Part shown: positions 1 to 41,537 of the stretch, piece by piece
How positions within the stretch are numbered: the stretch's first letter is position 1
Layout: every line of letters begins with the position of its first letter
Origin: a virus
Reading direction: 5' to 3' (one strand)
DNA length: 41,537 nt
IMG/VR virus record: IMGVR_UViG_3300044492_000001
Span: 1 to 41,537 of that record
The notes under the pieces: generated by a model
The model's database searches: none
Seen by the model: the letters and a program-made list of their open reading frames with translations, nothing else
Told to the model about the DNA's origin: nothing
Made by a program: the position numbers and the translations under genes

Positions 1-279
1 CATGAGAAGGCCATGGAGCTGTTCCGTAAGATAGCATCGTCTGACAAGATGCGTGAGGGACTCACTGACCAGTACATGCGTGAACAGGATGTTCGTGGCA
101 CCAACCTGTGGGCTGTGTACAGCACACTCACTCACTACGCTTCTCATCCCGAGGGCGCATTCGCACTACGTAAGTCAGTGGAGGAGAGTGACACTGTAGC
201 ATCTACCATGCTGCGACATGAGATGGATGTTGCACGTTGGACTCGTAGCGATGAGTGGAAGGTGTTGGAGGCCACTTGA
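1..279 (+). CDS. DUF932-like protein, C-terminal fragment (5' end outside window)
   Basis: The frame is open from base 1, so the gene begins upstream; 92 codons are visible. An internal ATG at 13 exists but has only a weak, very close purine stretch, so I treat the gene as truncated by the window edge. The text around GTNLWAVYSTLTHYASH followed by a helical tail resembles the C-terminal end of DUF932 (phage/plasmid-like) proteins, which are usually about 300 residues or more. The role of DUF932 is unknown. Its stop codon overlaps the -35 box of the strong promoter at 276-304. Family assignment is by eye from a short fragment, so moderate confidence only. Confidence 0.5.
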   Translation, partial: HEKAMELFRKIASSDKMREGLTDQYMREQDVRGTNLWAVYSTLTHYASHPEGAFALRKSVEESDTVASTMLRHEMDVARWTRSDEWKVLEAT

Positions 280-304
280 CACAAGTGTGCAACAGTCGTA
301 TAAT
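276..304 (+). promoter_or_regulatory. Consensus sigma70-type promoter
   Basis: TTGACA at 276-281 and TATAAT at 299-304 are separated by exactly 17 bases, matching the bacterial housekeeping consensus at every position. It lies between two + strand genes and points at the 337-789 gene, with transcription expected to start near 311. It is the only perfect match I noticed in the window, and implies that host RNA polymerase transcribes the early genes. Confidence 0.87.
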
Positions 305-336
305 AGCCGTAGGCTGAACAGAAGGAGTATGTCACT

Positions 337-789
337 ATGGTGTTGACAACTACAGAGGCACGGCGTCTCACATCTACATTCGATGCCAAACTCATCGAGA
401 TGGAACACATGTTGCCATCGTCTGGTACCAATCGTGGTGCCATTGCGTTGCAGTATTGGTTCTTCAACTGGATGACTAAGCAGTTGGATGGTAAGCTGAA
501 GCGTGTGACGAAGGAGGCCATCACGAGTGGTGTCATCTTCGATCACAAGAAGTCTCCACTCCCACCACAGACACAGAAGTTGGTCTACTCAGACGACACA
601 GTACACATCAGTGTGACTGTGAATGCTGCTTCAACACGTGTTGACTGGTCATCTGTGGTACAGGAGTTGGTGGACAGGAAGCTCGTATCGCAGTCAGAGA
701 TCGATGAGTTGGTCTCTGCACACACGAAGGAGAATGCCCCTGCACACAAGTTCACTTCTTTCTTAGCGACTGATCCAGTCGTAGAGTAA
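337..789 (+). CDS. Hypothetical 150-aa early protein
   Basis: The start is supported by AAGGAG nine bases upstream of ATG 337. The protein is soluble, with no signal peptide or membrane segment. The N-terminal half is basic and contains an aromatic patch (YWFFNW, about residues 47-52). The C-terminal half contains an acidic helix-rich segment with QELVDRK and SEIDELV, possibly a small helical domain. I do not recognise the family. Position is its strongest clue: it sits alone between a perfect sigma70 promoter and an intrinsic terminator at 802-833, so it is probably the most strongly transcribed early gene here. Early takeover or anti-defence functions would fit, but nothing in the sequence shows one. 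Confidence 0.8.
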   Translation: MVLTTTEARRLTSTFDAKLIEMEHMLPSSGTNRGAIALQYWFFNWMTKQLDGKLKRVTKEAITSGVIFDHKKSPLPPQTQKLVYSDDTVHISVTVNAASTRVDWSSVVQELVDRKLVSQSEIDELVSAHTKENAPAHKFTSFLATDPVVE

Positions 790-801
790 CAACAGTCGCA
801 G

Positions 802-833
802 TAGGGGACCATTCGTGGTCCCCTATTGTTGTT
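802..833 (+). terminator. Rho-independent terminator after the 150-aa gene
   Basis: A perfect 9-bp stem (TAGGGGACC with GGTCCCCTA) encloses a 6-base loop and is followed by TTGTTGTT. Flanking AACAAC before and GTTGTT after could lengthen the stem. It starts 13 bases after the stop at 789 and ends 10 bases before the ATG at 843. Confidence 0.82.
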
Positions 834-842
834 AGGAGCAGC

Positions 843-1079
843 ATGTCGGTAGTCCCAATGACTGTGAAGCCAAAGAATGAAACACGACACTACGGAGGGC
901 ACACCTACCACCTGATGTATGATCCCAATGCACCACTACCCAAGAGATGGGTATGGCAAGCAATCATCACTAAGAAGTATGAGTTCGTTGGAGAAGCCTC
1001 GACCATCGATGCAGCAGCACGTGCTGCGAAGAAGCGCATCGATAAGTTTGCACAGCTATGGGGAGGCAGCAATGAGTGA
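843..1079 (+). CDS. Hypothetical 78-aa protein
   Basis: AGGAG four bases before ATG 843 supports this start, which lies just after the terminator. The small basic protein has an aromatic N-terminal half (HYGGHTYHLMYD, then RWVWQAI) that looks like a short beta-sheet, and an alanine/lysine-rich C-terminal helix (AAARAAKKRIDKF). It may be a small nucleic-acid-binding or host-interaction protein, but I do not recognise the family. Its 3' end overlaps the start of the next gene at 1072 by 8 bases, implying translational coupling. Confidence 0.75.
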   Translation: MSVVPMTVKPKNETRHYGGHTYHLMYDPNAPLPKRWVWQAIITKKYEFVGEASTIDAAARAAKKRIDKFAQLWGGSNE

Positions 1080-1440
1080 ACTACGCGATGTCACAGCAGA
1101 CGAGTATGAGGAGACACACGAGGAACCAGACAGAGGTGACACACCAACACAGCGTGTGACCATCAATCAGATGGACATCAATGCACTCGATGACATGCTG
1201 GATGAGATCCGCACACGTAGGCTGACAGCAGTGAAGAAGCTAGAAGCAGCAGCCAAGGTGAAGGCTGACGATGTGCGACTGGTGACATTCCTGAAGTTCC
1301 AGACACAGTACAATCGTGCAAAGAATGCCATAGCCAAGTTGGATGATGTGATTGCGAAGGTAGAGAGTGCAGTCCACAAGGCTAGGCTACTAGCTATGGC
1401 ATGTGAGATGGAAGTTAGCATGGAGTCAGAAGATGCCTGA
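1072..1440 (+). CDS. Hypothetical 122-aa helical protein
   Basis: ATG 1072 is chosen because GGGGAGG lies a few bases upstream and the upstream gene's stop overlaps it; an ATG at 919 in the same frame would sit deep inside that gene. Residues 1-35 are acidic and probably disordered. The remainder is alanine/lysine-rich and strongly helical, probably a coiled coil (IRTRRLTAVKKLEAAAKVK, then RAKNAIAKLDDVIAKVE). No catalytic motif or membrane segment is visible and I do not recognise the family. Its end overlaps the next start at 1433. Confidence 0.75.
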   Translation: MSELRDVTADEYEETHEEPDRGDTPTQRVTINQMDINALDDMLDEIRTRRLTAVKKLEAAAKVKADDVRLVTFLKFQTQYNRAKNAIAKLDDVIAKVESAVHKARLLAMACEMEVSMESEDA

Positions 1441-1693
1441 TGTCACAGGACCAGTGCGTGCGAGAGACTTACGTGCCAACATCAAGGAGCTAGGCTTCGA
1501 GACAGGTGTGGTGAAGACACTAGAACTCATGTTGGAGGAGCATAGCCACATGCGATTCCAACTGCATCAGATGGCTCAGTTGCTAGACTCATGCATCGAT
1601 CAGATAGGCAACATGGTGAATGTCGGTAAGACCATGACTGAGAAGATGGATGAGTTGAAGCGTGCTGACCTAGGTAATGGCCATGATAGTTAA
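1433..1693 (+). CDS. Hypothetical 86-aa helical protein
   Basis: The ATG at 1433 overlaps the stop of the previous gene (ATGCCTGA), with GGAG about seven bases upstream. The protein is mostly helical, with heptad-like spacing from about residue 30 to 80, rich in methionine, leucine and histidine. No known domain is recognised. Together with the two preceding genes it forms a run of small coupled genes leading into the recombination nuclease, whose start at 1677 or 1683 lies inside this gene's 3' end. Confidence 0.72.
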   Translation: MPDVTGPVRARDLRANIKELGFETGVVKTLELMLEEHSHMRFQLHQMAQLLDSCIDQIGNMVNVGKTMTEKMDELKRADLGNGHDS

Positions 1694-2801
1694 GGGCACC
1701 ACACACGACCTGACACTCACATCCATGCCCACAAGGGGTCTGGAACTTGAGGCGTTCGACAACACCAAGTGGTCAGCCATCAACACATGTCCTACGTGGG
1801 GCATCACTCGATACCAGATGCATCTCAGGATGCCTGGAGGTGGTCGTGCGTTGGCACTAGAGGCAGGTCATGCACTGCATGAGGTGTTTGCATGGGTACG
1901 TCTCGCCTCGTTACTGGACCAGCAACAGGAACGTGGTAAGGATGCCGTGTTCATCCACAGGATGTATCAGTTCCATGGCACACGGCTGTTTGGTACTGAG
2001 CGTCTAGATCACATCACCAAGCAAGTAGAATCAGCTACTGATCTACCTGATGTCTGCAAGCGTGGTGCCATCGCTGTGTTGGACACATCAGGCTACTACG
2101 ATGATCCACGAGACAAGAGACGCACGCTGTCCAACATGGAGGAGTCAGCGTATGCTTACATCAATCGTTGGCGTTGGGATCATCCTATTTGGATGCGTGA
2201 TCCTACTGATCCCACTGCGGATGTGGGCATTGAGATACCCTTTGAACTTCATGCCACGCTTGCTAATACAGTTGGTCCTAGTGAGCAGTTTGAGTTTAGG
2301 TTTGTCGGTCGTATTGACGGCATACATACGGATGGCAGTGGAAGGCTAACTGTCCATGACAACAAGACTGCTAGTCGTCTGAGTGACACATGGTCACAGG
2401 CCCAGATGACCAGCCATCAGTATACTGGATATTGTGTCGCTGCCTCTCATTTCACACAACAATTGGTATCGCGTTGTCAGGTTTTAGGACTTGCATTACC
2501 CCAGCCACGGAGTTATGATTTCGGTGGTTTCGCGACGGAATCCATGGACCGTCACGGCTACCATGTCAGGAGATGGGTGGACTGGATAGTCCATACCATG
2601 AGGATCGCTCGTATCTATGCGAATGATCCAATCAATGCTCCTAAGTATACTCATTCTTGTAATAGATACTTTAGAGCATGTGTTCTCATCCCATTTTGTT
2701 ATGGTGATGATGACGAACAGAACCGTATCCTTGGTGAGATGGAGTTAGATGAGTGGAGTCCGCTAGACAAATCTGTTCTAGACGGTGTAGGATCAGAGTA
2801 G
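1677..2801 (+). CDS. Cas4/RecB-like PD-(D/E)XK nuclease with predicted Fe-S cysteines
   Basis: Predicted DNA exonuclease, 374 residues. Visible motifs follow the RecB/Cas4 order: CP-x-W at residues 38-41; GHALHE at 64-69; the metal-binding aspartate in GRID at 214; D-x-K at 228-230 (DNK instead of the usual E-x-K); and Q-x3-Y at 248-252. Cysteines C38, C328, C335 and C341 have the spacing of Fe-S-containing Cas4/AddB-type nucleases, one N-terminal and three clustered near the C-terminus. The start may be ATG 1677 or ATG 1683; neither has a perfect ribosome site and both overlap the upstream gene. It lies two genes before a Sak4-type ATPase, so it probably resects DNA ends for annealing or recombination. 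The middle third (about 2200-2560) looks different in codon choice from its neighbours. Confidence 0.78.
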   Translation: MAMIVKGTTHDLTLTSMPTRGLELEAFDNTKWSAINTCPTWGITRYQMHLRMPGGGRALALEAGHALHEVFAWVRLASLLDQQQERGKDAVFIHRMYQFHGTRLFGTERLDHITKQVESATDLPDVCKRGAIAVLDTSGYYDDPRDKRRTLSNMEESAYAYINRWRWDHPIWMRDPTDPTADVGIEIPFELHATLANTVGPSEQFEFRFVGRIDGIHTDGSGRLTVHDNKTASRLSDTWSQAQMTSHQYTGYCVAASHFTQQLVSRCQVLGLALPQPRSYDFGGFATESMDRHGYHVRRWVDWIVHTMRIARIYANDPINAPKYTHSCNRYFRACVLIPFCYGDDDEQNRILGEMELDEWSPLDKSVLDGVGSE

Positions 2802-2821
2802 TAACAGCAATGAGGCTAGTC

Positions 2822-2977
2822 ATGGATGACATAGAGTTCCTTCGAACATACAACTCTGCATGTGATGCTGCTGAACAGATGGATGATGCCAGTGGCAAGA
2901 GAGCAGTGCAGTTGTTGCTGCAATTGGTCAATTCACTCCGTGAGCAGATTGAGGACATGCATGTGGATGAGTGCTGA
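2822..2977 (+). CDS. Hypothetical 51-aa protein
   Basis: A small acidic helical protein (KRAVQLLLQLVNSLREQIEDM). ATG 2822 is preferred because GAGG lies six bases upstream; ATG 2810 in the same frame lacks a clear site. The TGA stop overlaps the ATG of the next gene (TGATG at 2975-2979), a coupling used repeatedly in this genome. It could be a partner of the nuclease or the recombinase ATPase between which it lies, but no family is recognised. Confidence 0.62.
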   Translation: MDDIEFLRTYNSACDAAEQMDDASGKRAVQLLLQLVNSLREQIEDMHVDEC

Positions 2978-3774
2978 TGGCACTACCTACATTCGAGAAG
3001 CCTGACTTCAGCTTCACACGCATGTATCTACTTGTGTGGGGTGCAAGTGGATGTGGCAAGACGACACTAGCAGCAACTGCTCCTGGTGCTAAGGCAATCA
3101 TACAGTTCGATCCACAGGGTGCTACAAGCATTGCCAACAGGGATGACTTCTACCTGTTGGACATATCTGGTAGCTCCTTTACAATGACGATGATGGAGTT
3201 CCAGAAGGCTGATCCATTCGGTATGCGTGCCTTCATCACAGCGCATCCTGATGTGGAGACAGTTGTCATCGACAGCATCACAACGCTATCCTTCCAGGCA
3301 CTACAGTATGCAGTGACCAAGGCAGGAGGCAACTCCAACATCGAAGTGCCAGGCATGAATGGCTATGGCACTCGTAACAATGTGATGCGTCGTGCTGTGC
3401 AAGTCATCATGCAGATATGCAGTGAGTTGAAGAAGCATCTCATTGTCATCACACATGAGGCTGCACCTGACAAGGACACGCAAGGCAACACCATCGAAGT
3501 TACGATGTCGTTGTCATCCTCATTGGCCAATGATGTGTCACTACGCTTCAATGAAGTGTGGCACATGAAGGACATTGGGATGGAGCGTGTGATCTATGTG
3601 AGACCTGCTGGTGTATGGAAGCCAATGAAGTCTCGCATGTTCCAATCACAGAAGGATGCCAAGTTCGTATGGCACTACAATGCAGACGCATTGCATGGTG
3701 AGGGCATCAGTGATTGGTTTCATCAGTGGCAGAACAATGGAGGTGCAAAGATACCACTGCCTACAAAGAAGTAG
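2977..3774 (+). CDS. Sak4-like RecA-fold ATPase (AAA_24 type), putative single-strand annealing recombinase
   Basis: The 265-residue protein has Walker A GASGCGKTT at residues 22-30 and Walker B ending in VVID near residue 98 followed by SITTL, and a third segment HLIVITHE, the order seen in phage AAA_24/Sak4 proteins. The family is a minimal RecA-like core linked to single-strand annealing and used with an SSB. ATG 2977 overlaps the previous stop (TGATG) and has GGATGAG upstream; a GTG at 2971 is less likely. The adjacent DUF669-like gene at 3905 is a frequent companion of Sak4 in phages, and the PD-(D/E)XK nuclease upstream completes a likely recombination module. Confidence 0.85.
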   Translation: MALPTFEKPDFSFTRMYLLVWGASGCGKTTLAATAPGAKAIIQFDPQGATSIANRDDFYLLDISGSSFTMTMMEFQKADPFGMRAFITAHPDVETVVIDSITTLSFQALQYAVTKAGGNSNIEVPGMNGYGTRNNVMRRAVQVIMQICSELKKHLIVITHEAAPDKDTQGNTIEVTMSLSSSLANDVSLRFNEVWHMKDIGMERVIYVRPAGVWKPMKSRMFQSQKDAKFVWHYNADALHGEGISDWFHQWQNNGGAKIPLPTKK

Positions 3775-3794
3775 GCCATCCCCATGCGCTGAAG

Positions 3795-3908
3795 ATGGCC
3801 TATGAGTATGCACATACAGTGTATAGCGTGAAGTCAACCAGTGCTGGGTCTGCCAAGGCCCAACGACCTTCATATACTACTTCCCCTATAGGAGTTCAAG
3901 ACCCATGA
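3795..3908 (+). CDS. Possible 37-aa peptide
   Basis: This open frame begins at ATG 3795 and ends in a TGA that overlaps the ATG of the SSB-like gene (ATGA at 3905-3908), the arrangement typical of real genes here. It fills most of the 130-base gap after the ATPase gene. The ribosome site (GAAG) is too close to be convincing, and the peptide shows no motif. It may instead be a leader region; a 6-bp imperfect hairpin (TGGGTC with GGCCCA) lies within it. Confidence 0.28.
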   Translation: MAYEYAHTVYSVKSTSAGSAKAQRPSYTTSPIGVQDP

Positions 3909-4318
3909 GCGGTTCTTCGTCCATCATGCGCTTCTCTCAGGACATTGCGAGTGCAGAGGCACCACCGCCACTACCTGCACGTGTCTACAACGCCGAAGTG
4001 ATCGGTGCGTCACTGCGTCCTGCTGCATCGAGTGGTGTTGTCTACCTCAACTTGCAGTTCCGTGTGCCTGCTGATCAGTACTCAGCAGACTACGAAGGTG
4101 ATCCTGATGGGACCATCCTGTACTACAATCGGTTGCAGGCTGTAGACAATCCGACCAACCGCTACAGGTGGCGTCAGGCGATGACTCGGTTGGGTGGTCC
4201 TCTGTCTATGACAGTGGATGTCAACTCACTGATTGGCCTGCGTGCCAATATTGAGGTCGTGCATCAGGAGTATGAAGGCGAGATGCGTGCCTCCATCTCT
4301 AAGCTCGTTGATGCCTGA
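3905..4318 (+). CDS. DUF669-like protein, putative single-stranded DNA-binding protein
   Basis: The 137-residue protein has a proline-rich lead (residues 18-25), then VYNAEVIGASL, a run of beta strands, and GTILYYN. It ends with a helix (RYRWRQAMTRLGG) and a last strand pair (GLRANIEVVHQEY). This order resembles DUF669 proteins, which co-occur with Sak4-type ATPases and are thought to be OB-fold-like SSB partners. GGAG lies about ten bases upstream of ATG 3905. Neighbouring a Sak4 gene strengthens the call. It lacks the acidic C-terminal tail of canonical bacterial SSB, so interaction with host proteins may differ. Assignment is by pattern, not search. Confidence 0.62.
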   Translation: MSGSSSIMRFSQDIASAEAPPPLPARVYNAEVIGASLRPAASSGVVYLNLQFRVPADQYSADYEGDPDGTILYYNRLQAVDNPTNRYRWRQAMTRLGGPLSMTVDVNSLIGLRANIEVVHQEYEGEMRASISKLVDA

Positions 4319-4324
4319 TTAATC

Positions 4325-4359
4325 AGTGTGTGCTGTTGCATTCTGTAGCAGCACACACT
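4325..4359 (+). repeat. Perfect 11-bp inverted repeat between genes
   Basis: AGTGTGTGCTG at 4325-4335 is exactly complementary to CAGCACACACT at 4349-4359, with a 13-base loop. It fills the short gap between the SSB-like stop at 4318 and the ATG at 4377. There is no U tract, so it is not a standard terminator. It may be an RNA processing or stability hairpin, or a protein-binding operator. Confidence 0.7.
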
Positions 4360-4376
4360 ACACTGTAGAGGCTCAA

Positions 4377-4739
4377 ATGAGTTCTAGGAGGAACCAAGTG
4401 TCTGATACCCAAACACGTGCAACACGACCGGCTGGTGTCGGTGGTGGCGCACAGACTGCACCTGTTGAACCGAATGGTGCGGAGCAGCCTGCTCCTACCA
4501 CACGGAAGCGTAGACAGCAGGGACCAGCTACTCCGAAGCCTGCATACGTTGTAGTGCAGGTGTTGGATGAGAACGGTCAGCTATCTGCATTCGACAAGCG
4601 ACGTATCAAGGTGGTCGCTGTTGAGCGTGATGCTAACAAGGTGTTGGCTGCCATCGATGCAGACGAGACGAAGAACACATTCTACCTGTCTGTGACTGTG
4701 CCTCCTGGCACACGTGCTGGAACGCCCAACAAGGCGTGA
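4377..4739 (+). CDS. Hypothetical 120-aa protein with disordered N-terminus
   Basis: ATG 4377 follows GAGG with about five bases of spacing; an earlier GTG at 4326 would lie inside the hairpin. Residues 1-50 are Gln/Pro/Thr/Arg-rich and probably disordered (TTRKRRQQGPATPKP). Residues 52-120 form a compact predicted alpha/beta segment (YVVVQVLDENGQLSAFDKR through LSVTVPPGT). The basic linker suggests nucleic-acid contact. I do not recognise the family. The gene closes the recombination block and is followed by an intrinsic terminator at 4763-4802. Confidence 0.75.
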   Translation: MSSRRNQVSDTQTRATRPAGVGGGAQTAPVEPNGAEQPAPTTRKRRQQGPATPKPAYVVVQVLDENGQLSAFDKRRIKVVAVERDANKVLAAIDADETKNTFYLSVTVPPGTRAGTPNKA

Positions 4740-4762
4740 TAGCTGTTCACATGCAGTAGAGG

Positions 4763-4802
4763 AAGAGGCCGCATCATGCCAGAGGATGCGGCCTTTTCTT
4801 TT
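4763..4802 (+). terminator. Strong Rho-independent terminator
   Basis: GGCCGCATC at 4767-4775 pairs perfectly with GATGCGGCC at 4785-4793 around a 9-base loop, followed by TTTTCTTTT. It separates the recombination block from the helicase gene at 4831. Confidence 0.9.
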
Positions 4803-4830
4803 ACTACCAACTCTCACAGTAGGAATGCAC

Positions 4831-6168
4831 ATGGCAGACAATGATCTGAATGCAATGTTCAACATTGCACCACCGATTGAATGGGATGAAGTCCAACAGC
4901 AGGCAATCGAGGCATGCTGCAATGTGAAGCAACGCATCGTAGCTGTGACAGGTAAGGCTGGCACTGGTAAGACAGTGCTGATGCGTGAGGTAGCACGTCG
5001 TCTCACTGAGGCAGGCTATGTAGTGCAAGCATCTGCACCTACAGGTAAGGCTGCGAAGAGAGTCAATGAGGCAACTGGTCTACATGCAATGACCAACCAT
5101 CGCATGCTAGGCTATGGCATGCCACGTGACATCGAAGTGGATGACGAGAAGACAGGTGAGAAGAAGACTGTCTCAGTGTCTACTGGTCCACGATACAAGT
5201 TCTCACAGCCTATGCCATACGACACCATCCTGTGTGATGAGTATGCAATGGTCAATCAGGAGATCAATCGCAACCTGATCGATGCACTCAGAGCAGGAGG
5301 AAGGATCTGCATGTTTGGCGATCAGAACCAGTTGAAACCAATTGAAGAGGATAAGCGACTCGATGCCCAACCCAGTGCATTCCAAAACGCACTCGCCAAG
5401 TTCGGTGGGATTACGCTGGACACCATACACAGGCATGATGAAGGAAGTGGAATTGCTCGCAATGCTGCTCTCATCTTGCAAGGACGGATGCCTCGCGTCA
5501 CTGACGACTTCAAAATCCAGCAGACAGATCAACCTGTCCGTGCAGTGCAAGAATTTGTCGCCATGTCCACTGATGCAGGACATCGTTACGACGATACGGA
5601 CCATCAAATCGTCACGTGCATGAACAAGTCATGGATTGGCACACAGAGGCTCAACCTCGTAGTGCAGTCCATGTTCTGGCATCGTGAACGTCCATTCATT
5701 GACTTGCCTCGATACAAGAAGGCCAATGAGGATGTAGCACCCATCCGTGTGCAGATAGGTAGCAAGGTAGTCTACACCTCTAACAGCTACGACCTGACAG
5801 GTGATGGAACATCGTATGCATTCAATGGTGAAGTGGGTATCGTAGTTGACATAGACCACCAGCATGGTAGTATAGAGATAGACTTCAACGACAGGACAGT
5901 AGTCATCCCACCGCTGATGATCACTGTCCGTCCTGATGGTCGTGTGATCGAAGGTGATCCACGACGCAACATCGACTTGGCCTATGTGCTGACGACGCAC
6001 AAGATGCAAGGCTCAGAGGTCAAGCACGTATGCTACGTGATGAATAGGTCCACGCTGTGGGGACAGTCACGTCGTAACTTCTACACAGCAGTCACTAGGT
6101 CACGAGAACATTGCACAGTGTTCTGTGATCCTGTCTCACTCGCGAAGTCAACTAGGTTCGAGGGATGA
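4831..6168 (+). CDS. SF1 DNA helicase, RecD/Dda type
   Basis: The 445-residue helicase has Walker A GKAGTGKT at residues 41-48, Walker B DEY at 136-138, motif III GDQNQL at 163-168, THKMQGSE (motif V) and FYTAVTRSRE (motif VI) near the C-terminus. This is the order found in RecD/Dda-like 5'-3' helicases, and the length suits a phage Dda-like enzyme rather than full RecD2. The likely role is unwinding at the fork or during recombination. ATG 4831 has AGGA seven bases upstream; ATG 4825 would leave almost no spacing. It starts a transcription segment just after the terminator at 4763-4802, although I see no clear promoter in the short gap. Confidence 0.92.
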   Translation: MADNDLNAMFNIAPPIEWDEVQQQAIEACCNVKQRIVAVTGKAGTGKTVLMREVARRLTEAGYVVQASAPTGKAAKRVNEATGLHAMTNHRMLGYGMPRDIEVDDEKTGEKKTVSVSTGPRYKFSQPMPYDTILCDEYAMVNQEINRNLIDALRAGGRICMFGDQNQLKPIEEDKRLDAQPSAFQNALAKFGGITLDTIHRHDEGSGIARNAALILQGRMPRVTDDFKIQQTDQPVRAVQEFVAMSTDAGHRYDDTDHQIVTCMNKSWIGTQRLNLVVQSMFWHRERPFIDLPRYKKANEDVAPIRVQIGSKVVYTSNSYDLTGDGTSYAFNGEVGIVVDIDHQHGSIEIDFNDRTVVIPPLMITVRPDGRVIEGDPRRNIDLAYVLTTHKMQGSEVKHVCYVMNRSTLWGQSRRNFYTAVTRSREHCTVFCDPVSLAKSTRFEG

Positions 6169-6169
6169 T

Positions 6170-6805
6170 ATGGCATTCGTAACAGTAGAGAAGCTCCGCA
6201 CCGGTGCAATAGGTACAGCCGGGACACCATGCGTGACTATGGGTGCATACCTTGCAGATGGCAAGGCACACAAGTCTAAGAGCGTAAATCTTAGGATCAC
6301 ACGATCACTCGTTGACATACTTGGATGGCCTATAGATGGACGCACTCTGTTCCTTGTAGTCAGAGAAGGGACAGACTCAGACAAAGGCTTCTTGCAGATC
6401 ATGCCTGATCCACAGGGACGCCGCACCACACAGCCAACAGATGGTCAGGGCTTCGCATTGACCTTGGCCATTGAGAGCCTCAAACACTACGTGCTCAATG
6501 AGTGTCCTGTGGCATCGTCTGTCGTGCAACACATGATTGATGGTGATGCACTCATCATCGAGTGTCCTGATTGGCTACGCTACAATCCACTGTCTGTACC
6601 ACAGCCTGTTGCTAAGGAGGTGGTCGCACCAGTAGCGAATGCTACCTTTCCAAAAGGGAAGGCGGCCATACTCGAAGCGAGGCGTGCGGCATCCTTCGAT
6701 GAGCTAGCAGAGAAGGTGTCTGCTAATCTAGAGGTGATGGACCTGCTCAACAGACAGGAGCGTCGCACCATCAACAAGAAGATGCAGCAACACCTACGGA
6801 GGTAG
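6170..6805 (+). CDS. Hypothetical 211-aa protein
   Basis: ATG 6170 follows the helicase stop by one base, with GAGGGATG just upstream, so the two are co-translated. The N-terminal 150 residues look alpha/beta (LRITRSLVDILGW, then LFLVVREGTDSDKGFLQIM). The C-terminal 60 residues are helical and basic (KAAILEARRAASFDELAEK, RRTINKKMQQHLRR), a possible DNA- or protein-binding tail. I do not recognise the family. Location between helicase and polymerase suggests a replication accessory role, which is inference only. Confidence 0.75.
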   Translation: MAFVTVEKLRTGAIGTAGTPCVTMGAYLADGKAHKSKSVNLRITRSLVDILGWPIDGRTLFLVVREGTDSDKGFLQIMPDPQGRRTTQPTDGQGFALTLAIESLKHYVLNECPVASSVVQHMIDGDALIIECPDWLRYNPLSVPQPVAKEVVAPVANATFPKGKAAILEARRAASFDELAEKVSANLEVMDLLNRQERRTINKKMQQHLRR

Positions 6806-6812
6806 TAGAATG

Positions 6813-6835
6813 GGGCTGGGTCGATAGCCCAGCCC
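6813..6835 (+). repeat. Perfect 8-bp GC-rich hairpin
   Basis: GGGCTGGG at 6813-6820 pairs with CCCAGCCC at 6828-6835 across a 7-base loop. It follows the 6805 stop closely and precedes the AGGAGG site of the next gene. There is no U tract; it may slow or partly terminate transcription or protect the upstream mRNA end. Confidence 0.65.
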
Positions 6836-6854
6836 TATCCACAGGAGGATGCTC

Positions 6855-7097
6855 ATGCCTACAATCGAAGAAGAAGCCAACAAGCAGACTGCTCAAGTCC
6901 TAGAATACATGCAACCACATCTCACTGCAATGGGAGACTTAGGCTTCGATGGAGCAGCCGTCTGTCGTGGTCTGGCCGTCATCCTAGGAATACTGATCCA
7001 TCGATGCACAAGCAGTGAAGAAGAGAAGCAGTTTGCAATCGATAGTGTCATGCAGGTGATCACTGACTCAGCGGTCAAACCGGAGACACTGCAATGA
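6855..7097 (+). CDS. Hypothetical 80-aa protein
   Basis: AGGAGG is six bases before ATG 6855, a near-ideal site; the ATG at 6849 directly abuts it and is unlikely. The protein is acidic and helical with one moderately hydrophobic helix ([15 protein letters not shown], about residues 39-53), which might be a buried helix or a weak membrane segment. No family is recognised. Its TGA overlaps the ATG of the homing endonuclease gene. Confidence 0.72.
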
Positions 7098-7564
7098 TGA
7101 TCCCTCTGACACGTGGATACGTTGCAGAGATAGACTTCTCTGACTGGTGGAAGGTGCAAGGACGCAATTGGTTTGCTGTCGAACGAGGCAACACAATGTA
7201 TGCCGAGACGCGCGTAGCAGGACGGAACATAGGGATGCATACATTCATACGACAAGCACCAGAAGGCTATCACATCGATCACAAAGATCGTAACGGATTG
7301 AACAATCGTTGGAACAACTTGCGTCCTGCTACACACAGACAGAACATGCTCAACGCTGTGAGGACGCAGCAATCTGAGTATGCATCAGGGTATCGTGGTG
7401 TCACACTACTATACAGTGGCAGGTATCAGGCACGCATCCGACATGAAGGAAAGAATCACGGCCTAGGAACATTCGACACAGCAGAGGAAGCAGCACATGC
7501 ATATGATGATGCAGCTAAGGAATGGCACGGTGAGTTTGCTATCCTCAACTTCTCACAGGAGTAG
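7094..7564 (+). CDS. Free-standing HNH homing endonuclease with AP2 DNA-binding domain
   Basis: The 156-residue protein has an HNH_3-type core: H49, HIDH at 60-63, the asparagines in [11 protein letters not shown] (67-77) and HRQNMLN (81-87). A C-terminal AP2 domain spans about 99-152 ([18 protein letters not shown]). This architecture is typical of phage selfish endonucleases that cut an unoccupied allele and are copied in. The start overlaps the preceding stop (ATGA at 7094-7097). It lies directly upstream of the DNA polymerase gene, a classic homing neighbourhood. No intron or intein was seen in the polymerase. Confidence 0.9.
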
Positions 7565-7569
7565 CACAC

Positions 7570-10068
7570 ATGATGATTGCGCCGGTTGCCAACATCGGAG
7601 CCATGGATCGTGAACTACGAGCTTTGGCTTCTGCTGCTGGTCTTGATTATGACTGTGGTCCAGGCGGTCGCCTTGATAGCAGCATTGCTATTGTTGCAGA
7701 GGCACCTGGAGAGCGTGAGTGCAACCTTAAACAGCCGCTTATCGGTGGGTCAGGGAAGTACCTTTGGGATCGCTTACGTGCCGATCGCATCACGCGCAAC
7801 GATGTCTACATCACCAACGTCTGTAAGCGCAAACTGGTCAGCGCTGCGGACGGACACGACATCACAGACAAACAAGGGAAGGTGACACTTGGAAAACAAG
7901 AGCGCAGCTTCTGGCATCATCTACTTCGAGAAGAACTCAGCAGGCTGCCCAACCTGCAATATGTTGTGGCGCTTGGTAGTTATGCCCTCCAGGCACTCGT
8001 GGGATACGATGCTATATCAAAGGCACGGGGTTCTGTATTTCCAGTGGACATCGAAGGACGACGTATCCAAGTCCTGGCCACCTACAATCCCGCGCACGTC
8101 ATGCGGGAACCACGAATGGAAATAGTGTTCCGCTTCGACTTGGATAAGCTAGCTAGGCTACGTCGTGGAGAGTTCAGTGTTCCGAGTATATCCACACTCA
8201 TCAATCCATCCTATGCCGAAGCAATGGATGCGATCCGTTGGCTCCATACTACTACAGAGCCAATCGCCTATGACATTGAGACGATGGCTGGTGAGACTGC
8301 ATGTGTTGGCTTCGCAGCATCGAACACAGAAGCAGTATGCATTAACTTTCGTTCGCAAGGGCGCAATCACTATTCGCTGCATGAAGAGCGGGATATACGT
8401 CTGGCCATCCAAGGACTACTTGGCAATAAAGAACTTCGCTTCGTCACGCAGAATGGTCACTATGATGCGTCCTGGCTCTGGTTCAAAGATCGTATCAGGC
8501 CGCACGCACATTGGTTCGACACAATGTTGGCACACCATACTCTATTCCCATCGCTACCACATGATCTTGGCTTCATCACTGCACAGTATACCGACCATCC
8601 CTACTACAAGGATGAAGGCCAACTGTGGAAGGAACAAGGAGACATCGATGCCTTCTGGGAGTACAATGGCAAGGACTGCTGCATCACACGCATAGCACAT
8701 GAGTGTATGGAGCGAGAGCTACATGAGCACAAGATGCATGACTTCTTCCACAACCATGTGATGAAGTTGCAACCTCATCTCGTAGAGATGACAATGAATG
8801 GAGTGATGGCAGATGGCGAACGAAAGGATAGACTCAGCATCGAACTTGGAAGAGAACTTGAAGAGGCAAGACTACTATGCCAAGACAAGGCACGTGACTG
8901 CACTGGAGTACCAGATTACCAACTTAATCCCAACAGCAGTCATCAGCTCGCTGTGCTCTTCTTTGATGACCTGCAACTGGTCGGACGAGGACGTAGCACT
9001 GATAAAGAGAATCGTGACCGTATTAGAAAACATCCACGCACAAGCGCAGGAGCTAGAGAACTTGTCGCGGCCATTGATGAGTTTAAAGAAAGAGCTAAAT
9101 TCGTATCTACGTACGTCCATGCAAATGCAGATACAGACGGACGCTGGCGTGCAGCATGGAGACAAACAGGAGTCAGCCGTGCCCCCGGTAGACTGAGTAG
9201 CAGTCAGACTGCCTGGGGTAGTGGACTCAACATGCAGAACATACCTGAGAATGCAAAGGATATGTTCACGGCACCGTGTGGTTGGGAGTTCAGCTACTAC
9301 GACATGGCTCAGATTGAGGCACGCATCGTCGGGCACCTAGCTGGCATTGCAAAGTGGCAACACCAGTTTGAACAAGCGCGTTTGAACCCAGGATCATACG
9401 ATAGTCATTGCGCTTTGGCTGGGGATATGTTCAAGCTACCGTATGAGCAAGTTCCAAGACAAGATCGAGACGCTGACGGGAAGCCAACCATCAGGTATGT
9501 GGCCAAGCGGTGTCGCCACGGCCTCAACTATCGGATGGGACCAGACAGGCTTGTCACAGTCACAGGACTGTCACACGTCGAAGCTGAACAGGCTTATCGA
9601 CTCTACCACATGGCTAGTCCAGAGGTCCAACTGTGGTGGGATGACCTGCATGCACTCGTTAGACGGGAAGGGTCACTCACTACTTGTCTTGGAAGACGAT
9701 GGCTGCTGCTAGAACGCTTCGATGTAACTGCACTCGATAGCATCGTCGCATTCGAGCCGCAGTCCATCAATGGTGATTGGACTGCCAGTGTGATCTACAA
9801 GTGTCACACTGATCCTGAGTGGCCACCTACTGCACGCATCGTCATCAATGTTCACGACGCTACCATCGCACTCAACAAGCATGAGGACGGTGACGCTGTT
9901 CGTAGCATTATGAAGAAGCACGCAGAGATGCCATTGTATATCAATAGCGTAGCCAACAGGTTACGTGGTATACACGATCCCATGCCTCTAATCATACCGG
10001 CTGAGATGGGCGTGTCTCAACCTGACGGTAATGGGGTACACAGGTGGAGCAGCATCCACAAGCTGTGA
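7570..10068 (+). CDS. Family-A DNA polymerase with N-terminal uracil-DNA-glycosylase-like domain and 3'-5' exonuclease
   Basis: The 832-residue replicative polymerase shows three domains. Residues 33-195 resemble family 4-type UDG: AEAPGERE (43-50), PLIGGSGKYL, VYITNV, VVALGS and TYNPAHVMREP (171-181). The usual histidine of the H-P motif is replaced by N173. Residues 230-380 form a DEDDy exonuclease with D235 and E237, N295 to D299, and Y365/D369. The polymerase core has motif A D578 (YYDMAQIEAR), the O helix R642 to K646 with H650 where E. coli Pol I has F762, and motif C HD at 762-763 followed by alanine rather than glutamate. Two ATGs stand together at 7570 and 7573. It acts with the helicase and the SSB-like protein. 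Codon choice in the first 1.5 kb looks different from flanking genes. Confidence 0.93.
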   Translation: MMIAPVANIGAMDRELRALASAAGLDYDCGPGGRLDSSIAIVAEAPGERECNLKQPLIGGSGKYLWDRLRADRITRNDVYITNVCKRKLVSAADGHDITDKQGKVTLGKQERSFWHHLLREELSRLPNLQYVVALGSYALQALVGYDAISKARGSVFPVDIEGRRIQVLATYNPAHVMREPRMEIVFRFDLDKLARLRRGEFSVPSISTLINPSYAEAMDAIRWLHTTTEPIAYDIETMAGETACVGFAASNTEAVCINFRSQGRNHYSLHEERDIRLAIQGLLGNKELRFVTQNGHYDASWLWFKDRIRPHAHWFDTMLAHHTLFPSLPHDLGFITAQYTDHPYYKDEGQLWKEQGDIDAFWEYNGKDCCITRIAHECMERELHEHKMHDFFHNHVMKLQPHLVEMTMNGVMADGERKDRLSIELGRELEEARLLCQDKARDCTGVPDYQLNPNSSHQLAVLFFDDLQLVGRGRSTDKENRDRIRKHPRTSAGARELVAAIDEFKERAKFVSTYVHANADTDGRWRAAWRQTGVSRAPGRLSSSQTAWGSGLNMQNIPENAKDMFTAPCGWEFSYYDMAQIEARIVGHLAGIAKWQHQFEQARLNPGSYDSHCALAGDMFKLPYEQVPRQDRDADGKPTIRYVAKRCRHGLNYRMGPDRLVTVTGLSHVEAEQAYRLYHMASPEVQLWWDDLHALVRREGSLTTCLGRRWLLLERFDVTALDSIVAFEPQSINGDWTASVIYKCHTDPEWPPTARIVINVHDATIALNKHEDGDAVRSIMKKHAEMPLYINSVANRLRGIHDPMPLIIPAEMGVSQPDGNGVHRWSSIHKL

Positions 10069-10084
10069 ACGGAAGGAGAACAGC

Positions 10085-10279
10085 GTGGCTGATGAGGTCC
10101 GGTCAGAGTACCGTGAACTACATGCCGACGAGAAGAAGCAGATAGCTAACATCAAGGAGCTAGGTCAAGCATTCATTGACCTATGCAATGAGCAAGGCAA
10201 GTCACGTGAGTTGTCTCTAGCCATCACCAACATGGAGATGGCTGTCATGTGGGCAGTCAAGCATATCACACGATCATAG
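10085..10279 (+). CDS. acb2-like: Acb2-like anti-CBASS protein (cyclic-nucleotide sponge)
   Basis: The 64-residue helical protein is read from GTG 10085, which has GGAAGGAG six bases upstream; an ATG at 10031 would overlap the polymerase gene and adds an unrelated leader. The pattern YREL-x8-IANIKELG then SRELSLAIT-x2-E-x2-VMWAVKHI resembles the Acb2/Tad1 hairpin family (T4 Vs.4 and Pseudomonas phage Acb2), small hexameric proteins that bind cyclic di- and trinucleotides and block CBASS signalling. Y9 and K24 have the same 15-residue spacing as ligand-contacting Y11 and K26 reported for Pseudomonas Acb2. It sits directly after the DNA polymerase, so would be made early. Function is inferred. 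Confidence 0.75.
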   Translation: MADEVRSEYRELHADEKKQIANIKELGQAFIDLCNEQGKSRELSLAITNMEMAVMWAVKHITRS

Positions 10280-10287
10280 GAGGACAC

Positions 10288-10767
10288 ATGCCATTCGTAT
10301 CAGGCTACCTACGCATCCGTGGAAGCGGACATCCTGACAATGAGTTGCCAGAAGGTGAACAGGAAGTGGACCCTGGCTACGGTATCGAAGCAGGTGGTAG
10401 TGTAGACAACGAGTTGCCACGTCCACCACCGGGTGTGTTCCCTCCACCAGTGCCTGCACATCCTATCGTGATTGCACCACCGGGTGTACCACCTGGCACC
10501 ATCTGGCCGCCCATCAATCCTGCACGTCCTGACAACTCACTCCCTGGTGGTAGTGGTGGACAGCCAGACAACACACTGCCTGGAGGTAACAAGTTCTGGG
10601 TAGTAGTGTGGATACCTGGGTATGGATACAAGTATGTCTGTGTCGATCCCAGCTTGCAGATCAATGCTGGCCCAGCACATCCGCCTGCATCTGGCAACAG
10701 ACCGAGCAACGAACTGCCATCGACTGCTGAACCAAAGACTGAGAACCAGCCGAAGAAGCCAATCTAG
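10288..10767 (+). CDS. Proline-rich protein with five (P/V)(D/S)N-x-LP repeats
   Basis: The 159-residue protein starts at ATG 10288 with AGGAGG five bases upstream. Hexamer repeats stand at residues 16-21 (PDNELP), 39-44 (VDNELP), 81-86 (PDNSLP), 93-98 (PDNTLP) and 139-144 (PSNELP). They are separated by Gly/Pro-rich linkers. A single ordered-looking aromatic strand lies at 103-119 (FWVVVWIPGYGYKYVCV). There is no signal peptide or transmembrane helix. Similar low-complexity repeat proteins occur in other phages of Gram-negative bacteria, but no function is known to me. The repeats look like short linear motifs presented on a flexible chain, perhaps for multivalent binding. It lies between the Acb2-like gene and the PEP-CTERM gene, with gaps of under ten bases. 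Confidence 0.82.
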   Translation: MPFVSGYLRIRGSGHPDNELPEGEQEVDPGYGIEAGGSVDNELPRPPPGVFPPPVPAHPIVIAPPGVPPGTIWPPINPARPDNSLPGGSGGQPDNTLPGGNKFWVVVWIPGYGYKYVCVDPSLQINAGPAHPPASGNRPSNELPSTAEPKTENQPKKPI

Positions 10768-10776
10768 GAGATTGCC

Positions 10777-11427
10777 ATGTACAAATTGCTAGGCGCAGTC
10801 GCTGCGCTTGCACTCGTTGCTGTGCCTGCTAATGCAGCACTGATTGCTACATTCGGACAGACCTCTGGAAGTAACACAGTCGTAGCGACAGACAATGGAA
10901 CGGCAACTCACATTGTGGTTGACGATGCTATCACTGCTGTCACTACGTTCGCTAGTGGTCCTATTGGCAATGTCCAGTTCAGCCTGGATGCTACTAGCAC
11001 TGATGCTGCTGTGGCTGTAGGTGGTGCAATCATCCAGCACTACGGTGGCACCTTCTGCTTCACCAGTGCCATCAACTGTGGTGGGACCAACTACCTGAGT
11101 GGTGTGTTTGACGATGCTGCTTTCGGCGGGGCTGGTGGTCCTGGCCTTGTGGTTAATGCTAACAATCCGCCTGATCTACTGACACTGACCAGTGACGTGT
11201 TGACTGCTGCTCAGTTGGCTGCACCTAACAGCTTCAATCTGGGCTTCACTGACATCGCAACACCTCCTGGCCTGCACATCAATGGTACTACCATTGGTGC
11301 ATACACTGCATCGTTTGCTGGCAATGTGAGTGCATCGACTACTGCTGTGCCTGAGCCTATGTCTCTTGCTATGTTGGGTATGGGACTGCTTGGACTTGGG
11401 ACGATTCGTGTAGTCCGTAAGCGGTAG
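10777..11427 (+). CDS. PEP-CTERM sorting-domain protein (predicted exported)
   Basis: The 216-residue protein has an N-terminal Sec-type signal peptide (MYK, hydrophobic core to residue 16, likely cleavage after ANA at 18-20). The middle domain is Gly/Ala/Thr/Asn-rich and beta-like, with cysteines C94 and C101. The C-terminus holds the complete PEP-CTERM tripartite signal: VPEP at 191-194, a hydrophobic helix at about 196-211, and a basic tail RKR at 214-216. In bacteria an exosortase recognises PEP, cleaves, and routes the protein to the envelope or extracellular matrix. A phage copy implies a host with an exosortase. AGGAG upstream of the ATG supports the start. Possible roles include changing the infected cell surface, superinfection exclusion or matrix interference; none is shown. 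Confidence 0.9.
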   Translation: MYKLLGAVAALALVAVPANAALIATFGQTSGSNTVVATDNGTATHIVVDDAITAVTTFASGPIGNVQFSLDATSTDAAVAVGGAIIQHYGGTFCFTSAINCGGTNYLSGVFDDAAFGGAGGPGLVVNANNPPDLLTLTSDVLTAAQLAAPNSFNLGFTDIATPPGLHINGTTIGAYTASFAGNVSASTTAVPEPMSLAMLGMGLLGLGTIRVVRKR

Positions 11428-11431
11428 ATGG

Positions 11432-11474
11432 TGGGGACACCTTCTCCCCAGATGGCAAAGCGCGCTGCGCGCGC
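11432..11474 (+). repeat. Two consecutive hairpins directly before a GTG start
   Basis: TGGGGA at 11432-11437 pairs with TCCCCA at 11445-11450. GCGCGC at 11460-11465 then pairs with GCGCGC at 11469-11474 around the loop TGC, ending on the base before GTG 11475. Neither is followed by a U tract. Together they occupy the whole gap after the PEP-CTERM gene, where a ribosome-binding site would normally lie. Confidence 0.65.
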
Positions 11475-12734
11475 GTGGTCACTGTAGTGAACTACCAACG
11501 GCTGGTGCCTGCCAACTCATTCCTTGGCAGGTACCTTGCCTACATGCAGTCACAAGAGACATCCTCTTCATTCGACTTCTACTGTGCTCTGTGGTGCATC
11601 AGTACTGCATGTGGTCGCTTCACATACGTGCGGCGACCACGTGCGCCTGTCTACTTGAACACGTATGTTGTCCTAGTAGGAGAGAGTGGAGTTGTCAGGA
11701 AGACAACGAGTGTCAAGATCGCAACAAGAGTTGTCCGCTCTGTCATCGGTGGACAGAAGTCCATTGGACTGATCGATGCGAAGGTGACACCTGAGAAGCT
11801 AGATGAGATGCTACATGACAGGACTGAGACACATGGTCATGCTCAACTGGCTATTGCTGTGTCAGAGTTGGCTGTGTTCTTAGGCACTGAGGCATACACA
11901 ACACGTATGCCTACACTACTCACTGACCTGTATGATTGTCCTGATGAACGAGAAGGTGGTGGTACAATCGTACGTGGTCACGTCACACAGCGTAACATAT
12001 GGCTGTCATTCCTAGCTGCATCCACACCAGTGTGGCTGTTGAAGGCAGTCAATCCTAATGTCGTAGAGGGAGGCTTCACATCTCGGTGCTTCTTTGTCGT
12101 CTCCAATGAGCCAAAGAATCGCATCCCATGGCCAGAAGATCCTGACAAGGACTTGTTCCAAGACCTGTGTGATGACATGAAGATCATTCAGGCAGAGGCA
12201 GTCACACGTGGTGCCATAGATGTACACCGTGACGCAATCACAGTGTTCTCCAACTGGTACAACTCACGTGAGCATGCATTCGATACCTTCAAGCAGTCCT
12301 TTGAGGCACGTGAGGATGCACATGTGTTGCGAATTGCTGCACTCCTCTGCATCAATGATGGATCGTGGGACATCAAGAGGTCACATGTGAATGTGGCCAT
12401 CCGACTGGTCAGGGATGTCAAGGAGTCAGCAGGTAGCATCTTCGACAATGCAGAACTACGAACCAAGTATGCACAGGCATTGGACATTGTGCGTGCTCAA
12501 CTCATCTCACGTGGCATGGACCCAGTTCCACGACACATCCTCACTAGAAGGTGTCGCAATCATCTAAGCAATGAAGAGTTCCTGACACTCATCGAAGTGC
12601 TGCATGAGATCGGAGCCATCCAACGCTTTGCCATCCAAGGTGAAGCAGGTAGACCAACAGACTACATCCGTGGCACTAACCTACTGTTAGGCAGAGGATT
12701 AGGTGAGGCTGTATTGGATCGCTTCACTCACTGA
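11475..12734 (+). CDS. DUF3987-like P-loop ATPase (putative primase/helicase-type replication protein)
   Basis: The protein has up to 419 residues. The N-terminal part has a divergent P-loop GESGVVRKTTS at residues 69-79, with R-K-T replacing the canonical G-K-T. Further on come ELAVFLG, LLTDLYDCPD and a block WLSFLAASTPVWLLKAV followed by GGFTSRCFFVV, all typical of DUF3987-type phage replication proteins. The C-terminal region is helical and may hold a winged helix. The start is uncertain: GTG 11475 or GTG 11487, neither with a Shine-Dalgarno sequence, and the first abuts a GC hairpin. It is the last gene of the + arm and ends by overlapping the internal virion protein gene of the opposite strand by 7 bp. 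Confidence 0.75.
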   Translation: MVTVVNYQRLVPANSFLGRYLAYMQSQETSSSFDFYCALWCISTACGRFTYVRRPRAPVYLNTYVVLVGESGVVRKTTSVKIATRVVRSVIGGQKSIGLIDAKVTPEKLDEMLHDRTETHGHAQLAIAVSELAVFLGTEAYTTRMPTLLTDLYDCPDEREGGGTIVRGHVTQRNIWLSFLAASTPVWLLKAVNPNVVEGGFTSRCFFVVSNEPKNRIPWPEDPDKDLFQDLCDDMKIIQAEAVTRGAIDVHRDAITVFSNWYNSREHAFDTFKQSFEAREDAHVLRIAALLCINDGSWDIKRSHVNVAIRLVRDVKESAGSIFDNAELRTKYAQALDIVRAQLISRGMDPVPRHILTRRCRNHLSNEEFLTLIEVLHEIGAIQRFAIQGEAGRPTDYIRGTNLLLGRGLGEAVLDRFTH

Positions 12735-15700
12735 ATCTCTGCCACTGACTTAGCTTGCCAGTTCATTCCCTTACTGAGCACGATGGGACGCTGTGCCATC
12801 TGACTGAGCACACCGTTTGCCTCGACAACTATGTCGTGGACCTGTCTCCACTTGTCTGCGATGTCACGCTTCGTCTCATTCTCAAAGTCACGTCGCTTGT
12901 TGGGATCGAGACGCATCGCATCGACTTGTTGTAGCTGCTTCTCCAGCGCACGTATCTCTGGCATGACGAAGCTGTTGATGTTCTGCACATGGCCAGCAGT
13001 GTATGTCGCCATCTGACGCACCAGTGGGTCTTCAGAGATGCGTCCCTCGTCTGTCTCATACACTGGCACCTCTAGTGCATTCCTGTCAGTGCCAGTCATG
13101 CTTGGATCTTTGGGCCTACCAAGTACACCTGATGTCTTCTCCATCTCCTTCCACTCTCTGCGTGTCATCTCCACAATGGGAGACGAAACAGACAACCGCA
13201 CTTGGTTCTCAAACAGGAAGTGTCCACCAAGTTGTGGATTCAAGTCCTTGGTTGCTTGGAGCATGTCCTTACCTACACTACCTAGGCTGTCCATCCATGA
13301 GTTGCCTTGTGCAAGGTAGCCTCTCAGTCTGAACACGTCAGCAATGACACTACCTGACAGACCGAGGATGCTACTGAACAACTCAGTGGTTCGCTTCCCA
13401 TCCTGACCATGTGCTGCTGCATCATTCGGTCCTAGTGTGCTAGGTAGTGCATCTGGCATTCCCTGTGTGATGAATGTGTTCCATCCTAGGTTGCCAGTGG
13501 ATGCATCTGTGATGATGCGTGACAAGTCAATACGTCCATGCCCACCACCGAGTGCAATGCCTGCCTTGATGAGTGGTGGGAAGTCTAGGAAGTTCCATGA
13601 GTCATTGAGTCCATGCTTCACTCCCTCAACTGTGGACCTGTCTATCTCATGGAACCACCACTCCTTCAGCATCCCCAACACATCGTCCTTCGTCATGTTG
13701 TCGAAGGCTGCACCACGGATGTTGAGTAGGTGAAATGCCATGTCATACATTGGAGTGAAGAACTCTCGCACCTCACCAGACAGTGGTATCTTGATGAGGC
13801 TGTGTTCTGCATCCTTCCCATTGTAGATCAGTAGATTCGATGCACGATCCGCAGTAGTTGTCTCCTGTGTGAAGTGCAACAGGTTGCTCTGACTTTGGAA
13901 TGCAGTGAGCATGCTCAGTGTGATGAGGCCACCGTAGCCAGTCATCATGGCACCTAGCGTGTCGAGTGGATTGAGCACTACTGCTCTACCGAATGCACGC
14001 TTGCCTTGCACTGACACGTTGGCGTATGGGATCAGTGTCCTCGCCATCTGTGGTATGCGACCGATACCTGACTGTGATGGATCACCAACTACACTACGCA
14101 CTGCACTGACCAGTTGGTTCTGGTCTGTCTTACCAGTTGCCTTGTCACGGAATGCAGGGTTGTTCTTGTTCAGTGAGTAGAGGAAGTCATGTGTTGCCTC
14201 ACTCGCATGTGTGAATGCATCAGTGGCAGCACGCTGTAGGTTCAGCAAGAAGGGACGTGCTGATGGACCACCATCTGCATTGATGAGGATGCGTGGTTCT
14301 AGCTGTCCCATCTGTAGCCTGATGGTCCTGTTGCTACCTGCATCTCTGTTGTACAGAGGCATGCGTCTACGCTGTTGCAGTGACTGACCACCCATGCCTG
14401 CTGCTGCACCCTCGTATGCAGACGAGTTCATGTACATCTGTCGCATGCTGGCACTGGCCATCTCTAGTGGCTTGTCACCTACGATGGCACGTATGGTTTG
14501 TGTAGCGATGTTAGGATTGTTTGGTCGCAGCAAGTCCGACAGTCGCCATGGTACCTGTCGTGCGAATGCATTGACTCCATACTGTCCAAGCGCACCAACC
14601 ACATTGAGTGCCATGTCAGGTAGTGCAGTGAGTGTCTTAGGCAACATGCCACGTGTGGCCCATGCGACTGGTCCACCATACAGTCCACCACTTGCATTGA
14701 CTGGTGCCTGGAGTGCTGTGTACATGAGGTTTCGTAGTGGTACGAAGCGACCAGTGGCCAAGGACATCATGCCAGTGGTGCCACTCTGCAACATCTGTCT
14801 CAGCTTACCTGCACTGTCGAAGTGTATGTTCGCACGTGTGATGTTGTTGCCAGTCAGTCCATCGAACAGGAAGGAGTTGTCTGTCCTCCAGTGCTGCATG
14901 CCTGTAGGTGTACGCACTGCAATGATCTGCTCTCTGGGACTGAACACCTCTGAGCCGAATGCAGGATACGGTGTGTGCATTGCACCGGGACCAGTGGGTG
15001 GTGTCATTGCCTTGTAGAGCAACTGTGGTGCTCCAGGCGTAGAGTTCTGCCACTCCAGTATGTGGTCCGTGTATGCCCTACGCATGTTGTTCAACTCGAT
15101 GTCACGCATCAGACTCTCGACATGCTGTGACATTGCACTGGTAGCCTTAGTGGTCATCCCCTCGATGCCACCATTGGGTGACAGTGTACGCTGTCCTATC
15201 GTATGGAGGATGCGTCCCTCTCTGTCTGTCTCAGGTAGGTAGTTGGGATGTGCTGTCCTGATCTTCACAGCATCAGCATCAGTGAGGAAGCCATGCTTCC
15301 TAGCTATCTCAATCAGTCCCTGCTGTATCATGTCATGACGTGTGACCAACTCAGCAATTCGTGGATTGGCCATACCACGTGTGATGATGTCATTGAGTTG
15401 TGTCACATCCTGTCTGTAGAAGTTGTGTCGATCCTCTACAGGATTAGGTGGCTCACCTCTAGCAGCACGCTGCTTGGCCATCTCTGCACGATTGTCTAAC
15501 TCATCACGTGCATGCAGTGTCGCGTTGAGGTCTTGGAACCTACGCTTGCCTAATCTCTCTGCATCACTAGTCCACTGAAGGAATGACGGTATGGTCACAC
15601 CACTCACTTGGTCATGACCAGTCATTGCGAACTGTCTGAACTTCGACTCCCACAGTTGCTGATCGATAGCAGTACCATAGTGTCTGCCTAGCTTCTCAGC

Positions 15701-16699
15701 CATGGCAGGATTCTTAGCTGTCAGCCTAGCGAAGTTCTGCATGCCCTCTGCTGCATCGAGGCCATACTCTTTAGCAGCAGTCAGCCATGACTGTACCACG
15801 TTGGCAGTTGGCAGTGGAGCCTCTGGTGCATCTATGTCACCGATCTCACTGCCTCCACGCCTGACTACTGAATCTTCATAGTCACGCATTGCCTTAGCGT
15901 ATGCAGGATCAGCAGCACGTGCATCACTAGCTGCCTTGCTGATACGCGCTCCCCAGTTGGCAGCACGTCTACCTGCTACGACACCGAACAGTGAGAAGGC
16001 ACCAATGACAGCAGCCTGTCCTTGTGTCATACCACTTGGACCAAGCTCACTGAATGGTGGAGCCTGTCCAGGCGCAGGTGGTTGTTGTCCTGGTGTCTCA
16101 CCAAGGAATGTAGCCACATCAGGTGGTATCGTAGATGCAGTTGGTTGCACACCTAGGAAGTGTGCTACATCAGGTGGCACATCAGGCTGTGCAGGTGTAC
16201 CAAGGAACTGTGCTACGTCAGCAGGTATGGCTTCATGTGTGGTTGTAGGCTCAGGTGCAACAGCTTCCAATGCAGCATGCTGTCCTGCACCTAGTGTGCC
16301 ACCAACCATGCCCATCTTCAACAGACCACTTGGTCCCATACCTGGGAACATCATGGCACCAGCACCACTGGCACCTGATCGTAGCAACTCCTCAGTGGGT
16401 GTCTCTGGCTTCTTACCACCTAGCCAGTCGTACACTTTGTCTTCTGTTCCAGCAGCACGCTGTCCCCACTCACCAAGCACAGCAGGTGCAGGTGGTAGGT
16501 TGGTTCCCAACTGTGCATTGGACAGAGTTGCACCAGCATCGTATGCTTGTCCTACGAAGCCAGCCAGTCGCTGTGCTAGTCCAGTACCTGGGATGTAGCC
16601 AGCAATGCCTTCTGAGTTGAGGTCAGGTAACAGGTTGGTAGCAGCAGACGCACCAACGCCTGGACCAAGTATCTTCAGGTAGTCGAGTAGGTCTGCCAT
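12728..16699 (-). CDS. Large internal virion protein (gp16-like position), 1323 aa
   Basis: This is the last and longest gene of the late operon. The N-terminal 200 residues are Gly/Ala/Pro-rich, with three spaced copies of P-x-DVA-x-FLG at about 159-167, 175-183 and 192-200. The central part is helical and includes NYLPETDREGRI, which recalls segments of large polyvalent-type proteins; further on there are hydrophobic stretches such as GYGGLITLSMLTAF. No lysozyme or transglycosylase catalytic motif was recognised. Size, position after two other internal-protein-like genes, and composition suggest a protein ejected with the DNA, like T7 gp16. The ATG follows the preceding stop immediately (TAGATG). 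Its stop overlaps the convergent + strand gene. Confidence 0.7.
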   Translation of the reverse strand: MADLLDYLKILGPGVGASAATNLLPDLNSEGIAGYIPGTGLAQRLAGFVGQAYDAGATLSNAQLGTNLPPAPAVLGEWGQRAAGTEDKVYDWLGGKKPETPTEELLRSGASGAGAMMFPGMGPSGLLKMGMVGGTLGAGQHAALEAVAPEPTTTHEAIPADVAQFLGTPAQPDVPPDVAHFLGVQPTASTIPPDVATFLGETPGQQPPAPGQAPPFSELGPSGMTQGQAAVIGAFSLFGVVAGRRAANWGARISKAASDARAADPAYAKAMRDYEDSVVRRGGSEIGDIDAPEAPLPTANVVQSWLTAAKEYGLDAAEGMQNFARLTAKNPAMAEKLGRHYGTAIDQQLWESKFRQFAMTGHDQVSGVTIPSFLQWTSDAERLGKRRFQDLNATLHARDELDNRAEMAKQRAARGEPPNPVEDRHNFYRQDVTQLNDIITRGMANPRIAELVTRHDMIQQGLIEIARKHGFLTDADAVKIRTAHPNYLPETDREGRILHTIGQRTLSPNGGIEGMTTKATSAMSQHVESLMRDIELNNMRRAYTDHILEWQNSTPGAPQLLYKAMTPPTGPGAMHTPYPAFGSEVFSPREQIIAVRTPTGMQHWRTDNSFLFDGLTGNNITRANIHFDSAGKLRQMLQSGTTGMMSLATGRFVPLRNLMYTALQAPVNASGGLYGGPVAWATRGMLPKTLTALPDMALNVVGALGQYGVNAFARQVPWRLSDLLRPNNPNIATQTIRAIVGDKPLEMASASMRQMYMNSSAYEGAAAGMGGQSLQQRRRMPLYNRDAGSNRTIRLQMGQLEPRILINADGGPSARPFLLNLQRAATDAFTHASEATHDFLYSLNKNNPAFRDKATGKTDQNQLVSAVRSVVGDPSQSGIGRIPQMARTLIPYANVSVQGKRAFGRAVVLNPLDTLGAMMTGYGGLITLSMLTAFQSQSNLLHFTQETTTADRASNLLIYNGKDAEHSLIKIPLSGEVREFFTPMYDMAFHLLNIRGAAFDNMTKDDVLGMLKEWWFHEIDRSTVEGVKHGLNDSWNFLDFPPLIKAGIALGGGHGRIDLSRIITDASTGNLGWNTFITQGMPDALPSTLGPNDAAAHGQDGKRTTELFSSILGLSGSVIADVFRLRGYLAQGNSWMDSLGSVGKDMLQATKDLNPQLGGHFLFENQVRLSVSSPIVEMTRREWKEMEKTSGVLGRPKDPSMTGTDRNALEVPVYETDEGRISEDPLVRQMATYTAGHVQNINSFVMPEIRALEKQLQQVDAMRLDPNKRRDFENETKRDIADKWRQVHDIVVEANGVLSQMAQRPIVLSKGMNWQAKSVAEIQ

Positions 16700-17674
16700 C
16701 TACTTATACTTGATCCATACCTCTTTGCCATCAGGGCCAATACCACGTATGGTATTACCCTTTGTGGTTGGTTTGCCATCAGCTTGTATGGCTCTCTGCA
16801 CTGCTGCTTTCTGATCAGGTGTAGCCTGTGTTGGCTTGGCAACTGGCGCAGCACTAGGCGTTGCAGGCTTCAATGAAGTAGCAGGATTGCCTGGTGTGCC
16901 AGTGAAGCCAGCAGGTGGTCCTTGTGTCCTGTCACGTGGTCCACTACCACCTTCTGCTTGTGGCAATGGTCTAACTGCACTGAATGGAACACCATGCTCA
17001 TTTGCAGCACGCTCCATTGCTTGGTCTATTGTCTCTCCTGGCTTCACCTTGATGTCTACTTTGACCACACCTCTTGGTGTCACAATGTTCATGGGCTGGA
17101 TGGTGATACCAGAACTGCCCTTGCGTTCTGCACTGGCACGTGCAGTGGCACCTGCCTGTTGAATGAGTTCATTCGTTGTAGACAGTGGTGTGCCCTGTGT
17201 CGTAGGCACACCAGTGAGTTGTGTGTTCACATCAGCACTTGGTATCAGGCCTGACTGTATGTTCTGGAAGTTGCCTTGTGCTGCCTCATGGTATGTCTTG
17301 GCCATCTGTCCTGAGATGTCACGTGCAGCCATACCCTCATATGTCCCAGGTGCAAGTCGTGAGAGGATGTCTCTGACACCCATCACACCAGGGAGTAGCT
17401 GTGTTCCACCTTGTGCATTCAACAGCTTAGGAAGTGCATCCAGCACTGACTCATCAGCCTGTGCCTGTAGTGCCCTGTCGTAGTAGCCTTGCTGCTTCTG
17501 TATTGCATCAGCATACATGGCATCATTAGCATTCCGATGTGCTGCCAAGTTCGTCATGAACACACCACCCATCTTAGTGGTGTAGGGATCATCGAACATC
17601 TTGAGGTTGGCTGTCTCCATCGCAGATGGATCGCCAAACTTAGGAGACGGCAGAGGGAGTGGTGCAATTGCCAT
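16700..17674 (-). CDS. Putative internal virion protein, 324 aa
   Basis: The N-terminal 140 residues look helical (ANDAMYADAIQKQQGYYDR, then DALPKLLNAQGG). Residues 195-235 contain an ordered strand-helix pair (GVVKVDIKVKPGETIDQAM), and 235-295 are Pro/Gly/Thr-rich linker before a short C-terminal domain (IRGIGPDGKEVWIKYK). No family is recognised. Gene order, between a gp14-like Ala-rich protein and the 1323-aa protein, suggests a member of the internal core that leaves the capsid with the DNA. The stop directly precedes the next ATG. A soluble tail accessory protein is an alternative. Confidence 0.6.
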   Translation of the reverse strand: MAIAPLPLPSPKFGDPSAMETANLKMFDDPYTTKMGGVFMTNLAAHRNANDAMYADAIQKQQGYYDRALQAQADESVLDALPKLLNAQGGTQLLPGVMGVRDILSRLAPGTYEGMAARDISGQMAKTYHEAAQGNFQNIQSGLIPSADVNTQLTGVPTTQGTPLSTTNELIQQAGATARASAERKGSSGITIQPMNIVTPRGVVKVDIKVKPGETIDQAMERAANEHGVPFSAVRPLPQAEGGSGPRDRTQGPPAGFTGTPGNPATSLKPATPSAAPVAKPTQATPDQKAAVQRAIQADGKPTTKGNTIRGIGPDGKEVWIKYK

Positions 17675-17676
17675 GG

Positions 17677-18756
17677 CTAGTATCCTTGATAACCAAAGCT
17701 ACCAGGAGCTTGGATGCCCTTGTTCGTTAGATCATCTTGGACAGATTGAGACAGTCCTACGCCTGGGCCTGTGCCACCGCCACCACTGAACAGTCCCTTG
17801 AGTGCAGGGTCTTTTAGTAGTTGACTCAGTGAGTCGAGGCCCTTCTCAACTCCATTCAAGTTGTTGAGTGGATCAGGTACTCTCTTAGAGGCAGCATCAG
17901 CAGCAGCATTCGACAACCCTTGTGCTTGGTTAGCTGCACCTAGACCATACGCACTGGTGATACCTGATGCATTGGCTCTGCTCGTCAACGCAGCGAGCAT
18001 GTCTTTGTTGTTCGTACTCGGTGTGATGGTAGGATACTGGAAGTTGGGAGTGCCAGCAGCCATTGCTGTAGTCAGGTCAGATGTCAGTCCCTGCCTACGC
18101 TGGTTGTTGATGCTCTCAGTCCCTTGCAGAGCAGCAAGTCGTGCCTCGATCATCCCCCTACGCAAGTCAGCAGATGACTTCTCACCTACGTCAGCTATCT
18201 GACCACCTGCATTAGTGCTAGATCTGTTCGCAGCCTGTGTTATGGCTTGTATGATAGGACGGTATGCCTGTGTGTTGGCATCTGCTGCCTGATTGGTCAA
18301 CAGACTAGTCAGTTCCTCACTTGTCGTAGGACGGAAGTCAGACATCCTACGCATCGCAGCATCGATGAGAGGCTGTGCTCTACTGGCATTGGCATCAGCA
18401 CGTGCATTCGCACCTTGTGCCTGATACATGTCAGTCGTGTTGCGACCTATTGCAGCACTGTCAGCAGCATTCTGTGCAGCTAGTGGAATGGGACCGAGTT
18501 TCGATGACCATGTGTTAGTGACAGGATCGTAGCTCAGTCCTGATCCTTGACTGTCTTCGAAGCCAGCACGCCCCATCCTGTTGATGTTTGCAAGTGCAAC
18601 TTGTGTGTTGGTCCTGTTGGCATTGCTGTCTTCTAACTGTCGCAGCAACAAGTCGTACGACTGGTTCTGTGCTCCATTGCCACCGAACAGCGACTTGCCG
18701 ACACCAACACCAGTGCCAACAATGCTAGCAATGGCAGCGGCTGTTGCGAGTGCCAT
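17677..18756 (-). CDS. Putative internal virion protein (gp14-like), 359 aa
   Basis: It begins with a small-residue hydrophobic stretch (ALATAAAIASIVGTGVGVG, residues 2-20), as in podoviral gp14-type core proteins that insert in the host envelope. A long Ala/Asn/Gln-rich helical region follows, then a Gly-rich tail (GLFSGGGGTGPGVG near 320). No enzymatic motif is visible. The ATG immediately follows the stop of the acetyltransferase gene (TAGATG). The assignment rests on composition and order; sequence identity with T7 gp14 is not evident. Confidence 0.6.
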   Translation of the reverse strand: MALATAAAIASIVGTGVGVGKSLFGGNGAQNQSYDLLLRQLEDSNANRTNTQVALANINRMGRAGFEDSQGSGLSYDPVTNTWSSKLGPIPLAAQNAADSAAIGRNTTDMYQAQGANARADANASRAQPLIDAAMRRMSDFRPTTSEELTSLLTNQAADANTQAYRPIIQAITQAANRSSTNAGGQIADVGEKSSADLRRGMIEARLAALQGTESINNQRRQGLTSDLTTAMAAGTPNFQYPTITPSTNNKDMLAALTSRANASGITSAYGLGAANQAQGLSNAAADAASKRVPDPLNNLNGVEKGLDSLSQLLKDPALKGLFSGGGGTGPGVGLSQSVQDDLTNKGIQAPGSFGYQGY

Positions 18757-19206
18757 CTAGATCATCCTCATGTAGATGTGTTCGATCAGATCGAAGCCCA
18801 GCTTTGGGAACAGTGGTTGTGCATCATACACTGTGCGATGGCCATGCACTATCATCTTCACATCTGTGCTCTCGAAGTAAGCAATGGCTGCCTCTACGAG
18901 CAGTGTGCCAATACCTTGGTTCCTGTGTGAGACATCCACTGCCAACGTGTTGCACAGTGCGAATGGCATACCTGCGTGCTGTGGATGGTTGCCAAGTATG
19001 TACATGGCAAAGCCAATCAATGCACCATCATCTGTACGTGCAGTGAAGAGCACCAGCCTACCTGCTACTGCAAGGTCAGTGTAGAACTTCCAGTTCATAC
19101 GCAGTGATGGGATGCCTTCCTGTGCCTTCGTGTTCGCATAGTAGTCACGGATGAGGGCATCCAACTCCATCACTGTATCGACAAGCTGTTCCTTATTGAT
19201 CTGCAT
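18757..19206 (-). CDS. GNAT-family N-acetyltransferase (second of two)
   Basis: The 149-residue protein has a well-preserved acetyl-CoA loop: TLAVDVSHRNQGIGTLLVEAA, with R95-N-Q-G-I-G at 95-100, preceded by strand LIGFAMYIL and followed by LFPKLGF (motif B, about 132-138). GNAT enzymes transfer an acetyl group from acetyl-CoA to amines. The substrate is unknown. Its ATG overlaps the previous stop (TGATG). Its place between two probable internal virion genes suggests either modification of virion proteins or a host-directed enzyme packaged and ejected with them. Confidence 0.85.
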   Translation of the reverse strand: MQINKEQLVDTVMELDALIRDYYANTKAQEGIPSLRMNWKFYTDLAVAGRLVLFTARTDDGALIGFAMYILGNHPQHAGMPFALCNTLAVDVSHRNQGIGTLLVEAAIAYFESTDVKMIVHGHRTVYDAQPLFPKLGFDLIEHIYMRMI

Positions 19207-20321
19207 CAGAAGGCACCAGTGCTACCTAGGCCACGACCCTTGTTCTTGTCCTCTTCGTAGAGGGACGGAATGGTTCCACCAACACCAGCAATGGGTGTCG
19301 TGTTGATCGGTCCCTGTGCTGCACCACCAGCATTGATGAGGTCAGACAGTGTGATGAACTTGCTGTCACCTACTTTGGTCCGCAACTCACCACCGAATGT
19401 GCCTGTCTCTGCTGCTGCTCGCTCTCTTGCCTGTGTGTCATACGTGCCAGGATCGAATGCTTGATTAGGCTTCAGTCCTGCGAGTGTAGTCCTACCACCA
19501 CCAATGATGTCATTGATGTAACCACGATCCTCATTGAGAATGGAGCGAGCCAATCCAGTCACAGTACCCTCTGCACCTGTGCGTGCCTCATTGAACTTGG
19601 TCAGCGCACCTTGGTAGCCAATCGGATCGAGTGTGCCTCGCTTGTAGGCATTCTCTAGCTGTCCCTTCACAGGATTGAACTGCTCATCCAGTATGGTGTT
19701 GGTGAATGTTCCCAGACCAGTGTCAGGCAACAGTGTGTTCGTGTAGTTGGGACCGAACACGTTGTTGAATGCTGTCTCATTCTTAGTCCTACTGGCATTC
19801 GTGACACTGTTGAGGATGTCAGAGCCTAGTGTCTTAGTGAATGCACTGGCAGGATTAGGACTGTCATCCATGATGCTGCCTCTAGCAGTTGCTAAGGCAG
19901 GATTGATGTATGTGTCCATGTACTGGTTGGGATCTAGTCCAGCATCTCTGAACGTCTGCTGTATATTCGTCAGTGCATTGTTCTGGCCAGTGTTCAAGCT
20001 CTCTAGCCACTTGTTGTGGTCAGTTGTCTTCGTGTTTGCTGCTTCTGTTGCTTTAGCAGTAGAGGTAGCAGCCTCACCAGTCCTACGTTCTGCTACATGC
20101 TCATTGTATAGCTGTGCAGCCGTCTTGCGTGGAGTACCATCAGGATTGACACCACCACCGAACAGTGCTTCCATTGGTGACTCAGTGAACACTGTGCCAT
20201 CTACAGGGTCAACGAATGTCCTAGGTTGTGGTGGCGGTGAACTACCACCACCTCCCTTACCACCACCTCCACGCACTACCCTGCTGCCTACACGTAGCGG
20301 CTGACCTCCTGCTGTGAACAT
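19206..20321 (-). CDS. Putative virion protein, 371 aa
   Basis: ATG 20321 overlaps the upstream stop (TGATG) with GAGGG about nine bases upstream; a GTG one codon earlier is also possible. Residues 15-35 are Gly/Pro-rich (GGGGKGGGGSSPPPQ). The rest is Asn/Thr/Ala-rich and mostly helical (NIQQTFRDAGLDPNQYMD, then NAYKRGTLDPIGYQGALTK). No family is recognised. Being sandwiched between two acetyltransferase genes and upstream of the gp14-like gene, it is likely a structural or internal protein, possibly a substrate of one of the enzymes (inference). Confidence 0.65.
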   Translation of the reverse strand: MFTAGGQPLRVGSRVVRGGGGKGGGGSSPPPQPRTFVDPVDGTVFTESPMEALFGGGVNPDGTPRKTAAQLYNEHVAERRTGEAATSTAKATEAANTKTTDHNKWLESLNTGQNNALTNIQQTFRDAGLDPNQYMDTYINPALATARGSIMDDSPNPASAFTKTLGSDILNSVTNASRTKNETAFNNVFGPNYTNTLLPDTGLGTFTNTILDEQFNPVKGQLENAYKRGTLDPIGYQGALTKFNEARTGAEGTVTGLARSILNEDRGYINDIIGGGRTTLAGLKPNQAFDPGTYDTQARERAAAETGTFGGELRTKVGDSKFITLSDLINAGGAAQGPINTTPIAGVGGTIPSLYEEDKNKGRGLGSTGAF

Positions 20322-20794
20322 CACACTATCCCTCTAGAGTACCTGTAGATGGAACCAAATCGTTTGAAGCCCATGTGATTGTAGAGTGCCCACACAGCCT
20401 CACTGTTGATGCCAGCGATGTCACCACTCTGTACCATCACTGCCATCTTGTCATCGAGTGCCCACTGAACGAAGCCACGCATGAGTGCCATGCCTACCTT
20501 GGCTCGTGCTACGACTGTCTCTCTGACATACCACACGTCCTCGATGCCCATCAGCTTAGGACTGTGAAAGAACTGCACCACACGTCCACCAACGAAGCCC
20601 TGTACTGAGTCATCATCATCGAATGCGATCCGCATGTACTGATTGGGATTGCCAATGTACGTGCATACGGTAGCCAATGAGTGTGCCCATTCGAAGTCAG
20701 GCCCAATGATGCCCAGTTGGCTCTGCTCAATGACTTCCTTGCCTAGCTGAGTGGCGTGGGCGGCATTGAACTCAGAGACGGGTTCGATCCTCAC
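20321..20794 (-). CDS. GNAT-family N-acetyltransferase (first of two), divergent
   Basis: The 157-residue protein starts with GTG 20794, which overlaps the stop of the fibre gene (GTGA). The fold is GNAT-like: strand VQGFVGGRVV, strand DVWYVRETVV at 86-95, a degenerate acetyl-CoA loop ARAKVGMAL (96-104), and LYNHMGFKRFG (137-147) as motif B. The signature R/Q-x2-G-x-G/A is shifted by one residue, so activity is less certain than for the second GNAT at 18757-19206. The two are only distantly similar and are not a recent duplication by eye. No substrate can be read from sequence. Confidence 0.75.
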   Translation of the reverse strand: MRIEPVSEFNAAHATQLGKEVIEQSQLGIIGPDFEWAHSLATVCTYIGNPNQYMRIAFDDDDSVQGFVGGRVVQFFHSPKLMGIEDVWYVRETVVARAKVGMALMRGFVQWALDDKMAVMVQSGDIAGINSEAVWALYNHMGFKRFGSIYRYSRGIV

Positions 20795-22524
20795 CGCTGT
20801 GCAGCTTCTAATGCTATGACACGAGCGGTCAGTTCCTGTATGGACTTGGCCATCAGTGCCACCATGGTGCTATTGTCTATACCAAGTGATGGGCTAGGAT
20901 CATCCATCTTACCATCACTACCATCAGGTATTGGTATGCCTGTGGCGAGCACTGCATCACTGTAGACAGGCTGCACCTCCTGTGCAATGAAACCACAGTC
21001 ATGTCTGTTGTTGCTAATCCAATCGAACTCTACAACTCGCAACTGCATCAGTGTATCCAGGCCATGTGTCATATCCACGACATTGGTCTTGAGGCGAGCA
21101 TCACTGCTGGGCACGAATGCATTGGCTACCATCGGACCAACGTAGTTGACGAGAGCACTGTCAGTGGCTCTCAGTTGGAACGGACACTGACCATCAGATC
21201 GGAAGTAGCCAAAGTTGTTTGTCGTAGCATCGTACTGCAACAGTGACTGATTGGTGTTGAATTGGAAGTTGGTAGCATTGCCTGTCTTGTAGAGAGCAAT
21301 CGAGCCATCATTGGTTAGGCCAATGCCTTGGCTGTGTAGTGTTGCCCAATAGGCTGTTGGACCACCTGCTCCATCTGTAGGACCAAGTCGTAGCTGTCCA
21401 ACAGAGTCACACCACATACCAACAGCAGTAGACATTGATGTGTTGTATGCATATACGACAGGTGTACTTGCATTCTGCACACCGAGCCTACCACCTAGTG
21501 ACAGGATGCTACCTGCTGCCTGTACGTAGCCACCACCACCTATGTAGAACAGGTTGGTGCCTGCGTTGTTCAGATATGAGAGAGCACCGTTCGTTCTGTT
21601 GAATTGCAACTTCCATCCATCAGTCGTGAACTGCACATTGGTGCTTGTACTGTCTACCCACAGTGATCCTAGACCACCCCACTGCACTTGGTTGGATGCT
21701 ACAAGTACATTCGTGTTAATCTGTGTAGTCCCAGACAACACACCACTGACATTCAGTGACATGCGATGGAATGTAGGATTACCATTCCCATCCATGGTAG
21801 AGAAGTACATGGCACCGTCATTGGCAACGAATGTACCTGCTGCTGCATTCCATGTGCTGTTGAAGCCATAGAAGGTTGGAGGGATACCAGGTGAGTATGC
21901 TCTAACGTTGTTGCCGAGGTATACACGATCAGTGGCAGCAGCGAAGACTCCATTGACTTGTAGATTACCAGTGATGATGCCACCAGTCGTAGGCAGGAAG
22001 CCTGTCCCACCTACTCGTGCATCCACATACTGCTTGGTTGCAGCACCCTTGACATCTGATGGATCACCACTCAACACGAGTGGACCAGTCATGGTGCTAC
22101 CTGACTTCAGCACAGAGTTGGCAGACGCAGCAGCCGCAGCCGCAGCACTATTGGCAGCCTGTGCCGCTGAGTTGGCAGCAGCGATAGCAGCAGCATTGGC
22201 TTGATCCGCTAGATCACTGCCATTGGGTATCTGATTGGTCCAGTTGAGTGGCCTTGCTGCTCTGTCCTGTGCGAATGTCATAGGTGCAGCAGGACTGGTA
22301 TGCGATACATTGCAGTACCACAGACTGCTGTCTGTCGCGTCCGTGGCTGTCTGTCCCTGTGCATACAGGTGGTTGTTCTGCCATATGCCTATGTAGCCAG
22401 GGATGGCAAAGAAGCTACCTAGCGCACTGTCAATGATGGCCATGTCACCATTGATCTCTTGGTCCCATGGTTCCTGATCGAACACAGGCTGTGCCAACTT
22501 GAGGATCGGTGTGTAAGTGACCAT
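20791..22524 (-). CDS. Tail fibre with C-terminal S74 intramolecular chaperone
   Basis: The 577-residue protein has an N-terminal virion-binding part, an Ala-rich probable trimeric coiled coil (about 105-138), and the fibre repeat MTGPLVLSGDP to AATKQYVD (142-168). A long beta-rich shaft follows, then a C-terminal Peptidase_S74 domain from about residue 470. The autoproteolytic pair is S474 and K479 in SDARLK, and the domain ends in the coiled segment SIQELTARVIALEA. S74 domains trimerise the fibre and then cleave themselves off. GGAGA precedes ATG 22524. The protein probably carries host-receptor specificity. Confidence 0.9.
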   Translation of the reverse strand: MVTYTPILKLAQPVFDQEPWDQEINGDMAIIDSALGSFFAIPGYIGIWQNNHLYAQGQTATDATDSSLWYCNVSHTSPAAPMTFAQDRAARPLNWTNQIPNGSDLADQANAAAIAAANSAAQAANSAAAAAAASANSVLKSGSTMTGPLVLSGDPSDVKGAATKQYVDARVGGTGFLPTTGGIITGNLQVNGVFAAATDRVYLGNNVRAYSPGIPPTFYGFNSTWNAAAGTFVANDGAMYFSTMDGNGNPTFHRMSLNVSGVLSGTTQINTNVLVASNQVQWGGLGSLWVDSTSTNVQFTTDGWKLQFNRTNGALSYLNNAGTNLFYIGGGGYVQAAGSILSLGGRLGVQNASTPVVYAYNTSMSTAVGMWCDSVGQLRLGPTDGAGGPTAYWATLHSQGIGLTNDGSIALYKTGNATNFQFNTNQSLLQYDATTNNFGYFRSDGQCPFQLRATDSALVNYVGPMVANAFVPSSDARLKTNVVDMTHGLDTLMQLRVVEFDWISNNRHDCGFIAQEVQPVYSDAVLATGIPIPDGSDGKMDDPSPSLGIDNSTMVALMAKSIQELTARVIALEAAQR

Positions 22525-22526
22525 GA

Positions 22527-24242
22527 CTATCTCCTGATCCCACCACGTAGGTATGCTATTGAGATGCTGACGATACGCAGTCGCTTGTCTGTCTCACCAT
22601 AGATGCGTAGCTTCAGTAGCTTGAACTTCGTATTGTATCCATACGTGCGTTCATCACGTGTCCTCCGACCACCACCATACGGACTATCCCCGTAGGGTGA
22701 GTTGCCATAGCCACCTGCATCACCACCAGTGAACTGCATGGACAGCATGGGGACACGCTCACCTCTGTAGAATACGATGTTGTCTACATACGCTTCTACA
22801 ATGAACGGTGCCTCACCTTCTGAATCGAAGGCAATGTACTTGATGTACTTGATGTCCATCCTGTGCTTGAAGTCAGCCCATGGCAGTTCCCATGTGAACT
22901 TGATCTTTTCACCACGCCCTGTGTTGACAGTAGGATCATTGCGACGATCAGTGCCTATGTCAGCATCGAAGTCATACGTGTACAACTTGTTGCCACGACT
23001 GAACACGATGTTCTGCAATGCAGTCCTACATGCAGACTGCCATGTCCATCCACGAAGGCGTGCCCACGTCTGTATCTTCAGTGTAGGGATGTTCGTGTAA
23101 CTGAAACAGATTGTCTCAGTGAGTACACCAGCCTCATACCGAGGAACAAACAGCATGTACCTGAAGTGTCTCAGGTCATAGACTGCGAACACACGCTGCT
23201 CGATCTGTGCCTGTGTCAGTGGTTGGATCATGTCAGTGATCAGTGGATCAATGAGATGACTGATCCTCACTGGCCGCAGTGTGTTGAAGACGTTGACTCG
23301 ATTGATCGAGTTGACGCCCACATTATCGTTGAAGAATGTGTCGTCTCCCACAGATACAAGCGAGCGGTGTGCAATGCATCCGAACTCCTCAACAAAGCCA
23401 TCATCAGTTGGTTCGTGCTTAGGTGGTGTGCCGTCTGTGTATACTCCGAGGTCGAGAGGCAATACACCACGCTCGAACGTGACGATGAGCTTGTCACGAT
23501 ATGCCACCATCCCTGTGATCGTAGCTGAACCAATCGACACACGTGGTCCTAGGTCAACATTCACTGCATCAGCAGGATCACTCTCACCGTAGTATGTCCC
23601 ACTGGTGTCCTTCGCACTGATGAACACAGTGCTTGGCTTGTCTGCTACACCAGCAAAGATGACATACTGTCCGTGTGCAATGACGAACTTGCCCTTGGGT
23701 ATGTTCACACTAGACAGTGATCCCAAGTCGGCTAGATACTGCACCACTAGGTAGTTGGGATTGACTGAACCATCTGGTCGTGTCAGCCTACCCTGTACAA
23801 TCAGTGGCGTGTCTCTGCCATTGGTGATGATGAGGTCTGAGTTGAAGATGGTGAAGTCTACGAACGTGATACCAGCAGGCCATGGTACTGCATCACCAGG
23901 GAAGCGATGTCTCACTGTGACGTTGCCAGCACCATCAGTGGTAGTGATGTTGCCTGATGCCTGCACTGACCAGATGAAGCCAGCGAAGTAGACATGGTTC
24001 ACTATGTCTGAGGTGTCAGCGATCTGGTTGGTCAGCAGCAGTGTGCCAGGACGCAATGCCTGACTACCATCAGTTCCACGCTCGAAGTTGTCTAGCTCCT
24101 TAGCGAACTTCGGTGACATGTTGAGATCAGTGTCAGTGACATTGAGGCCACCCTCAAAGCTACGCACTGTACTGATCTGCAAGTTGCTCTGTGGCTGTTC
24201 ACCACGTGGGTTGAGGTTGCCTGATGTCTTGGTGAGATACAC
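22527..24242 (-). CDS. Tail nozzle/tubular protein B-like protein, 571 aa
   Basis: GTG 24242 is the preferred start because AGGAG lies six bases upstream and the gene then begins directly after the spike stop. An ATG at 24278 would overlap the spike gene by 35 bases. The beta-rich protein contains FEGGLN near the N-terminus, repeated propeller-like strands (FTIFNSDLIITNG, FVIAHGQYVIFAG, MVAYRDKLIVTF), and a Gly/Tyr-rich loop near residue 510 (YGNSPYGDSPYGGG). This resembles podoviral nozzle proteins (T7 gp12 or P22 gp10 role) that close the short tail. Position next to adaptor and spike genes agrees. Confidence 0.7.
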   Translation of the reverse strand: MYLTKTSGNLNPRGEQPQSNLQISTVRSFEGGLNVTDTDLNMSPKFAKELDNFERGTDGSQALRPGTLLLTNQIADTSDIVNHVYFAGFIWSVQASGNITTTDGAGNVTVRHRFPGDAVPWPAGITFVDFTIFNSDLIITNGRDTPLIVQGRLTRPDGSVNPNYLVVQYLADLGSLSSVNIPKGKFVIAHGQYVIFAGVADKPSTVFISAKDTSGTYYGESDPADAVNVDLGPRVSIGSATITGMVAYRDKLIVTFERGVLPLDLGVYTDGTPPKHEPTDDGFVEEFGCIAHRSLVSVGDDTFFNDNVGVNSINRVNVFNTLRPVRISHLIDPLITDMIQPLTQAQIEQRVFAVYDLRHFRYMLFVPRYEAGVLTETICFSYTNIPTLKIQTWARLRGWTWQSACRTALQNIVFSRGNKLYTYDFDADIGTDRRNDPTVNTGRGEKIKFTWELPWADFKHRMDIKYIKYIAFDSEGEAPFIVEAYVDNIVFYRGERVPMLSMQFTGGDAGGYGNSPYGDSPYGGGRRTRDERTYGYNTKFKLLKLRIYGETDKRLRIVSISIAYLRGGIRR

Positions 24243-24243
24243 T

Positions 24244-26700
24244 CTACACTCCTGCAATCGGCAACCAAGTAGTACCACCTTGGTTCACATAGATGCGTGC
24301 TCCAGCAGTACCATCAGTGCGTGTCCACTGTGAGCCAGCAATGTCAGCATGCACTGGGACACCAGCACCTGCACGGAGGGTTGGTCCTGATTGCATCACT
24401 GTCAGGCCCATAGGGAAGATAGCAGTCGTACCATTGAGCACTAGTGGATTGATCTGTGTCGTGCCCTCAGTCGTGTAGAAGTACAGGTGTGCATTGTGGT
24501 TGCTTGTTGACCATGTACCATTAGCGAAGGCACGGATGTATGCAGCACTATTGGCCCATGCTGTCCCATCGTAGCCACCAAAGAACACTGCACCCATAGC
24601 GTCATTGTTGACTTGTGTTGCAGGGGTTGCACTTGTGCCTCGTGCCTTACGAAACGCTAGTACGGAAGCAGCAGGTGTGTCTGCTATGTGGACAATCTCT
24701 TGGATTGGTGTCACATTCAGTGTGTCCGAGAACACACCAAAGCCACGCCAACCGATCTGTGCCGGCATCACAGCAGGGTCAGTGCCGTATGAGGCTATCG
24801 TCCCTGACTGACTCAGTTGTATGATACCAGTACGATAGATCTTGAAGGTCACAGGCTGTAGCACCTGTGCATCATTGTAGCGCAGAACTGCATACTCATC
24901 TGCACCATAGCCACCACCAGCAGAGGTGGCACCGACAGCCCAACGGATTGCATTGTTGGTGACGAAGTTGATTGTCTTCTGTCCAGTAGCGTGTAGTTGG
25001 TATGAAGCACCTGATACAGCCGCACCACCAATTGTCATGCCACCAGCATGTATGCTTTTGGTATAGAAGTCAGCGCCTGTCTGATAGTCACCTAGTGTCC
25101 CAGGTGGTGTGAACTTCCAACCACCAAAGTTGTTGCCTGCGATGCGATGTCCTACATTATCAGCAGATAGATTGATGAAACCAACATCACCAACTGATGG
25201 CACTGTAACCCAGCAATTAGTGATGTGTGTTGTACCACCTGTGCAATTCATGACGGGCACAGTCCATGCAGATGGCGTGACAGCACGCAACTCCATATGG
25301 TCCATTCTGAGGATGCCACCTGTCTGACTCAGCAGTGGGACATCTTTGACGGTGGTAAGCATGTAGCCTTCACCAACACTCAGGATACCACCTGACTGTT
25401 GAATGAATGGTTGTAGTCCTGCCCAACCATGCATGTTCACGATATGCATGTAGCCACCACGCATCCTGATGCTTGGCTCACCACCACTAGGACCAGCACT
25501 ACTGCATGTGAAGTATAGGTTGGTGATCTGTGTCCATGCCTGTGTCACATGATCGATGGTAGCATTGTCACCATCCATCATGATGTTGGACATCTGTAGC
25601 CAACCAGCAGCATGATCGATGATGATACGACCTGTGAAGTTGTTCACCTCACTGATGTTGATACCCTCTGTCTCACCACCTGTACCGAACTTCATGCAGA
25701 TGACTTGGCCATCTCGCATCACTGCCTGATTGGCTGCTGTCTGCTCGTAGTACCAGTGATGCCAACCATGTAGATGACAGAAGTCCTTGGTCGTGCTGAG
25801 ATCGAGGCCACGATTGTAGGCACTCATCTCTATGTCTCGTATCCACCATCCACCGCTGGATGCACCAGGGTCTTGTATGATGCCATCCCAGCAGTTGCTG
25901 ATCCTGACACGCTCGATACGGAACCTATTGCATCCAGCACCGAATGTGATGACAGGTGGATACTTGATGCCCTTCAGTCCTGTACCTGCACCCGGTGTGC
26001 CTAGTGTCACGAAGTCAGCACGGTTGGTAGCAGTGGTAGACTGAGCACACAGGATGCGTAGGTCTTGGATCGTAGGCCCATTCGTCTCTGCACCATTCAG
26101 CCTGATGTGACATGATGCGAGTGGATCGAAGCTAGCCTCATACAGTATGTATGTGCTCTTGCCATCACCACGCAACCGCTGTGCTGTGTTGCCATTCACA
26201 CCTACAGTAATCTGCTTGTAGATACGATAGACATAGCCTCCTGGCATGTAGACATTCTTGCCAGTAGCCAATGCAGCCAACAGTGCATCTGTGATGTTAC
26301 CACCACTGACGAATGTGCCATTGTAGAAGTCTAGGACATTCAGTTCATCTGCATGTAGTGCAGGTGTGATGACTGTGCTGTTAGCAGGAACCCATTCTGT
26401 CGTTGTGCCATTGTCATACTCTACATACAACTGACCATCAGTGTTGTTCCACCACAGTGGTGCTAGTGTATTGCCAGGAGGTGTTGGGCCAATGTATGCA
26501 CCTGTCGGCACACCCATTGCCGTGAAGCGATCCACATACTGTTTGGTCGCTGCCTCGAATGGCATCGTAGGATCGCCATTGAGATACAATGGTCCATCCA
26601 TTGAGTCACCATGACGATTGACACGCTTGCTGAATGCTAGGTTCAGCTTGTCAGCCTTCAGAGGGTTCTCACCTCTGATGAATGTGACATCATCACTCAT
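24244..26700 (-). CDS. Tailspike with predicted beta-helix, 818 aa
   Basis: An N-terminal attachment module at 31-57 (MDGPLYLNGDP, AATKQYVD) is shared with the S74 fibre. A region at 85-115 resembles a short carbohydrate-fibre domain (LWWNNTDGQLYVEY). From about 120 to 560 the sequence has the short repeating strands of a right-handed beta-helix (LLAALATGKNVYMPGGYVYR at its start, then many I-x-I and N/G turns). The C-terminal 250 residues are beta-rich. Such spikes bind or degrade surface polysaccharide. No catalytic pair could be assigned. ATG 26700 overlaps the previous stop by four bases. Confidence 0.82.
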   Translation of the reverse strand: MSDDVTFIRGENPLKADKLNLAFSKRVNRHGDSMDGPLYLNGDPTMPFEAATKQYVDRFTAMGVPTGAYIGPTPPGNTLAPLWWNNTDGQLYVEYDNGTTTEWVPANSTVITPALHADELNVLDFYNGTFVSGGNITDALLAALATGKNVYMPGGYVYRIYKQITVGVNGNTAQRLRGDGKSTYILYEASFDPLASCHIRLNGAETNGPTIQDLRILCAQSTTATNRADFVTLGTPGAGTGLKGIKYPPVITFGAGCNRFRIERVRISNCWDGIIQDPGASSGGWWIRDIEMSAYNRGLDLSTTKDFCHLHGWHHWYYEQTAANQAVMRDGQVICMKFGTGGETEGINISEVNNFTGRIIIDHAAGWLQMSNIMMDGDNATIDHVTQAWTQITNLYFTCSSAGPSGGEPSIRMRGGYMHIVNMHGWAGLQPFIQQSGGILSVGEGYMLTTVKDVPLLSQTGGILRMDHMELRAVTPSAWTVPVMNCTGGTTHITNCWVTVPSVGDVGFINLSADNVGHRIAGNNFGGWKFTPPGTLGDYQTGADFYTKSIHAGGMTIGGAAVSGASYQLHATGQKTINFVTNNAIRWAVGATSAGGGYGADEYAVLRYNDAQVLQPVTFKIYRTGIIQLSQSGTIASYGTDPAVMPAQIGWRGFGVFSDTLNVTPIQEIVHIADTPAASVLAFRKARGTSATPATQVNNDAMGAVFFGGYDGTAWANSAAYIRAFANGTWSTSNHNAHLYFYTTEGTTQINPLVLNGTTAIFPMGLTVMQSGPTLRAGAGVPVHADIAGSQWTRTDGTAGARIYVNQGGTTWLPIAGV

Positions 26701-27413
26701 GCCAGTGGGTCCGTGTCCAGTACGAAGAAGCTATCATCCTGCCATGCACTGTCATACATGCCCTGTGCAGGATCGAGTAGAATGGGATGCGTGTTGTACG
26801 ATGCCTTCACTCGCTTCCTTCTGTTGGCTGCCAACACTTGGAACTTGTTGACCTGTGCAGGGATGGTTCCATCATCTACTGCATACATCCAACAGACATC
26901 GTAGAGGATGAGCAGTCGATCCAAGTAGATCTTGTCAGTGCCTGACATGGGTATCGTAGGACGCTGCCTCCCTAGCACAGTCACATTGCCTGCATACCCA
27001 TATGGATACACATTGAATGGTCTGTGTGGGAATGCCATGCTGATGTGGATGTAGAGTGGCCTACCTGCATTGGATGTCAGTACATGAGGATTGCCATGAT
27101 GTGTCCACACAGGCAGTTGTCTATTGCTGCCTTCAGGATACACTGCGAGGATGTCTGTCCAATCGTCTACGAAGCCAATCGGTCCTCTGATGTCATCAAC
27201 GGGAATGCCGTTGGTTGGATCGATAGCTACCTGCTGATAGTGTAGCAATTGTGGCCACCACATCTCTTCGAACTCAAGCAGCACAGCATTCTGTGTGTAC
27301 TGCTGCATCCGTGGAGTGGAGTATATCTGTGTTGCCTGTCCTGGCACCTGAGACAACTCAGTGATGGCTGCCTTCACTATGTCATCTACAGTTGCGGCCT
27401 GTGTTCCTGACAT
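26697..27413 (-). CDS. Head-tail adaptor-like protein, 238 aa
   Basis: GGAG six bases upstream supports ATG 27413, which lies only just after the hairpin at 27421-27470. The N-terminal 60 residues are helical (DIVKAAITELSQVPG; QNAVLLEFEEMWWPQLL). A beta-rich middle follows (DWTDILAVYPEG; PLYIHISMAFP), and a helical C-terminal part (DRLLILYDVCWMYAV; VLAANRRKRVKAS). This arrangement and the position between head genes and spike/nozzle genes suit a podoviral adaptor (T7 gp11 or P22 gp4 role). It begins with MSGT like three other virion genes. Confidence 0.6.
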   Translation of the reverse strand: MSGTQAATVDDIVKAAITELSQVPGQATQIYSTPRMQQYTQNAVLLEFEEMWWPQLLHYQQVAIDPTNGIPVDDIRGPIGFVDDWTDILAVYPEGSNRQLPVWTHHGNPHVLTSNAGRPLYIHISMAFPHRPFNVYPYGYAGNVTVLGRQRPTIPMSGTDKIYLDRLLILYDVCWMYAVDDGTIPAQVNKFQVLAANRRKRVKASYNTHPILLDPAQGMYDSAWQDDSFFVLDTDPLA

Positions 27414-27420
27414 GCTTCAC

Positions 27421-27470
27421 TCCAAGAAGAGAGGCCAGTGGTCGGGCGCGGTCTCCTTCCCACTGGCCTC
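27421..27470 (-). terminator. Intrinsic terminator-like hairpin inside the late operon
   Basis: On the minus strand GAGGCCAGTGG pairs perfectly over 11 bp with CCACTGGCCTC around an 18-base loop, followed by TCTTCTT. It lies between the stop at 27498 and the adaptor start at 27413, so it separates head genes from tail genes. The U tract is interrupted, so termination is probably partial. Confidence 0.75.
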
Positions 27471-27497
27471 CTGCCATAACAGTCGTACGTAGAAGGG

Positions 27498-28190
27498 CTA
27501 CGCTGCGAACTGTTTGACTCCGTGTAGACCACCATGGTAGAGTGTGTTCACATCGTTCACACAGTCGAACACTGCTGAGATGACATTCACACCATTCAGT
27601 GCTGTGGTCGTAGTGTAGGTGCCACGTGGATCACCTGTAGTAGCAGTCTGCGGATCAGTAAGCACTGCTGCAACCAGTGTACCTGCTGCCACTGCAAGTC
27701 CATTGCCCACTTCATACTCGACGCGCAGGGCCTTGTAAGGCAGTCCGAGACCAGCCCCGTAGCCCATGCTGAAGGTGCCTGCATTAGCAGGACACACGAC
27801 GGTATCGACATACTTGAATGCCTTCTTGGTCAGCACTACACCTGCTGATGCCATGGTCACATCCTCACGGATGTTCTGACCAAGGTAGTCTGCACCATAG
27901 ATGGACACCACAGTTGTGTTGGTCGTGGATGCAGTGACCTGCAACACACGTCCCCATGGTGCATCGATCAACTGTGCATTCTGTACACCAGTGCCATCCA
28001 GTGTAGTCACACTACCAGCACTCAGTGCAGAGGCATTGAAGATGTTGGTTGCGTTGGCAGCAAGCGGTGCACCGAATGGCACACGTGTCGGACCATTGCA
28101 GTTCACCTCATCTGCGAACTGCATCCCTTCTACAAACATGTTGATCCGACGTGGGAAGAACGTCGGAGACGGCATCACAGTGCTGGCCAT
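27498..28190 (-). CDS. Putative capsid-associated structural protein, 230 aa
   Basis: ATG 28190 overlaps the previous stop (TAATG). The protein is beta-rich and Ala/Thr/Asn-rich, with strands such as RVLQVTASTTNTTVVSIYG and GLAVAAGTLVAAVL. There is no membrane segment or signal peptide. Its place three genes after the major capsid gene and directly before the terminator suggests a decoration or head-completion protein. I do not recognise the family. Confidence 0.65.
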   Translation of the reverse strand: MASTVMPSPTFFPRRINMFVEGMQFADEVNCNGPTRVPFGAPLAANATNIFNASALSAGSVTTLDGTGVQNAQLIDAPWGRVLQVTASTTNTTVVSIYGADYLGQNIREDVTMASAGVVLTKKAFKYVDTVVCPANAGTFSMGYGAGLGLPYKALRVEYEVGNGLAVAAGTLVAAVLTDPQTATTGDPRGTYTTTTALNGVNVISAVFDCVNDVNTLYHGGLHGVKQFAA

Positions 28191-28588
28191 TACTCAATGT
28201 CTCCTTCTAGTGTAGCCAACCCACCAGTGCTACGACCTCTACCTCTCACTAGCGATGACTCGACTAGTTCCTTGGGCGTAGGATTGTAGCCTTGTGGCAC
28301 CATCTCACCTGATGCCATGTCTACGAGCGGTGGTGCTTCAAGGATGCCCACACGACGCAACTGCTCTGTGTCATCTGCTGCGATGAACACTGAGTGCTTC
28401 TGTGGGAAGTAGACCATGTATCCCTCAGTGAACTCCTCCACTACAGGGACCATCTTACGAGTGATGATGGCCTTGTCCTTCAATGCACCTACCTGTCGCA
28501 CGTCCTCACTGATGTGGATGACTGTCCGTGTGAACTTACCAGTGACTTTCTCTGCTTGGAATGCAGGCTTGATGTCTGCTTCTGCCAT
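28190..28588 (-). CDS. Hypothetical head-region protein, 132 aa
   Basis: ATG 28588 overlaps the previous stop (TAATG) and is preferred to an upstream in-frame ATG at 28603. The N-terminal half is basic and beta-like (KVTGKFTRTVIHIS, then KDKAIITRKMVPVVEEF). An aromatic strand (GYMVYFPQKHSVFI) follows, with a flexible Arg/Gly-rich tail (RGRGRSTGG). No known family. Probably a small virion or head-completion protein from its position. Confidence 0.65.
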   Translation of the reverse strand: MAEADIKPAFQAEKVTGKFTRTVIHISEDVRQVGALKDKAIITRKMVPVVEEFTEGYMVYFPQKHSVFIAADDTEQLRRVGILEAPPLVDMASGEMVPQGYNPTPKELVESSLVRGRGRSTGGLATLEGDIE

Positions 28589-28989
28589 TACACCTGTTCC
28601 CATGTAGCATTGGGAGAGTCAGGTGGCATCTGCTCTGCATCCTTACCTGCATCATTGTAGTGTGTAGCACCCTCGATGGTGTCTACCCACTCCTGGCTAC
28701 CATCCTGCCAGTACATGGGAGGATCACCACCATCACAGATGACCCATGAGTTGGGGCCTTCATCGCCACCATCAGGCGGTGGCTCTTCTGGTTGTGCAGG
28801 TAGCGTCACACCAATCAGTCCTGCATCCACTGCTGCCTGGAAGCGAGACTTCACTTCCTCAGATGCAGTCTCACGCAGTGCCTTGCGTAGCTCCTCACCA
28901 CTCTCATCATCGAGCACAGCTTCCTGTGACTCAGTGAGAGCATAGTGCGTCATACTGTTCAGTGTCGTCGGTGCCTGTGCAACTGGCAT
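28588..28989 (-). CDS. Hypothetical acidic protein, 133 aa
   Basis: The ATG follows the homing endonuclease stop immediately (TAAATG). Residues 15-60 form an acidic helix (SQEAVLDDESGEELRKAL), residues 63-80 a Pro/Glu/Asp linker (PAQPEEPPPDGGDEGP), and 80-110 an aromatic segment (SWVICDGGDPPMYWQDGSQEW). Acidic, small and head-located, it could be a head accessory protein. No family recognised. Confidence 0.62.
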   Translation of the reverse strand: MPVAQAPTTLNSMTHYALTESQEAVLDDESGEELRKALRETASEEVKSRFQAAVDAGLIGVTLPAQPEEPPPDGGDEGPNSWVICDGGDPPMYWQDGSQEWVDTIEGATHYNDAGKDAEQMPPDSPNATWEQV

Positions 28990-29493
28990 TTATGCGATCC
29001 TCATGGCTAGTTCAGTCTCAGCCTCATTGGCTCGTGCCATAATCATGCGCTCCTTGAACTGTAGGAACACTTCCTCTGTCATGTCGTTAGGATTTGCATT
29101 TGCAAACTCTATCGCTATGTCAGCCTGAACACGCTTCACACGAAGATGCGGACGCAACCACCGTAGGAATGTAGGCACTTGTAGGTTGCCATTGATGTTC
29201 CATTCGTAGGTGACATGTTTGCCATGCTTACCTACACGATCACGCGTATCTATCCTGAATGTTCCACCGAACAGATCGTTGAACAGTACAAGTGGTGCCT
29301 TGGTGTTCTGTGCAGCACCAGCTACGAGTGCATAGACATTGCGTGTAAGTGTAGGATCGACACGGCTAGTCCGTATATTACCACGCCGAGCAATAGAGAT
29401 ATGACCTTCTCCATCAAAGAAGCCAGCCATATACCCACGCACTGCGGGGTCCACATCCATGAGGCGATCAAGGTCAATGGTCTTTACACGCAT
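28990..29493 (-). CDS. LAGLIDADG-family homing endonuclease (single motif)
   Basis: ATG 29493 has GGGAG eight bases upstream; a longer start at 29541 lacks a good site. The LAGLIDADG-type motif is YMAGFFDGEG at residues 21-30, followed by HISIARRG, and the later segment (FLRWLRPHLRVKRVQADIAIEFA) matches the LAGLIDADG_1 fold. With one motif in 167 residues it should act as a homodimer. It is free-standing, placed directly after the major capsid gene, breaking the otherwise structural gene order. Like the HNH enzyme next to the polymerase, it probably targets a conserved neighbouring gene in related phages. Confidence 0.87.
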   Translation of the reverse strand: MRVKTIDLDRLMDVDPAVRGYMAGFFDGEGHISIARRGNIRTSRVDPTLTRNVYALVAGAAQNTKAPLVLFNDLFGGTFRIDTRDRVGKHGKHVTYEWNINGNLQVPTFLRWLRPHLRVKRVQADIAIEFANANPNDMTEEVFLQFKERMIMARANEAETELAMRIA

Positions 29494-29573
29494 GTCGAGT
29501 GCTCCCTTCAGAGGCACCGACAGTAGGTGTATTACGCCCATTGGTCAAGCGTCCCGTAAGTCATTGATATTGC

Positions 29574-30542
29574 TTAGTTAGTCAATACGGCATGGGTTCG
29601 ATACGCTCTCCACAAACACCATTGCCCCTGCCAAACAACACGTGATCCGACAGCATCGGTGTTCCATGGCGCTGTCAATTCCTTAACTTTCATATTGACC
29701 CCTCTGAGCATATGTAGCCGCAAGTAGGTGTCGTTGATGAAGTAGGCATAGTTGACTGGGCAATCCTCGTCATACATCAGTGGTATGCCATTGTGCAGAC
29801 AGCCTTCGAAGCCAAGGTCAAACATACGCTTGCCTGCCTTGCCTTCAGTCAGTGGCATCGTGAACTTGTCACGCACTGCCTGCCTGTAGATGCGGTAGAT
29901 GTTCCTGCCACACAGGATCACAGATGGTCTGTCACCCTTCAGTGTGAGGTCCATCAGGATGTCATCGAACACCTCTTCGATGTTCGTGCTATCGATGCCA
30001 CCAGCGAAGTTGTATGCACTGGTGCGCCACTGTGTCTCTACAGCCCTGTTGATGCCACCTAGCGAACCAGTCGTGGGATCAGTTGGGATCATAGCCAACA
30101 GGCCATTGGGATCAGTGCCACCACCGAAGCCATACAGGTATGTGGAGAACTTGTCCTTGATGCTCTCCTCAAGGACGTTCATCTTCTCCTTCATCAGCTT
30201 GAAGATGGCTGCTTCACCTTTGTTCTCATCTTCTTCCTGATTGGAGATTATGACGGTACCGGCCACGCGGCTGTAACCGTACTCAACTGTAGTAAACTCG
30301 TCCGTCTGATTGACGGGTAGAGGGCTGTAGTAGCGGTAGGAAGTGATGTTAGGATTACGACCGACGGTGAGTGGGTTGGTGATGTTGTAGCCACCATCCT
30401 CGTACTCGACTCGATCATTGGCAAACACCCATGCCATCAGCGAGTTGGACTTGATGGATGCCATCACCAACTTACGCCTACTCTTAGTCAATGTGCTGTG
30501 TAGCACATCGTTCATGATACCATTAGCAACACCGAGGGCCAT
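29574..30542 (-). CDS. Major capsid protein (HK97-like)
   Basis: The 322-residue protein has an N-terminal helix (NDVLHSTLTKSRRKLVMASI), an extended-loop-like segment rich in Y/T/P (RYYSPLPVN), and a long helix (EAAIFKLMKEKMNVLEESI). It also has the motif DPNGLLAMIP followed by GSLGGINRA, and a C-terminal beta-rich axial region. This layout is shared by HK97-fold major capsid proteins of short-tailed phages. It follows the scaffold-like gene with only an 11-base gap, the expected order. GGAG six bases before the ATG. Codon choice in the early part of the gene (about 30240-30430) looks different from most late genes. Confidence 0.87.
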   Translation of the reverse strand: MALGVANGIMNDVLHSTLTKSRRKLVMASIKSNSLMAWVFANDRVEYEDGGYNITNPLTVGRNPNITSYRYYSPLPVNQTDEFTTVEYGYSRVAGTVIISNQEEDENKGEAAIFKLMKEKMNVLEESIKDKFSTYLYGFGGGTDPNGLLAMIPTDPTTGSLGGINRAVETQWRTSAYNFAGGIDSTNIEEVFDDILMDLTLKGDRPSVILCGRNIYRIYRQAVRDKFTMPLTEGKAGKRMFDLGFEGCLHNGIPLMYDEDCPVNYAYFINDTYLRLHMLRGVNMKVKELTAPWNTDAVGSRVVWQGQWCLWRAYRTHAVLTN

Positions 30543-30553
30543 AGCCTACTCCA

Positions 30554-31618
30554 TCAGTTGATACGTACACCACTTTCTCGCATCGCTGATCCGATGATGT
30601 CAGACCATGATGCGCTCTCATTGAACTGCTGTCCTTGGTTGCCATTCAATGGAGTGGCATTACCACGGACTGCACCACGCCCTGGCATGGGACGTGTAGT
30701 GTCCTGCTGTGTAGGTTGCTGATGAGTAGGCTGCTGACTCTGCTGTTGTAGCGCAGCGATCTGCGGCTTCAACGGCTGTGTCCAATCCAATCCATTCTCG
30801 TGTGACCACCGTATCATCTTGGTATAGGCCGACGAGAGGGAGAGGGATGGTTGAGCCTGCAACATTTCGCCCAGCACGTCAAGGTTCGACTGTGCCTCTT
30901 GGTTGTCCTCCAAGAAGGAGTTCAACTCCCTCTCGGCACGTTGGCGTGTCTGTTGCTGCTCGATCGTCTGCTGATGCTGCTGTGTGAACGGCTGCATCTT
31001 GGTGTCGATCATTCTAGCAATGGCTGTCATGTCCATCCCAGGACTGACACCTTGCTCTAGGAATGGTATCGGATAGCCCTTTGCCTTAACCTCTGCAACG
31101 AGGTACTCTAGTGTCTTCACTGGATCACGCATGAAGTCAGACATGACTCTCATGGCAACCATCTGATCTTCAGGCTTCACATTCAGCCGTGCAGCCTCTT
31201 GTGTCACCTGATTGACTGACTGCACAAAGCCAGTCAACTGCTGGACCTGTTGCTTCAGAGTGTTGTTCTCTCTGAAGTGTCGCTGTCCCTCCTCATAGAC
31301 ATGTCTCTCGACACCACCCTTGGCTACTGTCCTACCAGTGACAGGATCAACTAGGTCACGGACACGGGGATTATCAGCGTTGGGTTGTTCGATGAGTCCG
31401 TCATGCCTACGCCGGAATGCTTGCTGTTGCTTAGGCTGCTCAGTTCCGCTGCCTTCGCTACCAGTGCTAGTAGGTTGCGCTGACGTTGTGGCATCACCCT
31501 CACTACCGCCAGACGTTTGCTGTGCAGTCTCTGTGCCACTCGTAGCTGTGTCATCTACGTCATCCTTGAAGTCAGGTATCGTGCCGAGGATTGAGTCCTC
31601 AGTGCTTGTTCCACTCAT
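30554..31618 (-). CDS. Putative scaffolding protein, 354 aa
   Basis: This follows the portal and precedes the major capsid gene, the usual scaffold position. Residues 1-65 are acidic, Ser/Thr/Gly-rich and probably disordered. Residues 110-290 are highly helical with Gln-rich coiled-coil stretches (NNTLKQQVQQLTGFVQSV; QHQQTIEQQQTRQRAERE). A basic Pro/Gly/Gln tail and a short C-terminal helix (SWSDIIGSAMRESG) could bind coat protein. No protease motif was seen, so this is scaffold alone rather than a protease fusion. The ATG overlaps the stop of the 52-aa gene. It begins MSGT. Confidence 0.72.
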   Translation of the reverse strand: MSGTSTEDSILGTIPDFKDDVDDTATSGTETAQQTSGGSEGDATTSAQPTSTGSEGSGTEQPKQQQAFRRRHDGLIEQPNADNPRVRDLVDPVTGRTVAKGGVERHVYEEGQRHFRENNTLKQQVQQLTGFVQSVNQVTQEAARLNVKPEDQMVAMRVMSDFMRDPVKTLEYLVAEVKAKGYPIPFLEQGVSPGMDMTAIARMIDTKMQPFTQQHQQTIEQQQTRQRAERELNSFLEDNQEAQSNLDVLGEMLQAQPSLSLSSAYTKMIRWSHENGLDWTQPLKPQIAALQQQSQQPTHQQPTQQDTTRPMPGRGAVRGNATPLNGNQGQQFNESASWSDIIGSAMRESGVRIN

Positions 31619-31773
31619 GCTTCGCCTCTCCAGATTGCATCAAGGACCGCTCGGTCACTTGGATTGATATGGCCAAGTCCTATGCCTACACTACTCCACA
31701 TACGTGCATGACGGTTCACTTGGAATGTACCCCACAACCAACGTATATGTCGGATGACAGGCCAACGCATCAT
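31615..31773 (-). CDS. Conserved-position 52-aa basic protein
   Basis: This short gene exactly fills the gap between portal and scaffold. ATG 31773 overlaps the portal stop (ATGA), and its TGA overlaps the scaffold ATG, so both junctions are coupled. The frame is open throughout. The peptide is rich in Trp and Arg/His at the N-terminus (MMRWPVIRHIRWLWGTF), then VGIGLGHINPSDRAVLDAIW. The first half could be an amphipathic membrane-active helix. It may be a head assembly peptide or even a lysis candidate; no family is recognised. The tight fit strongly supports it as real. Confidence 0.72.
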   Translation of the reverse strand: MMRWPVIRHIRWLWGTFQVNRHARMWSSVGIGLGHINPSDRAVLDAIWRGEA

Positions 31774-34028
31774 GCTGCTGCTCCTTGCTGTGGTGCACCA
31801 CCCTGACCACCTTGTGCTGCAAGCATCTGCTTGAATATCTCAGCAGGTGGCACACCTTGTGACAGTGCTTGTCCTATTGCTTGTAGAACAGGTGGTGGTA
31901 GCTGCGACAACGCCTGTACAACTGTGGCAGCCACTTGCATACCACCACCTGCCTGTGGTGCTCCACCCTTTGCATCGGCACTTGGTGGTGCAGGAGGCCC
32001 ACCACCCTGCCCTGGCGCACCACCCTGTTGTGATTGAGCCATCATCATCACCTCTTGCTCAATCGCATCCCAATCCTCTTTGCTAATCATGAAGTCATCG
32101 AATGCCTTGCTCATCATGTTGAGCGTAGCCTTCAATGCACTGGCTGGTGCAGCCCTCACATATTGTGCCAACACCTGACCGATCTGCACTGCCTCTTGCT
32201 TCTTCTGTTGCGTAGTCAACTTCTGAGTTGATCCGCCAACGACTGTAACAGACATCTGCTGGAAGTCTCGCAGGTTGTCGAGTGGTCTCCAGAACGGTGT
32301 AACGTCCATGCCAGTAAGCTGGGATGCAGTCTCAGTGTCCATAAACCGCAAGCACAGTTGGGCAATCTTCCATCCCACATCGCCAAGTGCATCTTCGATT
32401 GCGTCGAGTCGCATATCCATTCGCATGTTGCCCATTGTGCTATAGTAATCGATAGCACGATTGGTCGTATTGGTCTTGAACTCTCCTCCACGCTCTACCT
32501 CATTCGTAGATGCGATGCGATCCACTGCCTTGTACAGATCAGTCTTGTCAAACAACTGCACGAAGTTCATGCTAGGAGGCAACAACGAGAAGATCATCTT
32601 GCTAGGATCGACACCCTCTGGCACATCCAGTGGTGTAGCAGTTGCATCTGGTCCCTTCAGTATCTTGTCTACTGTGTCCTGTGTCAGACCCGAGTTCTTG
32701 TTATAGAAGATGTTACGGCGCGCCCAAAGGAGTGCTCTACGACGCTCATCGTTGATCTCGTTAACCTGATCTTGCTGATCGAGGTAATAGCTAACCTCTC
32801 CCTTGGCGTAGACCGAGACGGGATTATCATGGAACCACAACGGAGTGAGAGGGTAGAACCCCTGTAGTTGATACGGATCATCCCATACCCAAATCGGCCA
32901 TTTCCAATTATTGTCTGCATACAGTTCTACCCTCCGTGTGGTCTTGTCCCACACCTTCCACACCTTGGTGTAGCATGCCTTGTCGTACTCATCCTTGGAG
33001 TGGTATCCATGTGACTCGTAGTTCGTGTTCTTACTGAACAGCGAGAAGTCCTCATCACCCCCATCACCACTACTGCCTGAGTTCAACACATGTGTTGGCT
33101 CGAAGATGCTACGCACTTCATTCTTGTCTGGGTCTGCCTTCGTCCCATACACTGCATTGATGTACTCAGTGGGAAGCAAGTCACCAATCAGTATCCAATT
33201 GCAGTCGTCCAGATAGGGATCAGTTCCATTCCCATCACGTAGTATCTCATGAGGCAGTCGCACCTTCAGTGTCGGACCACTAGGCTGTAGGAACTCGATC
33301 TTCTGTTCCAGTGCTTGTAGCTTGCCCTCTATCTCACGAATGGCCTTGTCATCTTTGGCAGCAGCCAACTCATTCGACAACTGCATGAGGTCAGCCATTG
33401 CCTGATCACTGGACTGATCACGCTTGGTGTATCCTGTCTCAAACCATGCCTGATTGGTCAGCAGTGCGATCAGCACATTCTTCTTAGCCTTGGACTTGAT
33501 GTTCACACCTGGGCTGAACTTCATAGCGAAGATGACACCGATCAGCTTCTGTAGACAGCGTGCGAATGCATCGACTGTCTCATCCACCTCTTCACTCAGT
33601 GTGGGTGTCGCACTGACTGACACGATAGGATTCTTGGCGTATAGCTCAGGCACCTGTGCAGTGACATTGGAGAAGACTATGTTCTCGGTTGTGGTGAATA
33701 CATCATTAAGCCGACGAGCGTTAGTGCGATTACCAGCAGTACGACCACCACTACCATCCCTATGATCCTGTTGGTCGTGATTGTAATACCGTATTGCTTC
33801 GTCCCATGCGTCAATGAGATCGTCCATCGACTTCTGGGCTTGGTCACGTCTGCTCCTCCATATACCACCACGCTTGCTACTAACAGGTATCCTACTGTCT
33901 GCCATCATCTTGTAGACAGGAGGTGCTGCCTCTTCAGTAGGCAGTCCCATACCATCAGCAGCAAGTGCTTGCTCTAGTGGATCAGGTGCAGGAGTGAATG
34001 TCGGATCGTCTTCATACGTGCCACTCAT
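31770..34028 (-). CDS. Portal protein, 752 aa
   Basis: This is the dodecameric DNA gateway of the capsid, located after TerL as usual. The N-terminal part includes a helical region with RDQAQKSMDDLIDAWDEAIRYYNHD. A coiled segment near 220-250 (SNELAAAKDDKAIREIEGKL) and the portal core with WVWDDPYQLQGFYPLTPLWF and GEVSYYLDQQDQVNEINDERRRAL follow. A helical C-terminal region ends in a Gly/Gln/Ala/Pro-rich tail (residues 680-752). Length agrees with large podoviral portals. GGAGG about ten bases upstream supports the ATG. It begins with MSGT. Confidence 0.87.
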   Translation of the reverse strand: MSGTYEDDPTFTPAPDPLEQALAADGMGLPTEEAAPPVYKMMADSRIPVSSKRGGIWRSRRDQAQKSMDDLIDAWDEAIRYYNHDQQDHRDGSGGRTAGNRTNARRLNDVFTTTENIVFSNVTAQVPELYAKNPIVSVSATPTLSEEVDETVDAFARCLQKLIGVIFAMKFSPGVNIKSKAKKNVLIALLTNQAWFETGYTKRDQSSDQAMADLMQLSNELAAAKDDKAIREIEGKLQALEQKIEFLQPSGPTLKVRLPHEILRDGNGTDPYLDDCNWILIGDLLPTEYINAVYGTKADPDKNEVRSIFEPTHVLNSGSSGDGGDEDFSLFSKNTNYESHGYHSKDEYDKACYTKVWKVWDKTTRRVELYADNNWKWPIWVWDDPYQLQGFYPLTPLWFHDNPVSVYAKGEVSYYLDQQDQVNEINDERRRALLWARRNIFYNKNSGLTQDTVDKILKGPDATATPLDVPEGVDPSKMIFSLLPPSMNFVQLFDKTDLYKAVDRIASTNEVERGGEFKTNTTNRAIDYYSTMGNMRMDMRLDAIEDALGDVGWKIAQLCLRFMDTETASQLTGMDVTPFWRPLDNLRDFQQMSVTVVGGSTQKLTTQQKKQEAVQIGQVLAQYVRAAPASALKATLNMMSKAFDDFMISKEDWDAIEQEVMMMAQSQQGGAPGQGGGPPAPPSADAKGGAPQAGGGMQVAATVVQALSQLPPPVLQAIGQALSQGVPPAEIFKQMLAAQGGQGGAPQQGAAA

Positions 34029-34029
34029 G

Positions 34030-34215
34030 CTACGGTAGCCTCCAATGTCCTAGACCACCACCACTGAACAGCAACACGATGATTATGACCAACACAATCA
34101 GACCGATAGCACCGAAGCCACCAGTACCATAGTGTCCACCTCTGTAGCCATAGTAGCCGCCTCCTAGACCACCGAACAGCAACACGATGACAAGGATGAT
34201 CAGGATCAAACTCAT
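34030..34215 (-). CDS. Small two-helix membrane protein (DUF3309-like)
   Basis: The 61-residue protein has two strongly hydrophobic segments, residues 2-17 (SLILIILVIVLLFGG) and 36-52 (AIGLIVLVIIIVLLFSG), joined by a Gly/Tyr-rich loop (GGGYYGYRGGHYGTGG). It resembles DUF3309 peptides, common in proteobacteria and of unknown function. The ATG overlaps the TerL stop (ATGA). Two helices in a tiny late protein is also the outline of a class II holin, and no other holin candidate with this clarity is present. Function remains unproven. Confidence 0.75.
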   Translation of the reverse strand: MSLILIILVIVLLFGGLGGGYYGYRGGHYGTGGFGAIGLIVLVIIIVLLFSGGGLGHWRLP

Positions 34216-35762
34216 TTGTGCCTCGCTTTCTTACCACCGCGACGCTCACGCTCTATCTCATGCCATGCCATCCATGCAGGTGGATCATCCTTGCGGCCAA
34301 CAAACGTAGCCAGCTTGGGCCTGTTACTCATGGCATACTTCCACATGTCCATGGCATGGTCATTACGATCAATCGGCACGTCAGTAATCTCATTACTGGT
34401 GTCATGCCTGAAGTAGTACTCTGTGATCTCATCTACGAACCACTGACAGCGATCAGATGCATAGAAGTGCGGTGCTAGGATCATCCCAGTGATGGGGTTC
34501 TCATGCCTCGTATCCAGTGTCAGGTAAGTCCAGTTCTTGGCAATGCCGGCAGCGATATCGTTGTTGCCGCGCTGCATTCGTATGCCGTACTCTTTGAAGA
34601 GGTTGTCAACGGTCTCACCGACTGTTCGACTGTTGCCTGTCTTCCTTCTGAATACATCTGGGTCCGCATAGATAGGTGGGAGTTCACCATCCGAGATGCC
34701 GACTTCAGCACGTATTCTGTGTATATGGCTCGCTGCGTCATGGACGGTAAGCTCTGCAACACGGAACCCATCGAGCAGAAACACATTGGCGTCGTCATCG
34801 GCAAAGAACAGCCCATAACAGGAGTGTCGTGCCAGTCCGTGATCGTATCCTTCCATGAATGTAGGACGAAAGCCTGTCCTCCACAACTGTTGCAGATGTC
34901 TGCTTGCATCTTCATATGATACGACATGCTGCGTCTCATCGAATTGGGGATACACAAGTCCACTGAGCGCACCCCATCGTCCATATATGAACCTATCTCG
35001 CATGGAGCCTGTGTAGGTTGCCAGCATTCCTCTGATGTAATCGTCTCCAACATTCTCAACGTTCTCGTACGTGCTCCCTTCGTAGAGTTCGATGAGTGGC
35101 TTGGGCTTTCCATCCACGAGAATAGGTTTGCCTGCATTGTCTACCTCACACAGTAGCTTGTCTGTTACGAGGCCACGCTGCGTGAAGTCATGCAGTGGCT
35201 TGACGATCTCTCTGTAGCACCAGTTGCGTGTAGGATTGAGTGTCGCAATGAACCACTTCGGTCCCACCTTGGGCATCAGTGGATCGCTACCGATGTACTC
35301 AGCATTCCCACGCAGACGGCCCATCAGGTCCATGAAGTCCTTATGACTGAACTCAGGATCTTCTAGCTGGTCTACGATAATCCAATCGTAGGTAGCCGAC
35401 AGCAAGTTGCTCTTCGACTCCTCCGTTTCTTTGCCGCGCTGGGCCACATACCTGAAGTTTATAGTTGAGCCATTCTTCAGTATCAGCGTATTTTCGTCTC
35501 GACTCGGCATACGCTTGATCCAGTGTGGCGGACACCATAGCAAGAACTCTCGCCTTATGGTGTCGTTGAGTTTCGGATATGTGCTCCTTGCCACTAGACC
35601 ATTGCATCCAGGGTACTCCTGTGACAGCTTCAGTGCCTTCACACATGCAGCCGCTGTCTTACCATTACCGAAGCCGCCACCTAGGAACTGCACCTTGCTG
35701 TACGACTGATGGAAGCGGTGGTGCATGCCTCCTTCTACGATCTTGTATCGCTTGGTGCTCAT
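34212..35762 (-). CDS. terL: Terminase large subunit
   Basis: The 516-residue packaging ATPase and nuclease has Walker A GGGFGNGKT at residues 28-36, Walker B IIVDQLED ending at D131 and E134, and a coupling segment ATLNPTRN at 173-180. The RNase-H-like nuclease has acidic residues D307 (GYDHGL), D367/D369 (YADPDV) and D468/D472 (RNDHAMDMW). These are the expected catalytic positions of a Terminase_3/6 family enzyme. The ATG overlaps the stop of the lectin-like gene by four bases. Unusually, three genes lie between this and the next candidate terminase subunit, TerS, upstream. Confidence 0.94.
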   Translation of the reverse strand: MSTKRYKIVEGGMHHRFHQSYSKVQFLGGGFGNGKTAAACVKALKLSQEYPGCNGLVARSTYPKLNDTIRREFLLWCPPHWIKRMPSRDENTLILKNGSTINFRYVAQRGKETEESKSNLLSATYDWIIVDQLEDPEFSHKDFMDLMGRLRGNAEYIGSDPLMPKVGPKWFIATLNPTRNWCYREIVKPLHDFTQRGLVTDKLLCEVDNAGKPILVDGKPKPLIELYEGSTYENVENVGDDYIRGMLATYTGSMRDRFIYGRWGALSGLVYPQFDETQHVVSYEDASRHLQQLWRTGFRPTFMEGYDHGLARHSCYGLFFADDDANVFLLDGFRVAELTVHDAASHIHRIRAEVGISDGELPPIYADPDVFRRKTGNSRTVGETVDNLFKEYGIRMQRGNNDIAAGIAKNWTYLTLDTRHENPITGMILAPHFYASDRCQWFVDEITEYYFRHDTSNEITDVPIDRNDHAMDMWKYAMSNRPKLATFVGRKDDPPAWMAWHEIERERRGGKKARHK

Positions 35763-38275
35763 GTCGTCACAGTCTGCAACTCAGCGTCAGAGAATGCACG
35801 CGACCAGAACTTCATACTTCGGACATGAATAATGCCTCCACGTACTCCATCTGGCCGGTTACCGAACTGCAACTGATTGACAGATGGTGCTATACCTCCA
35901 GGAGTAGAAACAACCGTACCACCGTTCACGACGGCTGTACGATTAACGCCATAAGTATAGCCAAGGCGCATGACCTGTCCTGCCGTTGTGGTCCCAAGAG
36001 GGCTTAGTGCAGTCCCAGGCACGCCTGCAATGGTTGATGAAAGCGCATACGCTCCAGAAAAGCTTGGGGACAAAGTCAGGAAGTTAGTTGTTGTTCCATC
36101 AGAGAACTCGGACAGACGCACATTCATGCCCCCCACAACCGCTGGAAACGATACCTCTTCGACAATGGTTCCAGCAGAACTGATAAACCAACTAGAGAAA
36201 CTGGCTCCTGTTATTTGACACACATCACCAGCACGCAACACAGCAGCACTGGTCGTAGGAATGTAACTGGTTGGGAACGTACCAACCTCCATCTGTGTGC
36301 CCCACACATACAGTCCTGATACATCATCACCTACCCATGTGGGGACATAGAAGCTAGGATTAGGGATGTTGGCGACAACAAGACCAAAGCGTACTTGTGT
36401 TGCAGTGGCACTTGTCTGCATCCATGTTGAACAACGATAGACACCATTGCCAACATCCTGTATGACAGGACGGCCTGCTTGATTGTTGCTAGAGATCACT
36501 CCAGTTTGCAGATCGAATGTGACCATCGTTGCAGGAGTGCCACCTGCTAAATCATCTAGGATGATCTGTAGGTATCGCATCTCACCAGCTTTGGCATACA
36601 CAGAACAGCAATACTGTGTGTTGATTGATGCGGTCCTTACATTCTGTATGCTGTGTTGTGCAGTTGTCGTAGTAGGGATCACCTTCACGAATGAATTAGT
36701 ACCATCTGGTGCAGTGCCAGAATTGCCTACCATGGTCGCATTGCTTACTCCCCAACCACCAGGAGGAACACCAAATGGTAATATGTTAGTTCGTGCCTCC
36801 TCTAGCAACAGACCACGCAACTGTCGTGTCACAGGATCGTAGTCCCATCGTGGCTCATTCACAGCCGCAGTACGTATCACACCTGTCGGATCAGTATACG
36901 TGCCAGTGGTCGTACGTGTGAACGTGATACGTGAGTCTAGTGTACCAGGGACCATGAAGTTCAGATCGAGTGCAGTCGTAGCAGACTGCATCTCTGCATC
37001 AGACAGGATACGAGACCAGTACTGCATCTTACGCATATGGCCATTGCCATTGTCTGTTGACAAGGCAGCACCGACTGACATGAAGCGAATGCCTGTTGTA
37101 GCGTACGTAGCATAACCATTGGTCATGGTAGTACCGATACCAACACCTCCACCATCGAGACACGATCTACCTGTCGATGGTGCTGCCCATGTGGTGCATG
37201 CTCTAGTCACAGTATTCTGTGTCGCTGTGCCTGGTGCATTGGCACCTGCGAGCATGTCGTACTGGCCAACAACCCTCGTTGTGCCAATCGTGACTGCACC
37301 ATGACCACCTGCGTAGTTAGGCCGTCCAATGATACGATTGTTCTGTGGTGTTATATCAAAGAAGTCGAACTCAGCCAGCCAACTACCACCTACACCATTG
37401 AACCATCCCATGTTGGCTGGTGGAATGAAGCACTGATCGATGCTACGTGTCGATGCTGCACCAGCGGACATGATGAGGCTGGTAGGGAAGTCATTGAGTT
37501 CTAACTGAGCACCCCACAGCAACAGACCACTACCTGCGACACCTTGATACACTTGGAACTTGATAGAGGATGGTGAGTCAGACAACTGCATGACGAAACG
37601 CCAGTTCGCAGATGACGTGCTGGCGATGCCTGACACAGTGCATCGATAGATGCCATTGCCTACATGCTGCATGGTAGAGTTGTTGGCTACAGCACCTCCA
37701 ACAGCACGTACCGCATCAGTTATCGTACCACCAAGCAGATCGAATGTAGCACCAACGAATGTACCAGCATTGTCGTCTGCGAACAGGCACAGATACTGTC
37801 TCTCAGCAGCTTTCGCATACACAGACATGGTGTACGTCGTGTTTGCTGTGACAGTGATGATGCGGGAGCAGATATGGAATGCTAGAGTAGCAGTCTCAGC
37901 CACCTTGACCATATCGTTGGCACCAGTAGGTGAAATGCCACCCCCAGCAGTAGTAGTTGTTCCATTTGGTCCCCAACCATTTGCACTGTGCGGCAGGTGA
38001 TGAGGACAGAGGTTTGTCCTCTCATCCTCTAACAGCAGTCCCTTCAACGCATGTGTGACAGGATCATAGTTCCAACGTGGTGTGTTGGTTGTTGCGGTCT
38101 GCAACACACCAGCACTGTCGAAGTACGTAGCATTGGATGCACGTGTGAACTGTATCAGTGGATCGAGTGATCCAGGCGTCATGAAGTCGAGCGTCAGCGA
38201 TGGTGGTCCACCTGTAGCAGTCGAAGCTCTACCACGAATGCCTTGTCTACCAAGATGCCCAACACCGAAGAACAT
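35759..38275 (-). CDS. Tandemly duplicated lectin-like virion protein, 838 aa
   Basis: The protein consists of two similar halves, about residues 27-434 and 436-838. Each starts with L(D/N)FM-x-PG(S/T)LD followed by FTR and a segment RW(N/D)YDPVT that runs into GLLLE-(D/E)-x-RTN. Each then has the strand (M/C)SVYAKA, GNG(I/V)YRC, W-G-x-Q-(L/M)-E, and ends with a laminin-G/ConA-like strand M-K-(Y/F)WSR-x2-SDAE(M/L)Q. This pattern is typical of phage carbohydrate-binding head or tail spike domains. The likely role is host surface glycan binding. It lies between the TerS-associated genes and TerL, an unusual place for a receptor protein. Confidence 0.75.
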   Translation of the reverse strand: MFFGVGHLGRQGIRGRASTATGGPPSLTLDFMTPGSLDPLIQFTRASNATYFDSAGVLQTATTNTPRWNYDPVTHALKGLLLEDERTNLCPHHLPHSANGWGPNGTTTTAGGGISPTGANDMVKVAETATLAFHICSRIITVTANTTYTMSVYAKAAERQYLCLFADDNAGTFVGATFDLLGGTITDAVRAVGGAVANNSTMQHVGNGIYRCTVSGIASTSSANWRFVMQLSDSPSSIKFQVYQGVAGSGLLLWGAQLELNDFPTSLIMSAGAASTRSIDQCFIPPANMGWFNGVGGSWLAEFDFFDITPQNNRIIGRPNYAGGHGAVTIGTTRVVGQYDMLAGANAPGTATQNTVTRACTTWAAPSTGRSCLDGGGVGIGTTMTNGYATYATTGIRFMSVGAALSTDNGNGHMRKMQYWSRILSDAEMQSATTALDLNFMVPGTLDSRITFTRTTTGTYTDPTGVIRTAAVNEPRWDYDPVTRQLRGLLLEEARTNILPFGVPPGGWGVSNATMVGNSGTAPDGTNSFVKVIPTTTTAQHSIQNVRTASINTQYCCSVYAKAGEMRYLQIILDDLAGGTPATMVTFDLQTGVISSNNQAGRPVIQDVGNGVYRCSTWMQTSATATQVRFGLVVANIPNPSFYVPTWVGDDVSGLYVWGTQMEVGTFPTSYIPTTSAAVLRAGDVCQITGASFSSWFISSAGTIVEEVSFPAVVGGMNVRLSEFSDGTTTNFLTLSPSFSGAYALSSTIAGVPGTALSPLGTTTAGQVMRLGYTYGVNRTAVVNGGTVVSTPGGIAPSVNQLQFGNRPDGVRGGIIHVRSMKFWSRAFSDAELQTVTT

Positions 38276-38276
38276 A

Positions 38277-38651
38277 CTAGTTCACCAACTCTGCAATGTT
38301 CAGTGATCCAGCACCACCTGCCTGTATCACAGCCAACCGCTCTCCAGGTAACACCCAGAAGTACTCTGGCACACCAGCAGGCAACAGGATTGCACTCGAT
38401 GCAGCAACAACAGCTACAGGATTAGCACCGAAGCTGATCCAACAGTCAGCAGTTGCCACTACACGGATGTGAGACGTAGCATTCGGTGCTGTGATTGGTA
38501 CACCTACAGGTGTGTACACAGAGTAGCGTCCATTCACTGCTGTCTGGAATGCATTACAGACTACACTCGCTGCACCGATGGCAATGGTCTGTGACGAATA
38601 CGGTCGTGCAGCTTGTACTGCCTGACCATGACCATCATTCCTTACAGTCAT
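38277..38651 (-). CDS. Hypothetical beta-rich protein, 124 aa
   Basis: ATG 38651 overlaps the TerS stop (ATGA) with GGAGAGAGG upstream. The sequence is a small beta-sandwich candidate: QTIAIGAASVVCNAF, HIRVVATADCWISFGANPVAV, LLPAGVPEYFWVLPGERLAVIQ. This recurring type of small phage protein (an ISFGANPVA-like core) is often found next to structural genes and may be a head decoration or fibre-associated protein. Function unknown. Confidence 0.65.
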   Translation of the reverse strand: MTVRNDGHGQAVQAARPYSSQTIAIGAASVVCNAFQTAVNGRYSVYTPVGVPITAPNATSHIRVVATADCWISFGANPVAVVAASSAILLPAGVPEYFWVLPGERLAVIQAGGAGSLNIAELVN

Positions 38652-39268
38652 ATGCCTCTCTCCATGTCGATCACAGGTGGAACATCCTCAGTACCACGCC
38701 GTATGTACTCAATCACCAGTCCACCATCTACACGGTGACGGTGTTCGATAATATCAGCAGGACGGTGACCGCTACGATCAAGAATATCACGCGCAGCAGC
38801 CATACGATCACTACGATTTCCTGCTTGCAGGGCCTCGACCATTGTAGCGGCTGCATTGCGTGCATTCTTTGCTAACATGTCGCGTACGACATCTGTCTCA
38901 CTGTCTACGATGGTCCTGACAATGGCCTCATGCATCTGTCCATAGGCATCAGACATCTTCAGTCTGCCTACCTGATCAACTGTCAGCTTCGTAGCGATGG
39001 CAATCTCTTCATCATCCATCCCAAACAGCGTATACGATAGGATGGCACCTACTGCATTCATAGTCTTAGGCAACTCAGGAAGATCAGCCAACTTCCTTCG
39101 TGTGGCAGTGATTGTCCGCTGTGCCTCTCTGTGAGTTGGTATCTCTACGAAGCCAACAGGTGGAGAAGTGCTGCTGTCACCAGCAGTAGCAACACGACCA
39201 CCGGGATATACCAAACTCCCATCTGCTAGCCTCAATGGCTCACTCGGTGATGGCAGACTAGCTGACAT
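38648..39268 (-). CDS. terS: Putative terminase small subunit
   Basis: The 206-residue protein has a disordered N-terminal 45 residues and then a helix-turn-helix-like segment at about 75-108 (GMDDEEIAIATKLTVDQVGRLK). An oligomerisation-type helical region follows (ETDVVRDMLAKNARNAAATMVE; MAAARDILDRSGHRPAD). The DEEIA plus LT-x2-QV arrangement and the RDILDRSGH ending are typical of phage small terminases that recognise the packaging site. Its position at the start of the packaging/head region agrees. It lies 2.9 kb upstream of TerL, separated by two genes. Confidence 0.72.
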   Translation of the reverse strand: MSASLPSPSEPLRLADGSLVYPGGRVATAGDSSTSPPVGFVEIPTHREAQRTITATRRKLADLPELPKTMNAVGAILSYTLFGMDDEEIAIATKLTVDQVGRLKMSDAYGQMHEAIVRTIVDSETDVVRDMLAKNARNAAATMVEALQAGNRSDRMAAARDILDRSGHRPADIIEHRHRVDGGLVIEYIRRGTEDVPPVIDMERGI

Positions 39269-39269
39269 G

Positions 39270-40754
39270 CTACTTTCTACCCATGTTGAATTGCCGCATC
39301 AACTCAAGTGTCATCTCCATTGCTGTCTTGCTGGGATCAACTCCACCAACGAATGGAATTGCAGCACCCATACCCTTAGGTGTCGGAGCAGCACGACTTA
39401 CACCACCGATTGCACCAGGAGGACGTGGTGACTTCGCAAGTGCATCCGTAACTGCTTGGAATGCAGTCGGATCATGTGGTGCAACTGGTCCAACACCACC
39501 ACGCAACATGCCAGGAGACAACACTGGACCTTCAACTGGTGGAGGAGGTGCAGGAGTTGGCGTAACTGTGCGAGGAACTGGTCTCGCTGGAGGAATGTCT
39601 ACAGGAACAACTGCCGACTTAGGAATTGGTGGGAACTTTGTAGGATTAGCTGCCTGTGCTGCCTTAGAAGTTGGCACTGCACTCTTTGGCGAGTTCGTTC
39701 GTGGCCTCGGTGCAGGTTTTGGCTCAGGAGCAGGTGGTTCTTGCACTGGTTTGCCACTTACAATGTTACCACCAACTGTTGGTTCACTGAATGTGAACGT
39801 ATCAGCCATCGTTCCACGACTTGCAGGCGGCGTTGTTGCCTTAGCTACACGAGGGCCACTCTTTGCACCACTGTCTGGTGTTGAGGGTGGCCCTTTTGTC
39901 GTGTCTGCACCCTTGTTTGCACGTGGTCCAGGCTTTGGTTCAGCAGATGCATTGGGATCGGGTGTCGATACGAGGTTGGGAGGCATGTATCCTTGTGTAA
40001 TTGCACCACCAATCAGTGCAGCAGCCAACTTGGGATCAATGTTCTGTATCCGTTGCCATATCTGAGCAATCTCTTGCTGAGTGCTTGCAGCAGTTGGTCG
40101 TGTCGCACCACTACCAAGTGGTCCTGCCGTAGTTGTTGGAGGCACACGTGATGCATTGGTCGGATCAGTGATGACATCACCTGTCGAAGAGCCAGGAGGG
40201 GGAGGAGTCGGTACTGTAGCTGTCGGTACTCTAGCAGGTGCAACTGCCTGATCAACCATTGCAGCCATGTCTACAGGCTCATTACCTGTCACATTGAGGT
40301 CCAATGTTGGCTCAGTGCTAGTTGCAGACGGAGCAGGAGTGACAGTTGTCGCAGCAGGAGGTGCAGCAGATGTCGTAGGTGGTACAGCAGGAGCACCACT
40401 GACTACTTGCTGACCGAGATTAGGTGCTGGTCCTTCATTACCATAGGGGGACACACCTAGATTGACATTCGGTGGATTGACACTTGGCTGTGGTGCAGGA
40501 GTGCCAGGAGGCACAGGTGGAGTTGGCATCCTCGCACCGGGTGCAGCACTTGTTCTCTGCACAGTTGGCGTTGCAACTGGATTAGGACGCGGTTCGTCAG
40601 TGATTAGATCAGGGAATGGACGTGCAGCACCTTGCTCATTCTGTGCTCGAACTTGTTGCATCAACAGCGCACGCATGGCTTTAGGTGTGACGTTTGCTGC
40701 ACCACCTAGTTTCTGTTGCAACAACTCCATCGGGGACAGAATGGTGCCAGACAT
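39270..40754 (-). CDS. Low-complexity Pro/Ala/Thr-rich virion-region protein, 494 aa
   Basis: The ATG overlaps the preceding stop (TGATG). Only the two ends look folded: a helical N-terminus (SPMELLQQKLGG; MRALLMQQVRAQNEQ) and a C-terminal helix (KTAMEMTLELMRQFNMGRK). There is also an ordered patch near residues 225-255 (QEIAQIWQRIQNIDPKLAAALIGGA). Everything else is Pro/Ala/Thr/Gly linker. This looks like a tethering protein, perhaps connecting capsid and internal components. It starts with MSGT. No family recognised. Confidence 0.7.
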   Translation of the reverse strand: MSGTILSPMELLQQKLGGAANVTPKAMRALLMQQVRAQNEQGAARPFPDLITDEPRPNPVATPTVQRTSAAPGARMPTPPVPPGTPAPQPSVNPPNVNLGVSPYGNEGPAPNLGQQVVSGAPAVPPTTSAAPPAATTVTPAPSATSTEPTLDLNVTGNEPVDMAAMVDQAVAPARVPTATVPTPPPPGSSTGDVITDPTNASRVPPTTTAGPLGSGATRPTAASTQQEIAQIWQRIQNIDPKLAAALIGGAITQGYMPPNLVSTPDPNASAEPKPGPRANKGADTTKGPPSTPDSGAKSGPRVAKATTPPASRGTMADTFTFSEPTVGGNIVSGKPVQEPPAPEPKPAPRPRTNSPKSAVPTSKAAQAANPTKFPPIPKSAVVPVDIPPARPVPRTVTPTPAPPPPVEGPVLSPGMLRGGVGPVAPHDPTAFQAVTDALAKSPRPPGAIGGVSRAAPTPKGMGAAIPFVGGVDPSKTAMEMTLELMRQFNMGRK

Positions 40755-40948
40755 CAGTACTCTCCTTGTCTCACACTGCGAGGACCAAGTATCTGTTGTG
40801 CAATACCTGCTGCATCAGGGGCCTGTTGCTGCATCTGTTGCGGAGGTGGTTGTTTCTTAGTTGGAGGCTTGGCCTTCTTAGGAGGGAACTGCTTGTTGGC
40901 TCTCGTTGTCGTTGCAGTCGCAGCCTTACCATACGGAGGGGATGCCAT
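40754..40948 (-). CDS. Small basic Pro/Lys/Gln-rich protein, 64 aa
   Basis: ATG 40948 overlaps the previous stop (TAATG); a start two codons earlier is possible. Residues 20-42 are Lys/Pro-rich (KQFPPKKAKPPTKKQPPPQQ) and the end is a short helix (AAGIAQQILG). It may be disordered and bind DNA or an acidic partner. No function is known. Its stop overlaps the next start (TGATG). Confidence 0.6.
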   Translation of the reverse strand: MASPPYGKAATATTTRANKQFPPKKAKPPTKKQPPPQQMQQQAPDAAGIAQQILGPRSVRQGEY

Positions 40949-41442
40949 TACCATGCACCCTTTCCACCACCACCATTACGTGACGGATCAACAGGATATG
41001 CAGTCGGTCTATTGGTGCGGAGGAAGATATTACTCAGTGCAGCCTTATCAGCAGCAGTATAGGCACGATTGGACAGTGTTGCGAGCGTATCGATTGGCCG
41101 CTTACCACCCATGCCCTGATCAGCAGTCTGTCCCTTCACTTGCATATACGTCTGATTGCCAACATTGGCGTTGCCAGCTAGTAGATTGGCAACCAACTGC
41201 CTGAATGCCTCAATGGTAGGACCATTCTTCCTGAATGCCTTCGACAACTGGTCATCAGCACTCATCACACCATTGGTTTGCACAGCAGGGACACCAGCAC
41301 TAGCAGGACCAGTAGTGTTAGGACCAAGTGTAGGGGACCAACTCACAAATGACAACACAGGATTAGCATTAGGCTGCACAACTGTATTGATGAATCCAGT
41401 CCTACCTACGCCAGTCTTATAGTCTAGGCCATACGTGGCCAT
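40948..41442 (-). CDS. Hypothetical 164-aa protein, first gene of the late operon in this window
   Basis: ATG 41442 has GGAG eight bases upstream; the in-frame ATG at 41451 leaves only three bases of spacing. Residues 1-45 are beta/loop-like with many Asn, Pro and Gly. Residues 60-90 form a helix (SADDQLSKAFRKNG; EAFRQLVANLLAG), and the C-terminal part is helical (AADKAALSNIFLRTN) before a Gly-rich tail. No family is recognised. The 95 bases from its start to the window end show no convincing promoter, so the operon promoter may lie outside. Confidence 0.65.
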   Translation of the reverse strand: MATYGLDYKTGVGRTGFINTVVQPNANPVLSFVSWSPTLGPNTTGPASAGVPAVQTNGVMSADDQLSKAFRKNGPTIEAFRQLVANLLAGNANVGNQTYMQVKGQTADQGMGGKRPIDTLATLSNRAYTAADKAALSNIFLRTNRPTAYPVDPSRNGGGGKGAW

Positions 41443-41537
41443 GGCATTCACTCCATCTGAGGCTGGGAGACTGCATCAGTTCACAGACATCACACAAACA
41501 CAAGCACTTTCTACCTACATACTACTATGTAATACAT

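Follow-up and report, generated by a model that had tools for sequence, protein, structure and literature searches.

A PEP-CTERM protein gene exchanged among environmental phages, and its product as probable cargo of a host exosortase

The locus and its setting

The window analysed here spans an entire virus record, 41,537 bases long (its completeness is not stated), in which positions 10777–11427 of the plus strand form an ATG-initiated open reading frame for a protein of 216 amino acids. This gene, referred to below as the PEP-CTERM gene, is flanked by genes for a DNA polymerase and a primase-like protein on the same strand, with the small gene c1 immediately upstream, while terminase, portal, capsid, tail and amidase genes occupy the window's other strand. 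The features of the locus are as follows:

7570–10068, plus strand: family A DNA polymerase with an N-terminal domain of the UDG superfamily (Pfam, PHROG)
10288–10767, plus strand: c1, a Pro/Gly-rich repeat protein of 159 amino acids from the ATG at 10288, ending 9 bases before the ATG of the PEP-CTERM gene
10766–10771, plus strand: Shine–Dalgarno-like AGGAGA, overlapping the stop codon of the upstream gene (sequence)
10777–11427, plus strand: PEP-CTERM protein gene, 216 amino acids (open reading frame, profile matches, relatives in 111 viral contigs)
10777–10839, plus strand: predicted signal peptide, residues 1–21, with the cut after ANA or one residue further (sequence and alignment of relatives)
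10840–11349, plus strand: mature body, residues 22–191, modelled as a β-barrel, with the cysteine pair C94/C101 (AlphaFold, cysteine counts, dN/dS)
11350–11358, plus strand: Pro–Glu–Pro motif, residues 192–194 (Glu and Pro in 65/66 relatives; TIGR02595 over cut-off)
11359–11406, plus strand: hydrophobic, putatively transmembrane stretch, residues 195–210 (modelled helix 196–215; hydrophobic in relatives)
11407–11424, plus strand: basic end RVVRKR, residues 211–216 (sequence; a basic end is common to relatives)
11475–12734, plus strand: DUF3987/phage primase–helicase-like protein, downstream of the PEP-CTERM gene (Pfam, PHROG)

The ATG of the PEP-CTERM gene sits five bases 3' of AGGAGA. In the polymerase, residues 34–183 match the uracil-DNA glycosylase superfamily and are followed by 3'–5' exonuclease and polymerase domains. 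Because polymerase and primase-like genes flank it, phage structural genes lie in the same record and its G+C content (52.5%) matches that of the window (51.5%), the PEP-CTERM gene is to be read as phage DNA; the earlier attribution to a phage, made from this sequence alone, thus stands without recourse to a chimera.

The sorting tag

The N-terminus, MYKLLGAVAALALVAVPANA followed at the predicted cut by Ala, reads as a classical signal peptide, and the C-terminal tail is VPEP-MSLAMLGMGLLGLGTI-RVVRKR; sequence and model indicate no membrane span between the signal peptide and the C-terminal helix. These are the parts by which a PEP-CTERM exosortase substrate is defined at the level of sequence: the tail elements plus an N-terminal signal peptide with no span intervening. 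The curated profile TIGR02595 matches the 216-residue protein at 18.2 bits (cut-off 16), whereas PF07589, at 19.6 bits, stays 1.1 below its gathering score of 20.7. The sequence-only reading had described a complete PEP-CTERM protein – signal peptide, novel β-like body and tail – and had named both profiles as a check; the description holds, with TIGR02595 in agreement and PF07589 falling just short. A six-frame search of the 41.5-kb record gave no TIGR02595 match besides this gene, which scored 22.6 bits (E 1.1e-5). As for the background rate, two of 50 viral records drawn by random 15-mer held a match, both to one protein unrelated to that of the window, and none of 14 control genomes matched.

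The tag is well kept among relatives. Of the 66 relatives that are complete and differ from one another, 65 retain Glu-193 and Pro-194, although residues nearby vary, and 54 retain the first Pro; the exception to the Glu–Pro conservation (L090) breaks off at the start of unrelated sequence. Within a screened subset of 27, every tail is hydrophobic and has two or more basic residues at its end, and a simple signal-peptide screen passed 25 of the 27 N-termini. In L090 and L094 (about position 10481), the tail has been swapped for unrelated sequence ending in SASAVPGR.

Type I membrane proteins likewise combine a signal peptide with a C-terminal helix, and envelope proteins by which phages exclude one another are well known (PMC10883804, PMC9311878). 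The protein might therefore be a plain membrane-anchored exclusion factor, exported by Sec and held permanently by its helix, whose periplasmic barrel would block the entry of other phages' DNA while the PEP motif went unused. A plain anchor, however, would have no use for the Glu–Pro that 65 of the 66 relatives retain, and the same tag is found on neighbouring phage PEP-CTERM proteins whose bodies differ; we regard this reading as improbable. Neither PHROG nor PADLOC gave a match to the protein.

None of the named PEP-CTERM subfamilies (PepA, THxN, FxDxF, EDSAP-1 and others) scored above its curated cut-off. The best NCBIfam score was for the PepA-type family NF033554, at 40.9 bits under a family cut-off of 80, but homology of the body to PepA was rejected, the match disappearing once the tail is removed. 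The resemblance lies in tail and composition, since the relatives' bodies, taken by themselves, gave nothing in NCBIfam beyond a single hit at chance level (E 0.049).

A conserved body and a fast-changing tail

For the window protein and its closest relatives, the body shows dN of 0.03–0.08 against dS running from 0.7 to saturation, which is indicative of strong purifying selection on this part of the protein. Compared between the window and its four closest relatives, signal peptide and tail reach dN of 0.34–0.66, where the body has 0.04–0.08 and dS runs from about 1 to saturation, and within the closest group the tail stands at 0.18–0.52 against 0.03–0.08 for the body. With dS near saturation the dN/dS ratios are rough, but the roughly tenfold contrast in dN is clear: signal peptide and tail diverge about ten times faster than the body while retaining their features. 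It is this contrast that marks the tag as a signal kept in generic form and the body as the part that is apparently not free to change.

The same contrast bears on the suggestion, made in the sequence-only reading, that the protein acts by occupying the exosortase. A decoy of this kind would overload the enzyme and leave the host's own PEP-CTERM proteins unsorted, and the occurrence of two or three PEP-CTERM genes in several contigs would suit it. It should, however, have a conserved tail and a free body, and the opposite was found: divergence is concentrated in the tail while the body hardly varies, and a decoy would have no need of a strongly conserved barrel some 166 residues long. Because conservation sits in the body rather than the tail, occupation of the exosortase is disfavoured, and we consider a decoy very unlikely.

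Cysteines in the mature part point in the direction of export. Among 66 relatives, 56 proteins have two, eight have none and two have four – an odd count never occurs – and C94 and C101 are both present in 57 of the 66, being elsewhere almost always lost together. Even counts and joint loss fit a disulfide, and hence a location of the protein outside the cytoplasm. In one relative (L028:9245-9838), the loop bearing both conserved cysteines has been cleanly deleted.

An AlphaFold model of the full-length protein (pLDDT 81.9) comprises an N-terminal helix, a β body and a C-terminal helix at residues 196–215; the mature part modelled alone, with 50 sequences, is a β-barrel (pLDDT 90.7, pTM 0.86). 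Foldseek returned nothing at E ≤ 0.001 from the PDB or from viral models, and a search by sequence for solved relatives gave none that was convincing (best E 0.076). In a comparison with dirigent, allene oxide cyclase and avidin-like folds by VIA-align, the best match was the cyclase PloI4 (Z 9.1, rmsd 3.4 over 120 residues), against Z 7–8 for dirigent and other barrels. The modelled fold is therefore a common barrel arrangement that names neither function nor ligand, since its matches are generic barrels.

Relatives and their carriers

Successive scans of IMG/VR identified 5, then 38, then 111 contigs encoding relatives, the last figure coming from one scan from which 80 contigs were kept; relatives are thus present in at least 111 viral contigs, most IMG/VR contigs being fragments. 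More divergent members of the family were found beside c1 genes. In cellular and other replicons the searches were negative: no bacterial or archaeal relative in two scans of 84,980 species genomes (the scans need a short conserved pattern first, so absence there is not proof), none among 72,556 plasmids and none among 50,697 GenBank phage records, which represent cultured phages. Across 49 contigs, the G+C content of the gene tracks that of the contig (39–65%, r = 0.95), and it would therefore seem that the carriers have held the gene long enough to adapt it.

The gene in the window is phage-borne, conserved and under selection, and its sorting tag is intact. The tag being a bacterial one, a fusion of host DNA with a phage contig – or a captured gene in decay – might be imagined, but relatives occur in 111 viral contigs and are often flanked by phage genes, the body is under strong purifying selection, G+C follows the phage, and the two pattern-based bacterial scans gave no relative. 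A chimera with host DNA was rejected on the numbers of viral carriers, their phage flanks and their G+C, and we consider either version extremely improbable.

Movement between phages

When the window was compared by blastn with the contigs of its four closest relatives (L002, L003, L005 and L007), only the PEP-CTERM gene matched, at 75–82% over some 530–580 bases, together with a 56-base piece of c1 in L003. The surroundings differ accordingly among the four: terminase and c1 genes lie upstream in L003 and L007, the latter with a portal gene downstream, while L002 has a portal gene upstream and L005 a portal gene of a different type downstream. L003 and L049 have identical terminases and c1 proteins that are 99% identical, yet the adjoining PEP-CTERM proteins are only 61% identical. 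To judge from these comparisons, the gene is exchanged between unrelated phages; homologues in other phages, a check proposed in the sequence-only reading, occur in at least 111 viral contigs, with the tag kept. One relative (L021:162-830) looks recombinant, joining an L015-type signal peptide to an L012-type tail.

In a group of phages with a syntenic head module, the gene is found at six junctions – before c7, between c7 and terminase, between terminase and portal, between portal and head-morphogenesis genes, between the protease and the head gene that follows it, and behind the capsid gene. Its strand is shared by 80 of 85 recognised neighbours. Varied sites in related phages and lone-gene similarity between otherwise unrelated contigs are the marks of a moron, and the gene fits a moron riding phage operons because of its varied insertion sites, its exchange as a single gene, its same-strand neighbours and the adaptation of its G+C. 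The first-described morons typically have a promoter and terminator of their own; on the strand of the PEP-CTERM gene, a scan of the window for the sigma-70 consensus only – this phage's promoters may differ – detected neither. In L018 (13881-15233), a gene with a weak glycosyl-hydrolase match (PF11790) is inserted between portal and head-morphogenesis genes, and it is also present in L013.

The sequence-only reading had placed the gene in a replication operon and supposed that it acts early. Its position in the window fits that view, but in the group with the syntenic head module the gene is embedded, in the same orientation, among those for terminase, portal and capsid, a placement that points to late expression in these phages. 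As it often adjoins such genes, its product might also be thought a component of the virion, exposed on the particle. An exported protein should not, however, join capsids built in the cytoplasm; moreover, it has no PHROG match, and its gene has many insertion sites and travels by itself. We give a virion role very little credence.

The neighbouring gene c1

The protein encoded by c1 features DN-x-LP and related repeats, a conserved middle and C-terminal segment and no signal peptide. It matched nothing in Pfam, PHROGs or PADLOC and was not found in GenBank phages, but one scan detected it in 147 viral contigs; by these searches, c1 is an undescribed Pro/Gly-rich repeat family of environmental phages. 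In 14 stretches holding both genes, c1 and the PEP-CTERM gene were adjacent in 10, against 2.4 expected, and 10,000 shuffles never reached 10. An obligate partnership was nonetheless rejected as a general rule, 59 of 73 c1 stretches being without a recognised PEP-CTERM gene; full records of such stretches held a PEP-CTERM gene over cut-off in 13 of 50 cases. We read c1 as a frequent companion of the PEP-CTERM gene but not a required partner.

Other tagged cargo and the exosortase

TIGR02595 matched over cut-off in 27 of 30 carrier records. In more than ten contigs the first PEP-CTERM gene is joined by another, or by two, encoding unrelated bodies. Runs of two or three such genes, with several unrelated bodies, occur in L026, L034, L056, L070, L071, L073, L076, L078, L084, L089, L096 and L100. 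The tag would on this view be a module placed on many bodies. Two randomly drawn records, L250 (G083) and L251 (G096), encode a different phage PEP-CTERM protein with a low-complexity N-terminal extension of the reading frame.

No exosortase over cut-off was found in the 30 carrier phage records, so the cutting enzyme would have to be the host's. A candidate in the L031 record was rejected, at 15.5 bits lying below cut-off and falling in short, low-complexity reading frames without the features of the family.

The cargo might instead serve the host, as a surface protein that – like SasX – aids sticking, flocculation or survival of the infected or lysogenic cell. Bacterial PEP-CTERM proteins do drive flocculation (PMC9850573), and one neighbouring phage protein (L027:819-1586) reaches 112 bits with the profile of the bacterial XDD4 family, which has a cut-off of 40 and is curated as exosortase-dependent. 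Among the window genes scanned, on the other hand, there was neither integrase nor repressor (the record may be a fragment, and small reading frames were only partly covered), and placement among head genes suggests late lytic expression. We hold a host-benefit moron to be about as improbable as the plain membrane anchor.

Proposed mechanism

The explanation we favour, with confidence slightly above even, is that the gene is a mobile phage moron and that its product, as cargo of the host exosortase, alters the host surface; it assumes that the host has such an enzyme. PEP-CTERM proteins leave the cytoplasm through Sec, are anchored by their C-terminal helix and are thought to be processed by an exosortase, which they need; they fasten exopolysaccharide to cells and bring about flocculation (PMC1569441, PMC9850573, PMC12188702). 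From these known pathways, export and exosortase cleavage of the window protein would be expected. Sec would export it, with the signal peptide cut near the junction of ANA and the following Ala; the β-barrel would fold outside the cytoplasm, usually with one disulfide (C94–C101), while the C-terminal helix held the protein in the inner membrane; and the host exosortase would then cut at the PEP motif and pass the barrel to the outer surface or its exopolysaccharide, where it would coat or bind a conserved component of surface or matrix. This would come late in infection where the gene sits in a head module, and perhaps earlier in the phage of the window.

The likeliest gain would be an altered outer surface to which fewer phages adsorb, whether these are superinfecting phage or progeny otherwise lost to cells and debris, or else changed clumping. 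Of the effects suggested in the sequence-only reading, a block to superinfection and a remodelled matrix may both apply. Its target should be common to many hosts, for example a surface polysaccharide, rather than one phage's receptor, because the body hardly varies among phages whose structural genes differ – a pattern that also counts against our explanation in so far as it is unlike a phage-specific receptor block. The parts of the proposal differ in strength: export and sorting of the protein we hold to be likely, with considerable confidence, whereas a surface effect as the selected function is only a little better than an even proposition, and any single effect less than that. More tentatively, and at somewhat below even confidence, environmental phages may share a freely exchanged pool of exosortase cargo – many bodies, one tag – that coats the infected cell or its debris through the host's exopolysaccharide-linked sorting, a general strategy not described before.

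Were this so, viruses would exploit the exosortase pathway, with a cargo family under strong selection that was not found here in plasmids or, by pattern-based scans, in cell genomes, and phages would have a new route for altering the host surface besides lipoproteins and inner-membrane proteins. It is predicted that carrier phages infect exosortase-positive hosts. The phage family also offers a small, foldable model substrate for exosortase. Exosortases and PEP-CTERM cargo are widespread in environmental Gram-negative bacteria, and their purpose is known in few cases.

Comparison with known systems

The closest parallel is with the PEP-CTERM/exosortase (EpsH) substrates of Gram-negative bacteria, defined by TIGR02595 and PF07589 (Haft 2006, PMC1569441). 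Like these, the window protein combines a signal peptide, no other span, a Pro–Glu–Pro motif, a hydrophobic helix and a basic end with a body of no known homology; unlike them, it is encoded by a phage, its gene is mobile between phages, the phage records searched hold no exosortase, and a single body family is nearly frozen. With the PepA-type flocculation proteins (NF033554; PMC9850573) it shares the type of tail, below the cut-off of that family. What is new, therefore, is the carriers and the body family; the tag was already known.

In the open-access literature, we found no paper in which phages employ the host exosortase pathway to alter the infected cell's surface, which is probably what this gene represents, and none on phage-encoded PEP-CTERM proteins save a passing mention: among cell-derived genes of Yellowstone viral contigs, 13 TIGR03118 proteins were noted with a putative exosortase-interaction C-terminus (PMC11003980). 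These are an earlier sighting of an exosortase-type C-terminus in viral contigs, although TIGR03118 is not among the NCBIfam matches of the window protein.

Two further systems resemble the proposed one in role or logic. The phage T5 lipoprotein and Cor inactivate FhuA, according to work cited in PMC9311878; they are phage-encoded, act at the envelope and alter adsorption, which is a feature of theirs and a proposal here, but the T5 protein is lipid-anchored whereas that of the window bears a PEP-CTERM tag. SasX, an LPXTG surface protein on a staphylococcal SPbeta-like prophage (PMC8655729), is likewise a phage-carried substrate of a host sorting enzyme, differing in that it is Gram-positive, prophage-borne and dependent on sortase A and LPXTG.
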